This document shows, one piece after another, positions 1 to 64,000 of a stretch of 64,000 bases of DNA. Every line of letters starts with the position of its first letter. Position 1 is the first letter of the stretch. Source of the stretch: Gemmataceae bacterium (GTDB lineage Bacteria > Planctomycetota > Planctomycetia > Gemmatales > Gemmataceae); contig JAKEET010000084.1 of NCBI GenBank assembly GCA_022616435.1, forward strand, positions 1-64,000, read 5' to 3'. The notes beneath the pieces are model-generated. The model worked only from the letters and a program-made list of their open reading frames with translations. It made no database searches and had not been told where the DNA came from. Made by a program: the position numbers and the translations under genes.

Positions 1-102
1 CTATCACGAGGCGAACTATGTTACTAGGGGGTCGTATTCTCCCCTGTGGTTTCGGCAGCATTACATCGAGAGGAGAATCGAGGCTGAGAATGTCCCACGT
101 GC

Positions 103-2550
103 GTGAACAATGCGGATACGGCTGCTCCGAGCGTGAGCATGACCAGCCCGTCGAACGGCGCCACGGTATCGGGCAGCGTGAACCTGGCCGCCAATGCCTC
201 GGACAATGTGGGGGTCGTCGGCGTGCAATTTCTGGTGAACGGACAGGCGGTCGGATCGGAAGACACCGCGGCGCCCTACTCGCTCTCCTGGAACACCACC
301 ACGGTTGCCAACGGCAGTTACACGCTGGCGGCGCGGGCCCGCGACGCCGCCGGCAATGTCACGACCTCGGCCGGCGTCACCGTCACCGTCAACAACACCG
401 CCGCGCCGCCGGGGAACCCGTACGTAACCCCCTATGACACGTTCCCCAACTTCGGCGCTAATCCCACCGTCGTCAGCGCGGCGAGCGGAAACTGGTCGAG
501 TGCCGCGACCTGGTCCACAGGCGCCGCGCCGGGCGCCAACGACGTTGTTTCCATCGCCGGCGGCACGACGGTGACGTTCGACGTCGTCATGGCTGCCGCG
601 AACGCGGTCAAGACCGTCGTCGTCGAGGCGGGAGGCAAGCTTGCGTTTCACACGAACGCCAACACCACGCTGTACGTTTCCAACCTCGTCGTCCTGCCGG
701 GCGGCGAACTCACGGTCGGCACCGAGGCCGATCCGATCGAGGGCGCCGTCAAGGCCCAGATCATCTTCGCCGACAAACCGCTGGACACGAACTTCGATCC
801 GGCGCAATATGGCAACGGCCTGCTCGGCCTCGGCAAGGTGACCATGGTCGGCGCCGCCAAACAGGACACGTTCATTCGCCTGGCGGCCGAGGCGAACGCC
901 GGCCAAACGACCTTGACGCTCTCCGAGCCGGCAATCGGCTGGCAAGTCGGCGACAAGCTGATCCTGCCGGACACCCACCAGGTCACCGACTGGGAGCGGA
1001 ACACGAACTACCAGAACCAGCTGGAGCAACCCACCATCAGCGCGATTTCCGCCAATGGCTTGACCATCACGCTGTCGGCGCCCTTGGCCTTCAACCACAA
1101 GGGGGCCCGCGACATCAACGGCCATCTCGATTTCCTGCCGCACGTCGCCAATACGACGCGCAACGTCGTGGTCAGATCGGAAAGCGCGTCGGGCAACCGC
1201 GGCCACGTGCTGTTCACCTATCGTGCCGATGTGAACATCCAGTACGTGCAGTTCGGCGGCCTGGGACGGACCAGGGAAGGTTCGAACAACAACACGACCT
1301 TCGGCGCTGGCGGCAGCGTGACCCACGTCGGCACGAACCAGGAAGATCGCAATCCCGTTCAGTTCCGGCATCTGTTCGGTCCGACCACGGCGCAAGCGAA
1401 CGGCTTCCAGTACACGTTTGTCGGCAACGCCGTGACCTGCCCGCTCAATCCCATGCCGTTCATCTGGGGCATCAACGTCAACGACAGCCATTACGGCCTG
1501 ATCAAGGACAACGTCCTGTTCAACTGGGCCGGCGCCGCGTTTGTCACCAAGACCGGCTCGGAGACCGGCAATGTCATCGACCACAACATGGCGGTCCGCA
1601 CCACCGGCGATGCTCGGCGCGAGGATGACAATGCCCGCGCCGGCAGCGGTTTCTGGTTCCGCGGTCCCAACAACTATGTGCGCAACAACATCGCCACTGA
1701 CATCAACAGCGACGGCGGCGACATCTACAGCTACGGTTTCAACTTCTACGGGCGCTACGTCGGCACCGTGAACATCCCCGTGGCCCAAGGCTCAGATCTG
1801 TCGATCGCCAGCCAGCGGCAAGCGCGGAACATGAACAACACGCCGATCTTGCAGTTCGAGAACAATGAGGTGTATGGCGCCACCACCAGCGGGCTGTCGC
1901 TGTGGTGGCTTGGCACCGTTGATGACAACTTCTATGCCGACGCCCAGGAAAGCGTGGTCAAGGACTTCAAGGTCTGGCACCACGGCTTTGCCGGGCTGTT
2001 CAGCTACCCTGTCAATCGCGTCACGCTCGACGGCATGGTGGTGCGCGGGAACACTGCGAACCTGAGCGATGTCAATTTCCATCCTCGGGGCGTCTTCTTC
2101 AGCGACTACATGGGGCGCCAGGTGAAGATCGTCAACGCCAACATTCAGGGGGTCGCGACCGGAATCTTCACCCCATTCAACGTCGGCCGCGTTTCGACCA
2201 TGGACACAACGATCATCGAGAACAGTTACCTGGCCAACCTGGTCAATATCGCTGTCAGCCCGCCCCGCTCGATCAACGGCAGCGGCAATCTGTCACCCAA
2301 GAAGCTCGAGGTTCGCAACGTCACATTCGCACATCCGACCAACATCAGCCAGAGTCGCTGGGCGGATATCGACATGGATTACGTCACGAGCGACGTCAAC
2401 GGCACGGCGAACCACAACGTGGCCGACCTGGTGTTCGTCTACGACTACAACGGCAATGCCAACGACGATTTCGAGGTCTTCTACACGGAAAAGGCGCCGG
2501 CCGACGCAGTCAGCCGAACCTGGATCCGGGGCAAGGTCAGGGACTTGTAG
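103..2550 (+). CDS. G8-domain / parallel beta-helix protein, N-terminally truncated paralogue
   Basis: About 815 residues. Residues 1-105 form one Ig-like module (NADTAAPSVS start, DAAGNVTTS end) of the kind repeated in the large protein encoded at 34687-42507. Residues 120-240 form a G8 domain (WSSAATWSTG, then LVVLPGGELTVGT). The rest is a right-handed beta-helix with the CEMIP/TMEM2-like stretch MPFIWGINVNDSHYG. From residue 105 on it is closely similar to the next gene. Proteins of this fold bind or cleave polysaccharide at the cell surface; the substrate here is unknown. Unlike its neighbour it has no LEPRIVPA motif, no signal peptide and no PKD domains. An in-frame TGA at 85-87 blocks any upstream extension, so the GTG at 103 is the first possible start, and it lacks a convincing ribosome site. 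It is either a decayed or recombined copy or a protein that lost export. Confidence 0.75.
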   Translation: MNNADTAAPSVSMTSPSNGATVSGSVNLAANASDNVGVVGVQFLVNGQAVGSEDTAAPYSLSWNTTTVANGSYTLAARARDAAGNVTTSAGVTVTVNNTAAPPGNPYVTPYDTFPNFGANPTVVSAASGNWSSAATWSTGAAPGANDVVSIAGGTTVTFDVVMAAANAVKTVVVEAGGKLAFHTNANTTLYVSNLVVLPGGELTVGTEADPIEGAVKAQIIFADKPLDTNFDPAQYGNGLLGLGKVTMVGAAKQDTFIRLAAEANAGQTTLTLSEPAIGWQVGDKLILPDTHQVTDWERNTNYQNQLEQPTISAISANGLTITLSAPLAFNHKGARDINGHLDFLPHVANTTRNVVVRSESASGNRGHVLFTYRADVNIQYVQFGGLGRTREGSNNNTTFGAGGSVTHVGTNQEDRNPVQFRHLFGPTTAQANGFQYTFVGNAVTCPLNPMPFIWGINVNDSHYGLIKDNVLFNWAGAAFVTKTGSETGNVIDHNMAVRTTGDARREDDNARAGSGFWFRGPNNYVRNNIATDINSDGGDIYSYGFNFYGRYVGTVNIPVAQGSDLSIASQRQARNMNNTPILQFENNEVYGATTSGLSLWWLGTVDDNFYADAQESVVKDFKVWHHGFAGLFSYPVNRVTLDGMVVRGNTANLSDVNFHPRGVFFSDYMGRQVKIVNANIQGVATGIFTPFNVGRVSTMDTTIIENSYLANLVNIAVSPPRSINGSGNLSPKKLEVRNVTFAHPTNISQSRWADIDMDYVTSDVNGTANHNVADLVFVYDYNGNANDDFEVFYTEKAPADAVSRTWIRGKVRDL

Positions 2551-2696
2551 CCAGTCGAACGGCCGGAGGGGCGATCCGGGGCGAGACGAGCGCCAACTAA
2601 CCTAGCGCCAATCCAGATTGACATTTGCTGAACAGTGTCCACGCGCCCAGGTTTCGTTCGGGATGCTTCGGCATCCGGAAAACATCCTAGGGCGAT

Positions 2697-2725
2697 TTGA
2701 CAAGCGGGGTGGACCGCCCTAGATT
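2697..2725 (+). promoter_or_regulatory. sigma-70-type promoter for the second G8 gene
   Basis: TTGACA at 2697-2702, a 17-base spacer, then TAGATT at 2720-2725. The -35 matches the consensus fully and the -10 matches at four of six bases. It predicts a leader of about 245 bases before the GTG at 2979. The flanking inverted repeat CTAGGGCG/CGCCCTAG overlaps the promoter. Confidence 0.5.
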
Positions 2726-2864
2726 TGGGTTGTCCGACAAGCCACACAGACCCCCCATCCCGTCCCAACGTGTGGCTGCGGCTTCACCGTCTCGGCATCG
2801 CCTGAACAAAATGTGATCGTTGTTCCCATTCGAACCAGCCCAGCAAGCTGCGCGAGGCACGCCA

Positions 2865-2915
2865 TCGGCAATTTCGGTAATTGCCGAAGTTCAACCATTT
2901 CACAGGACGAAATGG
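2865..2915 (+). promoter_or_regulatory. two consecutive hairpins in the mRNA leader
   Basis: TCGGCAATT (2865-2873) pairs with AATTGCCGA (2879-2887) around a 5-base loop. CCATTTC (2895-2901) pairs with GAAATGG (2909-2915) around a 7-base loop. Both are perfect stems, and they end about 65 bases before the GTG start. No known riboswitch class was recognised. Confidence 0.4.
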
Positions 2916-2978
2916 AATGAGAGTTGCTATTCACCACTAGTTTTTGCCAACCGCTGCTTGGCGGGAGGAGCGAGCAAC

Positions 2979-5900
2979 GTGAAGACGCCCACCTATCTCG
3001 CCTCACTGCTCGAGGCATGCTTTGGTCGGTCTCGCCCTGCCCCCAAGCAACAGGCCGCTGCGTCAACTCGCCTTTCGCTTGACGAGCTTGAACCCCGCAT
3101 CGTGCCGGCCAGGAATCGATTGGTGCTGGACTTTGGCACCCCAGTCTCGGCGAAGGCGCCCGGCTTCGCGCGCGTTGCCGATGAAGCCTTCAGGCCCTCC
3201 CGCGGCTATGGTTTCACGAACGCCGCCCAGCTGCGGACGATCGACCGCGGCGGACCGGCCCTCACCCGCGATTTCCTCACCGGCCGCGTCGGCGTGTTTC
3301 GCGCCAACCTGACGCAAGGCGTGTACGTTGTCACGGCGTTTCTCGGCGACAAGAAGGGGTTCCGCGACTCGGTCCACATCGTGGCCGAAGGCGCCTATGT
3401 TGGCGCCGTGCCGCCCACGGTTCCCGGCCAGCACATCTCCCATAGCTTCTTGGTCCACTTGACCGACAAGCAGCTCAACCTGACCTTCGCCGGCAACAAT
3501 GGCCGCAAGTTTGCGCTCGATGGCTTGAAAATCGTGCCCTGGAATCTGACGGCGAACGCCGGAGCAGACAGGACCGCCCAGGAAGGTTTGGCGGTCACCT
3601 TGCAGGGCCAGGCCGCCGCCGAGGCGCCGTCCACGTATCACTGGAGCTTTGGCGATGGCTCCATCGCGATCGGCACGTTGACGCCCACCAAGCTCTACGC
3701 GGAGCAAGGGTCGTACCAGGTGACGCTGACCGTCACGGATGCTTTTGGGTTCGAGCGGCAGGACACGACAACAGTCACCGTGAACAACGCGGCCCCCACC
3801 GCCACGCTGACGAACGGCGGCAGCGTCAACGAAGGAAGCACGGGCAGCGTCTCCTTCAGCAATCAGTTCGATCCTTCGCTGGCCGACACGCTCGCCGGCT
3901 TCCGCTACAGCTACGACTTCGACAACAACAACTCCTTCGAAATCACCAACTCCACCAACGCTTCCGCCACCGTGCCGGCCGCCTACCTGGCCGACGGGCC
4001 GGGCTCGCGCACGGTGCGCGGCCGCATCATCGACAAGGACGGCGGCTTCACCGACTATGTCACCACGATCTCCATCAACAATGTGGCGCCGTCGGTCACC
4101 CTCGGCAACGTTTCGGGCGATACCAGCAACCCGACGTCGTTTTCCGCCACGGTCACGGATCCCAGCTCGACCGACACCGCGGCCGGCTTCACGTACTTGT
4201 GGAACTTCGGCGACGGCGGCACGAGCACGCAGGCCAACCCCAATCATCAGTATCTCGAGGCCGGCACCTACCAGGTCAGCGTGCGGGTCAGGGACAGGAA
4301 CGGCGGGGAAACGACCCGGAACGCTCAAGCCGACATCACGGCCAACGGCATCAATCCTTATGCGACACCGTGGGAGACGTTCCCCAACTTCGGCGCCAAT
4401 CCGACGATCGTGAGCATCGCCAACGGCGCTTGGTCCAGCTCCGCGACCTGGTCGGGGAACCGGACTCCGACCGCCAACGACGTGGTCGCCATCAACGGCA
4501 ACACGACGGTCCGCTTCGACGTGTCGATGGCGAGCGCCGATGCCGTCAAGACGATCGTGATCAAGGACGACGGCAAGCTGTTTTTCGACCCCAATATGAA
4601 CACCAAGCTCTTCGTCTCGAATCTGATCGTGCTGCCGGGCGGAGAACTGGAAGTGGGCACGGAGGCCAATCCCATCCCCGCCCACCTCACGGCGGAGATC
4701 AACTTTGCCGACAAGCCCTTGGACACCAATTTCGATCCATCGCAGTACGGCAACGGTTTGATCGCGCTGGGCAAGGTGACCATGGTCGGCGCTTCGAAAA
4801 GCGACACCTTCATCCGCTTGGCCGTCGAGCCGCGCGCGGGGGACACCACGCTGACCTTGTCCGAGCCGGCGATCGGCTGGCGGGTCGGCGACAAGCTCAT
4901 CCTGCCGGACTCGCACCTCGTCACCGACTATGAGCGGAACACCAACTACAGCAACCAGCTGGAAACGCTCACCATCCAGGATATATCGCCGGACGGCCTG
5001 GTCATCACGCTGCAAAGCGCGCTGGCATTCGATCATCGCGGCGCCCGCGACATCAACGGCGTTCTCGATTCCATGCCGCACGTCGCCAATCGTTCGCGCA
5101 ACGTAATCGTCAAGTCGGAAAGCGCCTCGGGCAACCGCGGCCACGTGATTTTCACTTACCGCGCCGATGTCAATGTCCAATACGTGCAATTCGGAGGGCT
5201 CGGACGAAGCACGGGCAGCAACCAGGACGACCGGAATGCCATCCAGTTCCGGCACCTGCTCGGCCCGGCCGCGCCGCAAACGAACGGCTATCAATACACG
5301 TTCGTGGGCAACTCGGTGTTCTGCCCGCTGAATCCGATGCCCTTCATCTGGGGGATCAACGTCAACGACAGCCACTACGGCTTGATCGCGGACAACGTCC
5401 TGTTCAACTGGGCCGGCGCGGCGTTGGTAACCAAGACAGGGGCCGAGATCGGCAACGTCATCGAGCGCAATATCGTCATTCGCACGACCGGCAACGCCCA
5501 TCGCGAGGACGAAGACGCTCTCGCCGGCACCGGCTTCTGGTTCCGCGGGCCCGACAACTACGTGCGCGACAACGTGGCCACCGCCATCAACAGTGAAGGC
5601 GACGACATCTACAGTTACGGTTTCAACTACTACGGCCGATTCGTCGGCACGGTGCAGGTGCCCGTAGCCCAGGGATCGTCGCAGCGGCAATCGCGCAACA
5701 TGAACAACACGCCGATCCGGCAATTCGAGGGCAACGAAGTCTACGGCGCCTCGATCAGCGGGCTGTCGCTGTGGTGGCTCGGCACCGTCGACGACAACCC
5801 CTACGCCAACGCCCAGGAAAGCGTGGTCAAGGATTTCAAAGTTTGGCACCATGGATTCGCGGGAATCTTCAGCTACCCGGTCAACCGGGTCACCATCGAC

Positions 5901-6422
5901 GGACTGGTGGTGCGCGGCAACATCAGCGCCCTTGAGAACGACATCAATTTCAACAATGTGGGCATCTACTTCAGCGATTACATGGGGCACGATTTCGTCG
6001 TTCAAAACTCCGACATCCAGAACGTTCGCAATGGCATCTACGCGCCGATCAATGTGGGCCGAGTGCCGACCATGAATACGACGATCATCAAGGACTCCTT
6101 CCTCGCCAACATTACCAACATCATCGTGAGCCCGCCGCGCTCGGTTAACGGCAGCGGCGATCTCTCACCCAAACGGCTGGAGGTGAGGAACGTGACCTTC
6201 GCCCATCCACCAAGCATCAACCAGAACCAGTGGACGGACATCGAGATGGATTACGTTATCCAGGACAATGCGGGGACCAGTAATTTGAACGTCGCGGACT
6301 TGGTCTTTGTCTACGACTTCAACGGCGACCCTGATGACGACTTCCAAGTCTTCTACACGCAAACAGCGCCTGCCGATGCCGAGGATCGTGAGTTTATCGA
6401 CGGCAAAGTCAAGTACCTCTAA
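2979..6422 (+). CDS. large secreted protein: CBM-like, PKD x3, G8, beta-helix
   Basis: About 1147 residues. The GTG at 2979 is chosen because GGGAGGAG lies 8 bases upstream; a longer in-frame reading from 2820 has no such site. Residues 34-43 hold LEPRIVPA, a variant of the planctomycete N-terminal motif LEDRLVPA found on exported giant proteins. Then come a malectin/CBM-like beta-sandwich (about 45-190), three PKD-type domains (about 190-455, e.g. YHWSFGDGS, YLWNFGDGG), a G8 domain (about 475-590) and a CEMIP/TMEM2-like beta-helix to the end. The G8 plus beta-helix half duplicates the gene upstream. A surface or secreted polysaccharide-binding or -degrading role is inferred; no catalytic residues were assigned. 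It has its own promoter and a structured leader. The stop lies 57 bases before the FkbM gene. Confidence 0.85.
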   Translation: MKTPTYLASLLEACFGRSRPAPKQQAAASTRLSLDELEPRIVPARNRLVLDFGTPVSAKAPGFARVADEAFRPSRGYGFTNAAQLRTIDRGGPALTRDFLTGRVGVFRANLTQGVYVVTAFLGDKKGFRDSVHIVAEGAYVGAVPPTVPGQHISHSFLVHLTDKQLNLTFAGNNGRKFALDGLKIVPWNLTANAGADRTAQEGLAVTLQGQAAAEAPSTYHWSFGDGSIAIGTLTPTKLYAEQGSYQVTLTVTDAFGFERQDTTTVTVNNAAPTATLTNGGSVNEGSTGSVSFSNQFDPSLADTLAGFRYSYDFDNNNSFEITNSTNASATVPAAYLADGPGSRTVRGRIIDKDGGFTDYVTTISINNVAPSVTLGNVSGDTSNPTSFSATVTDPSSTDTAAGFTYLWNFGDGGTSTQANPNHQYLEAGTYQVSVRVRDRNGGETTRNAQADITANGINPYATPWETFPNFGANPTIVSIANGAWSSSATWSGNRTPTANDVVAINGNTTVRFDVSMASADAVKTIVIKDDGKLFFDPNMNTKLFVSNLIVLPGGELEVGTEANPIPAHLTAEINFADKPLDTNFDPSQYGNGLIALGKVTMVGASKSDTFIRLAVEPRAGDTTLTLSEPAIGWRVGDKLILPDSHLVTDYERNTNYSNQLETLTIQDISPDGLVITLQSALAFDHRGARDINGVLDSMPHVANRSRNVIVKSESASGNRGHVIFTYRADVNVQYVQFGGLGRSTGSNQDDRNAIQFRHLLGPAAPQTNGYQYTFVGNSVFCPLNPMPFIWGINVNDSHYGLIADNVLFNWAGAALVTKTGAEIGNVIERNIVIRTTGNAHREDEDALAGTGFWFRGPDNYVRDNVATAINSEGDDIYSYGFNYYGRFVGTVQVPVAQGSSQRQSRNMNNTPIRQFEGNEVYGASISGLSLWWLGTVDDNPYANAQESVVKDFKVWHHGFAGIFSYPVNRVTIDGLVVRGNISALENDINFNNVGIYFSDYMGHDFVVQNSDIQNVRNGIYAPINVGRVPTMNTTIIKDSFLANITNIIVSPPRSVNGSGDLSPKRLEVRNVTFAHPPSINQNQWTDIEMDYVIQDNAGTSNLNVADLVFVYDFNGDPDDDFQVFYTQTAPADAEDREFIDGKVKYL

Positions 6423-6479
6423 GCAGTTGTGACGAGCGAGCCTTGACAGTGACGTCAAAGTCCCTAGTAGTACACCATC

Positions 6480-7307
6480 TTGACGGTCCATCTTAAGAAC
6501 CTAATCAAGCGTGTCGTTAGGTTCCTTCCGAGCCGCTGGCAGCAGGCGATTCGGATGGCCCATTCGCGGTACGCGCTGCGCCGGGAACCTGCGCCACCGG
6601 AATTCGTCGTCCTCCGGCACTTCATCGAACCCGGCTGCCTTGTCGTCGATGCCGGCGCCAACATTGGGCTCTTCGCCAAGTTTTTCTCCCACTATGGGCC
6701 GCAGACCGAAGTCCTGTGCATCGAGCCAATCCCCACCACGTTTGCGCTGCTGAAAAACAACGTAGCCGCGCTTGGCCTCCATAACGTGCGGCTGGTTTCC
6801 TGCGCGCTTTCCGACCACGGCCACACGGTCGTCATGGAGATCCCGGAGGATCCCTCGGGGAATGCGCTGCATGCCTTGGCGCGGGTCAAATACAGCGATC
6901 CCAGCAAGCCGCCCCTCCGCAGCCACTTCACGGTCGAGGCCCGAACGTTGGACGATGTTCTGGCCAACGAAACGCGCCGGGTGTGTCTGGTGAAGTGTGA
7001 CGTTGAGATGCACGAACTTGAAACGATCCGAGGGGCCCGCGAACTGCTGCGTCGCGATCATCCAGCGCTCTACATCGAGATTCAGCCGGATTTTCCGACG
7101 AAGAAATCGCAATTGCCGGCGATCATCGAGCTGTTGACCCCCGAAGGCTATTCGCCGTTCTACTTTGTCAACAATCAACTGGTCGCGTGGACCGCGGGCG
7201 CAACTCCACTGGATATCTTCTTCCTGACCGATGAACATCTGCGTCGGCTGGCCCCGCACGGCATCGCGGTCGTCTCAGCCGAGCCGGCGGCGCGCCCGCC
7301 GATGTGA
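6480..7307 (+). CDS. FkbM-family SAM-dependent methyltransferase
   Basis: About 275 residues. The class I methyltransferase glycine motif VVDAGANIGLF lies near residues 53-63, the acidic end of the next strand is VLCIEP, and the family motif LVKCDVEMHELETIRGA lies in the second half, followed by YIEIQPDF. FkbM enzymes O-methylate sugars or other small substrates, and many sit in surface-polysaccharide loci, so a sugar residue of the local exopolysaccharide is the likely target. The start is uncertain: TTG at 6480 is the first candidate after an in-frame stop at 6468-6470, the first ATG is at 6555, and neither has a clear ribosome site. It is convergent with the operon on the opposite strand; only 40 bases separate the two stops and no terminator hairpin is evident. 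Confidence 0.88.
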   Translation: MTVHLKNLIKRVVRFLPSRWQQAIRMAHSRYALRREPAPPEFVVLRHFIEPGCLVVDAGANIGLFAKFFSHYGPQTEVLCIEPIPTTFALLKNNVAALGLHNVRLVSCALSDHGHTVVMEIPEDPSGNALHALARVKYSDPSKPPLRSHFTVEARTLDDVLANETRRVCLVKCDVEMHELETIRGARELLRRDHPALYIEIQPDFPTKKSQLPAIIELLTPEGYSPFYFVNNQLVAWTAGATPLDIFFLTDEHLRRLAPHGIAVVSAEPAARPPM

Positions 7308-7347
7308 ATGCGGTGGCCGGGACATCTTCGAACTGGCAGACGAGTCG

Positions 7348-8532
7348 TCAGCCGCGAATTCCAAACACGTGAATCAGCGGCAGGACCCCATTGCCAAACT
7401 GCTGGCTGACAAACACCCGCCTCGTCGCCGGATCCAAGGCGGCCCCGCCCAGAATCATGTTGGGCGTCGTGATCGGCAGCGGCATTTCCCACACGTCGTA
7501 CGGCCTCACCCTCCACGGCGGCGCCGCGCCCTTCTTGACCGCGAGCAGGTGGTTGGCGTCGTAGGCCCACACCTGGAAGAACGTCCGGCCGTCGCGCAAC
7601 ACCCAGCCTCCCGGCTTGTAGTCCGCCGTGCCATTGTTGTGAGTTCCGAAGAACAGTACGCTTCTGGTATGTGGAGGAAACACAACCCCGCGGATCGTCG
7701 TCATGCCGTTGTAATAGGGGTTCTTGGTGTCGATCTTGCCCAGCGGGTTCTTGAGCGGGTAATGCACCAGGTTGTGAACGGGGGCCGGGGTTTTGCCCAG
7801 GTTCTTGGGGTCAAAACCGAAGACCGCCGGACCGGAAGAAGTGCGGCTGATGATGGCCAGGGCTGCCTGCCCGGTCAGATACGGCGCGCCGATTTTTTTC
7901 TGCCATTCCGGCGGTACGGGGGCCATGTAGCCCGCCACGAAGCCGGCGCCGAGCCTGCCGACCTGAAACAGCCCTCTTGCTTCCGAGTTGAGATCGGTGG
8001 ATTCGAGCATGAAGTGGGAATCCACGGCTTTTCCCGGCCCGTCATAGTACACGTACGCCGTTCCGATCAGCTTCTTGTCCACCACCATCAATCCGCCGAT
8101 CTTTACGTTTCCATCCAGTGTCCAGCGCGGCAAGCGGCCGAGGATGCCCTTCAACGGCTGCAAGATGGCGGCCTCCGGCAAATCGGCGACACGTTCACTC
8201 TTCGTCAACGTCTTGGGAATCGAGACCTCGGCGACTTCTTGATGATGGTCGTGACCAACGAGGAACAGCGACTCGTTCAGCGGGTTGAATGCGAGGGCCG
8301 TGCCGCCATAGGCAAACGTTTGCTTGCCGGAGTCGGGACCGGGCAAGCGGAATGCGCCCAGGTACTCGAAGTCGTCCTTCTTGAGGAGCGGCAGTTTTTC
8401 CGGAACCTTCGCCGACTTCGGGGAAACTGCGGGGGTCTTCTTGACTTGCGCCGCAATTCGGCAATCCGCGACCAACAGGCAGCCGGTGACCGCCACGAAC
8501 ACGACGAATGTCCCAACACGCTTTCGGTGCAT
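7348..8532 (-). CDS. secreted protein of unknown function, possible beta-propeller
   Basis: About 394 residues. The ATG at 8532 is preferred (AGAGAG just upstream) over a TTG at 8559 that would overlap the epimerase. The N-terminus has a basic start and the hydrophobic stretch VGTFVVFVAVTGCLLVADC, consistent with a signal peptide. The body has regularly spaced beta-rich segments such as YLGAFRLPG, FNPLNESLFLVGHDH and GAALDPATRRVFVSQ, which recall beta-propeller proteins, but no named family was recognised. It is the last gene of the ten-gene polysaccharide operon, 17 bases after the epimerase, so a role outside the cytoplasmic membrane in the same system is inferred. Confidence 0.75.
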   Translation of the reverse strand: MHRKRVGTFVVFVAVTGCLLVADCRIAAQVKKTPAVSPKSAKVPEKLPLLKKDDFEYLGAFRLPGPDSGKQTFAYGGTALAFNPLNESLFLVGHDHHQEVAEVSIPKTLTKSERVADLPEAAILQPLKGILGRLPRWTLDGNVKIGGLMVVDKKLIGTAYVYYDGPGKAVDSHFMLESTDLNSEARGLFQVGRLGAGFVAGYMAPVPPEWQKKIGAPYLTGQAALAIISRTSSGPAVFGFDPKNLGKTPAPVHNLVHYPLKNPLGKIDTKNPYYNGMTTIRGVVFPPHTRSVLFFGTHNNGTADYKPGGWVLRDGRTFFQVWAYDANHLLAVKKGAAPPWRVRPYDVWEMPLPITTPNMILGGAALDPATRRVFVSQQFGNGVLPLIHVFGIRG

Positions 8533-8549
8533 GACGTCTCTCTTTCGCT

Positions 8550-9512
8550 TCAATGACAAGTCGACTGCGTCTGCTGTCTCGTCTGGCTTCGGATGTAGTC
8601 AAGGCACGCGCCCAGGCCGTCTTCCAAGCTGGTGCGCGGACGGTACCCAAGATCGGTCATGGCCGCGGCAATATCCGCCTGGCTGTGCTGCACGTCGCCG
8701 GCGCGCGGCTTGGTGTGCACGGGCTTGATCTCCGTCTTCAGGCATTGATTGAGAAGCTCCACCAGCCGCAGAAGCGAGGTGCGCTGGCCGCAGGCCACGT
8801 TATACAGCTTGCCCGGCGCCCGCGGCGCCGTGGCGGCCAGCAGGTTGGCCTGGACCGCATCGGCCACGAACGTGAAGTCGCGCGATTGCGTGCCGTCGCC
8901 ATGGATCGTCGGACTGCGGCCGGCCAGCATGGCTTCGATGAACAGCGGAATCACGGCGGCGTACGGACCGTGCGGCGACTGCCGCGGTCCGAAGATGTTG
9001 AAGTAACGCAGCCGGACCGTTTCCAGGCCGTAGACCTTGGTGAAGGCGACACAGTAGTGCTCGCCGGCGAGCTTGGCCGCGGCGTAGGGAGACAGCGGCT
9101 GCGGCGGATCGGTCTCGCGCTTGGGCAGCTCTTCCTTGTTGCCATAGGCACTGGAGCTGGCGGCATACACCACGCGCCGCACGCCGGCTTCGCGCGCCGC
9201 CGCGAGCACGTGCAGCGTCCCGGTGGCGCAGGCGTGGTGCGTGGCGATGGGGTCGGCGACACTGCGCGGCACCGACGCCAGCGCCGCTTGATGAAAGACA
9301 ATGTCCACGCCGCGCGTCGCTCGTTGGACCAGATCGAGGTCGATCACGTCGCCTTCGATCAGCTCGATCGACGAACGACTGCGCGCGAGGTTCGCTTTGC
9401 TCCCGGTCACGAAGTTATCGAGCACGCGGACCTCGTGGCCTTCGCCCAGCAGGGCATCCACGAGATGCGAACCGATGAAACCCGCGCCCCCGGTCACAAG
9501 ACATACAGCCAT
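8550..9512 (-). CDS. NAD-dependent nucleotide-sugar epimerase (GalE/WbpP-like SDR)
   Basis: About 320 residues. An extended short-chain dehydrogenase with the NAD-binding motif VTGGAGFIGSH at residues 5-15, SSSAYG near 119-124 and the catalytic Tyr-x3-Lys as YAAAK near 141-145. The sugar-side motif is RYFNIFGPRQSP. It probably interconverts UDP-GlcNAc and UDP-GalNAc, or UDP-Glc and UDP-Gal. The ATG at 9512 begins the conserved MAVCLVTGG; an upstream extension would only overlap the dehydrogenase gene. It lies 37 bases after the UDP-sugar dehydrogenase. The precise substrate cannot be told from the sequence alone. Confidence 0.88.
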   Translation of the reverse strand: MAVCLVTGGAGFIGSHLVDALLGEGHEVRVLDNFVTGSKANLARSRSSIELIEGDVIDLDLVQRATRGVDIVFHQAALASVPRSVADPIATHHACATGTLHVLAAAREAGVRRVVYAASSSAYGNKEELPKRETDPPQPLSPYAAAKLAGEHYCVAFTKVYGLETVRLRYFNIFGPRQSPHGPYAAVIPLFIEAMLAGRSPTIHGDGTQSRDFTFVADAVQANLLAATAPRAPGKLYNVACGQRTSLLRLVELLNQCLKTEIKPVHTKPRAGDVQHSQADIAAAMTDLGYRPRTSLEDGLGACLDYIRSQTRQQTQSTCH

Positions 9513-9549
9513 GGTTGCCTCAGAAAGATTGAATGGTTCCGTTTCTCGT

Positions 9550-10914
9550 TCACGCCTTCCAGACATGGCCTGCGGCGGCGACGCGGGCCGTGGCATTGCG
9601 GGTGTCGATCACGAGTCGCGACTGCCGCACGATCCACTCGAAATCGAAGCCGCTGTGGTCGGTCACGATGACGACCGCATCCTGCTCAGCCAGGTATTCC
9701 GCCGTGAGCGGTTCGCTTTGCAAGCGGATGCTGTGATGCCGCATCGCCGGCAACACCGGCACGTGCGGGTCGTTGTACGACACGACCGCGCCGCGCTTTT
9801 GCAGGAGCTCCATGATCGTGAACGCCGGGGATTCACGCGGGTCGTCGACGTTCTTCTTGTAGGCCACGCCCAGGATGCAGATCTTGCTGCCTTGCAGCGG
9901 CTTGGCGTGATCGTTGAGCGCCTCGGTGACGCGGTTGACGACGTACTGCGGCATCGACGCGTTCACTTCACCCGCGAGCTCGATGAACCGCGTGTGGATG
10001 CCGTAGCGACGCGCCACCCAGGTCAAATAGAACGGGTCGATCGGGATGCAATGCCCGCCCAGGCCAGGACCGGGATAGAAGGCCTGGAAGCCGAACGGCT
10101 TGGTCTTGGCGGCCTCGATCACTTCCCAGATGTCGATGCCCATCGAGTTGAACACGACCTTCAGCTCGTTCACCAGGGCGATGTTCACGGCGCGGTAGGT
10201 GTTCTCCAGGATCTTGCAGGCTTCCGCGGCCCGCGTGCTCGACACCGCCACGACGCCGCTGACCACTGGGCGGTACAGCGCCAGGGCTAGCTCGCGGCTG
10301 GTGCTGTCCCAGCCGCCGACGACTTTCGGAATCGTTCGCGTGGAGTAATTCGCGTTGCCGGGATCTTCGCGTTCGGGGCTGAACGCTAGGAAGAAATCGC
10401 GACCGGCGACCAGGCCGGATTTTTCGAGAATGGGGCGGAGCAGTTCGTCCGTGGTCCCGGGATACGTCGTGCTTTCGAGAACAACCAGTTGGCCTTGTCG
10501 GATGAACTGGCGGATGGTTTCCCCCGTGCCGACGATGTAGGAAAGATCGGGCTCACGCTCGGCGGTCAACGGCGTCGGCACGCAGAGTATGATGGCGTCG
10601 GCAGCGGCGAAACAGCGCGGATCGGTGGTGGCGCGGAACTTGCCGCTGCTCACCAGATCGGCGACGCGGGTCGAGGCGATGTGCTTGATGTAGCTCTGGC
10701 CGGCGCTGAGCTTTTCCACTTTGACCGAATCGATGTCAAAACCGACGACATCGTAGCCGGCGCTGGCGAACGTCTCCGCCAGCGGCAGGCCGACATAGCC
10801 AAGGCCGACGATGGCCACGGTTGCCGTGCGCGCATGGATGCGGGCCATGAGCTGGGCCGCCAGCTCGGCCGTGGTTTGAGCTTGCTCCTGGACCAACGTG
10901 CTGTCAACGCTCAT
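9550..10914 (-). CDS. wbpA: UDP-N-acetylglucosamine 6-dehydrogenase (WbpA-like)
   Basis: About 454 residues, the usual size. It makes UDP-GlcNAcA by two NAD-dependent oxidations at C6. The Rossmann motif VAIVGLGYVGLPLAE lies near residues 34-48, the substrate loop is SPEREDPGN, and the catalytic cysteine is Cys289 in GGHCIPIDP. The C-terminal UDP-binding domain contains ILGVAYKKNVDDPRESP. The pattern is that of WbpA/WecC-type enzymes acting on N-acetylated UDP-hexosamines rather than of UDP-glucose dehydrogenases. The ATG at 10914 has GGGGAG about 7 bases upstream. In Pseudomonas, WbpA starts the WbpA-B-E-D route to UDP-GlcNAc3NAcA; the other three enzymes are encoded here about 41 kb away at 51.2-54.1 kb. 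The symbol is given by similarity. Confidence 0.88.
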   Translation of the reverse strand: MSVDSTLVQEQAQTTAELAAQLMARIHARTATVAIVGLGYVGLPLAETFASAGYDVVGFDIDSVKVEKLSAGQSYIKHIASTRVADLVSSGKFRATTDPRCFAAADAIILCVPTPLTAEREPDLSYIVGTGETIRQFIRQGQLVVLESTTYPGTTDELLRPILEKSGLVAGRDFFLAFSPEREDPGNANYSTRTIPKVVGGWDSTSRELALALYRPVVSGVVAVSSTRAAEACKILENTYRAVNIALVNELKVVFNSMGIDIWEVIEAAKTKPFGFQAFYPGPGLGGHCIPIDPFYLTWVARRYGIHTRFIELAGEVNASMPQYVVNRVTEALNDHAKPLQGSKICILGVAYKKNVDDPRESPAFTIMELLQKRGAVVSYNDPHVPVLPAMRHHSIRLQSEPLTAEYLAEQDAVVIVTDHSGFDFEWIVRQSRLVIDTRNATARVAAAGHVWKA

Positions 10915-10947
10915 CAAGATCTCCCCATCAAGAAATCCGGCTGCCGG

Positions 10948-12108
10948 TCACGCGGCGAGCGTGCGGCCGAGCAGCCGGTCGTACAGGTCGCTGAGGCGCT
11001 CGATGCGCCGTTCGAAGTCGTAGGAGGTTGTCACGGTGTGCCGGCCGTTCCGCTCCAGCCGGGTTCGCAGCTCGCGATCCTGGATCAATTCCCGCAGAGC
11101 GAGGACCAACGCGTCGAGATTGCCCGGCTCGATGAGCAGGCCATTGTCGCGGTCGCGGATGAGCCGCGGCACGCCGGCGATGCGCGTCGCCACCACAGGT
11201 ACGTCCATCGCCATGGCTTCGAGCACGACGTTCGGCAGTCCTTCTCGCAGGCTGCTCAGAGCGTACATATCCATCGCCTCGTAGGCTGCTTTGGGATTCG
11301 ATTGATAGCCAAGGAGGCGGACGCGATCGCCGCAGCCGAGCTCCGCGATCAAGTCTTGCAGCATGGCGCGCCGATCGCCGTCGCCGACGATGATCAATTC
11401 GATGTCGAAGCCAAGTTGCCGCAGCTGCGCGGTGGCCCGGATGAGAAGGTCGAACGCCTTCTCCGCGGACAGCCGGCCCACGGCGCCGATCACGAAGCGC
11501 TCCGGCGCGATGCCGAGACGTTGCTTGGCGTCGGCGCGCGATTGCGAGCGCGAATACTCCTGGAGGTTGATGGCGTTGGGCACGTGGATGCAACGGCGGC
11601 GAGGCACGCCGGCGGCGAGGCACTGGTCGTACAGGTCTTCCGAGACGCAGATCACCTTTTCATAACGCGGCAAACACATCCGATCGATCCGGTAGTACCA
11701 GTTCACCCGCTGTTCCTGGACGCCCCAGCCGTGCACCGTCGTCACCAGGCGCATCGGCCAGGCGCGGCGGAGCACGAGGCCCAGGGCGTTGCTCTTGTAG
11801 TCATGGCCGTGCCAGATATCGACGCGTTCGCGGCGGCAGATGTCCAGCAGCGCCAGGGCCACGCGCCAGTCCCACGGTCCGCGATCGGGGATCGACAAGA
11901 TCGGCGCCTGCCACCGTTCCGCCTTGAGCTTCAGTTGCTCGAACCCCGGATCGGCGGGGGGGTGCATGTAGCCGCACAGCATGCGGTACCCCGCCTTGGC
12001 GAAGAACCGCGGCGAATTCAGGATGGTCTTGTCCGGTCCGCCGCCCGAGCCGCACACCACGCGCGTGTCGAGGACCACCGGCATTCGCTTGGGGCTGACC
12101 GCACGCAT
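10948..12108 (-). CDS. GT4-type glycosyltransferase
   Basis: About 386 residues, GT-B fold. The acceptor-side domain contains DIWHGHDYKSNALGL and a TTVHGWG stretch. The donor-side domain has FVIGAVGRLSAEKAFDLLI and the E-x7-E signature in SSLREGLPNVVLEAMA, typical of GT4 retaining transferases using nucleotide sugars. It is cytoplasmic or membrane-peripheral, adding one sugar of the repeat unit. Its ATG overlaps the stop of the preceding gene by ATGA (12106-12110), so translation is probably coupled. The linkage and donor cannot be predicted. Confidence 0.88.
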   Translation of the reverse strand: MRAVSPKRMPVVLDTRVVCGSGGGPDKTILNSPRFFAKAGYRMLCGYMHPPADPGFEQLKLKAERWQAPILSIPDRGPWDWRVALALLDICRRERVDIWHGHDYKSNALGLVLRRAWPMRLVTTVHGWGVQEQRVNWYYRIDRMCLPRYEKVICVSEDLYDQCLAAGVPRRRCIHVPNAINLQEYSRSQSRADAKQRLGIAPERFVIGAVGRLSAEKAFDLLIRATAQLRQLGFDIELIIVGDGDRRAMLQDLIAELGCGDRVRLLGYQSNPKAAYEAMDMYALSSLREGLPNVVLEAMAMDVPVVATRIAGVPRLIRDRDNGLLIEPGNLDALVLALRELIQDRELRTRLERNGRHTVTTSYDFERRIERLSDLYDRLLGRTLAA

Positions 12109-13394
12109 CAGTCGGCCCTCCCGGTGCGAACGTTGTCAAGGAGCCGATGCAGATGGTTGCAGGCGCCATGGCCGATGGACCGCCAGTCGTATCGATCCTT
12201 GACGAAGGTGTGAGCCTGCCGCGCCAGCTGATTCGCGCGATCCGGATCGCCGAGGACCGCCACGACGCCGTCCGCGAATTCGTTCCGGCCGGCGATCAGC
12301 AGTTGTTCGTCGTGCTGCACCTGCAATCCCTCGCATCCCACCGGCGTGCTGACCACCGGCAGACCGGCGGCAAACGCTTCGAGGATCTTGAGCCGGGTGC
12401 CGCCGCCGGATTCCAGCGGCACCGCGAGCAAATGCGCCTCGGCCAGGTGGGGCACGACATCGGGAACGGTGCCGGTCACCTCGACGCCCGGCTGGTCTGC
12501 CAATCGGCGAACTTCTTCCGGGGGATCGCGGCCCACGATCCGCAGCCGCGCGTCTTGCAACCGCGCCCGGACTTTGGGCAACACTTCTTCGGCCAGGAAA
12601 CAGGCGGCACGAGCGTTGGGCGCCCACGACATGGCGCCGATATACACAATGACCGGCGGTCCGGTCCGCTCGCCGCGGGGCAGATGTTCGTATCGCTGGC
12701 AATCAACGCCGTTGGGTACGGTGTGAACCTGTCGGCCGCCGAGTTCGCGAAAATACTTGGCCTCCTCGTCCGACACGGCAAACACGCCATCAGCCTTCTT
12801 CATGGCCGCCGCTTCCATCTGCTTCAACAATCGTGCCTCGCGCCGCAAGTAATACCGCGCCAACGCGCGGCGTTCCTCGGCGGTCCGCTCGACCAGCAGC
12901 GAGTACACGTTGTGCAGGTCGATGACGATCGGCACGGACGATTGCTCGTCGCAAAACAGCGCCGAGTCGAGATGGTCCAGGTACAGCAAGTCCGGAGTGT
13001 GATTCTGCAGTTCCTTCTCGAAGACTTGCCGAATCTCCGGTCGATTGTGGCGGCGATAGACGACGTATGGCTCCCCGACCACAAGCGCCGACGCGGCACG
13101 CAGGATCTCACGCCATCGGGATCGCTCGCTCACCCAGGCCGGACACACTTGGATCCCGTGCTCTTCCAGCGCGGCCACGGCATCAGTTTGCACTGCGGTT
13201 GCCGTCGTGACCAAGCGAACGCTGAACTCGGTTGCCAGCGCGCGCAACAGGTGAAAGCTCCGCAAGTGGCCGCCGGAATTCAGAGGCCACGGAATCTGGC
13301 TGGTCACGGCCAGGATCGAACGCCGCACTTTGCGCGACGACATGGCGCTGTCGTCGATCGAGGCGGGGCTGTGTTGGTAACAAACCGCTTCCAT
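12108..13394 (-). CDS. glycosyltransferase, TIGR03087-like (exosortase-associated)
   Basis: About 428 residues, GT-B fold. The N-terminal motif SQIPWPLNSGGHLRSFHLLR and the pair DLHNVYS / YYLRREARLLKQME resemble the PEP-CTERM/XrtA-associated sugar transferase family TIGR03087. The donor-side domain has IGAMSWAPNARAACFLAEEV and ESGGGTRLKILEAFAAGLPVV. Members of this family sit in exopolysaccharide loci of exosortase-bearing bacteria, which agrees with the PEP-CTERM gene at the right edge of the window. The ATG at 13394 is used. It lies 12 bases after the stop of the selenoprotein candidate and overlaps the next GT4 gene by ATGA. Confidence 0.82.
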   Translation of the reverse strand: MEAVCYQHSPASIDDSAMSSRKVRRSILAVTSQIPWPLNSGGHLRSFHLLRALATEFSVRLVTTATAVQTDAVAALEEHGIQVCPAWVSERSRWREILRAASALVVGEPYVVYRRHNRPEIRQVFEKELQNHTPDLLYLDHLDSALFCDEQSSVPIVIDLHNVYSLLVERTAEERRALARYYLRREARLLKQMEAAAMKKADGVFAVSDEEAKYFRELGGRQVHTVPNGVDCQRYEHLPRGERTGPPVIVYIGAMSWAPNARAACFLAEEVLPKVRARLQDARLRIVGRDPPEEVRRLADQPGVEVTGTVPDVVPHLAEAHLLAVPLESGGGTRLKILEAFAAGLPVVSTPVGCEGLQVQHDEQLLIAGRNEFADGVVAVLGDPDRANQLARQAHTFVKDRYDWRSIGHGACNHLHRLLDNVRTGRAD

Positions 13395-13406
13395 GAATCA
13401 GGTCTC

Positions 13407-14864
13407 TCAGTTGCCGAGGTAGTCGCGTTGTCCGTAGTCGTCGTACCAGATTCGGAATGGCGTCCGGATGTCGAGCGGCACGTTCGGCCGAGCCAATTGG
13501 AAGGCGATTCCGAGATACATCGGCCTGCCCGACGCCGTGTCCTTGTGGCATGGAGTCGCGCTCAAGGCCACAACGTCGAATCGGTTGAACTTATTGCTCG
13601 CCCGGTCATAGCCGGCGGCGCCGGCCAGTGTGAATTCCGTGGGGGCGTCTTTCGCACCCAGCTTGGCCCAGCCGTCAATCTTCATGCTCACATCGGCGGG
13701 GGTGACCTCTGTCACCGTCATCTGGATCGAGCCGCCCTGCACCTGCTTTGGCTGCCAGAAGCCAGGCAAGCAGCACGCGCCGTCCACCAGGTGGAACCGG
13801 AAGATGCGCTGGCGAATCGCGGCAGGCACTTGATGAACGTCGCCGACCTTCGGATCGGCGAGCACGAGCGATTTCCAGTCGTCCGCGGTCAGCCAAAGGC
13901 CGTCGCGATTCGGCTCGGCCTTGATGACCGTCTTCGAGATGCCGAGGCTGAGCTTGTCCGGCGCGACAAACTGGCCCTGGGAGTTTCGATCGAGCGCCCG
14001 CATGAAGGTCCGCACGAACATGCCGTCGGCCGGCGGCTGGGGGTCCCGAACCTGCGGCACGCGCGCCCCGCGATCTTCGATGGACGCCACCCCAGGTTGA
14101 CGGTCCGACATTGGAAGCTTGGACCAGTTGGCCAGCCAGCCGTTGAGATTCCGATCCTGATGCCCGGCCACGAGCTTTCCGCCGGCGGTGCACAGGAACA
14201 TGTTGTTGCCAAAATAGGCGCCCTGCGCGGCAAGGTTGTCCAGGAAGGCCATGTCCCCCGGGTAACTCGACTTGATCAGGTGGTTGCGCGCGAAGGGAAT
14301 GCAAGTCTTCATGATGGTTGCACAGACATCCCGGTTGAAGAAGAGCGCACGGCTCTCCATGTCGCCGCTTCAGGTACAGCCAATCGGGTCGGCCATGGCC
14401 GACCAGACGAAGATCGGCTTGCCCTCGGCGGCCGCTTTCTTGCGCGCTTCCCAGAGATCGGTGATCCACGGTATCTCGGCCCAAAGCGCTTCGCCGGGGC
14501 GGGGCCGAATCACTTCGTGCAGTCCCAGCAACTCATCGGCGGTATAGACGCTCGGCGAACGAACGGCGGCGACTGCCGGCGTCACCGCCGGGCTTGGTCC
14601 CTCGACGGCTTTCGGATTGAGCGCCATCGGCGCCGCGGCTTGCGGCACCGGCTCGATGGCAACCGACGGCGCCGCTTTGTCATCGGCCGACTCCCTTTCC
14701 AGCGCTTCGATCGCGGCGGCAAGTCCTGTGCGTTCCGGTTGCTTCACCTTCTTGGGCGCCTCAACCACCGCCGGCTCGGACGGCGTGGTCCGGCTACAAC
14801 CGGCGCCGCCGATCGACACAGCCAGGCAACACGCAGCGACGATCGGCCGAATCGCTTTTTGCAT
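13407..14864 (-). CDS. thioredoxin-like lipoprotein with in-frame TGA, predicted selenoprotein
   Basis: Read through one in-frame TGA (14370-14372), the frame gives 485 residues with selenocysteine at position 165. The upstream half has a lipoprotein signal (SIGGAGC lipobox, Cys near residue 23), a linker, then WITDLWEARKKAAAEGKPIF, typical of thioredoxin-fold precursors. The sequence around the TGA reads DPIGCT-U-SGDMESR. The downstream half continues the same fold (FLCTAGGKLVAG) and has neither its own signal nor a ribosome site. The TGA keeps the frame exactly, and a SECIS-like hairpin follows it (separate entry). A redox role in the periplasm is inferred. Alternatives are a pseudogene or a sequencing error, which would give a 164-residue fragment. 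It sits between the PcRGLX-like and TIGR03087-like genes of the operon. The ATG at 14864 has GAGAGGA upstream. Confidence 0.72.
14340..14372 (-). promoter_or_regulatory. in-frame UGA followed by bacterial SECIS-like hairpin
   Basis: The UGA is at 14372-14370. Starting 12 bases downstream, GGAGAGC (14358-14352) pairs with GCUCUUC (14346-14340), seven pairs including one G-U, closing a 5-base loop CGUGC. The loop G-U lies 20-21 bases after the UGA, inside the 16-37 base range known for bacterial SECIS elements, which need a small apical loop with an early G. Confidence 0.6.
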
Positions 14865-14905
14865 CTCGATACATCCTCTCTTGCGGTGTGGACGGCGACC
14901 CACTT

Positions 14906-17512
14906 CTATCGCAGGCGCGGCCAGCGCCGCGGATTCAACATTCGAACCAGCGCCACGGCGATTCCCTTCGGATTTCTGATCATGGCCATGACCCGGCTTC
15001 GCTGGGACCAGAACCTTGACGGACTGCCGGGGTCGGTCAGCGCCGGCCCATCCGGGAGTCGCGGCAGGTCGAGTTGCCGAAAGTACGAATCCTTGACGCT
15101 CTCCGTGAACGCGATCGCCAAGGCCCGGGTCGTTGCTGCCTTCGGGAACCGATCCAGATCGCGCCACGCCTGATCCATCAGCTCGTCGACCTTCACGAGC
15201 AACTTGCCGCGCAACGGCTCGTCGCACCACTGGCTCGCCAACCGAAGCACATTCGCCTTGCGGAAATCCTGCGCGGCCCATGTTTCGGTCGGGAATTCGA
15301 GCTTCTCGGGATGGGTGAAGTAGGTTGCTTCGTGATCCGCCATCCATGCGGCATAGTGCAGCAGGCTCGCTCGGGCGTAGGCGTACATCTGATCGAGCTG
15401 ACCGGCTTGTGCCTTCATGGCGAGAAAACGCGCCAACGCTGTCAAGAACACGGTGTAGGACCAGCGCAGCTCCGAATTCAGCAAATCTCGCTTGGCAATG
15501 TCGTCGTGCGGATGAATGGCCCGCCGAATCAGCTCGTCCGCCTTGCACAGGTACGTGTCATCGTGCGCGATCAACCAGCCATCCACCAGGGCGTTGATCG
15601 AATTGCCGCAGCCGCGGCCCGGTCCATGATAGTCTCGCTCCGCGGTGGAGCTGGCAATGCCCGTCGCCCCATCATCGACCAGCCCAAAGATCGTCCGCCG
15701 GCCATCGTCCATTCCGACAACCCAATCGGCGAGGCTAAGCACGGCGTCGCGAGCCGCCGGATTTCCCGTGAGATAATAGTGGTGAAGCAGACCGTTCGTG
15801 TAATTGTGCTCGTTGCACGGACCGCCGCCGTATGACTTGCCCGGCGCCTGGTTGACGCGCGAATAGGCGCGGTGACTCGCCGTGGCCGCGTCGCGATAGT
15901 GATCCGTATGCCAAAACAAGCCGCCGTTGTACGCGGCCTTGTCCCGATCGGTGTGATAGATGTCGATGTCGATGACGTGCCGCGCCAACGCGTCGTGCAA
16001 TTCCAGCCAGCGAGCATCGGCAGTCCGGTAGAACTGCAGCAACGTGCCGTAGATCACGTCGTACTGATTGTTGTAATGCGAGATGACCGGCGCCGGCCCT
16101 TGATAGTACGCGGCCTCGTGGTCGGCGTACATGTCGCCGTAGTTTCGCCAGCCGTATTCGTCGATGACTTCGCGCTTGGCGAAGAAACTGTTGGGGCCTT
16201 CAATGGCGCCCGACATCAACTTCTGAAACCGATCATCCGGATCGTCCGACGCCGGCAACAAGTACGGAATGGCTTCGGAGGCGGCGTACCATTCCGGCGT
16301 CGCCTGGACGCACGCCGGTTCATGGACCCAATCGAGTCCCGGACCGCCCGGCGCTTCAAACTGAAGCCAGACGACATGCGTCTTTTGTTCGCCTCCTTGC
16401 AGCTCGAACAGGTCGGCGAACTGCTTGGGAAACAGCCGCACGCGAACGGCGTGCCCGGCTGCTTCCAAGGCCTTGGGGAAATTCTGCCAGAACTCGGGGA
16501 CGGCCACATCCACAGCGACTGCGGCGTTCTCGATTCGCAGCGTCGGATTGGCTCGCAACCCGTGATGTTCCCCGTCGCCGCAGCGCGCCCGATATCCGCG
16601 AAACGTGCATGGCGTCTGGCCGGCGCGGTTCACATGGTTCCGGCTTTGCCAGTTCTCGCCGCCGCTCGAATCCTGATAGATCTCGACGGGCCCCGCCGCG
16701 TTCGCGTGGACAGGCCCCTTCGGCTCGGCGCACCAGCTCACGCGCGGCCGGTCTGTGCCGCGCAATGTCAGGTCCATCGACAGATCGCGAAACAGCATCG
16801 AACCGGGATCGCCCAGATCCCACAGGCCGCCGCGATGCCGCGCGCGTTGCGGATTGTGCAGCGTCAAGGCGCAGCGCACCAGGCCAGTGCCGGCGTAAAA
16901 GCTGAGCCGAGAAGCGAACCGGGCCGGCACGCCGCCCTGGAATACCCCCTTCAGGCAGATCGTCGCCCGCACCGGCCCCCGCGCCTCGACCGTGCAGCTT
17001 TCGACGATGCCCGTTTCCTCGCGCTCCTCCGGGTCCGTCAGCAGCACGCGGCTCTGCACCGAGTCCAGCGCCTCGTGGCCGTTGGTCTTCACCTGCTTGA
17101 TCGGAAAGAGGCTCTTCGGATCCACTTCAAACGCGGCCACGCCCGTGTCGATCATGATCCGGCCGGGCAGCTCGTGGACTCTCACGCCGCGCGCCGCAAT
17201 ACCGTTGGAATCGGGTTGGACGCGCTGGAGCGTCAACGTCGGTCCCGGTTGCGCCGGCAGCACGAAATCCAAAAGCAGCCATTGCACGCTGCCGTCCGAC
17301 CAGCGGGCCAGCGGGGCGTATTGAACGGGGATTTGCTGTTCCTCGCCGTCGGTCAACGCAACCGCACCGGCCGCCGGCAAGGCGCCCTTCGCGAAGGGAA
17401 TGCCGACGGTCACCGGCTGCGGCGCATTCGTGGCGCCGGGCCGAGCGACCACCAGCGCGCACTCCAGGCGCTCGCTCGTTTGCCGACAGGGGTTTGCTAC
17501 AGTCGTCGCCAT
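14906..17512 (-). CDS. PcRGLX/YetA-like protein (exo-rhamnogalacturonan lyase family)
   Basis: About 868 residues. The N-terminal region (VGIPFAKGALP, then VQYAPLARWSDGSVQWLLLD) and the beta-sandwich part (RLSFYAGTGLVRCALTLHNP) match the PcRGLX/YetA layout of a RIFT barrel, a central domain and an alpha/alpha toroid (HYNNQYDVIYGTLLQFYRT). Known members act on rhamnogalacturonan-type chains (PL26). No signal peptide is visible, so a cytoplasmic location is predicted, which is odd for a polysaccharide lyase. It might instead trim or modify the nascent polymer or act on imported chains. Catalytic residues were not assigned. The ATG at 17512 is used because the TTG further upstream overlaps the preceding stop. 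It lies 17 bases after the GT4 gene. Confidence 0.6.
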   Translation of the reverse strand: MATTVANPCRQTSERLECALVVARPGATNAPQPVTVGIPFAKGALPAAGAVALTDGEEQQIPVQYAPLARWSDGSVQWLLLDFVLPAQPGPTLTLQRVQPDSNGIAARGVRVHELPGRIMIDTGVAAFEVDPKSLFPIKQVKTNGHEALDSVQSRVLLTDPEEREETGIVESCTVEARGPVRATICLKGVFQGGVPARFASRLSFYAGTGLVRCALTLHNPQRARHRGGLWDLGDPGSMLFRDLSMDLTLRGTDRPRVSWCAEPKGPVHANAAGPVEIYQDSSGGENWQSRNHVNRAGQTPCTFRGYRARCGDGEHHGLRANPTLRIENAAVAVDVAVPEFWQNFPKALEAAGHAVRVRLFPKQFADLFELQGGEQKTHVVWLQFEAPGGPGLDWVHEPACVQATPEWYAASEAIPYLLPASDDPDDRFQKLMSGAIEGPNSFFAKREVIDEYGWRNYGDMYADHEAAYYQGPAPVISHYNNQYDVIYGTLLQFYRTADARWLELHDALARHVIDIDIYHTDRDKAAYNGGLFWHTDHYRDAATASHRAYSRVNQAPGKSYGGGPCNEHNYTNGLLHHYYLTGNPAARDAVLSLADWVVGMDDGRRTIFGLVDDGATGIASSTAERDYHGPGRGCGNSINALVDGWLIAHDDTYLCKADELIRRAIHPHDDIAKRDLLNSELRWSYTVFLTALARFLAMKAQAGQLDQMYAYARASLLHYAAWMADHEATYFTHPEKLEFPTETWAAQDFRKANVLRLASQWCDEPLRGKLLVKVDELMDQAWRDLDRFPKAATTRALAIAFTESVKDSYFRQLDLPRLPDGPALTDPGSPSRFWSQRSRVMAMIRNPKGIAVALVRMLNPRRWPRLR

Positions 17513-17529
17513 GAAGGGCACCTGACAGT

Positions 17530-18765
17530 TCAACGACTCAACACAGGCGCGCTCTGGTCATGCGCGCCCTGGTATTGCGGTGCAGGCCGGATCGGCTCGC
17601 CCGACGGCACGGCCAGCTTGAACAACTCTTCCGCTTCGCTGCTGCGCACGGACCAATCGAAGCGACCCGCCACATGGGCGCGGGCGGCGCGGCTCATGCG
17701 CTCGCGCAAGCCAGAGTCCCGGAGCCAGTCGCCGACGAGAGCGGCCAGCTCGTCCGGGCCGTCGCAGTTGACCACGCGGCCCGTTTCCGGGATGTGCATC
17801 GTCTCGGCCGTGCCACCGGACGCGCCTGCGATCACCGGCTTGCCGCACGCTTGTGCTTCCAGGAGCACCATGCCGAAGCCTTCGATGTCTTGCCCCACCG
17901 CCCGGTTGGGAAGGGCGAACAGATCGCATTGCTGATAGCAGGCGAGCAATTCCGAGTCGCGAACTTCCCCCAGGAACTGCACCTGAAGCGTCACGCCCAA
18001 TTCGCGCGCCAGTTGCTCGAGGGCTTGCCGCTCTTCGCCGTCGCCCGCGATGGCGTACAGGACGTTCGGGACCGCCTGCCGGATCGCCGGCAGCGCCCGG
18101 ATCATCATGTCCTGACCTTTGCGCTTCTGGAGCCGGCCGACGGTGAGCACCACGGCGCGATTGCCCCAGCCGAGTCTCTCGCGCTGCTCGACGCTCGGCG
18201 GCGCCGGCGTGAAGAACTGCACGTCAACCCCCGGATGCAGCGTGCGCACGCGTTCGGCCGGCATCTGCCATTCGTCGAGGAGAATTCGCCGCGTGTTGTC
18301 GCTGTTGGCGATGAGCAGACTGGCGTTCTTCAAGACGCGGCCGACGAGGAATGCGTGCTCGCGGCTGTCCTTCGCCGTGGTGACGTCCTCGCCGTGGATG
18401 TAACACAGGTACGGAACGCGCTGCCGGCACTTCAAGGCGAGACACATCACGCCTTCGGGCAGACAGCGCCCGCAATGGATCAATTGAATCTGTTCGGCTC
18501 TCACGACGCGTTTGATCGCCCGGACCGTGCGCCAGTAGCCGGCCAGCCCCTGGAAACTCCGCAACCCCCACTGCTTCATGCGCAGGTCGAGCCGGTGAAT
18601 GCGCAGGTCGTGACTTGCGTCGAATTCGGCTTGCTGCGGATGCGCGCCGGCCGCGATGACGTAGTCGCGCGACAGCCGCCGGTAGACTTCCCAGAACCAG
18701 CGGCCGCTGCCGCCGGTCTGAGGAGGGAACACTTCGCTAAGGAGTAGGTGACTCATTGGTGTCAT
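17530..18765 (-). CDS. GT4-type glycosyltransferase
   Basis: About 411 residues, GT-B fold. The N-terminus has the classical LLLSEVFPPQTGGSGRWFWE glycine loop. The middle has YLCYIHGEDV. The donor domain has VVLTVGRLQKRKGQDMMIRA, IAGDGEERQAL and the E-x7-E signature in IEGFGMVLLEAQACGKPVI. It probably transfers a hexose from a nucleotide sugar during repeat-unit assembly. The ATG at 18765 overlaps the stop of the sulfotransferase by ATGA; another ATG at 18756 is possible. The donor is unknown. Confidence 0.88.
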   Translation of the reverse strand: MTPMSHLLLSEVFPPQTGGSGRWFWEVYRRLSRDYVIAAGAHPQQAEFDASHDLRIHRLDLRMKQWGLRSFQGLAGYWRTVRAIKRVVRAEQIQLIHCGRCLPEGVMCLALKCRQRVPYLCYIHGEDVTTAKDSREHAFLVGRVLKNASLLIANSDNTRRILLDEWQMPAERVRTLHPGVDVQFFTPAPPSVEQRERLGWGNRAVVLTVGRLQKRKGQDMMIRALPAIRQAVPNVLYAIAGDGEERQALEQLARELGVTLQVQFLGEVRDSELLACYQQCDLFALPNRAVGQDIEGFGMVLLEAQACGKPVIAGASGGTAETMHIPETGRVVNCDGPDELAALVGDWLRDSGLRERMSRAARAHVAGRFDWSVRSSEAEELFKLAVPSGEPIRPAPQYQGAHDQSAPVLSR

Positions 18766-19913
18766 TGCGGCATGGTGCGGAAGAAATCTTCCATCACCGC
18801 CTCGCAGTGGGCCTCGTGATTCTGGAACCAATCGACGCCGGCGTAGCTCTGCCAGCGACCGGACCGCGGCTTCTCGACAAGCTTCGCCAGGCCGGCCAGG
18901 TCGTTGCCCGGCATGGCCAGCTTGTCGAACAACTCCGCCAGGCGCTTTTCCGGTTCGCGGAGCAAGTCTTCATAACAGACCGAAACGTGCGCGTACTTCC
19001 GGCCGTAGAGGTAGGACAGCTTCCACAGGAAGTAAAACATCTCGTACGCGTGAGAACAGCAGCTCTCCGCGAGAAACGGAAAGTGGTACTTCAGATCGCC
19101 GGCCCACAGACGCAAGTAGTAATGATCGTGGTTGGCGAATTCCGTCATCGTGGCATCGCGCGGGTACTCCGCGGGGTCCACGAGGCTCGAGATCCACTGG
19201 TCGCGCGGATGCCGATACAGGTGCACGATCTTGGCGCGCGGGAAATGGTGCCGGAACCACGGAAGGCGGAAATCGATTCGATTGAACTGCAGCACCGGCC
19301 TTCCGGGCGCGCGTTCGACAAGCACTTCGACATAGCGCTTCATCGCCGGGTCCCAGACATCCTTATCCATGAACAGGTTGTGGCCAATCCAGGCCTCGCG
19401 ATAATGGTTGTCCAGCTCCTGCAGTCCCTCGTATTCGCGCCAATACTCGGTCACGCCCTTGTGCGTCGCATCCGTCTGTTCGCCGCGGCTCGTCGGGTCG
19501 AACCAGCGGCGCTCGTTGAAGGGTTCGTAATAGGCGGTGCAGCCGTCGATCGCGCGAAACAGGTTCCAGAGCAACGTCGAGCCGCTGCGGAAGCGAGCGC
19601 TGATGATGACGATGTCGGTGCGCTCGGCGGTGCGCGGCGTGCCCGGGGCGGCGCCCAGGTCGGCGTAGGGCTGGGGCGGCAAACCTGCCGGATCGCCCAG
19701 CGCGATCTCCGGCCGGCTTGGCAGCACGTCGCGGAGGCTGGCCACCTGGATGGCGCGGGCGTCGTCGGTTTCCGCCACTTTGCGCAGGAAACGGAAGAAC
19801 GTGTCGCGCAGCCGCGACCGGAGGGCGCCCCACAACCTCACGCGTTCATGCAGGGGCTGCCGCGGAGTGGACAATGCCACCGGACGGCGGGCTGCACTCG
19901 CGACAACTTCCAT
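18762..19913 (-). CDS. PAPS-dependent sulfotransferase
   Basis: About 383 residues. The 5'-phosphosulfate-binding loop is SARFRSGSTLLWNLF near residues 105-119 and the 3'-phosphate-binding segment is VHLYRHPRDQWISSL near 230-244. Both are signatures of the sulfotransferase superfamily. It transfers sulfate from PAPS to a hydroxyl. Its place among glycosyltransferases implies the target is a sugar of the local exopolysaccharide, which would be anionic and sulfated. The ATG at 19913 has GAGGG about 5 bases upstream. It lies 7 bases after the preceding GT4 gene and overlaps the next by ATGA. No PAPS synthesis genes are in the window. Confidence 0.88.
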   Translation of the reverse strand: MEVVASAARRPVALSTPRQPLHERVRLWGALRSRLRDTFFRFLRKVAETDDARAIQVASLRDVLPSRPEIALGDPAGLPPQPYADLGAAPGTPRTAERTDIVIISARFRSGSTLLWNLFRAIDGCTAYYEPFNERRWFDPTSRGEQTDATHKGVTEYWREYEGLQELDNHYREAWIGHNLFMDKDVWDPAMKRYVEVLVERAPGRPVLQFNRIDFRLPWFRHHFPRAKIVHLYRHPRDQWISSLVDPAEYPRDATMTEFANHDHYYLRLWAGDLKYHFPFLAESCCSHAYEMFYFLWKLSYLYGRKYAHVSVCYEDLLREPEKRLAELFDKLAMPGNDLAGLAKLVEKPRSGRWQSYAGVDWFQNHEAHCEAVMEDFFRTMPQ

Positions 19914-19920
19914 CGTTCCC

Positions 19921-21117
19921 TCACAAATTCAGAATCTCGTCGTAAAGCTCGCTGATCCGCCGGCAATAACTCGTCCAGGTATGTTCACGCGTGGTGTGCT
20001 GGTACGCGGCCTCGGCCACTCCCTGGGCAACTTCCGGGTTGACGATGAGCTGCTCCAGCCGCCGCGCATAGGCTTCGCCATCGCCGGCCGGAATCAGAAA
20101 GCCGGTCTCGCCGTCGCGCACGACCTCGGGAACCCCGGCGGTCGGCGCCGCCAGGACCGGCACCCGGGTCGCTTGCGCTTCCAGGACCGACAACGGCAAT
20201 CCCTCGTTCGTGGACGGCAGCAGAAAAAAGTCGGCGGCTCGCAACAGGTCCGCCGCGTCGCGACGCTGCCCCAGCAGGCGGACCCGATCGGCAACGCCGG
20301 CCTCTTGAATCATGGCGCTCAACCGGGCCGTGTAAACGCCGCCCGGATCGCGCTCGACGCCCGCCAGCCAGCACGTCACGTTGACGCCGCGCTGCTTCAG
20401 CAGGGCCACCGCGCGAATCGCGGTCTCCTGGCCCTTGTGGGGCGAGAGATTCGCCAGCATCAGCAGGAGCGGCTGGTCCCGCCGTGCGCCCGCTTTCGCC
20501 TTCGCGACGTCTTTCTCACCGGGAGCGAACGTGTCCGTATCCACCGCGTTCGGCGCCGCGACAATCCGCGTCGAGCCGGCCGCACCGTCGGGCAACGCGC
20601 GCCGCACTTGCTCCGTCAAGAATCGCGCGCAGCAGACGATCATCTCGGGAACGACCTTGAAGGCCCAGCGCCAGCCGGCTTCGCCCTCTTCCAGGTGCAC
20701 GTGAACCACCCGCGCCAGGCCCGAACGCTTCAGCCCCCACCGCAACATCCCGTAAACAGCCGGCGAATGCACGTGGACCAGCCCGTTGCCGCTCGCCTGC
20801 AACGCCCGGCTCAATCGCCAGTTCGCGAAACCAGCCTGGACCCAGTTCCGGCTGGAGGCCGATTCCGCGTTGAACGTGCCGCTGGCCAAACCCAGCCGGC
20901 TCGCTTCCTCCTGGGCAGGACCTCCGCCGGGTATCCAAACCCGGCTGTCCCGGCCGCTCTCGCGAACATGCCGAGCCACCTGCAACGCGATAGCCGCCGC
21001 GCCGCCCATCTGACGCGACACCAGAACTTGATGGATGCAGCAGCGGCCGGAATGGCTCTGCATGTCTCCGCGCTCTCGGCATGCGAGCGTTTGCGAGTCG
21101 GACGTTGCGCACTCCAT
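19921..21117 (-). CDS. GT4-type glycosyltransferase, first gene of the operon
   Basis: About 398 residues from the ATG at 21117, which has AGGA about 10 bases upstream; an ATG at 21063 fits the family's usual start before HQVLVSRQMGGAA even better. A TTG at 21204 is rejected because a sigma-54-like promoter at 21200-21215 would place transcription start after it. GT-B signatures are LLLMLANLSPHKGQETAIRA and the E-x7-E motif in STNEGLPLSVLEAQATRVP. Cytoplasmic, role in repeat-unit assembly. The gene heads the ten-gene run ending at 7348. Confidence 0.85.
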   Translation of the reverse strand: MECATSDSQTLACRERGDMQSHSGRCCIHQVLVSRQMGGAAAIALQVARHVRESGRDSRVWIPGGGPAQEEASRLGLASGTFNAESASSRNWVQAGFANWRLSRALQASGNGLVHVHSPAVYGMLRWGLKRSGLARVVHVHLEEGEAGWRWAFKVVPEMIVCCARFLTEQVRRALPDGAAGSTRIVAAPNAVDTDTFAPGEKDVAKAKAGARRDQPLLLMLANLSPHKGQETAIRAVALLKQRGVNVTCWLAGVERDPGGVYTARLSAMIQEAGVADRVRLLGQRRDAADLLRAADFFLLPSTNEGLPLSVLEAQATRVPVLAAPTAGVPEVVRDGETGFLIPAGDGEAYARRLEQLIVNPEVAQGVAEAAYQHTTREHTWTSYCRRISELYDEILNL

Positions 21118-21199
21118 CCCGTAGGTTTCCTGAACCACGTTGGGCGAGTCCTGCGGAGGGATTGACACACGGCGATCCGAGATCGCCCGCGGGGGAATT

Positions 21200-21215
21200 A
21201 GCAAACAATGTACCT
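21200..21215 (-). promoter_or_regulatory. sigma-54-like promoter of the first polysaccharide operon
   Basis: On the minus strand the site reads AGGTACattgtTTGCT. The GG at 21214-21213 and GC at 21202-21201 are exactly ten bases apart, and the -12 half is perfect (TTGCT), but the -24 half matches TGGCAC at only four of six bases. It predicts a start near 21189, about 70 bases before the ATG at 21117. It is weaker than the site at 56541-56556. Confidence 0.4.
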
Positions 21216-21430
21216 GGACGTTCGATTTCGCCGGGAAATGTCGGATCGAACCTAGCCTGTTTCACCAGAAGTGGTTACGGAGCGGCTGGACCGTCGGATT
21301 GGCAGAACATGGATCGGCGTCTGCGTGCGAACCGCTTGACGCGCCCCGGCTCGTGTCAACGATCCGGAGGCCATGGAAATGAAAAGGTGTCAGCGCTGGT
21401 TGACAGTTTCTGGCGGATTCTCAACAAGGC

Positions 21431-21461
21431 TTGGGAACGAGGGATTGTCCCTCGTTCCCAA
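21431..21461. repeat. perfect 14-base-arm palindrome
   Basis: TTGGGAACGAGGGA (21431-21444), loop TTG, TCCCTCGTTCCCAA (21448-21461), with no mismatch. It lies 22 bases past the stop of the PKD-domain gene, so it may end that transcript, but there is no T-run on either strand. A dispersed palindromic element is an equally good explanation. Confidence 0.6.
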
Positions 21462-21482
21462 ACCGGCGACTTCCGAGCCACG

Positions 21483-24152
21483 CTACTCAAACAAATCCAA
21501 GAACAACGAATCCCCCGCCTGGAACACCGCGTCGATGGCGCCCAGGTCGAGCAGCACGCCGCCGAAGCCGGTGATCCCCCCGCCCGTGCGGACCAGCTCG
21601 TGGTCGCCGCCGGCCGATGGCCCGGTCGAGCCGGACGTGTCGATCCGCAGCTTGCTGCCCGCCTCGAAGGCCAGCGTGCCGCCAACGTCCAGCCGTGGCG
21701 ATGTCGGCGGGTCGGCAACGTCGACGTCGAAGGCCAGCAAGGCGTCCGCCCTGACCAACACGTCGCCGCCCACGGTCACGCGATGGCTGCCCAGGTTGAG
21801 CCCGCCGCTCCAGATCTCCAGGTTGCCGGCAACATCCAAGTCCGACAACAGCGTCGCGCTCTCCGTGTGGATCTTGGCGATCTCGAGGTTGTAGAGCGTG
21901 CCGCTGAAGTCGATCGTCGAATCCCAGTCCTGGAGCGACAGGTAGCCGCCGCCGCCGGCCACGAACGTGCCGCCCGAGCCGGTCAGATCGCCCCGCACCC
22001 CGAACCAGCCGGCCGCCACGCTGACCGTGCCGCCGGACTTCGAGATGTCGAGGTTTGGCACCTGGCCCGGACCGGTCAGCGTCTGGTCGCCGGAACCAAC
22101 CAGGCTGACCGTGGCGCTGCCCTGCACCGTGTAGTCCGCGCTGGTCACGTCGCCCTGCACCTGGATGACGCCGCCGTTGATCGTGCCGACTTCCTGGATG
22201 TACAGGTCGCCCGCGACGACCATCGTGCCGACGTTCACCGTGACGTTGTAGTTCATCGCGAACTCGGTGGTCTCGACGTTCATCACATTGCTGGGCGCCA
22301 GCGTCGTGGTCGAGGTGCCGAGGATCTCGACGATGTCGCTGCCGTCGTTGCCGTTGATGGTCATCGACCCGGTCGGGATGGTGAACTTGGTCTTCGTGAA
22401 CGTGTGCTCCGGCGCCCACGGCGGATCGGCCGGGTTGAGCGTCAGCGAGCTGCCCGAGCGCTGCAACACGCCGTCGTTGTCGTCGTCGGGGAAGTTGAAG
22501 ACGGCGTCCGTGGTGGTCGTCGTCGTGACGATTTGCTCCAGTCCGTGGTAGCAGATCTCGGCGCCGTCGACCTGGATGTTGCCGTCCTCGACGTTGGCGT
22601 AGTTGTAGGTCATCGACCCCGCGCTGCCGTTGCTGTTGGTCAACTTGTCGAATCCGTCCTCGCCGGCGCAGAAGGCGACACCGAACTCGGGGATCGGGTT
22701 GCCCTCGGCGTGATTGACGTTGAGCGAATCGTTGGCGTTGTCCTTGCCGGTGATGACGACCAGGTCCACGACGCCGACCGGCTCATCGACGAGGAGCGTA
22801 GCGCCGCGATACAACTCGAGGTTGGCGCCGCCCGCGGAGAGCTGAAGCGTGTAGCTGCCCTGGCCTGACGCCACGGCGACATCCGCCGACGCGCTGCCGG
22901 AGTCGAGGTCGTCGTCCGTAACCGTGGCGGTGATGCCGTACACGGCCGCGAACGCGGGATCGTTCACTGCCACGTACGTATGCGTGGCCGAGAAGCTGTA
23001 CACGCCCGGCGCCACAACGTTGCGCGTGGCGAACGAGTTGGGACTGCCGTCGCCCCAGGAAATCTCGATGGTATGCGTGTCCGGCAGACCCGGATCGGTG
23101 AAGGCGCCCTCGACGGTGACGACGCAATCGTCGCAACCGTCGAGCGTGATCGATACTGCGGGGGCGACGTTGTGGACGTTGACAGTTCCGTTGGCGATCA
23201 CCTGATGACCGTGGCCGTCATCGCCCCGGACCCGCACGGTATGACTCGATGGCCCATCCAGCAAGGCCGCGGAGAAGTCCACGGTCTGGCCGGGGGTTTC
23301 GAAGCTGCCGTTGTTGTCCAGGTCCCAGTCGTAGGTGATGAAGTCGCCGTCGGGGTCGAGGCCGGAAGCCGACAGCTGCACCGTGCTCCCCTCGTCCACG
23401 TCGTAGGGGCCGCCCGCGTCGACCGATGGCGGGCTGTTCACCTGAATCCAGTGGATCACGGCGCTATTGGAAAAGACGGTCTGGTTCTGGTTGTTCTGGA
23501 ACCGGGCCCGGAGCTGGTCGTTGCCGGGCGCAAAACCGGTGTAGCTAAAGGAGGCCTGGCCGCTGGAGTTGGTGATGGCGGCGCCCGAAAGACCGCTGTG
23601 CGGCCCGGCAATGACTTCAAAGACCACCTGCCGCCCGACGATGGGCTGCCCCAGCGAGTTCTGCAGGGTGGCCGTGGCCGTGTGCACCTCGCCGACGTTA
23701 TGAAATGCCTCCGTTGGACTGAGGAGGATTCCCTCGCCCACCACCGCCGTCGCAGACTTCAGGTTGAGCGCGGCAAAGAAGATGTTGTCGTCGTTGGACG
23801 GGTTCTGCGTGAAGACGCTGATCGACGTGGCCCCGTCGTTCACGAACGGCAAGAGGTTGTACAACTCGTCATCCGTGCGTGGGTTGTTCGCCGGCCCGGC
23901 GAAAGGAGGCGGATTGGCATTGGTGTCGCCGATGCCTCCGACGGTGAGCAGGGCGCCGTTCGCCACCTGCCCGTCGTCTTGGCCTCCGGCGGAGCTGCTC
24001 ATCCGTATGCCATTCACGTTCACGATGCTGAACTGGGTCGGGCCCTGGAACCCGAACGAGATGCCCAGCGACAGGATTGCTAACAGGGGAAAACCTGCCC
24101 CCTGAACGTGACGGGACTGGGACGGCCGTTTGGCCGGATCCCAGCTGTGCAT
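21483..24152 (-). CDS. large secreted PKD-domain protein
   Basis: About 889 residues. The ATG at 24152 is followed by a charged stretch and the hydrophobic segment FPLLAILSLGISFGF, a likely signal peptide. Domains in rough order: an invasin/Ig-like module around residues 145-230 (LGQPIVGRQVVFEVIAGPHSG), a PKD-type domain (PPSVDAGGPYDVDEGSTVQL), a second Ig/PKD-like domain (ISWGDGSPNSF), and a long C-terminal region of parallel-beta filament-like repeats (SGGLNLGSHRVTVGGDVLVR) ending in FLDLFE. It lacks both the LEDRLVPA motif and a PEP-CTERM tail, unlike the other surface proteins nearby. Four cysteines fall in two close pairs, including DGCDDCVV. An adhesin or matrix role is inferred only. 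A sigma-70-type promoter precedes it. Confidence 0.82.
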   Translation of the reverse strand: MHSWDPAKRPSQSRHVQGAGFPLLAILSLGISFGFQGPTQFSIVNVNGIRMSSSAGGQDDGQVANGALLTVGGIGDTNANPPPFAGPANNPRTDDELYNLLPFVNDGATSISVFTQNPSNDDNIFFAALNLKSATAVVGEGILLSPTEAFHNVGEVHTATATLQNSLGQPIVGRQVVFEVIAGPHSGLSGAAITNSSGQASFSYTGFAPGNDQLRARFQNNQNQTVFSNSAVIHWIQVNSPPSVDAGGPYDVDEGSTVQLSASGLDPDGDFITYDWDLDNNGSFETPGQTVDFSAALLDGPSSHTVRVRGDDGHGHQVIANGTVNVHNVAPAVSITLDGCDDCVVTVEGAFTDPGLPDTHTIEISWGDGSPNSFATRNVVAPGVYSFSATHTYVAVNDPAFAAVYGITATVTDDDLDSGSASADVAVASGQGSYTLQLSAGGANLELYRGATLLVDEPVGVVDLVVITGKDNANDSLNVNHAEGNPIPEFGVAFCAGEDGFDKLTNSNGSAGSMTYNYANVEDGNIQVDGAEICYHGLEQIVTTTTTTDAVFNFPDDDNDGVLQRSGSSLTLNPADPPWAPEHTFTKTKFTIPTGSMTINGNDGSDIVEILGTSTTTLAPSNVMNVETTEFAMNYNVTVNVGTMVVAGDLYIQEVGTINGGVIQVQGDVTSADYTVQGSATVSLVGSGDQTLTGPGQVPNLDISKSGGTVSVAAGWFGVRGDLTGSGGTFVAGGGGYLSLQDWDSTIDFSGTLYNLEIAKIHTESATLLSDLDVAGNLEIWSGGLNLGSHRVTVGGDVLVRADALLAFDVDVADPPTSPRLDVGGTLAFEAGSKLRIDTSGSTGPSAGGDHELVRTGGGITGFGGVLLDLGAIDAVFQAGDSLFLDLFE

Positions 24153-24494
24153 TCGCCTTGTCAGGCAAACGCATCAATCCGCGGGGGCACCGATTCGCGG
24201 AGGGATGACACACGAAACAATGATGAGAGGATACTAAAGCGGCCGCTGAGGCGTGTCAAGAAGAAAGAATGTGAAATTCCGAAGCTGTCCACAAGGGCAA
24301 TGCGGAACTGCTACAAGGACCGGCGGCGATACAGAAGCCGGGTGAGTCCGACCGTAGTCCGCCGACGAACCGGGGGCACACCCCAAGCCGAGTCAACCAC
24401 GGAGTCCGCAGGGAAGGCAAAGGGGACGTCGTAGCTACTCGGCCAACGGAAAGACCCGCGTGACCTTGGTAGTGACTTTTCACCACGATCATCG
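24153..24494. other. gene-free region upstream of the PKD-domain gene
   Basis: 342 bases between two genes on the minus strand. It contains the sigma-70-type promoter listed at 24231-24259. Otherwise no repeat, hairpin or small gene was recognised. Confidence 0.5.
24231..24259 (-). promoter_or_regulatory. sigma-70-type promoter for the PKD-domain gene
   Basis: On the minus strand TTGACA (24259-24254), a 17-base spacer, then TAGTAT (24236-24231). The predicted start near 24224 gives a leader of about 70 bases before the ATG at 24152. The -35 is perfect and the -10 matches four of six bases. Confidence 0.5.
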
Positions 24495-26057
24495 TCAATT
24501 CCCAGCCCGATGACCCGCCTCATACACCGCAAGCCGCGCCCGGCATGTCTCCTGTTCCGATTCCGGCGCCAGCGCCAACGACTCCATGGCCCACCGAACC
24601 GCGTTGTCGCACTGCCCGACCTCCGCATACGCCGCCGCCAACGCGCCCAGGCAATCCCACGACTGCCAGCGCGACAATTCACACGCATGCGTCGCCAGCT
24701 CGACCGCCAGGCCGCCGTTGCGCAGCTCGTCATCCGGACAGGTAGCCCAGAACCAGGCGAAGCCGGCGTAGACGGCCGGCGCTTTCGGAGTGGTGCGGAT
24801 CGCTTCGATGTAATCCGAGATCGCCCGCTCGTAGTCCCGCCGCGCGGCGTGGGCCAGGCCCCGGCTCTGGTACGATCGCGCCGACTTCGGATCGAGCTCG
24901 ACGACCTTGCTGAAATCGGCAATGGCCCGTTCGAAGTCGCCCGCCGCCGCATGCGCCAATCCGCGGCTGCTGTAGGCGACCGCCATGTCGGGGTGCAGCT
25001 CGATCAACGCGGTGAAGTCGGCGATGGCCGCTTCGAGCTGATCGCGGTCGTGGTAGGCGCCGGCCCGGCTGTAGTAGGCGGCGGTGAGCTTGGGATTCAA
25101 TCGCACCGCTTCGGTGTAGTCGGCGATGGCGCGGTCCAGGTCGCCGCGGCTGCGGTACAGGTCGCCGCGGTTGTAGTAGGCGACGGCGAAGCGCGGATTG
25201 AGGCGGATCGCTTCGGTGTAGTCGCGCAAGGCCTGGTCGTAATTTCCCTGGGCGGCCGACGTGAAGGCCCGATTGAAATAGGCGTGAAAGAATCTGGGCC
25301 GGAGCTGGATCTCGCGGTCGTAGTCGCGAATGGCCAGGTCGAACTCGCCTTGGGCGGTGTAGGCGAAGCCGCGGTCGTGCAGGGCGTTGGCGAGCTTGGG
25401 ATTGAGCTCGAGCGCCCTGGTGAAGTCGGCGACGGCGTCGGCGAGCTTCCCCTGGGCGGCCAGCGCGAAGCCGCGGTTGTGGTGCGCCATGGCCATGCCG
25501 GGATCGAGCCGTAGGGCGGTGGCACTGTCCGCGATGGCGCCGTCGAAGTCGCCGGACGCCGCCCGCGCCAGGGCGCGATTGTTGTACGCCTCCGCGGAGC
25601 GGGGATCGAGCCGGAGCGCCGCGTCGAAGTCGGCGATGGCGCGGGCGTATTCGTTGCGGGCCGCGTAGGCGAAGCCGCGATTGTTGTAAGCCACGGCATA
25701 CGTCGGCACGAGCCGGATGGCTTCGTCGAAGTGCTCGATCGCCTTCTGGTACTCGCCTTGCGAGGCGTGAGTCACGCCGCGGCTGTTGAAGACGACGGCC
25801 TCCTTGGGTTGGGCAGGCGCGGCGAGCGGGGCAGCGGTCGCGATCCGTGCCGGCGCCGTCGCGGGTGAGGCGGCCGGCGCCCAGAAAGCCGGACCCCGAT
25901 CAGCGGCCTGGGAGAACAAGCGGTCCACCGCGGCGTGAGGACCGGACGGCGCGTCACAGTGCGGACAGCGGGTGATGCCCGAGGACGTGTCGAGGGGCCT
26001 GCCGCAAGCCGGACAGGATTGGAGCATGGGACGGTCGTCGAGTGCGAGAGTTTTCAT
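24495..26057 (-). CDS. zinc-ribbon TPR-repeat protein
   Basis: About 520 residues. The N-terminus has four cysteines as CPAC (15, 18) and CPHC (31, 34), a small zinc ribbon. After a low-complexity linker come about eleven TPR units (roughly residues 85-460), each built on the pattern AYNNRGFAYAARNEYARAIA with the D-L-x-P turn. There is no signal peptide or membrane segment, so it is probably a cytoplasmic scaffold. The ATG at 26057 is used; an ATG at 26027 is possible. It lies between the two large secreted genes on the same strand. Partners cannot be inferred. Confidence 0.85.
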   Translation of the reverse strand: MKTLALDDRPMLQSCPACGRPLDTSSGITRCPHCDAPSGPHAAVDRLFSQAADRGPAFWAPAASPATAPARIATAAPLAAPAQPKEAVVFNSRGVTHASQGEYQKAIEHFDEAIRLVPTYAVAYNNRGFAYAARNEYARAIADFDAALRLDPRSAEAYNNRALARAASGDFDGAIADSATALRLDPGMAMAHHNRGFALAAQGKLADAVADFTRALELNPKLANALHDRGFAYTAQGEFDLAIRDYDREIQLRPRFFHAYFNRAFTSAAQGNYDQALRDYTEAIRLNPRFAVAYYNRGDLYRSRGDLDRAIADYTEAVRLNPKLTAAYYSRAGAYHDRDQLEAAIADFTALIELHPDMAVAYSSRGLAHAAAGDFERAIADFSKVVELDPKSARSYQSRGLAHAARRDYERAISDYIEAIRTTPKAPAVYAGFAWFWATCPDDELRNGGLAVELATHACELSRWQSWDCLGALAAAYAEVGQCDNAVRWAMESLALAPESEQETCRARLAVYEAGHRAGN

Positions 26058-26114
26058 TGATTGTGATGAGGGTGTGGGAAGGACGCGCTGTGTGTGGGGG
26101 CCACCCTTCCCGAG

Positions 26115-26190
26115 TTGGCCAAGTAGGGCGACGTGGTCGTCGTAACGCCATGTTCAGAAAGGCATTGTGGCGGAGTCCGTACTTGGCCAA
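26115..26190. repeat. 11-base inverted repeat
   Basis: TTGGCCAAGTA (26115-26125) and TACTTGGCCAA (26180-26190) are exact reverse complements separated by 54 bases. They lie between the stop of the giant gene and the start of the zinc-ribbon TPR gene. They could be a regulator-binding pair or a long-loop hairpin. Confidence 0.45.
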
Positions 26191-26207
26191 TGAATCCAGC
26201 CTTCACC

Positions 26208-29200
26208 TCAAATCCAACCGAACAGGATGTCGCGCAGCACCGGCGTCAGGCTGGGATCGGACGTGATCAGCGTCACCCGGTATTGCATGTAGCGCGCCGA
26301 CGGGCTGGCGATGTCGCCGCCGTTGGCCACTTGTTCCCAATCGGACCAGTCGTCGCCGAAGCCGCTGACGAGCGAATCGCTGGTCTCGTCGCCGACGATG
26401 ATCTGGGTGCCGGAGCCGCCCAGCAAGACCGTGTCGCCGCTGCGCGTTTCGACGATGATCTGGCAGCCCGGCGGCAGGTCGGCGGTGAAGCTCATCGTGC
26501 CCCAGTCGGCGACGCGCGTGGCGTCGAAGACCGCCGACGTGAACGTGCCGGTGAGCGCATAGGAGAGCACGCGCACCGAATCGGCCTGGAGCGTCGTCGA
26601 GCCGTTGAAGGAGGAAAAGGCGACCTTGGTGGCGGTTCCGGCTGGGAAGCTCATCGCAATCGTGGTCCGCAAGACGCCATCGACGTAGAAGCGGAACACG
26701 CCGCCCGCGGGGTCGACCTTGTAGTCGTGGAAGCCGCTCGGCAGCGGGCCGAGATCAACATCCTGGGTGGCGCCCGAGACGTTGACGCGCGCGAAGAGAC
26801 GGTCGGAGGTGCCCGCGGTGCTGAACTTCGCCCAGTAGTTCCCCGCGAACGAATCGAAACTCGTGGCGAGACCGAAGTGCTGCCAGGGGGCCGGCGCGAA
26901 CTGCACCCGCCCCTCGATCGGCACGTTTTCATAGCTCTGGGTGGAGTAGATCGCGGTCCCCGCCAGGGAGAGCGTGCCGCCGCTCACCACGATCGCATCG
27001 GGGCCGGTCGACCACGACAGGTTGACCCAGCTCGAACCGAGCGCGATGCCGCTGAAGTCGTCGGCAAAGGCCGGCGCGAGCTGCAGCTCGCCGTCTTCTT
27101 CCTGACTGACGACGACGCCGTTCAGGACGCCGGTGTTGAAATTGGCGGCGGTGTCTTGCTGCCAGAGACCGACGCCCGTTTCGAACGCCCAGACGGCGCC
27201 GCTGCCGAGCGCGTTGCCGCTGGTGTCGGTGATGGCGGCGTCGAGGATGACTTCGTAGTCGGTATGGCCGGCCAGGGCGATCGTCGGCCGCAGCACGGCC
27301 GTCGAACCGGAGACGCTGACGATGGCCGGCACGTCGGTCGTGGAGCCAACCGCGCGGACGTGGAACGACGAGGGCATGATGGTGGGCAAGTTCATCAGCT
27401 CGCTGAATTTCACCGTGATCGGGGCGAGCAGGCCGATGCCCGTGGCGCCCTGGGCCGGCGTCTGACTCACGATGTGCGGCGCCACGGTGTCGGCGCCGGT
27501 GCTGTAGGTGATAGTGATGTCGGAGAAGGCAGGCGTGAGACCGGCGACCGAGCTGGCCAGGTCGACTCGATATTGCAGGAAATGCGACCTGCCGCCGATG
27601 ACGGCCCCCGAAGCGCCGAGCGGGATGAAGTCGGTCCACGTCGAGTCCGGGAACGGCGTGTCGCCCATGCGCACGCTGACGCCCAGGGTTGTGCCGGCCG
27701 GCGTTGTGCCGTTCCACGTGGCGGACGACCACGTGACGGGGACGCCGGCGTCCAGCGTCTGCGATACAAAACTTCCCGACGTGGCAATGGGGCCCAGGCG
27801 CATCCAATCGACGACCAGGTTGTTGCCGTCGATGTTGAAGTCGCTGACCAGCGGCCGCAAGCTGCCTGTGACGGTGATCGCGTGGCTGGCGACCTGGTTG
27901 CCGTCGATGAAGTAGACGATGCTGTCGGTGTTCCAGTCGATGCGGAAGACGTGGGGCGCGCCGAACCAGTTCCCCGGGATCAAGGTGTCCGCCACGCCGG
28001 AGCCGGAGGTCCGCGCGTACAGGCCGTTGCCGGACCATGAGCTGAACAGGGCATACGGCGGATTGCTGAAGTCGAACGAGAACCCGGCGTGCTGATAGGC
28101 GGAGCCGCCGAAGGTTGCCATGAATTCGAGCGATCGCCCCGGCCCGAACAAAGCGTCCGGACCAAGCCGGCTGCCGTCGATGCTCACCACGCCGCCGCCG
28201 ACGTTGGCGCTGCCGCCGGGATTCCAGGCGGCGCTCGACCAGCCGCCGGGCAGCGCGGCGCCCGTGAACTCCGCTCCCGCCGCCGGCGCCAGCGCGAGCT
28301 GACCGCCGCCGTTGCCGGTGATGTAGACGTTGCTGTGGACGCCGGCTTCGAAATCGACGATATCGGTATCGGTCAAGGTCGTTTGCCCGGCATCTTGAGT
28401 CGTGAAATTCCAGACGATGTCGCCGCCCAGGGCATTGCCGGCGAGGTCCGCGACGGCGCCGGCGAGCGTGACCTGGTACGTCGTGTTGCCTGCCAGCGTC
28501 AGCGTCGGCTGCAGCGTCGCGGTCGAACCTGAGTACGTGACCAGCGCCGGTTCGTCCGTGGACGCTCCTTGAGCGCGCACCCGGAACGTTGTCGAGTCGA
28601 TCGTGGCCGGGTTCATCAGCTCGTTGAACTTCACGGTGATGGCGGCGGCGGGGTTCACTTCGGTTGCACCGGCCGCCGGACCGATGAAGAGGACGGTCGG
28701 CGCGATGGCATCGAGCTGGGTGTCGCCGGCCAGAGTCAGATCGTGCAGGATGGGGGTGACATTGGGGACGCTGCTGGCGAGGTTGGCGCGATACTGGAAA
28801 TACCGCGAGCCGCCGCCGATGGTCGCGCCCGATCCAGCCAGGGGGATGTAGTCGGTCCACGACGAATCCGGGGTCGGCGTGTTGCCCATGCGAACGCTGA
28901 TGTCGATGCTGGTGCCGGTCGGAGTGCTGCTCGTCCAAGACGCCGAATGCCAGGCAACCTCGGCGCCGGCGTCGAGAACGCGCGACAGGAACGTGCCTGC
29001 ATCCGCCTGGGGTCCGAGACGCAGCCAATCAATGACCAGGTTGCTGCCGTTGACGTTGTAATCGCTGGCCAGCGGACGAAGGCTGCCGCTGACGACGACG
29101 GCGTGCGATGCGACCAGGCTGCCGTCGATGAAATAGTCGATGCTGGCCGGGTTCCAGTCGATGCGGAATAAGTGGGGCGCCGCCAGCCAATTGCCGGGGA

Positions 29201-32200
29201 TGAGCGTGTCCATGGTGGCCGAGCCGGAAGTGCGCGCGTACAACCCGCCGCCGGAGCTCGTGCTGAAAATGGCGTAGGGCACGCCGTTGAAATCGACGGA
29301 CAAGCCGATGTGCTGGTAGGGGTCGCCGCTGAACGTCGCGACGAATTCCAGCGAGCCGCCGGGAGCGTAGAGGACATCGGGACCGACCCGGCCGCCGTCG
29401 ATCGTCACCACGCCGCCGCCGACGGTCGCGCCGCCGCCGGTTTGCCATGACAACGTGGACCAGTTGGGCGGCAGGGCGCTTCCGGAAAACTCGGAGCCGG
29501 TGGTCGGCGCCAGGATCAGCTCGCCGTTGCCGGTTTGCGTCACATAGGTGTTGGCGTCGGTGGTCCCTGCCGCGAAGTCCGCTGCCGTCGCATCAACATA
29601 GCTGAGCGCCTCGGTCGTGAAAGTCCACACAACATCGCTGCCCAGGACATTGCCGACGCCGTCCCCGACATCGCCGTCCACGGTCACCTGATAGATGGTA
29701 TTCGAGGCCAAGGGCAGCATGGGCTGCAGCGTCGCCGTGGAGCCGCCGAACGTCACCAGGGACATCACGTCCTCGGTTGCCCCGACGGCGCGAAGTCGCA
29801 CGTTGCCGGCAATGCTGCCGGGATCGATCAGTTCGCTGAAGCTGATGTCGATCGTCGTCGCCCGGCTGACATCGACGGCCCCGGGCGCCGGAGATTGTGC
29901 GGCGATCGTGGGGGCAATGGTATCGTGAATGCCGCCGCCGAGCGGCCCGCCCGTGGATGCGGCGTAGTTGATGTTCACATCTTGCAGCAAGGGAGTTACG
30001 CCGGGAACCGTGGCCGCCAGCTCCGCGCGATATTGCAGATACTGAGACACGCCGCCGATCTGGGCGCCCGGTCCGGCCAGCGGCACAAAGCTCGTCCAGG
30101 AGCTGTCGGGGGTCGGAGTATTGCCCATGCGCACGCTGATGGCCAAGCTCGTGCCCGCGGGAACGACGCTCGACCAGTTCGCGTCGCTCCAGGTCACGAC
30201 GCTGCCGGCATCGTAGATGCTCGACAGGTACTCGCCGGCGGGAGTGAACGGCCCCAGGCGCATCCAATCGACTTGCAGAGGATTGGCGTCAACGTCGAAA
30301 TCGCTGGCGATCGGGCGAAGGCTGCCGGCAACGGTGATCGCGTGGGAGGCCACCAGCGAACCATCGATGAAGTAGTCGATGCTGGCCGGGTTCCAGTCGA
30401 TGCGGTAGAGGTGTGGCGCGCCGAGCCAGTTGCCGGGGATCAGCGTGTCCTCATTGGCCGAGCCGGAAGTCCGTGCATACAAGGCGCCGCCAAGGAAGGA
30501 ACTGAAAATGGCAAACGGGGGATTGGTGAAGTCCAGCGAGAGACCAATGTGCTGCCAGGGTGCGCCGCTGAACGTGGCCTGGAACTCGAGCGAGCGGCCG
30601 GGGCCGAAGAGCGTATCGGGACCGACGCGGGCGCCCTCGACGCTGACGATGCCGTTGTTGACAATCGTTGAGCCGTTCGCGTGCCAGGCGGTGCTCGACC
30701 AACCGGGCGCAAGCGATGTACCGCCGAAATCCGCGTTGGCCGCCGACGCCAGCGTGACTTCGGCGCCGGCCGCGGTCCCGGTGGGCTGGCCGCCGTCGAA
30801 CGTCACGTTCAACAGCGTCTCCCAACCCGTCGTAAACGTCCAGATGATGTCGCCGCCGAGCAGGTTGCCGGCCGCATCGCGAACCGAGCCGGAAAGAGTG
30901 ACTTGGTACGAGGAATCGGGAAACAGCGACGCGTCGGGCTGCAGGGTCGCCGTGGCGCCCTGGAACGTCAACTCGGCGGGCACGTCACTGGCGTCGCCGA
31001 CTTTTCGCAAACGAAGGCTTGTCGCGGTGAATGATGCGGCGTCCATCAACTCGTTGAACGTGACCACGACCGGCCCCACCGGCAAGATGCTCAAGCTTCC
31101 TGGTGACGGAGATTGAGTGGCGACGCTGGGGGCGATGTTGTCGGTCTGGCTGGTGTTGTAGGACACCGTCACCGTTTCCAGCACGGGCGTGCGATAGCCG
31201 TCGCTGGATGTCAGGTTCGCTCGATACTGCAAATAGCGGGACGTGCCGCCGACCATTCCTCCCGATGCGATCGAAATCCAATCGGTCCAGCCGGCGTCGG
31301 GCGCCGCGGAGTTGCCCATCCGCAACTGCATGTCGAGGCTCGTGCCGGCCGGCGTGTCCGCGATCCAGTCGAACGCACTCCAGAAGACCGCGGCGCCGCC
31401 GTCGAGGACGCGCGACGTGTACGACCCGGACAAGGCATAGGGTGTGACTCGCACGGAATCGACGACGAGCGCTCCGCCGCCGGCCTCAAAGTCGGAAGCG
31501 GCCGGGCGCATCGAGTTGGTGATCAACACCGGATGCACGACCACGCGGGTGCCGTCGATCCAGTACTCGACGCCCGTGGGAGTCCAGTCAACCCGGAATT
31601 GATGGGGCGTGCCGAGCCAGTTGCCAGGGATCTGAGTGTCGATCGTCGTCGTGCCGCCCTTGGATCGTGCATAGAGGCTGCCGCCCGCGTACGTTGAGAA
31701 GATGGCGCGTGAACCTTGGTCGAAATCGGTGTCGAACCCAAGGGCTTGGAATGGCGCGCCGCTGAACGTCGCGATGGCTTCCAGCGACCGACCCGGTCCC
31801 ATGAACGCATTGGCCTGCGTGGCGCCGTTGATGGTCGCGGCGCCGCTGGCGACGACGACCGACCCGCCGGAGCGCGTGGACACGACCGACCAGGCTTCGG
31901 ACAACGACGTTCCGGAAAACTCGCTGCCCAAGGTGGGCGCGAGGGTAACCTCGCCGTTGCCGGTCAGGGTCAAGTACGTTCCCGCGTCCAGCGTGCCGGT
32001 AGCGAAATCGGCGGCAGTCGTGTCCGAAAACGCCGGCGTCGAGAAGCTGCGCGGCGCTTCCGACAACGACGGAAATGTCGTGGTGTTGTTGAATTCGTCC
32101 GTGGAGATGACCCGATAGTAGTAAGTCGTGTTCGGCGTGAGGTTGTTGAGCGTGATCGAATGGGCCGTCACCATGGTCAGATCGGTCAGACTGAGGTTCA

Positions 32201-34334
32201 GAGAACTGGGCGATGTGCCGTAAACAACCTGCGACGTCGCTGATTCGTCGGTCTGCCAATCGATCGTGACGGTCTGGTTGTTGACCAGGTTCGTCTCGAC
32301 ACCGCTCAAGGCCGGCGCGGTGGCGTCGTCGGCGACGACGGTGATGCCGACCGCCGCCCAGCTTGTTTCCAGATTGACACTATCGTCCGAAGCGCGGGCC
32401 ACGATGTCGTAGACGCCGGTTTGTTCCGCCGCCCACGTGTAGGTCCAGCTGCCGCGGCCTTCGGCGCGGCGCCAGACCACGCCGCCGTCCAAGGAGATTT
32501 CGACGCCGCCGACCACGCCGCCGCCGGTGTCCGTTGCGGTTCCAGAGATCGTCAATTGAGCGCCGCTTTGAATGACCAGTCCGTCGGGAATCGAGGTGAT
32601 GGTCGTGTCGGGCGCGATGAAGTCGGTCGAGGCCACCGTCTGAATCAAGCCCGCCTGCAGATCCCCGGCCGCCACGCCCATGTCGGCGAACAAGTTCACG
32701 GTGGCCTGCTGCATGCGGACGTCCGGCACCGTGATGCCGCCGTCGTGCTTGCCATCCAGGCCCCAGGACCACTGGACCGTGCCGGCGCCAAACACGATCG
32801 CGCCGCTGGCCGCACGGTACATCGTCATCGAGTGCGTTGCCGTTCCTGGAGCGACCATGCAACCGCGGCACACGGCGCACGGGCTGCCGGCGATGCCGCC
32901 GCAACCGGGCCAGCTGATCGGATCGACCAGCTTTTCCGGCACGTTTTCGGTTTTCAACGATAATCGAATAATCCCGGCGGGGCGGAAGCCATTGTCCACA
33001 TCTTCATCCCACTCGTAACCGAGCGTACCGTTGGAAAGCGTGGCGACTTCACCGGGCTGCAACGTGGCGACGGTGGTGCTCCGCCAAAAGCGCATCTTGC
33101 CATCGGCTTCGGGAACCTCAATCGAAGTGCCAAAAGTGCCGCCGGGGCCGCGATTGACCGAGAAGATCTGGCCGGTGAGCAGCTGTTCGACCTTGGCGTC
33201 GCCCGGCGGTGAAAAGCGCAGATCGCGCCACAGTCCGGTCCAGATCGGCGACGGGTCGGGAATGCCGCCATTGGGCGCGACCTGAATCGGCTCCTCATAG
33301 ACGCCTTGAAGTTCCTCGACGCCGACCATGGATTCCTTGTAGCACACCAGCGTGCGAAATGCCGTGCCGCTGCTGTCGATGCTCTGCTCCCACCTGACCT
33401 TCCAGTACAGCTCGTTGCCGCTGAAGAATGCGAGATTGACCCCGGCGTCGCGAGCCGCTTCCGCCGCGGCGAACATCTCCGCGGACCAGTACTCATCATG
33501 GCCGACGGACAGGAAGATCTTGTGCTCCAGCAGCTCGGCGCCGCGACGGGCGGTGTCCACGTTGGAAAAGTAGCTGACGTCGAAGCCGTTGGCTTCCAGC
33601 CAGCGCACCATCGGGTATTCGGCCCAGTACACCCAGTTGGTCTCGCCCATGCCTCCCGGGATGGTTCGTGTCGTGAACGGCCGATTGTAACTCAAGGCAT
33701 AGGCGCGCCCGCCGGCGGAGGTGATGTCGTAGAGACTCTTTCCTCCCCACGTGTTGTAGGCTTGCCAGGTGGTGTCTGATGTCTGGAACAGCAAATCGGA
33801 GCTGCCATCGTCGTCGCGCACGACGAAGAAAACGTGGTTGGCGCCCTCGATCGCGTCCTGGCGAACGAGTTTCGCGAAGTAAATTCCCGAGGTGGCATTC
33901 GTGGGCACATTCCACGTGGCCGATACGCTCCAATTGCCGGCGTCGATCAGTCCGGTGGCTTCGTCCGTCAGCGGGGCAGGCTGATCTTGCGGCTGCGACA
34001 GCTGGTTCTGGATGGTGGCCACCTTGCGGGCCCCCATGCCGCCGTAGTAGCCCATCCGGTAGATATCGAGCCGATAGTCCGTGGAGTCGGTATTGATTTT
34101 GAATTGGACGGTCTGACCTTGATCGACGCTGATGTCGGTGGTGAAGCCTTCGATGTTCGAGTCGCCGCCGCTAACCACGTCCCACTCGCTCTGCGGATTG
34201 CCCGGCAGCAAGTTCTCGGTGATGATCGGATTCACCGCCGGGACAAGGCGGTCCTCCAGCGTCTCTAGCGTTGGACGTGCTTTGCGGCGCCGATTGTTCG
34301 GCTTCTTGTGCTTGCTAGGTCCATGCGATGCCAT
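26208..34334 (-). CDS. giant surface protein: dimethylformamidase-beta-like, FN3, tandem Ig/jelly-roll repeats
   Basis: About 2708 residues from the ATG at 34334, which has GGAG 7 bases upstream. LETLEDRLVPA lies near residues 20-33 (planctomycete export-type motif). Residues about 35-550 match the N,N-dimethylformamidase beta-subunit-like module (YRLDIYRMGYYGG, LFQTSDTTWQAYN, SVGHDEYWS). Then come an Ig-like domain (about 570-668), an FN3 domain (about 670-768) and a long array of concanavalin-like jelly rolls alternating with SbsA-type Ig domains (VTFNELMDAASF, VKFNELMNPATI), five and four copies respectively. The C-terminus repeats the VSVRMGDTP-type unit once more. It has no PEP-CTERM tail. 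The N-terminal module and family role point to the cell surface; no enzymatic activity is claimed. A promoter-like TTGACT-N18-TAATAA lies at 34656-34627. Confidence 0.85.
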   Translation of the reverse strand: MASHGPSKHKKPNNRRRKARPTLETLEDRLVPAVNPIITENLLPGNPQSEWDVVSGGDSNIEGFTTDISVDQGQTVQFKINTDSTDYRLDIYRMGYYGGMGARKVATIQNQLSQPQDQPAPLTDEATGLIDAGNWSVSATWNVPTNATSGIYFAKLVRQDAIEGANHVFFVVRDDDGSSDLLFQTSDTTWQAYNTWGGKSLYDITSAGGRAYALSYNRPFTTRTIPGGMGETNWVYWAEYPMVRWLEANGFDVSYFSNVDTARRGAELLEHKIFLSVGHDEYWSAEMFAAAEAARDAGVNLAFFSGNELYWKVRWEQSIDSSGTAFRTLVCYKESMVGVEELQGVYEEPIQVAPNGGIPDPSPIWTGLWRDLRFSPPGDAKVEQLLTGQIFSVNRGPGGTFGTSIEVPEADGKMRFWRSTTVATLQPGEVATLSNGTLGYEWDEDVDNGFRPAGIIRLSLKTENVPEKLVDPISWPGCGGIAGSPCAVCRGCMVAPGTATHSMTMYRAASGAIVFGAGTVQWSWGLDGKHDGGITVPDVRMQQATVNLFADMGVAAGDLQAGLIQTVASTDFIAPDTTITSIPDGLVIQSGAQLTISGTATDTGGGVVGGVEISLDGGVVWRRAEGRGSWTYTWAAEQTGVYDIVARASDDSVNLETSWAAVGITVVADDATAPALSGVETNLVNNQTVTIDWQTDESATSQVVYGTSPSSLNLSLTDLTMVTAHSITLNNLTPNTTYYYRVISTDEFNNTTTFPSLSEAPRSFSTPAFSDTTAADFATGTLDAGTYLTLTGNGEVTLAPTLGSEFSGTSLSEAWSVVSTRSGGSVVVASGAATINGATQANAFMGPGRSLEAIATFSGAPFQALGFDTDFDQGSRAIFSTYAGGSLYARSKGGTTTIDTQIPGNWLGTPHQFRVDWTPTGVEYWIDGTRVVVHPVLITNSMRPAASDFEAGGGALVVDSVRVTPYALSGSYTSRVLDGGAAVFWSAFDWIADTPAGTSLDMQLRMGNSAAPDAGWTDWISIASGGMVGGTSRYLQYRANLTSSDGYRTPVLETVTVSYNTSQTDNIAPSVATQSPSPGSLSILPVGPVVVTFNELMDAASFTATSLRLRKVGDASDVPAELTFQGATATLQPDASLFPDSSYQVTLSGSVRDAAGNLLGGDIIWTFTTGWETLLNVTFDGGQPTGTAAGAEVTLASAANADFGGTSLAPGWSSTAWHANGSTIVNNGIVSVEGARVGPDTLFGPGRSLEFQATFSGAPWQHIGLSLDFTNPPFAIFSSFLGGALYARTSGSANEDTLIPGNWLGAPHLYRIDWNPASIDYFIDGSLVASHAITVAGSLRPIASDFDVDANPLQVDWMRLGPFTPAGEYLSSIYDAGSVVTWSDANWSSVVPAGTSLAISVRMGNTPTPDSSWTSFVPLAGPGAQIGGVSQYLQYRAELAATVPGVTPLLQDVNINYAASTGGPLGGGIHDTIAPTIAAQSPAPGAVDVSRATTIDISFSELIDPGSIAGNVRLRAVGATEDVMSLVTFGGSTATLQPMLPLASNTIYQVTVDGDVGDGVGNVLGSDVVWTFTTEALSYVDATAADFAAGTTDANTYVTQTGNGELILAPTTGSEFSGSALPPNWSTLSWQTGGGATVGGGVVTIDGGRVGPDVLYAPGGSLEFVATFSGDPYQHIGLSVDFNGVPYAIFSTSSGGGLYARTSGSATMDTLIPGNWLAAPHLFRIDWNPASIDYFIDGSLVASHAVVVSGSLRPLASDYNVNGSNLVIDWLRLGPQADAGTFLSRVLDAGAEVAWHSASWTSSTPTGTSIDISVRMGNTPTPDSSWTDYIPLAGSGATIGGGSRYFQYRANLASSVPNVTPILHDLTLAGDTQLDAIAPTVLFIGPAAGATEVNPAAAITVKFNELMNPATIDSTTFRVRAQGASTDEPALVTYSGSTATLQPTLTLAGNTTYQVTLAGAVADLAGNALGGDIVWNFTTQDAGQTTLTDTDIVDFEAGVHSNVYITGNGGGQLALAPAAGAEFTGAALPGGWSSAAWNPGGSANVGGGVVSIDGSRLGPDALFGPGRSLEFMATFGGSAYQHAGFSFDFSNPPYALFSSWSGNGLYARTSGSGVADTLIPGNWFGAPHVFRIDWNTDSIVYFIDGNQVASHAITVTGSLRPLVSDFNIDGNNLVVDWMRLGPIATSGSFVSQTLDAGVPVTWSSATWNGTTPAGTTLGVSVRMGDTPFPDSTWTDFIPLGASGAVIGGRSHFLQYRVDLASSVAGLTPAFSDITITYSTGADTVAPHIVSQTPAQGATGIGLLAPITVKFSELMNLPTIMPSSFHVRAVGSTTDVPAIVSVSGSTAVLRPTIALAGHTDYEVILDAAITDTSGNALGSGAVWAFETGVGLWQQDTAANFNTGVLNGVVVSQEEDGELQLAPAFADDFSGIALGSSWVNLSWSTGPDAIVVSGGTLSLAGTAIYSTQSYENVPIEGRVQFAPAPWQHFGLATSFDSFAGNYWAKFSTAGTSDRLFARVNVSGATQDVDLGPLPSGFHDYKVDPAGGVFRFYVDGVLRTTIAMSFPAGTATKVAFSSFNGSTTLQADSVRVLSYALTGTFTSAVFDATRVADWGTMSFTADLPPGCQIIVETRSGDTVLLGGSGTQIIVGDETSDSLVSGFGDDWSDWEQVANGGDIASPSARYMQYRVTLITSDPSLTPVLRDILFGWI
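26560..31990 (-). repeat. about 1.2-kb tandem coding repeats
   Basis: The marker coding for NWLGAPHLYRIDWNPASIDY recurs near 31618, 30427, 29186 and 27966, spacings of 1191, 1241 and 1220 bases. Each unit encodes one Ig-like domain plus one jelly roll plus a linking module. Several stretches are identical at the DNA level between units, so recombination between them is plausible. Confidence 0.7.
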
Positions 34335-34686
34335 TGCGTTGCTCCATCGTCGAATAATTGGATCGATCAAAGGAAGGACGGACAGCGCGACACAATTCAG
34401 GGTCGCAGCGCCGGCATGACGAACGAATAAATGGAAAGAAGGGGCGGACTGACCCCGTGGGCCGGCTGCGACTTCAAGCAGGAATGGTCATGGGTAACCC
34501 TTTCGGCGCCCGTGGATGCCTTCGATCGGAGTGTGCAGTCCTCGGAGAGCGCTCAGCCCACCGAGAAACTGCCGAAGGCCATCCCTCTGGGTTGGGGCAC
34601 CGCAAGGATGGTGACTGGATGATGGCTTATTAGACCAGGTTTGCACTCCAAGTCAAGGACAAAACTGGGCTTACGCGCTGGGTCAG
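34335..34686. other. gene-free region between the two giant genes
   Basis: 352 bases. It contains a possible promoter on the minus strand, TTGACT (34656-34651), an 18-base spacer and TAATAA (34632-34627), which would give a leader of about 280 bases. A GGGCTTACGC decamer (34670-34679) also occurs in the tandem repeats at 56391-56448. Nothing else was recognised. Confidence 0.4.
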
Positions 34687-37600
34687 CTACGGCCGGTTCG
34701 GCTTTTGCGTCATGCTGCCATTGCCGCCTCGCGACCAAGCGGCAATGAACCGGTGGATCAGCCGATCAAGCAGCGAACTGGTTTTTACCGGCTGGAGCTT
34801 CGCCGCTTGGGCGTTCTTGTGGGAGCGGATTCTTGCCTTCGGCGCCGCCACATGCAAGTTCGCCCTGAACAACTTGGCGCCCACCTTCTTGATTGGTCCA
34901 GCCGCGGCCGTTGCGACCGGCGCCTTCGGGTGTACAAGATGGAGCGCGGCAACGTCCATTGCGGGCAGCGCTGTCGGCTGAGGCGCCGGCTCCAGGTGGT
35001 GCGCCATCCGATCGGGTGTTGGAAGTCGCCGCACACCCAACGGCACGGTCCCGGCCATTAGATCGCCGCCGGGTTCGTTATCGTCCAACCCCAGGACGTG
35101 GCCCAATTCATGGGCGAGCACGGTCAGCAGGTCCACCTTCATGTAGGCTGGTCCATGGCTGAGCGAGAATTCGGAATCGTCGGCCGGCGTCGGATCGACG
35201 AACCAGCCAAAACCGGCAGCGTCGCGGTCGATCAAGACTCCAGTGGCTGACGTGAAACCCAACTCGTTGCCGGGCAGATCGGTAATCTGCACCGGAACCG
35301 CCTCGAGAGCGGCTTGCGAAGCCGTGCCGGTGGCGACCCAGCGCGCGATCGCCTCGTTCACCACGGGCGTCATCATTTCTTCGGTGAGGGGTTCCGTGTG
35401 CGGCCCCGGAACGACGGCGGCAACGTCCAGGTGCAGGAAGCCGCCGTTGATCGGCGTGTTCATGTCGGTGGTGATCTCGGCCGCGGTTAGCGCGCGATTG
35501 TAGACGCGCACCTCGTCGATCAAGCCGTTGAACCATTCGGACCAGACGTTGTTGCCGCCGACCCGGAGCGGATTGCCGGTGACCAGCATGGAACCGGACC
35601 GGGCCAAGGAGCTGACTTGCACGCCGTTGACGAACAGCCGCAGCGCGGCGCCGTCATACGTGGACGCCAGGTGCGTCCAGGTGTTGACGGCAAGCTGCGC
35701 GGTTCCCGCCGTGCCGTAGCTGGTGCTGCCCTGCCGAATCCAACCGGCCGGTCGCCGCGGTCCGCCGGAATCGTTGCCGTTGTTGTCGGCATAGAGGGCA
35801 TAGGCTAGTTCGCCGGGCGCTTCCTTGAGAATCACCGTCTCCCAGCCGTTGATCGTGGTTGGTCGCACCCACGCTTCCAGGGTCATGCCGGTGGTGAGAT
35901 CCAGGGAAGCGGCATCAGGGACGGTAACGAGGTCGTTGGTCCCGTCGAAGGACAGCGCGTTGCCGTACTTGCCGGTCGTAGACCACGTCGCTCCGGAGAC
36001 CGTGCCGTTGTTGCCCAAACCGGATGTGTCCGTGGCGGTCGCGCCGCTGGATGCATTGAACGACAGGGCGAGGACCAGGCCCGTTGGCGCGGAGTTGGAA
36101 ACGGTCACGGAAACGACCGCGGAGGTCGTGGTGTTGCCGGCGGCGTCGCGGGCGCGAGCGGTCAAGTTGTGTGTGCCGTTGGTTGCGGTGGTGGTGGTCC
36201 AGGATATCGAAAACGGCGCCGTGATGTCTTCCGCGCCCAGATTGTTGCCGTCCAGCAAGAACTGCACGCCGGCAACGCCAATGTTGTCTGAGGCATTCGC
36301 GGAAACCGCAATCGTCCCTGACACCGTGGCGGCGCCGGCAGGGCTCGTGATGTTGACCGACGGCGGCGTTGTGTCCGGTATGGTGACGGTTGCTGAATCC
36401 TCCGAGGACGGGAGACTGACATTGCCGCGCGCATCTTGGGCGGTCACCACGTAGTAATAGGTCCCGGCACTGAGTCCGCTATCAACGAATGACGTGGTCG
36501 TCGGCTGGGCGATGCGGTTGGCGGTCGTCGGCGTGAAGCCCGGCGCCGTCGAACGGTGGACGTTGTAGTTGGTCACGCCGACGTTGTCGGTGGACGGCGA
36601 CCAGCTCAAGGTGGCTTGGCCGATGCCGTCGTTTGCCGTGAATCCTCCGGGCGCTGTGGGTGGCTCCGCATCCTCGGTCGGAGCAGGCAGGCGGACGATG
36701 GGCGCCACGGAAGGGACGCCGTCGCCGTTGACAAGGAAGAGCATGTAGTAGCCCGGCGGCGCGAGGTTTGAATTCGCGGGCGCATCAATATTGAGCCCGC
36801 CGGTGGTTTGCGTGAATGACAAAGGCACGTAGCGTTGTTCCATGTTGAACGAATGCGTGACCGCGCCATTGCGGATGAGCACCACCGAGGCAATATCGGC
36901 GCCGTCTGGAGTTCCGACGAAGAAACTGGATGCGTAGCCAAGCTGTGCCGGCGCCGTGGTCACCGTCGGACGCGCGCCTTTGAACAAGTACGCCGGCGAA
37001 TAGGTCTCGGCGCTGAACTCCGCGTAGCTGTTGGCAAAGTTGTGGCCGCTGCCGGTCACCACCACCCGAGCATCGGGGAGCAGGAAAGCGGTGGAGTGAT
37101 ATTCTCGAGCACGCGCCATGCTGGCCATCGTTGTCCATGTCTGCGTGGCCGGGTTCCAGAGTTCGGCAGGAAGAACTCCGGTGGCCGGATTGATGCCGCC
37201 GATGTCCGTCGAGCCGCCGGTTGCCAGCACGGTCCCATCGGGCAGGACAGTCAGGTTAAGGTGCGTCCGCGGATTGGCCATCGAAGCGGTTTGCTGCCAG
37301 GCCGGCGTGGGCAACGTCGCATCGAGCACGTACGTCGTCGCGGCAGATGGTATGTTTCCGCCATTGTCGGCTGGCGCTGACAAGTAGGAACTGCCGGCCT
37401 TCATGATTTGTCCGGGGGCGTACATTACGGCACTGCCGCCGTCGAGGACGGTCGGGTCAACCAGCGACCACGACTGCGTCGCGACATCCAGGATGTACGT
37501 CGCCATCTTGGCCTCATCCGAGCCGGCAACCAGGACACGTCCATCCGGCGTTTGAAACACGAATGGATAGTTTGGAATCGTCTGGTTGGCTGCGGTGAGC

Positions 37601-40600
37601 GTTGTCCAAGTATTCGAGACGGGGTCATACATCTCGGGAATCGGCACGTAATCCAGCGTGTTGTTCACCGAGCCGGCAGTCACCAGCACTCGGCCGTCCG
37701 CCAGGAGCGTGGCGGTCGGGTACCAGCGGCGATACGCCATGTCGGGTCCCCGCGTCCAGGTCATCGTGTCGGGATCGAAGATATTGACCATCTTGATGCC
37801 GAGCTGCGGCCCATCGCAGTCGTGCCCGCCGACAACGAGCACGCGGCCATCGGCCAACACGACTTGGGCCGAGCAGAAGATGTCATCGTCCTGGTGGACG
37901 AAGTAGGGGAGCGGCACGGGAGTAAACGTGTTGGTCGCAGGATTCCATACTCGCGCCGATGTCGAGCCGATGCAGTCAGGACCGCCGTCCCAGACCAAGA
38001 CACGGCCGTCTTTGAGCACGACCGAGTTCATCGCCACTAGCGGCCAGTTCTGCACCGGCGACCATTCGCCGATTTGGGACTCGACGCTGTTGCTCACAGT
38101 CACGGTCACGCCGGCGGAGGTGGATTCATTGCCGGCGGCGTCCCGGGCGCGAGCCGTCAGGGTGTGCGAGCCGTTCGTCGCCGTGGCGCTGTCCCAGGCG
38201 ACGCTGTACGGCGCCGTCGCATCCTCCGTGCCGAGAGCGAGGCCGTCGAGCAAGAACTGCACGCCAACCACGCCCACATTGTCCGAGGCGTTCGCGGATA
38301 CTGTCGTGGCGCCTGTGATCGTTGAACCGGCAGAGGGCGTCGTGATCGCGACCGCTGGCGCGGTCGTATCGGCGTTGCTCACCGTGACGCTTACCGGTGC
38401 CGACGTTGTGACGTTGCCCGCGGCATCGCGAGCGCGGGCGCTCAAGGTGTGCGATCCTTCGCTACTGGTAAGCGTGTTCCAGGAGACCGAATAGGGAGCA
38501 CTGGTGTCTTCGGCGCCCAGGTTGGCGCCGTCGAGTAGAAACTGCACACCGGCGACGCCGACGTTGTCGCTGGCGTTGGCGGTCACCGAGATCGTGCCTG
38601 AGACCATGGCCCCGGTCGCCGGACTAGTAACGGAAACGGTTGGCGAAGTGGTGTCGGCGCCGTCCACCGGCGTGTTCATGTCCGTTTGAATCTCGCCGGC
38701 AGTCAAGGCGCGGTTGTAAACGCGGATCTCATCGAGCAGGCCGCTGAAGTATTCGCCCCAGATCGTGTTGCCGCCGATCCGCAGCGCGTTCGCGCTTGCG
38801 GTAATGGCACCAGTCACGGCCCGCGTGGCCGCCTGGACGCCGTTGACGTACAAGCGCAAATTGGCGCCGTCGTACGTCGTTGTCAGGTGAGTCCACGTAT
38901 TGAGAGGGACGGCCGAAGTGCCTATGACACTGACATCGCTGCCCGAACGAAAGATGTATCCGGCTGGGGGCCGCCCAGTGTCATCGGACACATATAGCGA
39001 ATACGCCAGCCCGCTGGGTCGTTCTTTCAAAATCGCCGTCGTCCATCCGCTCAGGCTTGTCGGCCTCACCCACGCCTCCAGCGTCATCCCCGTCGTCAAA
39101 TCCAAGCTATTCGCGTCAGCCACCGTGACGTAATTGCTGGTCCCGTTGAACGACAAGGCGTTGCCGTACTTGCCGGCCGTCGTCCACGTGGCGCCGTTCA
39201 ACGTGCCGTTGTTGCCCGTTCCCGAGACGTCCGCCGTGGTCGTGCCGGCGCCTTCCTTGAACCCTAGGGCAACGACTAGCCCTGTTGCCGGAGGCGCGTC
39301 ATCATTCGTGATAGTCCCGGTGCCAACGCCTTGAGCAATCGTCGCGTTCGTCGGGTTGGAGAGACTCACCGTGAACGTCTCGTCCGACTCGACGGTCGTG
39401 TCGCCATTGACGGTGACGGCGATTGGTCGCGTCGTCTGTCCCGGAGTGAACGTCAACGTGCCGGAAGTTGCAACGTAGTCGCTGCCGGCGCTCGCCGAGC
39501 CGTTGGCGGTGGCGTATTGGACCGTGACTGTCTGACTGCTCGACGCCGACAAAGTGACCGTGAAGCCGGCGGTTGTCGTGCCGCTGTTGCCCTCCGACAC
39601 CGACGCGTTGTTGATGGACAACGACGGAGGCGGCGGCGCGGCCGCGGTCGTGAATGTCCACGTGAAGTCGGAGACGAGCGCGTTGCCAGCAAGGTCCTTT
39701 ACGCCGCCGCTGCCACCCTTGACACGGGCGGTGTACGCGGTTGTCAACTCCAGGGTCGCGTTCGGGTCGAGCGTTGCCGTGCGCGTGGCGACATCGTAGG
39801 AAACGGCCGCCGACACCAGGTTGTTTCCCGGATCGCGCAGCTCGACCGTGGCGGCGCTGATGGTGCCCGGCGTCATCGCCTCGCTGAACGTGGCGGTGAC
39901 GTTGTTCGTCGGCGCGACGCCGGAGGCGCCCGCGGTTGGCGACACGACCGTCACCGTCGGCGGCGTGGTATCGAGGCTGACCGGCGTATTCATGTCCGTC
40001 AGGATTTCCGACGGCGCCAGCACGCGATTGTAGATGCGCACTTCGTCGATCAGGCCGTCGAAATACTCGCCCCAGAGCACGTTGCCGCCGATCCGCAGCG
40101 GATTGTTCGAGGTTACGGCGGTCGCGACGACCGGAAGCAGGCCGACTTGGACGGCGTTGACATACAAGCGCAAATTAGCGCCGTCATACGTCATCGCGAG
40201 GTGCGACCAGGTGTTCAGCGCGAGCGGCGAGGATCCTACCGCGGACAGGTCGCCCTGGGTGTTGTTGTGGATGTACCCGGCGGGCCGCGGCGCGTTGTCA
40301 TTGGCGTACAACGTGTAGGCCATGCCGACCGCGGTTTCCTTCATGATCACCGTGTCCCAGCCGCTCAATGACTCCGGATTCACCCACGCTTCCAGCGTCA
40401 TGGCGCCGGTCAGGTCCAGCGAGGCCGAGTCATTCACCGTGACCCAGCTGCTGTTGCCGTTGAACGACAAGCCTGTGCCATACTTGCCTGCCGCCCACGT
40501 GGTCGCGTTGAGAGAGCCGTTATTTCCCTTGCCGGAGGCGTCGGTCGTCGTGCCGCCGGCGCCCTCATCGAAGCCAAGCGCGGCGACCAGGGTGTTCGAG

Positions 40601-42507
40601 CTCGACACGGTCACGTTCACGCCGGCCGACGGGATCTCGATATTGCCGCTGTCGTCCACGGCGCGACTGCGGATGAACGTCGGTCCGCTGACGGTTGGAT
40701 TCCACTGGTACGTCCAATTGGCCTTGCCAACCACCGGATGCCAGGTGACGCCGTTATCGGTGGAAACCTCGACGCCGCCCAGCACACCGCTGCCGTTTTC
40801 GGCCGCCGTGCCGGTAATCGTCACCGGAGTCCCCACTTGTAGCTCGGTCCCCGCGGGCGGCGACGTGACCGACGACGTCGGCGCTGAAGAGTCCGTCGAG
40901 GCGGTGGCGGCCACCAGGCCCGATTGCAGCGACGCCGGCTGAACGCCCATGTCGGCGAACAAGTTGACGGTGGCCTGCTGCATGCTCGGATCGGGCACGG
41001 TCGGGCCGTTCTTGTGATTGCCGTCGAGGCCCCACGACCATTGCACGCTGCCGGCGCTGAACACTAACGCTCCGGAAGGCGCCTTGTAGAGCGTGATCTT
41101 GTGGGTCGATGAGCCTGGGCCGGTTTCCGTTCCCCAGGGAACAATGACATGGCTCTGCGTGGTGAACGACGTCGAGGACATCGTCATCAGTCCCGCGGGC
41201 CGGAAGCCGTTGTCGAGATCCTCGTTCGTTTCATAACCCACCACGAACTGGCCGATCGTGGCGGTTTGGCCGGGCGGCAAGTTGGCGACGGGAGTGTCGC
41301 GCCAGAAGCGCAGGTTGCCGTCCGCCTCGGAGACATTCATGCTGATGCCGAGATCGACATTCGTCCGGTCATTCATGTACAGCGTGCCGGTGAGGCCATT
41401 CTCCGGCCGGCCGCCGTCGGACGGTGGGCTGAACCGAGTGTCGCGCCACGTGCCGGTCCAGGTCCACGTCGGGGCCACGTCGAGCGGGTCGATGCGGGCG
41501 TTGTTTTTGGACTCCTTGTAACAGACCAAGGTGCGGTACGGGGTCCCGGATGCATCGATGCTGCTTTCCCAGCGGACTTTCCAGTAGACCTCGTTCCCGC
41601 TGAAAAACGCCAAATCGACGCCGGCGTCGCGCGCCGCCTCGACGTTGGCGCGCTGCTGTCCGGACCAGTACTCGTCATGGCCTACCGATAGAAACACTTC
41701 GTGATTAAGCAGAAGATTGCCGATACGGTCGGTGTCCACGTCGCTGAAATAGCTGACGTCGTAGCCGTTGCGCTCCAGCCAGCGGATCATCGGATATTCG
41801 GAGTGCAGCGGCGAGTTGTAGTCGCCCAGCCCGCCGCCCCTGGCATCGACGATGAGCGGACGATTGTAGCTGACCTTGTACGCGCGGCCGTCCGGATTTC
41901 CTTCGTAGAGACTGTTGCCGCCCCAGTTGTTGTACGCTTGCCAGGTGGTGTCCGATGTCTGGAACAGCAAGTCGGAGGTGCTCTCGTCGGCGCGAACCAC
42001 GAAATAAATCACGCTGGCCCCGCCGTTGTCCTCACGCGTCGGCCGAGCGAAATAAAGGCCGGAAGTGGCATCGGCCGGCACGGCCCAGGAAGCCGACACC
42101 GACCAGTTGCCGGCATCAACCAATCCAGTCGCGGCATTGGTGAGAGGATTGGGTTGATTCTGCCGCGTTACTTGCGATGAGGGGATGGTGGCAACTAAAC
42201 GGGCGCCATTGCCGCCGTAATAACCCATGCGATAGATGTCGACGCGATAAGGTGCAAGCGTGGTGTCGGTGATCTTGAAGTCGATGGTCTGGCCGTGATT
42301 CACGCTCATGTTCGTGGCGAAGCCCTGCAACGTCGGGTCGCCGATTTGAAAGACCCCCCAGACACTTTCGGGCGTTCCGGGCAGCTGGTTCTCGGCGACG
42401 ATCGCGTTGCTCGGGACAATGCGGTCTTCGAGGCTTTCAACACATAGGCGGATTCGATCAGATCGCACGGTGTGCCTGGATCGAATACCACCTCGGGAAT
42501 AGTGCAT
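34687..42507 (-). CDS. giant surface protein: dimethylformamidase-beta-like, LamG, Calx-beta, copper-radical oxidase, metalloprotease
   Basis: About 2606 residues. LEDRIVPS lies at 24-31. Approximate order: dimethylformamidase-beta-like module (35-530), Ig (555-645), LamG (640-840), SbsA-type Ig (850-955), Calx-beta (955-1066, VSEGNSGTT), LamG (1075-1280), two Ig (1283-1472), galactose/glyoxal-oxidase kelch plus C-terminal domain (1475-1940), FN3, Ig, LamG (2150-2355) and a metzincin-like end with HELGHVLGLDD near 2466. The oxidase part keeps the cysteine of the Cys-Tyr cofactor (DIFCSAQ, near 1545) and the ligands Tyr (RRWYPTA, near 1595), Tyr-His (REYHSTA, 1802-1803) and His (VTHSFN, near 1885). 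It could therefore oxidise sugar or alcohol groups outside the cell, releasing peroxide. The ATG at 42507 has only a weak ribosome site. Confidence 0.88.
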   Translation of the reverse strand: MHYSRGGIRSRHTVRSDRIRLCVESLEDRIVPSNAIVAENQLPGTPESVWGVFQIGDPTLQGFATNMSVNHGQTIDFKITDTTLAPYRVDIYRMGYYGGNGARLVATIPSSQVTRQNQPNPLTNAATGLVDAGNWSVSASWAVPADATSGLYFARPTREDNGGASVIYFVVRADESTSDLLFQTSDTTWQAYNNWGGNSLYEGNPDGRAYKVSYNRPLIVDARGGGLGDYNSPLHSEYPMIRWLERNGYDVSYFSDVDTDRIGNLLLNHEVFLSVGHDEYWSGQQRANVEAARDAGVDLAFFSGNEVYWKVRWESSIDASGTPYRTLVCYKESKNNARIDPLDVAPTWTWTGTWRDTRFSPPSDGGRPENGLTGTLYMNDRTNVDLGISMNVSEADGNLRFWRDTPVANLPPGQTATIGQFVVGYETNEDLDNGFRPAGLMTMSSTSFTTQSHVIVPWGTETGPGSSTHKITLYKAPSGALVFSAGSVQWSWGLDGNHKNGPTVPDPSMQQATVNLFADMGVQPASLQSGLVAATASTDSSAPTSSVTSPPAGTELQVGTPVTITGTAAENGSGVLGGVEVSTDNGVTWHPVVGKANWTYQWNPTVSGPTFIRSRAVDDSGNIEIPSAGVNVTVSSSNTLVAALGFDEGAGGTTTDASGKGNNGSLNATTWAAGKYGTGLSFNGNSSWVTVNDSASLDLTGAMTLEAWVNPESLSGWDTVIMKETAVGMAYTLYANDNAPRPAGYIHNNTQGDLSAVGSSPLALNTWSHLAMTYDGANLRLYVNAVQVGLLPVVATAVTSNNPLRIGGNVLWGEYFDGLIDEVRIYNRVLAPSEILTDMNTPVSLDTTPPTVTVVSPTAGASGVAPTNNVTATFSEAMTPGTISAATVELRDPGNNLVSAAVSYDVATRTATLDPNATLELTTAYTARVKGGSGGVKDLAGNALVSDFTWTFTTAAAPPPPSLSINNASVSEGNSGTTTAGFTVTLSASSSQTVTVQYATANGSASAGSDYVATSGTLTFTPGQTTRPIAVTVNGDTTVESDETFTVSLSNPTNATIAQGVGTGTITNDDAPPATGLVVALGFKEGAGTTTADVSGTGNNGTLNGATWTTAGKYGNALSFNGTSNYVTVADANSLDLTTGMTLEAWVRPTSLSGWTTAILKERPSGLAYSLYVSDDTGRPPAGYIFRSGSDVSVIGTSAVPLNTWTHLTTTYDGANLRLYVNGVQAATRAVTGAITASANALRIGGNTIWGEYFSGLLDEIRVYNRALTAGEIQTDMNTPVDGADTTSPTVSVTSPATGAMVSGTISVTANASDNVGVAGVQFLLDGANLGAEDTSAPYSVSWNTLTSSEGSHTLSARARDAAGNVTTSAPVSVTVSNADTTAPAVAITTPSAGSTITGATTVSANASDNVGVVGVQFLLDGLALGTEDATAPYSVAWDSATATNGSHTLTARARDAAGNESTSAGVTVTVSNSVESQIGEWSPVQNWPLVAMNSVVLKDGRVLVWDGGPDCIGSTSARVWNPATNTFTPVPLPYFVHQDDDIFCSAQVVLADGRVLVVGGHDCDGPQLGIKMVNIFDPDTMTWTRGPDMAYRRWYPTATLLADGRVLVTAGSVNNTLDYVPIPEMYDPVSNTWTTLTAANQTIPNYPFVFQTPDGRVLVAGSDEAKMATYILDVATQSWSLVDPTVLDGGSAVMYAPGQIMKAGSSYLSAPADNGGNIPSAATTYVLDATLPTPAWQQTASMANPRTHLNLTVLPDGTVLATGGSTDIGGINPATGVLPAELWNPATQTWTTMASMARAREYHSTAFLLPDARVVVTGSGHNFANSYAEFSAETYSPAYLFKGARPTVTTAPAQLGYASSFFVGTPDGADIASVVLIRNGAVTHSFNMEQRYVPLSFTQTTGGLNIDAPANSNLAPPGYYMLFLVNGDGVPSVAPIVRLPAPTEDAEPPTAPGGFTANDGIGQATLSWSPSTDNVGVTNYNVHRSTAPGFTPTTANRIAQPTTTSFVDSGLSAGTYYYVVTAQDARGNVSLPSSEDSATVTIPDTTPPSVNITSPAGAATVSGTIAVSANASDNIGVAGVQFLLDGNNLGAEDITAPFSISWTTTTATNGTHNLTARARDAAGNTTTSAVVSVTVSNSAPTGLVLALSFNASSGATATDTSGLGNNGTVSGATWSTTGKYGNALSFDGTNDLVTVPDAASLDLTTGMTLEAWVRPTTINGWETVILKEAPGELAYALYADNNGNDSGGPRRPAGWIRQGSTSYGTAGTAQLAVNTWTHLASTYDGAALRLFVNGVQVSSLARSGSMLVTGNPLRVGGNNVWSEWFNGLIDEVRVYNRALTAAEITTDMNTPINGGFLHLDVAAVVPGPHTEPLTEEMMTPVVNEAIARWVATGTASQAALEAVPVQITDLPGNELGFTSATGVLIDRDAAGFGWFVDPTPADDSEFSLSHGPAYMKVDLLTVLAHELGHVLGLDDNEPGGDLMAGTVPLGVRRLPTPDRMAHHLEPAPQPTALPAMDVAALHLVHPKAPVATAAAGPIKKVGAKLFRANLHVAAPKARIRSHKNAQAAKLQPVKTSSLLDRLIHRFIAAWSRGGNGSMTQKPNRP

Positions 42508-42710
42508 GATTTGGGCCTACCCACAAGCAGTTCGGTGACGAACTGCCGTCCACGGGCACCGCGGAGAATAGGTCAGGACCCTGAAGGGTAGACCAAATCG
42601 TACACACGCATCCGTGAATTGCAACAAGAAACTTCACATTCGCTAAAAGTACCCGAGAACGGGCATCCCGGACGGCCGACAATAGCAGGAGGTTCGGCGG
42701 GCCAATGTCC

Positions 42711-43994
42711 TTAGGGCGTGCCCCACCGCGAACGCACCAGCGCCCGACCCCAATCCGGGTTCGGAAGCTTGCCGTTGCCGTAGAAATCCGAGGCCGTCAC
42801 GTCAAACCACAGCGCCTGATCGATCACGTCGGTCCACTGGGCGCCTTGCGGGCCGGCATTCAGCGTCAGGCTGTAGCGACCCGGGGCCAAGGGGAGTTCG
42901 TCGAGCCGGCACAGCAGCCTCTTCTGGCGGCGCAACGATGCAGGAGCGGTATCCGTCAAGTAGGTGGCTGCCGTGAAGACGCGGCATCCCAGCGCGTCGT
43001 CGAAGCCGATCGCCACGTGCGAATCCGCAATTGTGCGGTTCGGCAGGTATTCAATGTCGATCGTGATGGGATCGCCGCACATGACTTGCGTCACCGGCTG
43101 ACCGTCCGAGTTCAGCAGCTGCACGCGGCCCAGGAGCGGCGTGCAGCTCGGGCGCCGGTTGGGGTGCTCCGCCAGATTCACGTCGCCTTCGTGAACGGCG
43201 TTGCACTGGCTGAGATACTCCTTGACGCCGCCTTCGCAGTCGCCGAGGTACGAAAGCCGGCCTTTGTCGAACACGGCCACCTTCTCGCATAGGTGCAGGA
43301 TCGTGGACATGTTATGGCTGACAAAGACCACCGTGCGTCCTGATCTGCTGACGTCGTCCATCTTGCCCAGGCACTTCTTCTGAAACGCCGCGTCGCCGAC
43401 CGCCAGCACTTCGTCCACCAGCAGGATCTCCGGCTCCATGTGCGAGGCGACGGCAAAGGCAAGCCGCACGAACATGCCGCTCGAGTAACGCTTGACCGGC
43501 GTATCGAGGAAACGATCCACTTCGGAAAAGGCGACGATGTCGTCGAACTTTCGAGCGATCTCGCGCCGCGACATGCCGAAGATCGCGCCATTCAGATAGA
43601 TGTTTTCCCGCCCCGTCAGCTCCGTGTGGAATCCCGTGCCCACTTCCAGCAGGCTGCCGATGCGGCCGCGCAGCTCGACACGGCCTGCAGTCGGCTCCGT
43701 GATGCGGCTGAGCACTTTGAGGAACGTCGACTTGCCGGCGCCGTTGCGGCCGATGAGGCCGACCACCTCGCCGGGCTTGATGTCCAGGGAGATGTCTTTC
43801 AATGCCCAGAGGTCCGTCGACGGGGTCTGGGAATTGGCGGGAACGCGGCGTTTGCTGAAGAGCTTCGTCGCATTCGACCACGATTGGCGAACCGTGTTCG
43901 ACACTGATTCGCGCAATGTCGTGTAGCCGCCGGTGCGCGTGGCGCCGAGCTGGTAGAGCTTCGACAGGTTTCGAACGGAAATTGCGGACGGCAT
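42711..43994 (-). CDS. wzt: ABC exporter ATPase with Wzt-type C-terminal domain
   Basis: About 427 residues. Walker A GRNGAGKST near residues 81-89, signature YSSGMFVRLAF near 167, Walker B ILLVDEVLAVGD near 190, and the H-loop FVSHN. Residues about 275-427 form the beta-sandwich carbohydrate-recognition domain of Wzt-type ATPases, which reads the end group of the polymer before export. It pairs with the permease encoded at 55467-56354, so the two halves of the exporter are the first and last genes of the operon. It exports undecaprenyl-linked polysaccharide across the inner membrane. It lies 27 bases after the GT2 gene. The symbol is by similarity. Confidence 0.9.
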   Translation of the reverse strand: MPSAISVRNLSKLYQLGATRTGGYTTLRESVSNTVRQSWSNATKLFSKRRVPANSQTPSTDLWALKDISLDIKPGEVVGLIGRNGAGKSTFLKVLSRITEPTAGRVELRGRIGSLLEVGTGFHTELTGRENIYLNGAIFGMSRREIARKFDDIVAFSEVDRFLDTPVKRYSSGMFVRLAFAVASHMEPEILLVDEVLAVGDAAFQKKCLGKMDDVSRSGRTVVFVSHNMSTILHLCEKVAVFDKGRLSYLGDCEGGVKEYLSQCNAVHEGDVNLAEHPNRRPSCTPLLGRVQLLNSDGQPVTQVMCGDPITIDIEYLPNRTIADSHVAIGFDDALGCRVFTAATYLTDTAPASLRRQKRLLCRLDELPLAPGRYSLTLNAGPQGAQWTDVIDQALWFDVTASDFYGNGKLPNPDWGRALVRSRWGTP

Positions 43995-44021
43995 GAGGAT
44001 GTTCCGTAGTACGCTGGCTGA

Positions 44022-45053
44022 CTAAGCTCCCGAAGTCTTCAAGACCTCGGGAGTCTGACGAAATCGACCGATCAAGGGCTGCAGCAGGGACCAACCGCGG
44101 CGGCCGATGCGGCGTTTCCAGCGAAACCGCCGGTATTCGGGGGTCGCGTCGAGCCGCGGGTAGATGCGAAGCGCTTCCGCCAGGCAATTTTCACAAGCGT
44201 CAAGGTCGCTCGCGTCGAACGCGCCGCTGGCGGCCCAGAATGCTTGCATGCCGAGACTGTGACGGGCCAGAGCATGGAGCCGTTCCGGGTCGTGCAGCAA
44301 ATGGCCGTCATCCCGAAAGAACGCATCAAATGCTTCATGGCGTTCTTTGAGATCGCCGAGCGCGTTGCCGAGGTACTGGTGCTGCATATTTGCTTGATGC
44401 ATGCGCTTGCACGCCTGGACGGCTCGAACGCGGCCGACAGCGCCGCGCGCCGCAAAACGAAGCCACATCTCCATGTCGCAACTGTGCGGCAGTGACTTGC
44501 GATAACCGCCGATCTGCCGCTGCACGGCGGTTCGCACAACCACCGTGGGAGTCGCCACAGGATTGTCGCCGTTGCCGCAGCAGCTTCCGATGAAATCCTC
44601 TCCCCGGACAACTTCCACCGCGGGCTCGACGGGCTCGCGCGGCAAGGTCGGTGGGGCATCACCCATCAACAACTGCTCGCCGTGGACCAGGCAAACGGCA
44701 GGATCGGCTTCCATTACCTTGACGGCGCGGCGAAGCGCGCCGGGCGCCAGCATATCGTCGGCGGAGAGAAGCAGTACGTACTTCGCAGAGGCCCATTCGA
44801 GCAACCCTTCGTTGTACGTGTCAACGTGCCGATTATTCACGGCGTGGCGTCGATACTCGACGCGGCCGTCGCGCCGGACCAGGTCGGCCGCCACATCCGG
44901 CGTGTGATCCGGAGAAGCGTCGTCCAGGATCAACACGCGGACCTGAACGCCGATCTGGCTCAGGACGCTTTCCACGCAGCCCGTGAGATAATGACCATAC
45001 CGGTAGCATGGCACAACGACGTCAACCTGGCTCAACACTGCTGTTGACCTCAT
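44022..45053 (-). CDS. GT2-family glycosyltransferase
   Basis: About 343 residues, GT-A fold. The N-terminal pattern VDVVVPCYRYGHYLTGCVES with LILDDASPD and the metal-binding SADD near residue 96 are typical of GT2. The C-terminal half is helical and cysteine- and histidine-rich (KRMHQANMQHQYLG) and is not assigned. It adds a sugar from a nucleotide donor at the cytoplasmic face. The ATG at 45053 overlaps the lipoprotein stop by ATGA; a longer upstream reading runs through the lipoprotein gene in another frame and is not coding. Confidence 0.88.
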   Translation of the reverse strand: MRSTAVLSQVDVVVPCYRYGHYLTGCVESVLSQIGVQVRVLILDDASPDHTPDVAADLVRRDGRVEYRRHAVNNRHVDTYNEGLLEWASAKYVLLLSADDMLAPGALRRAVKVMEADPAVCLVHGEQLLMGDAPPTLPREPVEPAVEVVRGEDFIGSCCGNGDNPVATPTVVVRTAVQRQIGGYRKSLPHSCDMEMWLRFAARGAVGRVRAVQACKRMHQANMQHQYLGNALGDLKERHEAFDAFFRDDGHLLHDPERLHALARHSLGMQAFWAASGAFDASDLDACENCLAEALRIYPRLDATPEYRRFRWKRRIGRRGWSLLQPLIGRFRQTPEVLKTSGA

Positions 45054-45466
45054 TGCGGCACTGTGATGGTGATGGACACGTGATTGTCGCCCGCAGCCAC
45101 GACCTTGGCCTTTTGTTCCCAGCGAATCACATGAGCTCGGGACTTGTTCATGACCGGAAGGACGGTGACCTTGTAGTCGCCTTCGATCGCGCCTGGCACT
45201 TTGGTCTGTCCAACCACGGTGCTCAGCGAGAAGTCTCCACCGGATTGAATTTCTCCCATGATGGTGTAAGGAGAACCATTCACCGGCACGAACTGGACCA
45301 GCCCGGCCGTCACCGGCGCCCCACCCTTCAAGACCACCTTGCCTGTGACCGGCACAGTCTTGGGCAAGTTCGCATTGGCGTCGCCTGTGCCGCACCCGCT
45401 CACGTTGAGCGTCAGGAGCAGCGCGCCCGCGACGAGGAGGACCGATGACTTTTGCATGACATTCAT
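45050..45466 (-). CDS. small lipoprotein, carboxypeptidase-regulatory-like fold
   Basis: About 138 residues. A hydrophobic signal (VLLVAGALLLTLNVSGC) ends in a lipobox with Cys25. The mature part is a beta-sandwich domain of the carboxypeptidase-regulatory-like type (VTGKVVLKGGAPVTAGLVQF, then EGDYKVTVLPV). Planctomycetes carry many copies of this lipoprotein next to DUF1559 pseudopilins, as here, and their function is unknown. It lies 39 bases after the pseudopilin gene and overlaps the GT2 gene by ATGA. Confidence 0.85.
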   Translation of the reverse strand: MNVMQKSSVLLVAGALLLTLNVSGCGTGDANANLPKTVPVTGKVVLKGGAPVTAGLVQFVPVNGSPYTIMGEIQSGGDFSLSTVVGQTKVPGAIEGDYKVTVLPVMNKSRAHVIRWEQKAKVVAAGDNHVSITITVPQ

Positions 45467-45505
45467 AAGGTTCGTTCTTCCATCGCTTATGCAAAGCGCT
45501 GAGCT

Positions 45506-46456
45506 TTACCAATCGTTGCCAAGCGGATTGCCGTCCCGGGGATCCGTCGCATGGATCCAGGTCGTTTGCGAAAGGCTTCGGGCCACAAGGCGGACGCTGC
45601 CGTCGCCGAGGCAAACATTGATTCCCTCCCCATGAGGGGATTGCGCCCGCGTCGAGTCGCACTGGGTAATCCAGTTGGGCGTGACCTGAAAAAGAAGACA
45701 TCCGTTATAGCCGGGCTGCCATGGCGTTTGCGCGAAGTTGTTGACGCAGAATACCGGCCGCCAGACATTGTTGGAATCCGACCAATGGTTTCCGAAGGTC
45801 GTGCTTGAGTCGATGACGCCGGACAGCCCGCATTCAGCATAGCGCTCCGTGTAGAAGACCGTGTTCGAAAGTCCGTCGGGAAAATGGGCGGGCAGGCGCG
45901 ACGCGCCCTCCAGGGCGCCCTGGAACGTATCCGGGCTCAAGGGATTGCCAAAGACGTAATAGTTGGCTGCGTAGTTGCTGACGGCCCACAGGTTGGCGTC
46001 CAGGTTGGTGGTCGTGCCTTTCTTGGAAACACGCGACGGCGTGGGATCGAACGGACACAAGTACGTCGGCACGGAGTGGGCATAGACCGGCTCGCCGTCC
46101 ACCACGGTTGTCACTTCACCCTTGGCGAGCTGATACAGTGCGTTCTGTTCGATGTACGGCAACAGCCAGTTGAACACGGTATATCCTCGCGCTCCGCGGT
46201 ACGGCCCGGGCACCGCGATGTAACTCCATTGTCCAGACGTCGTCATCGGCGGCAGAACCCGATTGGCGTCATGAATGGCATGTGTCGCCAGGCCAATCTG
46301 TTTCAGGTTGTTCTGGCACTCCGCGCGCGCGGCCGCGGCGCGTACCTTCTGCACTGCCGGTATCAAGAGCGCGATCAAGATGCCAATGATCGCGATCACG
46401 ACCAGCAATTCGATCAGCGTGAATCCCGCCCGGCGCTGCGGCGGCGATTGGCACAT
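45506..46456 (-). CDS. DUF1559-type pseudopilin
   Basis: About 316 residues. The ATG at 46456 has GGGAG 8 bases upstream and gives a short basic leader ending in RRAG, followed by the type IV prepilin motif FTLIELLVVIAIIGILIALL with Glu at +5. The C-terminus has the DUF1559 H-x9-DG signature (SPHGEGINVCLGDGS). It is expected to be cleaved by a prepilin peptidase and assembled or anchored as a pseudopilin-like protein. This family is expanded in planctomycetes and poorly understood. A position inside an exopolysaccharide operon suggests a link to export, but that is inference. Confidence 0.9.
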   Translation of the reverse strand: MCQSPPQRRAGFTLIELLVVIAIIGILIALLIPAVQKVRAAAARAECQNNLKQIGLATHAIHDANRVLPPMTTSGQWSYIAVPGPYRGARGYTVFNWLLPYIEQNALYQLAKGEVTTVVDGEPVYAHSVPTYLCPFDPTPSRVSKKGTTTNLDANLWAVSNYAANYYVFGNPLSPDTFQGALEGASRLPAHFPDGLSNTVFYTERYAECGLSGVIDSSTTFGNHWSDSNNVWRPVFCVNNFAQTPWQPGYNGCLLFQVTPNWITQCDSTRAQSPHGEGINVCLGDGSVRLVARSLSQTTWIHATDPRDGNPLGNDW

Positions 46457-46479
46457 GGCTGGAACTCCCATTTGCGGGA

Positions 46480-47448
46480 TCAAGTTTTCATTCTCGGCGT
46501 CGAGCCTCCTTGATCGAACCCGGCCTTGACCGAGCGGAACAACGATTCCGCGGCGGCGGGCGGCTTGCCGTCTTCGCTCGCGGACTGAATCAAGTACATG
46601 CCGTCTCCCGTCAGCACTTCGACCCCGCGTCCCGATGCGATGCCGACAATGCGTCCCGGGATTCGCCCGACATACATCCTTGGGGATTCGACCGGTCGGC
46701 CACTCCAGATCCGACAGCGTTTGCCGCCGTACCAGGAGAAGGCGCCGGGATAAGGATGCGCCAGGCCGCGCACCAGGTTATGAATCGTCTGAGTGTCAGA
46801 GCGCCAATCGATCAGCCCGTCATCCGGGATGCGGGCGCAGGTGTACGTTGCCTTTGCTTCGTCTTGAGCTCGCCGCGGCGCCGTTCCGGTCAAAAGTTCG
46901 TTCAGCCGCTCATCCAACAGCCGGACGCTCGCTTGCGAAGTTCTTGCATACACTTGTCCGGCCGTGTCGAGTTCCCCGATGGGCACGACGGCCTGGTCGA
47001 TGATGTCGCCGTTATCGACGCCGGTCGAGGTCATGTAGAACAGACTGACTCCGGTGCGGGTTTCGCCGTTGATGACGACCCAATTGACCGGGGCAAAGCC
47101 GCGATAGGCGGGCAACAGCGATTCGTGGACGCCGACCGCGCCATGCCGCGGCGCCGAGATCACGCGGTCGCTGATCATGGTCCGCCAACCCATCACGACC
47201 AGCAAATCGGGCTTCAGATCGGCTATTTCCGCCTCATCGGCCGCCTCCAGCTTTCGCCGCAGCCGGCACGGAATGCCATGCTGTTCGCAGAAACCCGCGA
47301 TCGCGGGAGCGTATTTCTCCATCTCGTGATCATCTTCGCGCAGACAATAGACAACCGACGGCAATTGCCGCCGCTGCGCGAGAAGCTGGAGCCAGGCAAA
47401 GCCTCGGTCGCGCCCGCCAACGAAAATGTGGCTTGCTGTTGGAGTCAT
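46480..47448 (-). CDS. formyltransferase-family enzyme, probable sugar N-formyltransferase
   Basis: About 322 residues. The N-terminal formyltransferase fold has VHESLLPAYRGFAPVNW near residues 107-123 and GVDNGDI with the catalytic Asp. The C-terminal Fmt-like domain has RIPDDGLIDWRSDTQTIHNLVRGL. Related enzymes use N10-formyltetrahydrofolate to formylate an amino sugar, or Met-tRNA. The genomic neighbour is a sugar aminotransferase, so an amino-sugar substrate is likely. The catalytic Asn two residues before the His (NxH in Fmt and ArnA) is Gly here (GVH), so activity is uncertain. The ATG at 47448 overlaps the aminotransferase stop by ATGA. A much longer upstream reading is noncoding. Confidence 0.8.
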   Translation of the reverse strand: MTPTASHIFVGGRDRGFAWLQLLAQRRQLPSVVYCLREDDHEMEKYAPAIAGFCEQHGIPCRLRRKLEAADEAEIADLKPDLLVVMGWRTMISDRVISAPRHGAVGVHESLLPAYRGFAPVNWVVINGETRTGVSLFYMTSTGVDNGDIIDQAVVPIGELDTAGQVYARTSQASVRLLDERLNELLTGTAPRRAQDEAKATYTCARIPDDGLIDWRSDTQTIHNLVRGLAHPYPGAFSWYGGKRCRIWSGRPVESPRMYVGRIPGRIVGIASGRGVEVLTGDGMYLIQSASEDGKPPAAAESLFRSVKAGFDQGGSTPRMKT

Positions 47449-48647
47449 GCGCTTGCTCCCAAGGGTTCGAGCATGCGCTCTGGGTCTGAATTGGTAGCGG
47501 CAGCCAGTCTTGCCAAGACTCGTTCCATATCCGCGAGCGACAATCCAGGGAATAGAGGAAGCATCAGGACCGAGTCGCGCGCCATTTCCGAATTCGAGAG
47601 GTTCGTGCTCGGCCGTTCGCCGTACGCCCCCTCCTGGTGCGCGTTCATGATCCCGCGCCGTGTGCTGATGCCGGCATCCAGCATGACTTGCATCAGCTCG
47701 TCGCGGCTCAACGGGAAGTCCGGCGTCACCCGGACCGGATAGGCCTGGTAATTCGGCCGTGCGCAGTCCGGGACGAACGGCGCCTCCAATCCGGGGAGGT
47801 TTCGCAGCGCCCTGGCGTACTTGTTCGCCAGCGCCATGCGCTCGGCGAGGATGTCCGGCAGCCGTTTCAGTTGCACCCGACCGATGGCGGCCTGAATGTC
47901 GGTCATGCGGTAGTTGAAGCCGACTTCCGGATACTCCTCGAACACGATGCTCTTCGCCGCGTGCCGGACCGTGTCGGAAACGCTCATGGCGTGCTGGCGC
48001 AGCAAGCGGAACTTGCAGTCGAGGTCCGGGTCCGACGTCGTCAGCATGCCGCCGTCGCCGGTCGTCATGATCTTGCGCGGATGAAACGAGAAGCAAGCCA
48101 CCCGGCCGTGCGGCTTGCCGATCTTCTGCCAGCGGCCGTCGATGTTGATCTCGCTGCCGATGGCGCAGGCGGCGTCTTCGACCACAGGCAATTGATGCCG
48201 TTGTGCGATTTCGAGGATCGCCTCCAGGTCGCACGGCAGGCCCATTTGATGGACCGGCATGATGGCCCTGGTGCGCGGCGTGATGGCGTCTTCGATCAGG
48301 TCCGGATCGATGTTGTAGGTGCGCGGGTCGATGTCCACGAAAACCGGAACGGCGCCGCAGTAGCGCACGGCGTTGGCCGTCGCGATGAACGAATGGCTGA
48401 CCGTGATCACTTCGTCGCCCGGACCCACACCCAGGGCATGCAGCGCCAGATGCAGGGCGGTCGTGCAACTGGAAACAGCGCACGCATGCGGCGCGCCGAC
48501 AAACGGCGCGAATTCCTTCTCGAACCCCGCCACTTCGGGACCCTGGGTCACCCAGCCGGACAGGATGGCCCTGCGGGCGGCGGCGGCTTCTTCCTCGCCG
48601 AGAACGGGCTTGGCGATCGGGATCATCGATAGCGATTTCTGGCTCAC
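47445..48647 (-). CDS. DegT/DnrJ/EryC1 sugar aminotransferase
   Basis: About 400 residues, the family's usual size. The PLP lysine is Lys192 in SFHPRKIMTTGDGG. Other signatures are SSCTTALHLALHALG and VVEDAACAIG. These enzymes transfer an amino group from glutamate to a keto-sugar nucleotide. The GTG at 48647 has AGGAGG about 6 bases upstream, which settles the start over an internal ATG at 48626. It overlaps the formyltransferase, suggesting amination then formylation of the same sugar, or a second, independent branch. It is distinct from the WbpE-like gene at 51205. Confidence 0.88.
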   Translation of the reverse strand: MSQKSLSMIPIAKPVLGEEEAAAARRAILSGWVTQGPEVAGFEKEFAPFVGAPHACAVSSCTTALHLALHALGVGPGDEVITVSHSFIATANAVRYCGAVPVFVDIDPRTYNIDPDLIEDAITPRTRAIMPVHQMGLPCDLEAILEIAQRHQLPVVEDAACAIGSEINIDGRWQKIGKPHGRVACFSFHPRKIMTTGDGGMLTTSDPDLDCKFRLLRQHAMSVSDTVRHAAKSIVFEEYPEVGFNYRMTDIQAAIGRVQLKRLPDILAERMALANKYARALRNLPGLEAPFVPDCARPNYQAYPVRVTPDFPLSRDELMQVMLDAGISTRRGIMNAHQEGAYGERPSTNLSNSEMARDSVLMLPLFPGLSLADMERVLARLAAATNSDPERMLEPLGASA

Positions 48648-48658
48648 ACCAGCACCTC

Positions 48659-49627
48659 CTACTTGACCACGCCGTCGCGCCAGGCCACCAGCCGGGCCAG
48701 CCCCTCGGTGAGAGGGACCTCCGCGACAAATCCCAGTTCTTCGCAGGCGCGGCGGGTGTCCGCCAATCGCCGGGGGACCGGGTTCACCTTGGGAGCGGGG
48801 CGGAATTCGGGTTGCAGATGGATCGCACCGGTCGTTTGCTGCATTGCCTGCCAGAGTTCCAGGAGCGACGTTTCCGTGCCGCTGGCGATGTTGTAAACGT
48901 CATCGACGCGATCCGAAACCATGGCGAGCAAGTTGGCGCGGGCGATGTCGCCGACGTAGATGAAATCCATGCTGGCGGAGCCGTCGCCGAAAATCTGCGG
49001 AGCGACGCCGCGGTCGATGCAGTCCAGCCAGCGCATGAACACTTCGGTGTAGGCGCCGGTCACGTCCATGTGCGGCCCGTAGACGTTGAAATAGCGCAGG
49101 CCGACGCCGGCCAGGCCGTTCATGTCGTGGAAGTGCTTGGCGATGCCCTCGTTCATCAGCTTGGCCGCGCCGTACAGCGTGCGATTGTTGTACGGGTGGT
49201 GCCGCTCGTTCGTCGGAAACTCCTCGGCGGCGCCGTACACCGACGCGGACGACGCGTACACCAGTTTTTTCACGCGCGCCGCGGCGGCGGCCTGGAAAAC
49301 GTTGAACGCGCCCTTCACGAGCACGTCGATGCATTCCTCCGGCTGCGAAGCGCATTGCGTGATGCGAATGGCCGCCTGGTGGAAGACGTAGTCGCAACCG
49401 GCCACCGCGCGGCGGACCGTATCGGGTTCGCGAATGTCCCCCTCGACGAGCACGCAGCGCGGATCGGTCAACGCACTGCTCAGGTTGTCGCGGCTGCCGC
49501 GCACCAGGCTGTCGAGGATCCGGACTTCGTTCACGTCCTCATCCAGCAACAGATCGGCGATATGCGAGCCGATCAAGCCGGCGCCGCCGACGATCAAGAT
49601 GGTTGAGTCCTTGAGCTTTTGAAACAT
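48659..49627 (-). CDS. NAD-dependent nucleotide-sugar epimerase/dehydratase
   Basis: About 322 residues, extended SDR family. NAD-binding IVGGAGLIGSH near residues 12-22, SSASVYG near 124-130, and catalytic Tyr-x3-Lys as YGAAK. The sugar-contact motif is RYFNVYGPHMDVTGAYTEVF. It could supply the epimerised or keto sugar used by the aminotransferase that follows 11 bases later. Whether it is an epimerase or a 4,6-dehydratase cannot be decided from what is visible. The ATG at 49627 starts the family's normal N-terminus; a longer reading upstream is not conserved. Confidence 0.87.
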   Translation of the reverse strand: MFQKLKDSTILIVGGAGLIGSHIADLLLDEDVNEVRILDSLVRGSRDNLSSALTDPRCVLVEGDIREPDTVRRAVAGCDYVFHQAAIRITQCASQPEECIDVLVKGAFNVFQAAAAARVKKLVYASSASVYGAAEEFPTNERHHPYNNRTLYGAAKLMNEGIAKHFHDMNGLAGVGLRYFNVYGPHMDVTGAYTEVFMRWLDCIDRGVAPQIFGDGSASMDFIYVGDIARANLLAMVSDRVDDVYNIASGTETSLLELWQAMQQTTGAIHLQPEFRPAPKVNPVPRRLADTRRACEELGFVAEVPLTEGLARLVAWRDGVVK

Positions 49628-49664
49628 AGTTCGATGCTTCCCTAATGTAGTCGCGCCCCAGGCG

Positions 49665-51200
49665 TCACCTGTTGGCGATGGCAGTCGCGTGTTCCTCGCG
49701 GGCGCATTCCGGTGCCGCAACCGCCTCGACGCGCAACGACAGGCAACCGCCTTCGATGCACTCGCCGGTTTCGGCGTTCCACTTCCAGTGATGGCGGGGA
49801 CACTCGATGACGCCGTTGCAGATCGTGGCGTAGGTCAGGTCCTCGCCGGCGTGCGGGCAGAACCGCTGCATTCGCAAGCCGTCACGTTCGATGGTCTCGG
49901 CACTGTCCATCTCCCGCGCCATTTGCCGGGTCTGGGCCGGCTCGTTGCCGTAGCGCAACAGGCCCATGAGGCGGGAGTCGAACACGTCGGGATGGCGCTG
50001 CAGGCGCAGCCGCATCGACAGCAAGGCTTCTTCCCAGCCGGTGCTGCCTTCGAGGATGGCACGCAGCGCCGGCGCGGGCATCAGCACGCTGTATTGCGGA
50101 TCGTAGGGCTCTTCGCCGTCGATCACAAAATCCTGAGCCAATTCACCCAGCCGCACCGTCCAGACCTGTCCGTCGGCGGCGAGCCGGAGGGTCTTGCTGA
50201 AATCCCGCAGCACATGCTGGTTGCGTTTTTGCAGCGTCGCGAAATAGCCGGCGATGTCTTCCGAGCGAATGGGCTCGTTGGGGCCGTCGTGAAACGCTTG
50301 CCATTCATCGCGCCGGAGCTCGGAGTATTCCGATAGATTCTTCGTGGGCCGCTCGCCGGCATAGGGTTCCACGTCGATCGCGGCGCCGGCAATCCTCGTC
50401 CGATCGCCCGGTTCCAATTCGACCACCTTGACCTTGGGCAGTGCGCGCCGGAACGAGTCGCGCACGTCGTGCCAGACCGGAAAGATCGTGCTGTCGCGGT
50501 CGTTGAAATGGGCCAGGCAGGGATCGAGAAAGCACGGCGGGCCGGCCGACGGCAGGTAGGCCGTCGCCTTGGTCACTTCGCACTTCTTGAGCAGGGTCTG
50601 AAACAGATCGCGCCGCACGCGCGCTACCTTGTCGCGCATGATCTCCGGCGGGTAATCGTAGCAATTGGGATACCACATCGCGCCCGAGTACTGCGCCGCC
50701 AGCAAATCGATTTCTGTCGGCAGCTCCGAGAGCGGCGTGTTGCAATCATTCATGTCGAAGAAGCGGTAGCCGTCCATTTCCAGCAAGAGGGCGCTGTCCT
50801 CCTTGTGCCCCGTGTCGAGGTAGATCGTCGCCCGCAGGCCGTCCGCGAGCTCGGCCGATTGCTTGTGGCCCAGGGGCATGATCCGCGTGAAGCCCAGGGA
50901 GCGCAGCTTCCGTTCGAGGCTCCTGGAGCGATAGTTGGGGCAGAGCACTTGCACGTTCTTGTCGAGCGCGGCGAGGACCTTGCGATCGAAGTGATCCTCG
51001 TGGGTGTGCGAGATATACAGATAGTCCCACCGCCCGCCGATCACCTTCTCGAGGAGAAAGCGATTGTCCGGATCGGGAAACCAGGACGCCAGGAACGCCG
51101 GATAGAAAAACGGGTCGATCAGGACGCGCTGGCCCCGATGCTCGACGCCGAATCCGGCGTGACCAAGATAGTCAATGTGCGGCATGGCGCTGTGTGGCAT
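49665..51200 (-). CDS. CMAH/NamH-family N-acetyl-sugar hydroxylase (MBL fold plus Rieske)
   Basis: About 511 residues. The N-terminal metallo-beta-lactamase-like half has LYISHTHEDHFD near residues 60-71 and matches CMAH landmarks in order: DPFFYPAF, then TGHKEDSALLLEMDGYRFF, then a LRLQRHPDVF segment late in the chain. The C-terminal Rieske domain has CPHAG near 446 and CPRHHW near 465 for a 2Fe-2S cluster. CMAH (CMP-Neu5Ac) and NamH (UDP-MurNAc) hydroxylate the N-acetyl methyl group to N-glycolyl using oxygen and an electron chain. MBL first and Rieske last resembles my recollection of NamH. Between sugar aminotransferase and epimerase genes, the substrate is probably an NDP-N-acetyl sugar of this polymer. 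The ATG at 51200 follows the aminotransferase stop by 4 bases. Confidence 0.82.
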   Translation of the reverse strand: MPHSAMPHIDYLGHAGFGVEHRGQRVLIDPFFYPAFLASWFPDPDNRFLLEKVIGGRWDYLYISHTHEDHFDRKVLAALDKNVQVLCPNYRSRSLERKLRSLGFTRIMPLGHKQSAELADGLRATIYLDTGHKEDSALLLEMDGYRFFDMNDCNTPLSELPTEIDLLAAQYSGAMWYPNCYDYPPEIMRDKVARVRRDLFQTLLKKCEVTKATAYLPSAGPPCFLDPCLAHFNDRDSTIFPVWHDVRDSFRRALPKVKVVELEPGDRTRIAGAAIDVEPYAGERPTKNLSEYSELRRDEWQAFHDGPNEPIRSEDIAGYFATLQKRNQHVLRDFSKTLRLAADGQVWTVRLGELAQDFVIDGEEPYDPQYSVLMPAPALRAILEGSTGWEEALLSMRLRLQRHPDVFDSRLMGLLRYGNEPAQTRQMAREMDSAETIERDGLRMQRFCPHAGEDLTYATICNGVIECPRHHWKWNAETGECIEGGCLSLRVEAVAAPECAREEHATAIANR

Positions 51201-51204
51201 GGCG

Positions 51205-52335
51205 TTAACCAATCTCTCCCAACACTTCGTGGAGTGCTTCAACCACCTGATCCTGTTGCGACCAGGTCATGCTCGGAAACATCGGCAGCGTCAGGCATTC
51301 GCGGCCGATGCGCTCGGCAACGGGGAAGTCGCCGACCTGGTGGTACAGGTGCTTGTAGGCTGTCTGAAGATGCACGGGGACCGGGTAGTGCAGACCGGTC
51401 TGCACGCCGCGCGATTGCAGGCCGCGCTGCAAGGCGTCGCGCTCCGGGTGGAGGACGACGAACAGGTGCCAGACATGCCGGCGGCCCGGCGCCTCGACGG
51501 GGACTTCGAGCGGCAGGTCTTCGAGGAGGCGCTGGTAGCGCGCCGCCAGTTGCCGGCGCGAGTCGTTCCAGTCCTCCAGGTATTTCAGCTTGACGCTGAG
51601 GACGGCGCCCTGGAAGCCGTCCATGCGATAGTTGAAGCCGACTTCCTCGTGATGATAGCGGCGCGACTGGGCGTGGTCGCGCAATGCCCGCATGCGTCGC
51701 GCGAGGTCGTCGTCGTCGGTGACCACGGCCCCGCCCTCGCCGCAGGCCCCGAGGTTCTTGCCCGGATAAAAGCTGAAGCAGCCGCTCTGACCCATGGCGC
51801 CGACGGGCCGGCCTCGATAGGTCGCGCCGTGAGCCTGGGCGGCATCTTCAATCAGCGGGATGCCGCGGCGCCGGCTGATGTCGAGCAGTTCTTTCATGTC
51901 CGCCGGCTGCCCGTACAGATGCACCGGCACAATCGCCTTGGTCCGCGGCGTGATGCGCCGTTCCACCTGCTCGGCGTTCATGGTGCGCGTTTCCAGGTCC
52001 ACATCCACGAACACGGGTCGGGCGCCGACGTAGCTGATGGCCCACGTCGTCGCGACAAACGTCATCGGCACCGTGATGACTTCATCGCCCAGGCCGACGC
52101 CGGCGGCGATCAGCGCCAGGTGCAGGGCCGAAGTCCCGGAGTTGACGCCGACGCAGTGCTTGACGCCAAGCCATTCGGCAAAGCTCTTCTCGAAGCCGGC
52201 GACTTCGTCGCCGGAGCAGAAATTGCATCGGTCCAGGACGCGCTCGAGGGCCGCTTCGAGTTCCGAACGAAGCGCCCGATGCTGGGCCGGAAGGTCCAGG
52301 AATGGAACCGTTTCAACTCTCTCTTGGGTTAACAT
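51205..52335 (-). CDS. wbpE: DegT/DnrJ/EryC1 aminotransferase (WbpE-like)
   Basis: About 376 residues. The PLP lysine is Lys193 in SFYPGKNLGACGEGGA. Conserved SGTSALHLALIAAGVG and LIEDAAQAHGATYRG, as in WbpE. WbpE aminates UDP-3-keto-GlcNAcA at C3 with glutamate. The ATG at 52335 has GGGAG 9 bases upstream; the longer upstream reading lies in another gene's frame. It directly follows the acetyltransferase and the WbpB-like dehydrogenase, the other steps of the UDP-GlcNAc3NAcA route, so this assignment is favoured over the aminotransferase at 47445. The symbol is by similarity. Confidence 0.83.
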   Translation of the reverse strand: MLTQERVETVPFLDLPAQHRALRSELEAALERVLDRCNFCSGDEVAGFEKSFAEWLGVKHCVGVNSGTSALHLALIAAGVGLGDEVITVPMTFVATTWAISYVGARPVFVDVDLETRTMNAEQVERRITPRTKAIVPVHLYGQPADMKELLDISRRRGIPLIEDAAQAHGATYRGRPVGAMGQSGCFSFYPGKNLGACGEGGAVVTDDDDLARRMRALRDHAQSRRYHHEEVGFNYRMDGFQGAVLSVKLKYLEDWNDSRRQLAARYQRLLEDLPLEVPVEAPGRRHVWHLFVVLHPERDALQRGLQSRGVQTGLHYPVPVHLQTAYKHLYHQVGDFPVAERIGRECLTLPMFPSMTWSQQDQVVEALHEVLGEIG

Positions 52336-52340
52336 GGTGA

Positions 52341-52889
52341 CTACTCCCGTACCGAACAAAGTGGCGTATCGAAGCTGGTTGGCGCCGCGGCGCGGCTGCG
52401 CAGCACGCGGGCGGGGCAGCCGGCGACCACCTGGTTGGCGGCCACGTCCTTGGTCACCACGGCGCCGGCGCCTACCAAGGCGCCCGGTCCAACCGTCACG
52501 CCGGCGAGGATCACGGCGCCGCTGCCGATCGAGGCGCCCTTGCAAACTCGCGTCGGAATGACTTGCCAGTCCGCCTCGGATTGCGGCCGGCCATCGGCCG
52601 TGGCGCGCGGGTCCAGGTCGTTGATGAACATCACGCCGTGGCCGATGAATACTTCGTCTTCAATGGTCACGCCCTCGCAGATGAAGGTGTGGCTGGAGAT
52701 CTTGCAGCGCGCGCCGATCACGGCGCCCTTCTGGATCTCGACAAAGGCGCCGACGCGCGATTCGTCCCCGATCCGGCAGCCGTACAGGTTAACGAAGCAA
52801 TGGATCGCCGTGCCGCGGCCCAGCTGGACGTCGCGGGCAATCCGCAGGCCGTTGCTCGGATCGGCTCGTTCGTGTGCGGTCATGGCCAC
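52341..52889 (-). CDS. wbpD: hexapeptide-repeat N-acetyltransferase (WbpD-like)
   Basis: About 182 residues. Left-handed beta-helix hexapeptide repeats (IGDESRVGAFVEIQKGAVIG, then IGSGAVILAGVTVGPGALVG) form a trimeric acyltransferase using acetyl-CoA. WbpD acetylates the 3-amino group of UDP-GlcNAc3NA to give UDP-GlcNAc3NAcA. The GTG at 52889 has GAGGAG 8 bases upstream; the in-frame ATG two codons later is too far from it. It is followed after 5 bases by the aminotransferase gene. The symbol is by similarity. Confidence 0.82.
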   Translation of the reverse strand: MAMTAHERADPSNGLRIARDVQLGRGTAIHCFVNLYGCRIGDESRVGAFVEIQKGAVIGARCKISSHTFICEGVTIEDEVFIGHGVMFINDLDPRATADGRPQSEADWQVIPTRVCKGASIGSGAVILAGVTVGPGALVGAGAVVTKDVAANQVVAGCPARVLRSRAAAPTSFDTPLCSVRE

Positions 52890-52944
52890 TCGCGATGCTC
52901 CTCAAGGTTGCGATCGGAAGATTTAACGGTCCGGGGCGACCCGA

Positions 52945-54060
52945 TCACGAGACGCCGGCCAGCGCCGCCGCAGGCGGCATGGCGTTTACGGCGGCGTTTT
53001 TCGGGTTCGGCCAATGGGCTCGTCCATTGCCGGCGCCGTTCGCACCGTTGTTGAGGGCGATGCGGCCGCCCTGGGCCCGGATGCTGCGCGTGGCGGCTTC
53101 GAGCAACTGCACGACGCGGACTCCCACGGCGCCGTCGCTGATGCAGGGAACATCATTGGCAATGCACTCGGCGAAGTGGCTGACCGCGGCTTGCAGCGGT
53201 TCGCCGGGGTCGATGTTCGGACTCCAGATGTCGCCTGAGCGATAGCCGATGCGGACGCGATGTTCCTCCTCGGCGCTGGCGACGTCGATGCCGCGGTCGT
53301 ACAGCTTGACCGGTTCGCTGGAATTGAGCTCGTTGAAGATCAGGCTCTTGCGGGCGCCGGCGAAGATCATCTGGCGAATCTTGACCGGCGACAGCCAGTT
53401 GACGTGGAAGCTGGCCATCAGGCGGTCGCCGTAGTCGACGTTGACGTAGGCGATGTCCTCGATATTCGGGTCGGCGTGCGCGCAGCCCCAGGCGGAAATG
53501 CTGCGGGCGGCATGGCCCAGGATGTAGTCGGCAATCGCCAGGTCGTGCGGCGCCAGGTCCCAGATGACATTCACGTCGTGCTGGAACAGTCCCAGGTTGA
53601 TGCGAATGCTGTCGATGTAGAACAGCTCGCCGAGCGCGTCGCTTTCGATGAGGTCCTTGATCTTGCGCACCGAGTTGCTGAACAGGTAGGTGTGATCCAC
53701 CATCAGCACGCGGCCTTGCTTGGCGGCGATGTCGGCGAGGGCTTGGGCTTCCCGCGTGCTGGCGGCCAGCGGCTTTTCGACCAGCACGTGCAGCCCGGCT
53801 TCAAGGCAGCGCTTGGCGATCGGAAAATGCGTGCCCACCGGCGTCGCGATGGCGACTGCCTGAAGGCCCGGCGTTTCCAGCAACTGATCGACCGAGGCGA
53901 CGGTGTGCAACGAACCGAAGGTGCGTTTCACCTTCTCCAGGCGCTCCGGGCTGGCGTCGCAAACCGCCGCGACCTCGGTGCGCGGGCACGAGGAGAAATT
54001 CCGGATCAGGTTGGGGCCCCAGTAGCCACAACCGATGATGCCGACTCGAAGCTTGTTCAT
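52945..54060 (-). CDS. wbpB: Gfo/Idh/MocA oxidoreductase (WbpB-like)
   Basis: About 371 residues. Rossmann motif VGIIGCGYWGPNLIRNF near residues 5-21, followed by the family motif LVEKPLA near 92 (catalytic Lys of the EKP) and WDLAPHDLAI near 172. WbpB oxidises the C3 hydroxyl of UDP-GlcNAcA. The ATG at 54060 is chosen over an upstream extension that overlaps the ligase-like gene's frame. It comes 26 bases after the preceding stop. With the neighbouring acetyltransferase and aminotransferase and the WbpA-like gene at 9550 it would complete the pathway to UDP-GlcNAc3NAcA. Confidence 0.85.
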   Translation of the reverse strand: MNKLRVGIIGCGYWGPNLIRNFSSCPRTEVAAVCDASPERLEKVKRTFGSLHTVASVDQLLETPGLQAVAIATPVGTHFPIAKRCLEAGLHVLVEKPLAASTREAQALADIAAKQGRVLMVDHTYLFSNSVRKIKDLIESDALGELFYIDSIRINLGLFQHDVNVIWDLAPHDLAIADYILGHAARSISAWGCAHADPNIEDIAYVNVDYGDRLMASFHVNWLSPVKIRQMIFAGARKSLIFNELNSSEPVKLYDRGIDVASAEEEHRVRIGYRSGDIWSPNIDPGEPLQAAVSHFAECIANDVPCISDGAVGVRVVQLLEAATRSIRAQGGRIALNNGANGAGNGRAHWPNPKNAAVNAMPPAAALAGVS

Positions 54061-54086
54061 GAAAAAAGGCCTATTTGCGGACAGCG

Positions 54087-55424
54087 TCACACGAGCACGT
54101 TGTCCTGGTTTGACCGATCCAGTTCTTGCGATTCCGGTTGTTCATCGGCCGGTTCCCATTCCGAACCAGCTTGGATGAAGTCTGCCGGCTGCGCGTTGCC
54201 GGCAACGCTGCTCAGCTTCAGCAAGCCTGCGCCGATGAGCGTGATGTAGTACGGATGCTCCAGGAGATCCAGGCTCACGAACTGGGCGGATACCGCGAAG
54301 CCCACCAAGGAAGCAATGACCATGCGCGCCAGGTGGCGAAACCACGGGTCGGGCACGTCGGAATTCGGTCTCGTCAGGCTCCAGAGCCGCAGACAGCAGC
54401 CGCCGTAGAACACCACCAGCAAGGCCAACCCCACGACGCCCAGCTCCGCGCCGGTTTGCAGCCACAACGAATGCGCGAGTTTTCCGCGGGGGAACCCGTA
54501 CCGCACGACGACTTCGCCCCAGTTGGCGGCGCCCACTCCCAACGGCTGTTGCATCATCGTCTCGATGCATGCGCGCCACATGACCAGGCGCGACTCCGCA
54601 GCTTCATCGCGTTCCTCAGCGGAAACGAAGCTCGTTGCGAATCGTTCGAAGACCTCGGTTCCCGTGAAGCGAAACATCAAGACAACGGCAACAATCAGGC
54701 CGATGTAGTGGATCGGACGCTTGGGCATCAGCATGAAACTGACGGCGATCGTCACGATCAACGACAGCATTCCGCCCCGCGAGAAGCTGATCAGGATGGC
54801 GTGGACCATGAGCGCGGCGGCGCCGTAGGCGATCGCTTTCTGCCACCACACCGTCGAGGCCATCCCCAGGAACACCGCCAGTCCCAGCGACGTCACCAGG
54901 GCGATGGCGTTGCTGTTGTTGTCCATGTCCCCGAAGCCGAATATGCGAAGCCGGTTGTAGCCGTCCAGATACCACTGGTTGAACTCCAGCGCCAGATACC
55001 CCTGGCACAGCAGGATGACCCAGGCCAACTGCTTGAGCTTGCTCAAGGAGTCAATGGTCGTGATCCCGACCACAAACGGGAGCACGATCTTGGCCAGGAT
55101 CTCGACGAAGGTCCAGGCCCGCTCCTTGTTGGTCGCGATCAGCGCCGCCGACAGCGCCGCCCAGCCGACGAAGGCGATGATGGCCCACACGATCGGCTTG
55201 GCCCGGCCAAAATCCCAACGGCCGAAACCGTGAATAGCCCAGCCGATCACCAGGCCAATCGCGACGGTGCGGCTGTAGTTGCCCTCGGGGACCGAGAAGT
55301 ACCAGAGGGACTGGGGCCGGAGGATGGCGAACGCGACATAGATCAACAAGCCGATGAAGGGATTGAACAGCGCCGCGGCGGCGCCTCCATACGTCAGCAG
55401 GTACGTGAACAGCAGGCCCTTCAT
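54087..55424 (-). CDS. O-antigen-ligase-like membrane protein (exosortase-associated)
   Basis: About 445 residues with about ten to twelve hydrophobic membrane segments. The N-terminus (FNPFIGLLIYVAFAILRPQSLW) recalls the O-glycosylation ligase family TIGR03097 found with exosortase systems, and the large periplasmic loop has the ligase-family pattern ESRLVMWRACIETMMQQPLGVG. It may join the finished glycan to a protein or lipid acceptor on the outer face of the membrane, or polymerise repeat units. With an ABC exporter present, ligation is more likely. The ATG at 55424 is used. It follows the permease by 42 bases. Confidence 0.8.
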   Translation of the reverse strand: MKGLLFTYLLTYGGAAAALFNPFIGLLIYVAFAILRPQSLWYFSVPEGNYSRTVAIGLVIGWAIHGFGRWDFGRAKPIVWAIIAFVGWAALSAALIATNKERAWTFVEILAKIVLPFVVGITTIDSLSKLKQLAWVILLCQGYLALEFNQWYLDGYNRLRIFGFGDMDNNSNAIALVTSLGLAVFLGMASTVWWQKAIAYGAAALMVHAILISFSRGGMLSLIVTIAVSFMLMPKRPIHYIGLIVAVVLMFRFTGTEVFERFATSFVSAEERDEAAESRLVMWRACIETMMQQPLGVGAANWGEVVVRYGFPRGKLAHSLWLQTGAELGVVGLALLVVFYGGCCLRLWSLTRPNSDVPDPWFRHLARMVIASLVGFAVSAQFVSLDLLEHPYYITLIGAGLLKLSSVAGNAQPADFIQAGSEWEPADEQPESQELDRSNQDNVLV

Positions 55425-55466
55425 CGGCGGCTCGCACTCCAGCCTTGTTCCAGCCTTGTTCGCTCG

Positions 55467-56354
55467 TTAGATCACGTCCGCGAAACTCCGCTCGACTTTG
55501 CGGAAGTACAGCACTCCCAGCATCAACAGCGCCACGCTGACCAGCGCCGAAATCCCCAAGACCCTCAGGTCGACCGTCTGCCCCAGCACCGCTTGCCGGA
55601 ACGACGCAACGAGACCGTGCGCCGGGTTCAACGGCAGCCAGCGGTCCAAGCTCTCTCCCATCGAACCCTGGAGGTAAATCGTCGGCGTCGCGAACATCCA
55701 GAGTTGCGTCAGGAACGGGACCACGTGCCGAAAGTCGCGGTAAGCGACCGTCAGGGCCGACAGCAGCGCGCCGACTCCAAAGGCGGCCGCCGTCAGCAGG
55801 ACAACGATCACGGGCGCCCACAAGATGCTCCAGCTCGGCGTGATGCCGTAGAACGGCAACATGATCAGCAACAACCCGAACGCGATCGCCAAATCAACCA
55901 GGCCGGCGACGACGGCGCCCATCGGAATCAGCAAGCGTGGGAAATAGACCTTGGTAACCAGGTTCTGGTTGCCCACGATGCTCTGGCCGCCGGAGCTGAG
56001 GCCGTTGGCGAAGAAAATCCACGGCAACAGGCCGGCAAACACGAAGAGCGAATAACCCTCGACAGCGCCTGCGGCGTTTCGGCCCAGGAACAGCGTGAAC
56101 ACGGCCATGGTCGCCAGCGGCTGAATCAGCGCCCACGACGCCCCGAGGATGGTCTGCTTGTAGCGAACCTTGATGTCGCGCCAGGTGAGAAACCCCAGCA
56201 ACTCTCGATAACGCCACAATTCGGTCAGGTCGATGCCAAGCCAGCCGGTCCGCGGCTGGATCACGGTGAGCGGCGCTTCCGGGTGGGCGTCGCGGTCTCC
56301 GTCGGCGGTTCGCGCCTCCAGGGTGCATTCGTCGACAACCGCTGGACAAGTCAC
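55467..56354 (-). CDS. wzm: ABC-2-type polysaccharide export permease (Wzm-like)
   Basis: About 295 residues with six predicted membrane segments (for example GYSLFVFAGLLPWIFFANGL) and the ABC-2 N-terminal ELWRYRELLGFLTWRDIKVR. It pairs with the ATPase encoded at 42711 to export the polymer. The start is placed at the GTG at 56354, which has AGGTGA about 4 bases upstream. A GTG at 56393 lies inside a tandem repeat and has no ribosome site. It is the first gene of the thirteen-gene operon. Confidence 0.85.
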   Translation of the reverse strand: MTCPAVVDECTLEARTADGDRDAHPEAPLTVIQPRTGWLGIDLTELWRYRELLGFLTWRDIKVRYKQTILGASWALIQPLATMAVFTLFLGRNAAGAVEGYSLFVFAGLLPWIFFANGLSSGGQSIVGNQNLVTKVYFPRLLIPMGAVVAGLVDLAIAFGLLLIMLPFYGITPSWSILWAPVIVVLLTAAAFGVGALLSALTVAYRDFRHVVPFLTQLWMFATPTIYLQGSMGESLDRWLPLNPAHGLVASFRQAVLGQTVDLRVLGISALVSVALLMLGVLYFRKVERSFADVI

Positions 56355-56390
56355 GCTGTCACCTGTTGATGTACTGGATTGCCCGATGTC

Positions 56391-56448
56391 CACGTCGGGC
56401 TTACGCCACGACGCTCGCCCACGTCGGGCTTACGCCGCGACGCTCGCC
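56391..56448. repeat. two tandem copies of a 29-base GC-rich repeat
   Basis: Units 56391-56419 and 56420-56448 differ at one base. Each has CGGGCTTACGCC at its centre and CGACGCTCGCC at its end. A shorter related decamer is at 34670-34679. Such GC-rich elements occur between genes in planctomycete genomes. Only two copies are present, with no spacers, so this is not a CRISPR. Confidence 0.65.
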
Positions 56449-56540
56449 CATGGGCGCACTCCGTGCTCGTGGGTCGTCAGACCTAACCGAGGAGATGCCA
56501 CGTTCGCGGGATAGCGGGGATGCCAGGGCAGAGAGGGAAA

Positions 56541-56556
56541 AGCAAACGAAGTGCCA
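56541..56556 (-). promoter_or_regulatory. sigma-54 (-24/-12) promoter of the thirteen-gene operon
   Basis: On the minus strand the site reads TTGGCACttcgtTTGCT, a perfect match for the conserved TGGCAC and TTGCW halves. The -24 GG (56555-56554) and the -12 GC (56543-56542) are ten bases apart. The predicted start is near 56530. The activator gene at 56776-57765 lies immediately upstream. Confidence 0.7.
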
Positions 56557-56650
56557 ATCCGCGGGAATGCAGACGCTGGGGCGGTCACCGCAGCGAATGT
56601 CGCAACGGGCAACCCGATCATGAGTTAGGCGGCGCGTCGATTTCGCGCCG

Positions 56651-56690
56651 TGACATGATGTCAAGCCGCGTTTACATGCATAGTGAAAAC
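56651..56690. promoter_or_regulatory. candidate upstream activator sites
   Basis: A perfect palindrome TGACATgATGTCA (56651-56663) and an imperfect one with GTTTnCA and TGnAAAC halves around 7 bases (56670-56690) lie about 120-160 bases upstream of the predicted start. This is the usual place for sites of sigma-54 activators. Confidence 0.4.
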
Positions 56691-56775
56691 TCGGAGGGCG
56701 ACGCGCCAACCGTGGTTTCGACGCGGCGCCGCCACGGACCAGCGATCGGGGGCTGAAGGATGGCGGGCTTACCGT

Positions 56776-57765
56776 TTACACCGGCGCCATCAACCCGTAC
56801 TTGTGCAGCTTCTTGTACAGCGACATCCGGCTGATCCCCAGCTCGGCTGCGGCGCGCAGGCGGTTGTTGCGGTGCTTTCGCAAGGCCGCGGTGATGCGCC
56901 GGTACTCCGCGTCTTCGGGAGGCGTGACCAGCTCATGATGGAACGCCATCCTGTCAGGCGCCGCTTCGACAAGGTTGGCGGGCAAGTCGCCAAGCTTGAT
57001 TTCGGTCCCGGGCGTGAGCGCCACGGCCCGTTCGATGACGTTGTGCAGCTCGCGAATGTTCCCGGGCCAGGCGTAGGTTTCGAGCACCGCCAGGGCGTCG
57101 GCGTCAATGGAGGTCACGTTGGGCGACTTGCGGCCGCCGAACTGCTTGAGGAATTGCCCGGCCAGGGGCGCGATCGCACTGCGGCGCTCGCGAAGGGGCG
57201 GCAGCCGAAACGACACGATGTTCAACCGGTAGTACAGGTCCGCGCGGAAGCGGGCCGCGGCCACCTCGCGTTCCAGCGGAATGCTGCTGACCACGATGAT
57301 ACGGGCCCGGAGAGGGAGCAGCACGTCGGCGCCGACCGGTTCGAAAACCCGGTCGTCAACAGCCCGCAGCAGCTTGGCTTGCGCCGTCAGCGGCAGGGCG
57401 TTGATCTCATCCAGGAGCAGGGTGCCGGCGGCGGCGGCGGTGAACTTGCCGTCGCGGTCGCTGTCGGCGCCGGTGAAGGCGCCTCGGACGTGGCCGTAGA
57501 TTTCGCTCTCGATGAGACTTGGCGACAGCGCCCCGCAATCGACGACCAGAAACGGCTCGTGGCAGCGCGGCGACAGGGCGTGGATTTGCCGCGCCAGCCG
57601 CGTCTTGCCGGTTCCTGTTTCGCCCGTGATCAGGAGGGTCGTCCGCTGAGGAATGACCCGGCGGAGCTTGTCGTTCAGGTCCGCATTGAGCGCCGCGCTG
57701 AAATTCCCGAGAGGCTGCTGCGGGAACTCAAGCAGCGCGGCCGGCGCGAGCATGCTATTGAGCAC
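56776..57765 (-). CDS. sigma-54-dependent transcriptional activator without receiver domain
   Basis: About 330 residues. The GTG at 57765 has GGGGAG about 6 bases upstream; other starts are weaker. The AAA+ domain has Walker A GETGTGK near 45-51, the sigma-54-contacting GAFTGA near residue 94, the Walker B region LLLDEINALP, and an arginine-finger stretch RFRADLYYRLN. A Fis-type helix-turn-helix (RAAAELGISRMSLYKKLHKY) ends the protein. There is almost no N-terminal sensor, so activity may be controlled by expression or by another protein. It is upstream of, and reads toward, the operon whose promoter is sigma-54 type; regulation of that operon is the natural inference. Confidence 0.9.
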   Translation of the reverse strand: MLNSMLAPAALLEFPQQPLGNFSAALNADLNDKLRRVIPQRTTLLITGETGTGKTRLARQIHALSPRCHEPFLVVDCGALSPSLIESEIYGHVRGAFTGADSDRDGKFTAAAAGTLLLDEINALPLTAQAKLLRAVDDRVFEPVGADVLLPLRARIIVVSSIPLEREVAAARFRADLYYRLNIVSFRLPPLRERRSAIAPLAGQFLKQFGGRKSPNVTSIDADALAVLETYAWPGNIRELHNVIERAVALTPGTEIKLGDLPANLVEAAPDRMAFHHELVTPPEDAEYRRITAALRKHRNNRLRAAAELGISRMSLYKKLHKYGLMAPV

Positions 57766-57873
57766 GAAACACTCCCCAATGGAGCGCCGCCGCACGGCGC
57801 GACGGCGCGCGAGGAATCGAAACGATCTGGTCGGAAAGCAGATGGGTATGCGAGTGTGCGAGCCTTGCGTTGC

Positions 57874-58890
57874 TCAGGAAGCGGTGTCGTGATTGGGTCC
57901 GGCGGAGGACACCGGGGCGGGCTCAGGGTCAGGATCCGGAGTCTTCTCCGGCGTCGTCGCGGCAGCTTCGCCCTGGCGTGCCTGGTACTCGACAAGGCTG
58001 AGCAACCCTTGACGCAGAGGCATGCTCGGACAGAAACCAAGCTCCCGTTCCGCGCGCGAATTGTCGATGCACCTGGTGGCGAACGGCGGGATCAGGCTGC
58101 GCGGCCGCGGCAGCTGCAGCTTGGTTCCACGGATCAGGTTGATCGTCTCGACGATTTCCAAGACGGTGACCGGCCGGCCGCGGGCGATGTTGTAGACCTG
58201 TCCGGACACGCGCGGGGCGTCGGCCGCCAGCAGCGTCGCTTGAACCACGTCGTCCAGCGCGATGTAGTCGCGCGGCTCCGAGGCGGCCTCATCGAGCGCG
58301 GGCGCCGCGCCGGCCAGCATCGCCTTCACGATCGCCGTGATCGTTTGAGCGTAGGGGCTCGCCGGGCTCTGGCGCATGCCGTAGGTCTCGGAGTAGCGCA
58401 GCCGGACGGTTTCCATGCCGTAGAGCGACGTGAAGCCGACACATTGCAGCTCGCCCGCCAGCTTCGCCATCCCATAAGCCGAATCAGGCACGACCCAGCT
58501 GTCTTCCTTCATGGGCGACCGGCCATAGACGTTGCAGCTGGAGGCGTACACGAACCGCCGGACCTTGGCGCGGAACCCGGCCATCAAAGCGTGCAGCGTC
58601 TCCGAAGGGTGGGCCCACTTGGCCGCCAGTTCCGGAGCGTCGGCGACGTTCGGCGCCGGAGCGGTCAGCTGGAAGAAGACCTCGACCCCCTGGACCACCT
58701 GCTGCAGGAGGTCGCGATTGTTGAGGTCGCCAAAAACAATCTCCGCTTCGTGACGGACGTTGTCGAGGTTGGTGAGCCGGCCGGTGCTGAAGTTGTCCAA
58801 GACCCGGACTCTGTCGCCACGGCGGATGAGCGCCTCGACGAGACGTGAGCCGATGAACCCCGCGCCGCCTGCGACTAGGCATAATGCCAT
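57874..58890 (-). CDS. NAD-dependent nucleotide-sugar epimerase (SDR)
   Basis: About 338 residues. NAD-binding VAGGAGFIGSRL near residues 6-17, ASSCNVYG near 120-127 and the catalytic YGMAK. The middle has RYSETYGMRQSPASP in place of the usual RYFN, a variation also expected to contact the sugar. The C-terminus is a proline- and acid-rich tail after residue 315. It is probably a third sugar-nucleotide epimerase of the locus; the substrate is unknown. The ATG at 58890 begins the family's normal N-terminus. It lies 109 bases before the activator gene and may be co-transcribed. Confidence 0.85.
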   Translation of the reverse strand: MALCLVAGGAGFIGSRLVEALIRRGDRVRVLDNFSTGRLTNLDNVRHEAEIVFGDLNNRDLLQQVVQGVEVFFQLTAPAPNVADAPELAAKWAHPSETLHALMAGFRAKVRRFVYASSCNVYGRSPMKEDSWVVPDSAYGMAKLAGELQCVGFTSLYGMETVRLRYSETYGMRQSPASPYAQTITAIVKAMLAGAAPALDEAASEPRDYIALDDVVQATLLAADAPRVSGQVYNIARGRPVTVLEIVETINLIRGTKLQLPRPRSLIPPFATRCIDNSRAERELGFCPSMPLRQGLLSLVEYQARQGEAAATTPEKTPDPDPEPAPVSSAGPNHDTAS

Positions 58891-59026
58891 GACAGCTCGT
58901 TTTCTATGCGGGAGACGCAACCTCGATGTCGCAGGACGCGATTGAATCCATCGATGCCAGCGTCATTTGCCCAAGCGAAGCCGGCGACAATGAGCCGTTA
59001 GCTGGAACGGTTCCGCAGAGTTCATT

Positions 59027-62000
59027 CTAGCGTACGGAAGCCGACTTCGCAGGTTGGTCATTCATGATTTGCCGATAGGCCGGCAGTTCTAGAGGATCGA
59101 CCGTCGCTTCACTCAAGCCCAGATCTTTGGCCCGCTGCAAGGCGTGGGCCGCGGCCGTGCCGCGCTGGGCGAGTTGATGGGCTTGGGCCAGATGGAAGTA
59201 GCGATGAGCCGTCGGCGTTTCCGCGATGGCCTCATCCAGATCCTTGACGGCGTTCTCGGCGTCGCCTAGCGTCAAGTACGCCACGGCGCGCGTATCGAGG
59301 TATTCCGATTGCGGGCCGTCCAGCTCGATGGCGCGCTGAATCAGGCTCAGCGCCTCGCTGGCGTTCTGGTCCTTGAGCGCCAGGAGCCAGGCCAGGTTGT
59401 TCAAGGTCAGCGTGTCATTGGGGTCATGTTCCAGGGCCTTGCGGTAGAGGGCGATCACCGCGGCATGATCACTCTGCAAGCGGCGCACGGCCGCCAGCTG
59501 CGTCATGAGGGCCGTGGCGTTGGACTTGGCGGTCAGCCCCGCCTGGAGCCAACCCGCGACTTGCCGCTGTTGTTCGGCGTTGCACCTGGTCGCGTACAGC
59601 ACGAAGACAGCGCTGGCGCCGACTTGCTCGATCCGGCAGGTTTTCAAGGCGCCCTGGCAAACCGCGAAGGCGTCCTGCGGTCGGTGCTGGCGGCCATAAA
59701 ATTCCGCCAGGGCCAGCGCCGCTTCCGGCCGGGGCGACTGGGACACATAGCGTTTGAACATGTCTTCGGCTGGCTTCAACTGTCCGATGCGCTCGAGCAG
59801 CACGGCGACCGGCCCCGCGAGCTGGTCCTGTTTTGCCGCCAGCGCCATCAGGTTGTTCGCGCCCTTCTCCGCCCGTCCTTGCTTGGCCAGCAGCTGGGCG
59901 CGCAGGCCGATGGTCCGCACGTTGTTCGGCTCCAGCTCTTCCAGCCTGGGCAGCCAGTGGTTGAACTGAGCGAGATCGTCGTGCCGCACCAGCGCGTTGC
60001 AATACGCGGCCAGCTGGTTGGCAAACTCCGTCTGCAGCGCGGGCTTGTTCCGCGTCGCGTTGGCGAACGCATCCTGGGTCAAGGTGAGCAAGAACAGATA
60101 TTGTTCACGCGCTTTCGGCCATTCGCCGACCGTGTCGTACAGCTGGGCCAGCAGAAATCGATCATCCCGGGACATCTGCTGGCGACGCATCAGATCTTCC
60201 AGGAGCGTGACGCCCTTGCGCCGCTGCCTGGGATTCTGGGCGACCGAGAGAATCAGGATCTGCGCACGTTGGTCAGCGATGCGCTCGGTCGCCATGGCGG
60301 CGACCTTTTCGGAGCCGCCGTCGACGACGCCGAACTGTTCGAGCGCCTTGACGGTTTGCTGGTAATCGCCGGCGGACGCCAGGACCAGGGCGAGAGCGCG
60401 CTTGGCTTCGGCCAGTTGCTGGGGCGGCAGGCCCTTCAGTTGCACCAGCCTGGACAGGTAGGTCTTGGCCTCGCGCGTGTCGTTGCGGCGGAGGTAGAAG
60501 TAGGCGACGTTCTTCAGGACCGTGCTGTCGTTGGGCGTGGCGGCCAGCGCTTCCAGGTAGTGTTGCTTGGCCTGGTCGGTTTCGCCGATCGCGTCGAAGC
60601 ACTGGGCCAGCGCCAGGCGGGCGCTCTCCTTGGGAAGCGCCTTCCGGGCCTCGGCGATCGCCTGCTTCGCCTTGTCCTTGGCGCCGGTGCGGGCGTGATG
60701 CAGCACCAGCGGCACCCAGGTGTCGGGGATGTCGGGGGCGAGCTGGACAGCCCGGCGCAGCTCCGCTTCGGCTTCGCGGTTCTTGCCCGCCGCCCATTGA
60801 ATCTGGCCGAGCCAGACGTGGTCGCGATAGTCCTTCGAATCGGCGGGGATGGCCTTCTCGGCGAGGCTGAGCGCCCGGATCGGATCTTCTTTCCACAATG
60901 CGATCTCGGCTTCCATGCGATCGAGGTCTCGAAGGGTGCCGCCCATGCCGCGCAGCTTCTGGATCATCTCCTCGGCTTCGAGAAACCGGCCGCGCGTCCA
61001 CAGCAGTTGCGTGACCCGGCGGATGACCGCTGGGTTCTCGACCCCCAGCATGATGGCTTCCCGGTACTTGGCGATGGCGCCGTCGAAGTTCCCCAGCAGT
61101 TCATTCACCTGCCCCTGCGCTACCGGGACACGCCCCCAGGAGGTGCGGCGGGACGCGACCGTGGCCAGGTGTTCGGTCGCCTGGTGCAATTCGGTCGTGT
61201 CGCGGCTCTTCTGCGCCTGCGCGATCAGCTGCTGGGCATGACAGAAGCGCCACAGCGACCCGTCTTCGCCTTCGATCGCCTTGATCTCTTGGACCAGCTC
61301 GGCCGGCAAAACGTCCGACTGCCCGCGCAGCGCCAGATCGAACATCGCCAGGCGGCTGCCGAGATCGTTGGGCTGGCGCTGGGCCACCTGTTTCCAGACC
61401 AGTTCGGCCCGTTTGGCTTCGCCGACCTGCACATAACTGTCGGCGAGCGTGGGCCAGAAGCGCCGCTGCCTGGCGCGGCTGAATTTCTCCAGTCCCTGGC
61501 CGAGCTGGTCCAGCGCCCGCGGCGCTTCGGCGCCGCCGCGCCGCGCCCAGTACCGGCACCGCGCCTCGCGCAGCTCCATCAGGTCGCCGCACACCTGCTC
61601 GGCTTCCTTGAGCAGCGCCAGGGCCGCGTCGGCACGCCCGCCGCGTTGCTCGAGGTTCGCCAGCCCCACCCAGACTTCGACCGGACGCTCTTGCTTGTTG
61701 GCGTGCGCCTGTTCCAGGAACGTCCGCGCCTTGTCGAACTGCTGCTGGGCGACCAGGAATTCGGCGCGAAGAAGTCCGACCTCCACCGGCAAGGGCTTGA
61801 GCTGTTCCGCCTCCTTCAACAGATGATCGACCTCGACCCAGCTCGGTTGAGCCCGCTGCAGGTTCCGCAGGATCATGAGCTGAATCGCTTCGGTCCACGC
61901 CGCCGTCGGCGGCTTGGCGTACTGCCGCAGAGTTCCGTATTCGCGCAGCGCGTTGTCGAGTCGTCCCAGGGCCCATTCCATGCGCGCCAGGCCAAGCCGC

Positions 62001-63367
62001 CCGGCAACCGACTGCGGCGCCCGGGTGACGACGCGTCCAAAAGCCGCCACCGACCGATCGGCGTCCCCCAGGCTCTCGTAGCAGCGCGCCAGGACGAGGT
62101 TGCACTCGACGAGGAGGTTGATCGCCAGCCCATCGCGGTGCTGGTCGGCCCGGGTCAAGAGATGCGGATGAGCGCGTTCCAGCAGCCTGGCCGCCGGCAG
62201 CCACTGCTCCTTGGCGGCGTGCAGCCGCCCTTGCAGATAATCGAGCTCGGTCTGCCGCAGCCCTTCGCGGGCCAGCCGGGCGATGGCCGCGTCGGCGTCG
62301 TCGAAGTGGCCCAGGTGGGTCAGCAGATGGGCCAGGCTCCATTGCAGATCCATCTGCTGCGGGAGCTTGTCCACGCCGGACCGCAAGGCAGTCAGGGCCG
62401 CCTCGGGCCGCTCGCAGTGCATTTCGAGCCGAGCCAGCCCCTGGTACATCCGCCATTCGGTTGGGTGCTTCTGCATGCCGCGTTGCAGCACCGCGCGGGC
62501 CTCGTCGTGTTCGCCTTTGTCCTGCGCGAGCTCGGCCCAGGCCAGTTGCACGTCGGCTTCGTCCGGCGCCAGGCGCCAGGCTTGCTTGAGGTGCGCCTCG
62601 ACGAGCGCCTGGCCCTTTCTCGGATCGGTCCGCGCCACGAATTCGCGAAAATACTGGGCGCTCGCCAGGTGGGCCTTGAATGACTCGCCGTGCGCCTTCA
62701 AGAGGGCGGCGATCACGGCATCGGCTTTCGCGTGCACGTCGCCGATCGAATCTTCGAATTCGGCCTTTTCCTGGACGGCGCTCGCCTGACGCCGCAAGAG
62801 ATAGGCGAGCCGCAGGAAATCATGGGCAGCCGGGTCCGGCAGCCGCAGCGCCGCCTGGTAGCTGGCGCGGGCCTGGCGGTACTCGCCGAGCAGCTCGTGG
62901 CAGCGGCCGCGCAGGCCCAGGAGTTCCTTGTCCCCGTCCACGGGCAACCGGGCCAGGTGCTCCAGGGCATCGGCCGGCCGTTCCAGCAGCGGATGCGTGG
63001 CGAGGATGACGACGCGCCGCCGCAGGTCGTCGCGCCCCGGTTGCCGCCGCAGGGCCTGCTCCAGGACGAAGTACGCTTGCAGCGCCTGCTTGCGCGTCTT
63101 GGCGATGGCGGGGTCGGCAAGCAGCATCCCGAGCTTGGCAAGGGCTTCGTCGTCGTGCGGCGCCAGGCCGCGATAGCGGCGCACGTAGTCGATGGCCCTG
63201 GCCAGATCGCCGCGCTCCTCGGCCTTCTGTGCTTGATCGAACAGGATGCGGGCGTTGCGCTTGACCTGGTAGCCGTGGAGAAGATGGGCGCCGGCCGCCA
63301 ATATGGCGAAGACGCCGACGACGATGGCGGCGAATTTGACGTTGATGGTTTTGCGGATGGATTTCAT
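59027..63367 (-). CDS. membrane-anchored TPR protein, PrsT-like
   Basis: About 1446 residues. One N-terminal membrane helix (FAAIVVGVFAILAAGAHLL, residues about 11-30) is followed by roughly thirty TPR-like helical pairs through the whole chain (e.g. AIDYVRRYRGLAPHDDEALA, LTLNNLAWLLALKDQNASEA). It resembles PrsT, the large TPR protein of PEP-CTERM/XrtA systems, but is longer than the roughly 900 residues I recall for that family. Its probable place is the periplasmic side, scaffolding the exopolysaccharide or sorting machinery. The ATG at 63367 is used; the ribosome site is weak. No sigma-54 site was found upstream. Confidence 0.8.
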   Translation of the reverse strand: MKSIRKTINVKFAAIVVGVFAILAAGAHLLHGYQVKRNARILFDQAQKAEERGDLARAIDYVRRYRGLAPHDDEALAKLGMLLADPAIAKTRKQALQAYFVLEQALRRQPGRDDLRRRVVILATHPLLERPADALEHLARLPVDGDKELLGLRGRCHELLGEYRQARASYQAALRLPDPAAHDFLRLAYLLRRQASAVQEKAEFEDSIGDVHAKADAVIAALLKAHGESFKAHLASAQYFREFVARTDPRKGQALVEAHLKQAWRLAPDEADVQLAWAELAQDKGEHDEARAVLQRGMQKHPTEWRMYQGLARLEMHCERPEAALTALRSGVDKLPQQMDLQWSLAHLLTHLGHFDDADAAIARLAREGLRQTELDYLQGRLHAAKEQWLPAARLLERAHPHLLTRADQHRDGLAINLLVECNLVLARCYESLGDADRSVAAFGRVVTRAPQSVAGRLGLARMEWALGRLDNALREYGTLRQYAKPPTAAWTEAIQLMILRNLQRAQPSWVEVDHLLKEAEQLKPLPVEVGLLRAEFLVAQQQFDKARTFLEQAHANKQERPVEVWVGLANLEQRGGRADAALALLKEAEQVCGDLMELREARCRYWARRGGAEAPRALDQLGQGLEKFSRARQRRFWPTLADSYVQVGEAKRAELVWKQVAQRQPNDLGSRLAMFDLALRGQSDVLPAELVQEIKAIEGEDGSLWRFCHAQQLIAQAQKSRDTTELHQATEHLATVASRRTSWGRVPVAQGQVNELLGNFDGAIAKYREAIMLGVENPAVIRRVTQLLWTRGRFLEAEEMIQKLRGMGGTLRDLDRMEAEIALWKEDPIRALSLAEKAIPADSKDYRDHVWLGQIQWAAGKNREAEAELRRAVQLAPDIPDTWVPLVLHHARTGAKDKAKQAIAEARKALPKESARLALAQCFDAIGETDQAKQHYLEALAATPNDSTVLKNVAYFYLRRNDTREAKTYLSRLVQLKGLPPQQLAEAKRALALVLASAGDYQQTVKALEQFGVVDGGSEKVAAMATERIADQRAQILILSVAQNPRQRRKGVTLLEDLMRRQQMSRDDRFLLAQLYDTVGEWPKAREQYLFLLTLTQDAFANATRNKPALQTEFANQLAAYCNALVRHDDLAQFNHWLPRLEELEPNNVRTIGLRAQLLAKQGRAEKGANNLMALAAKQDQLAGPVAVLLERIGQLKPAEDMFKRYVSQSPRPEAALALAEFYGRQHRPQDAFAVCQGALKTCRIEQVGASAVFVLYATRCNAEQQRQVAGWLQAGLTAKSNATALMTQLAAVRRLQSDHAAVIALYRKALEHDPNDTLTLNNLAWLLALKDQNASEALSLIQRAIELDGPQSEYLDTRAVAYLTLGDAENAVKDLDEAIAETPTAHRYFHLAQAHQLAQRGTAAAHALQRAKDLGLSEATVDPLELPAYRQIMNDQPAKSASVR

Positions 63368-63514
63368 CGCGGAGCGTCGTGGGAAAGCGTGAGAACGCCA
63401 GCACAGCTGAGATTGCGTCAATCAATCCGCCTTCGCGAACGTGCTCGGACGCGTGCAGCAATGGCCGCGCAGTCGCGCCGAGCACTTCACGCAATCGTTG
63501 TTGAGCACATGCCA

Positions 63515-64000
63515 TCAGGCCTTTCTCGTCCTGCGGCGGAAAAAGATGCCCCCAAGAATCAAAGGCATGGCGCATGCCGTCAGAACAGCGGTGCTCGGTT
63601 CCGGTGTCATCACAACGGTATTGCCGCCGGTCAGCGTGATCTTTGCGCCGGCAGACAAGGTGTAAGTCCCAACGTTAGTGACCGAGTACACGTCGCCATT
63701 GGGCTCGAATCCCGTTCGTTGGGCATCGCCTGAAAAAGAACTGCTCGGGCCGACAATGTCGGTGAACGTCAGGGTATCGGTAGCAAAGCCCTGACCCCAC
63801 AAAGCGTTTGACTTGTCCGTGTAACTTGTGAACGTCGCGCTTGTGAGGGTCCCGGTCGCCACCGAGCCGGACGTCGTACTAAACACCGTCAATGGCGGCG
63901 GGCTTTGGGGAGAATCAAAATCCTGTGAACTGACTTCAATTGACAGAGTATGATCTCCGCCGGAGAGGTAGTTCTTGTTTTGAATCGAAGAAGTCCCGAT
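63515..64000 (-). CDS. PEP-CTERM protein (5' end beyond the window)
   Basis: At least 161 residues are visible; the frame stays open to the window edge, so the start lies beyond 64000. The C-terminus has the PEP sorting signal: PEPSTAVL, a hydrophobic segment (CAMPLILGGIFF) and the basic tail RRRTRKA. Such proteins are cut and anchored by exosortase. The visible mature part is beta-rich and Ser/Thr-rich (TSYTDKSNALWGQG) and is not assigned. It lies 147 bases upstream of the TPR gene. This is the only PEP-CTERM protein in the window, and no exosortase gene is present here. Confidence 0.85.
   Translation of the reverse strand: MGTSSIQNKNYLSGGDHTLSIEVSSQDFDSPQSPPPLTVFSTTSGSVATGTLTSATFTSYTDKSNALWGQGFATDTLTFTDIVGPSSSFSGDAQRTGFEPNGDVYSVTNVGTYTLSAGAKITLTGGNTVVMTPEPSTAVLTACAMPLILGGIFFRRRTRKA

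Follow-up and report, generated by a model that had tools for sequence, protein, structure and literature searches.

An exported, Planctomycetota-centred protein family in which an in-frame UGA is predicted to encode selenocysteine almost without exception

The 64,000-nucleotide stretch of Gemmataceae DNA analysed for the current report (the window) contains on its minus strand a reading frame, positions 13407 to 14864, with just one internal TGA, at codon 165 (14372-14370), and the question raised by this locus is whether that codon ends a protein, reflects an error or a decayed gene, or is read as an amino acid. When translated with the TGA as a residue (P0001), the frame specifies 485 amino acids, and the sequence around the codon is DPIGCT-U-SGDMESR. 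An earlier account of the locus, made without database searches (the sequence-only reading), had described a lone in-frame TGA dividing a thioredoxin-like exported protein at DPIGCT-U-SGD, and this description holds: there is one 485-residue frame, and homology crosses the UGA in that frame up to the C-terminus (profile positions 3-393 of 394). The accompanying statement that the downstream half has neither signal nor start is correct in its first part only. The sole signal peptide, MQKAIRPIVAACCLAVSIGGAGC (residues 1-23; 14796..14864, minus strand), lies in the N-terminal half and has a lipobox-like end, GAG-C, and the protein is probably lipid-anchored; but an in-frame ATG (M169; 14358..14360, minus strand) is present four codons 3' of the TGA. 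This ATG is not conserved among the relatives, and re-initiation is therefore no general explanation for the interrupted frame.

Relatives of the protein were found by protein search in 84 of 294 Planctomycetota genomes, and nearly all of the matches that span the site have exactly one TGA. To avoid bias towards any codon, the genome contigs were also searched with a pattern that leaves the codon free, GHP[LF][GA]CT-NNN-[NG]NG, and among the matches listed the codon is TGA in 118 of 118, so that the relatives carry TGA, not Cys, at the position for which the sequence-only reading had proposed selenocysteine. These listed matches come mostly from Planctomycetota, with some from Verrucomicrobiota and Armatimonadota (Chthonomonas, Fimbriimonadales) and single MAGs labelled Chloroflexi, Neomarinimicrobiota and Actinomycetota, and they include the complete chromosomes of named strains (CP036290.1, Pla163; CP036526.1, K23_9). 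The genome from which the window was drawn encodes six copies of the family with one TGA in each, and in this respect the finding is larger than was first described: the window gene is, as judged from these comparisons, one of six copies of a predicted selenocysteine-only family in its own genome. Another observation of multiplicity is a Gemmataceae MAG (L147:272-5640) with four tandem family copies and one TGA read through in each. At 126 distinct sites the arrangement is C-x-U in 109 and C-U in 11, and an Arg stands at U+7 in 122; U-3 to U-1 are mostly G-C-T and U+3 is mostly G.

A second search, with a profile in which Cys was set at the position of interest and which thus favoured Cys forms, returned 180 sequences with U, three with S, one with D and one with C at the site. 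The lone C (L203) was considered as a Cys form and rejected, its thioredoxin site being of a different shape, and no convincing Cys form was present among the ~190 profile matches. Across the whole phylum sample a profile search placed the family in 85 of 294 genomes. Nearly all site-spanning matches again had one TGA, and six were without it, each with Ser or Asp or with a shifted site. Two of the six belong to genus g97, in which selA was not found, and others lie beside TGA copies or in the same genome as such copies. In relatives L194 and L195, from a genus without detected selA, the site is altered (for example to GNPLGLPDFAPSINT) and is neither U nor Cys. At each of the loci L208 and L209 two copies stand in tandem, one with U retained and the other with Ser or Asp, an arrangement that suggests that the active site has been lost repeatedly following duplication. 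In 241 sampled Verrucomicrobiota genomes the family was seen in the centre genome only, and no Cys form was detected. In these alignments, then, the residue is predicted to be selenocysteine almost without exception, and loss of selenocysteine at this site leads to Ser, to Asp or to disappearance, and not to Cys.

Selenocysteine at codon 165 would call for SelA, SelB, a tRNA-Sec and SelD, and the search for the four genes, which the sequence-only reading had named as a check, was successful for three of them. The genome assembly (6.4 Mb in 217 contigs, 79% complete) encodes selA (566 bits), selB (368 bits) and a tRNA-Sec with the anticodon UCA (72.9 bits), but no selD was detected among its contigs. 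An apparent selD match (62.6 bits) was rejected, since it is thiL and adjoins queC. Most family-bearing genomes checked do have selD, and for this reason its absence here is most likely due to incompleteness of the assembly. In the Planctomycetota sample selD usually contains a TGA itself, as it does in many of the family-bearing relatives. Decoding of selenocysteine is a common trait of the phylum, with selA above the cut-off in 191 of the 294 genomes, and it is associated with the family: selA occurs in 76 of the 84 genomes that bear the family and in 115 of the 210 that do not (Fisher p = 1e-9, for raw genome counts in which relatedness is ignored). Four genomes (G164, G214, G264 and G280) have TGA-bearing copies and no clear selA, and all four are incomplete MAGs. 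The contig of the window also carries a second Rfam match to tRNA-Sec, ~30 kb past the window (L012:1501-1595; G000:C136:93964-94058, plus strand), which scores 50.5 bits against a cut-off of 47 and has a long variable arm. Its anticodon loop, CUGCAAA, contains the anticodon GCA for Cys codons, ARAGORN made no call at this locus, and the gene may represent an allo-tRNA-like or a recoded tRNA-Sec.

The sequence-only reading had also drawn a hairpin of seven pairs that starts 12 bases past the TGA and displays G-U at +20/+21 in a CGUGC loop, and all of these particulars were confirmed. Numbered from the first base 3' of the TGA as +1, the hairpin (14340..14358, minus strand) pairs +12/+30 through +18/+24, and its apical loop, +19 to +23 (14347..14351, minus strand), is the commonest in the family: of 150 members 32 have CGUGC and 24 have CGUGA as the five bases at these positions. 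Three other copies in the same genome share the register of the window gene, with the loop CGUGC in L052 and L054 and CGUGG in L051. Folded alone, the hairpin has an energy of -9.4 kcal/mol (z = -2.17), and for the longer stretch 14372-14320 the minimum free energy structure is a different one of unremarkable stability (z = -0.49). Taken singly, the hairpin of the window gene exceeds chance expectation by no more than a moderate margin. Because the fold of the single sequence was unconvincing, relatives were brought in, and the first 54 bases after the UGA in 150 distinct members were compared with synonymous recodings that preserve both the protein and the codon usage. Pairs 14-28 to 18-24, five in all, form without a gap in 79 of the 150 versus 13.6 expected, a second register (pairs 18-32 to 22-28) is complete in 16 versus 1.7 expected, and 118 members versus 37.6 expected have a hairpin with five or more pairs whose loop includes GU. 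The pair +15/+27 joins two third codon positions and is represented by CG in 53 members, GC in 43, GU in nine and UA in five; it is paired in 116 versus 68 expected. The permutation tests ignore relatedness, and the synonymous control is the stronger of the two. With a register common to many relatives, strong compensatory synonymous changes and counts far above the synonymous controls, the sequence comparisons identify the downstream hairpin as the predicted SECIS element of the family.

A structure model of the protein (m9186c4e40e7f; pLDDT 87.4, pTM 0.88) places a thioredoxin-like domain at residues 127-252 (14109..14486, minus strand), with a fold match of Z 10.8 over 116 residues to 3f9u and of Z 9.7 to DsbH (2ju5), and the modelled U165 lies immediately ahead of the helix that succeeds the core strand. 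An antiparallel beta-barrel-like domain follows at residues 280-459 (13488..14027, minus strand), for which the structural matches are weak barrels (Z up to 6.0) and for which Pfam gives no match. A Foldseek search with the model returned nothing below E = 0.001, and a search of the PDB by sequence profile returned chance matches only. A cis-Pro is a typical feature of thioredoxins; none was evident in the family alignment. The family as a whole is considered to be mostly exported, since 96 of the 150 members screened with a simple script were predicted to carry a Sec-type signal peptide. Fold and motif would suit a redox role outside the cytoplasm. In the mechanism that we propose, SelB with Sec-tRNA(UCA) would read the UGA owing to the SECIS that starts 12 bases behind it, selenocysteine would be inserted, and the product would be one exported 485-residue protein in which a C-x-U within the thioredoxin-like domain precedes the beta-barrel-like domain. 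U165 might then serve as the attacking selenol and C163 as the resolving thiol, and the substrate might be a peroxide, a disulfide or an oxidised protein.

Other readings of the TGA have to be weighed against this one. If the codon were a true stop or an error of sequencing or assembly, the locus would be a pseudogene or would encode two proteins, the second re-initiated at the ATG at 14360; that ATG, four codons past the TGA, and the fragmented state of the assembly lend themselves to such a reading, which is nonetheless of negligible probability, given that all 118 pattern matches listed, and all six copies in the genome, have the TGA at this codon, that in-frame conservation extends to either side of it, and that the ATG is unconserved. 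Assembly error, pseudogene and re-initiation are all rejected on the ground that the TGA is invariant across independent genomes. A subtler reading grants that the UGA is read through, denies that selenocysteine is the residue, and invokes in its place a leaky UGA decoded as Trp or Cys, or a programmed choice between a short product and a long one. The identity of residue 165 is indeed deduced from sequence, and a short exported form could have a role of its own, but selA is far commoner in genomes with the family than in those without it, a SECIS whose stem covaries and whose loop contains GU lies at the bacterial distance, and the copies in genus g97, where selA was not found, have lost the site; we regard such read-through as very improbable. 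Partial termination is normal at selenocysteine codons and may serve as a form of regulation at this UGA. The TGA is thus very probably a selenocysteine codon served by a SECIS, in a large, exported, apparently unnamed, Planctomycetota-centred family that appears to be almost exclusively selenocysteine-containing; machinery, SECIS, invariant TGA, export and thioredoxin-like fold all lend strong support to the selenocysteine that the sequence-only reading had placed at position 165.

What the predicted selenoprotein does and whether it belongs to a named family can be considered in the same way. The gene belongs to a minus-strand run in which a sulfotransferase, a UDP-sugar dehydrogenase and an epimerase are encoded alongside glycosyltransferases and a PcRGLX-like protein. 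Its start lies 42 nt behind the upstream gene of the PcRGLX-like (exo-rhamnogalacturonan-lyase-like) protein (14906..17533, minus strand; Pfam PcRGLX_1st, PcRGLX_2nd) and its end 13 nt before that of a glycosyltransferase (12108..13394, minus strand; Pfam Glyco_trans_1_4). From this setting one might conclude that it acts specifically in the synthesis of a sulfated polysaccharide together with the flanking operon, and the sequence-only reading had tied it functionally to the sulfotransferase and glycosyltransferase genes. The position inside the cluster is real, but no common partner gene was found up- or downstream in ~110 relatives (by longest-ORF calls, which are crude in GC-rich DNA), and the other copies examined in the same genome (L214, L215 and L216) sit in other contexts in which no polysaccharide-type neighbours were recognised. 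The tie is not supported by this comparison, by which the operon link appears to be a local fact and no trait of the family, and a specific role in polysaccharide synthesis is unlikely, though the window copy could have been recruited to it locally. Descent from a named thioredoxin-like selenoprotein family, as a divergent member of Trx7/PDZ (NF041199) or of VPGUxxT (NF041382/NF041383), would be compatible with the weak profile similarities to NF041199 (E = 0.13) and, for 13 of 68 members, to NF041383 (best E = 0.00048). The former amounts to 11.2 bits over 22 residues versus a curated cut-off of 300, Pfam detects no PDZ domain, and no family member matched NF041199 at E <= 0.1; no VPG precedes U in the family, which has UxxG, not UxxT, and the C-terminal domain is without a Pfam match. 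Membership in either family is accordingly quite improbable. Thioredoxin_7 (PF13899) matched six of 38 members (best E 0.003) and not the window protein.

For the predicted selenoprotein family itself, we lean towards the view that at the scale of the phylum selenocysteine is obligatory in this exported family, that Cys cannot do its chemistry, and that loss of the machinery leads to loss of the active site in place of a change from selenocysteine to Cys. If this view is true, the family may be one reason why the Planctomycetota retain selenocysteine decoding, and it would offer a natural system for testing which tasks selenium can perform and sulfur cannot. Cys counterparts are thought to be near-universal among selenoproteins, and standard methods of discovery depend on them (PMC13188914, PMC12013277); Cys homologues exist for every new family reported by deep-Sep (PMC12013277). 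Such methods would overlook a common exported family without Cys forms, since it is invisible where Cys/Sec pairs are sought, and this is probably why it is omitted from the 2026 inventory of 119 prokaryotic selenoprotein families (PMC13188914), none of which matches it in motif and domain make-up. NCBIfam release 20 (June 2026) and Pfam contain no fitting model, the nearest being Trx7/PDZ and VPGUxxT, and the annotations of many planctomycete genomes probably list the members as truncated proteins. Earlier work has reported planctomycete selenoproteins (PMC4807772), and although the family is apparently unnamed, a member might already appear in the supplementary list of that paper.

With the bacterial selenoproteins that are decoded by SelA, SelB, SelC and SelD, the family has in common the in-frame UGA, an adjoining small-loop hairpin with an early G-U, the machinery genes and a thioredoxin-like fold; it differs from them in being apparently unnamed and in that no convincing Cys homologue was found for it, when such homologues exist for nearly all known selenoproteins (PMC13188914). 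Trx7/PDZ (NF041199) resembles it in the start of a Thioredoxin_7-like domain and in the placement of selenocysteine at a redox site, but the present family has no PDZ domain and has CxU where NF041199 has CxxU. The VPGUxxT families (NF041382/NF041383; OS_HP5) are likewise thioredoxin-like, with selenocysteine at the active site and weak profile similarity, whereas the present family has the motif HPLGCTUNNG and a barrel-like C-terminal domain that Pfam does not match. The N-terminal domain shares its fold with DsbH, AGR and Thioredoxin_7 (PF13899, PF03190; Z about 9-11), from which the family is distinguished by ~12% identity, by a predicted selenocysteine in place of the CxxC pair and by the attached barrel-like domain.
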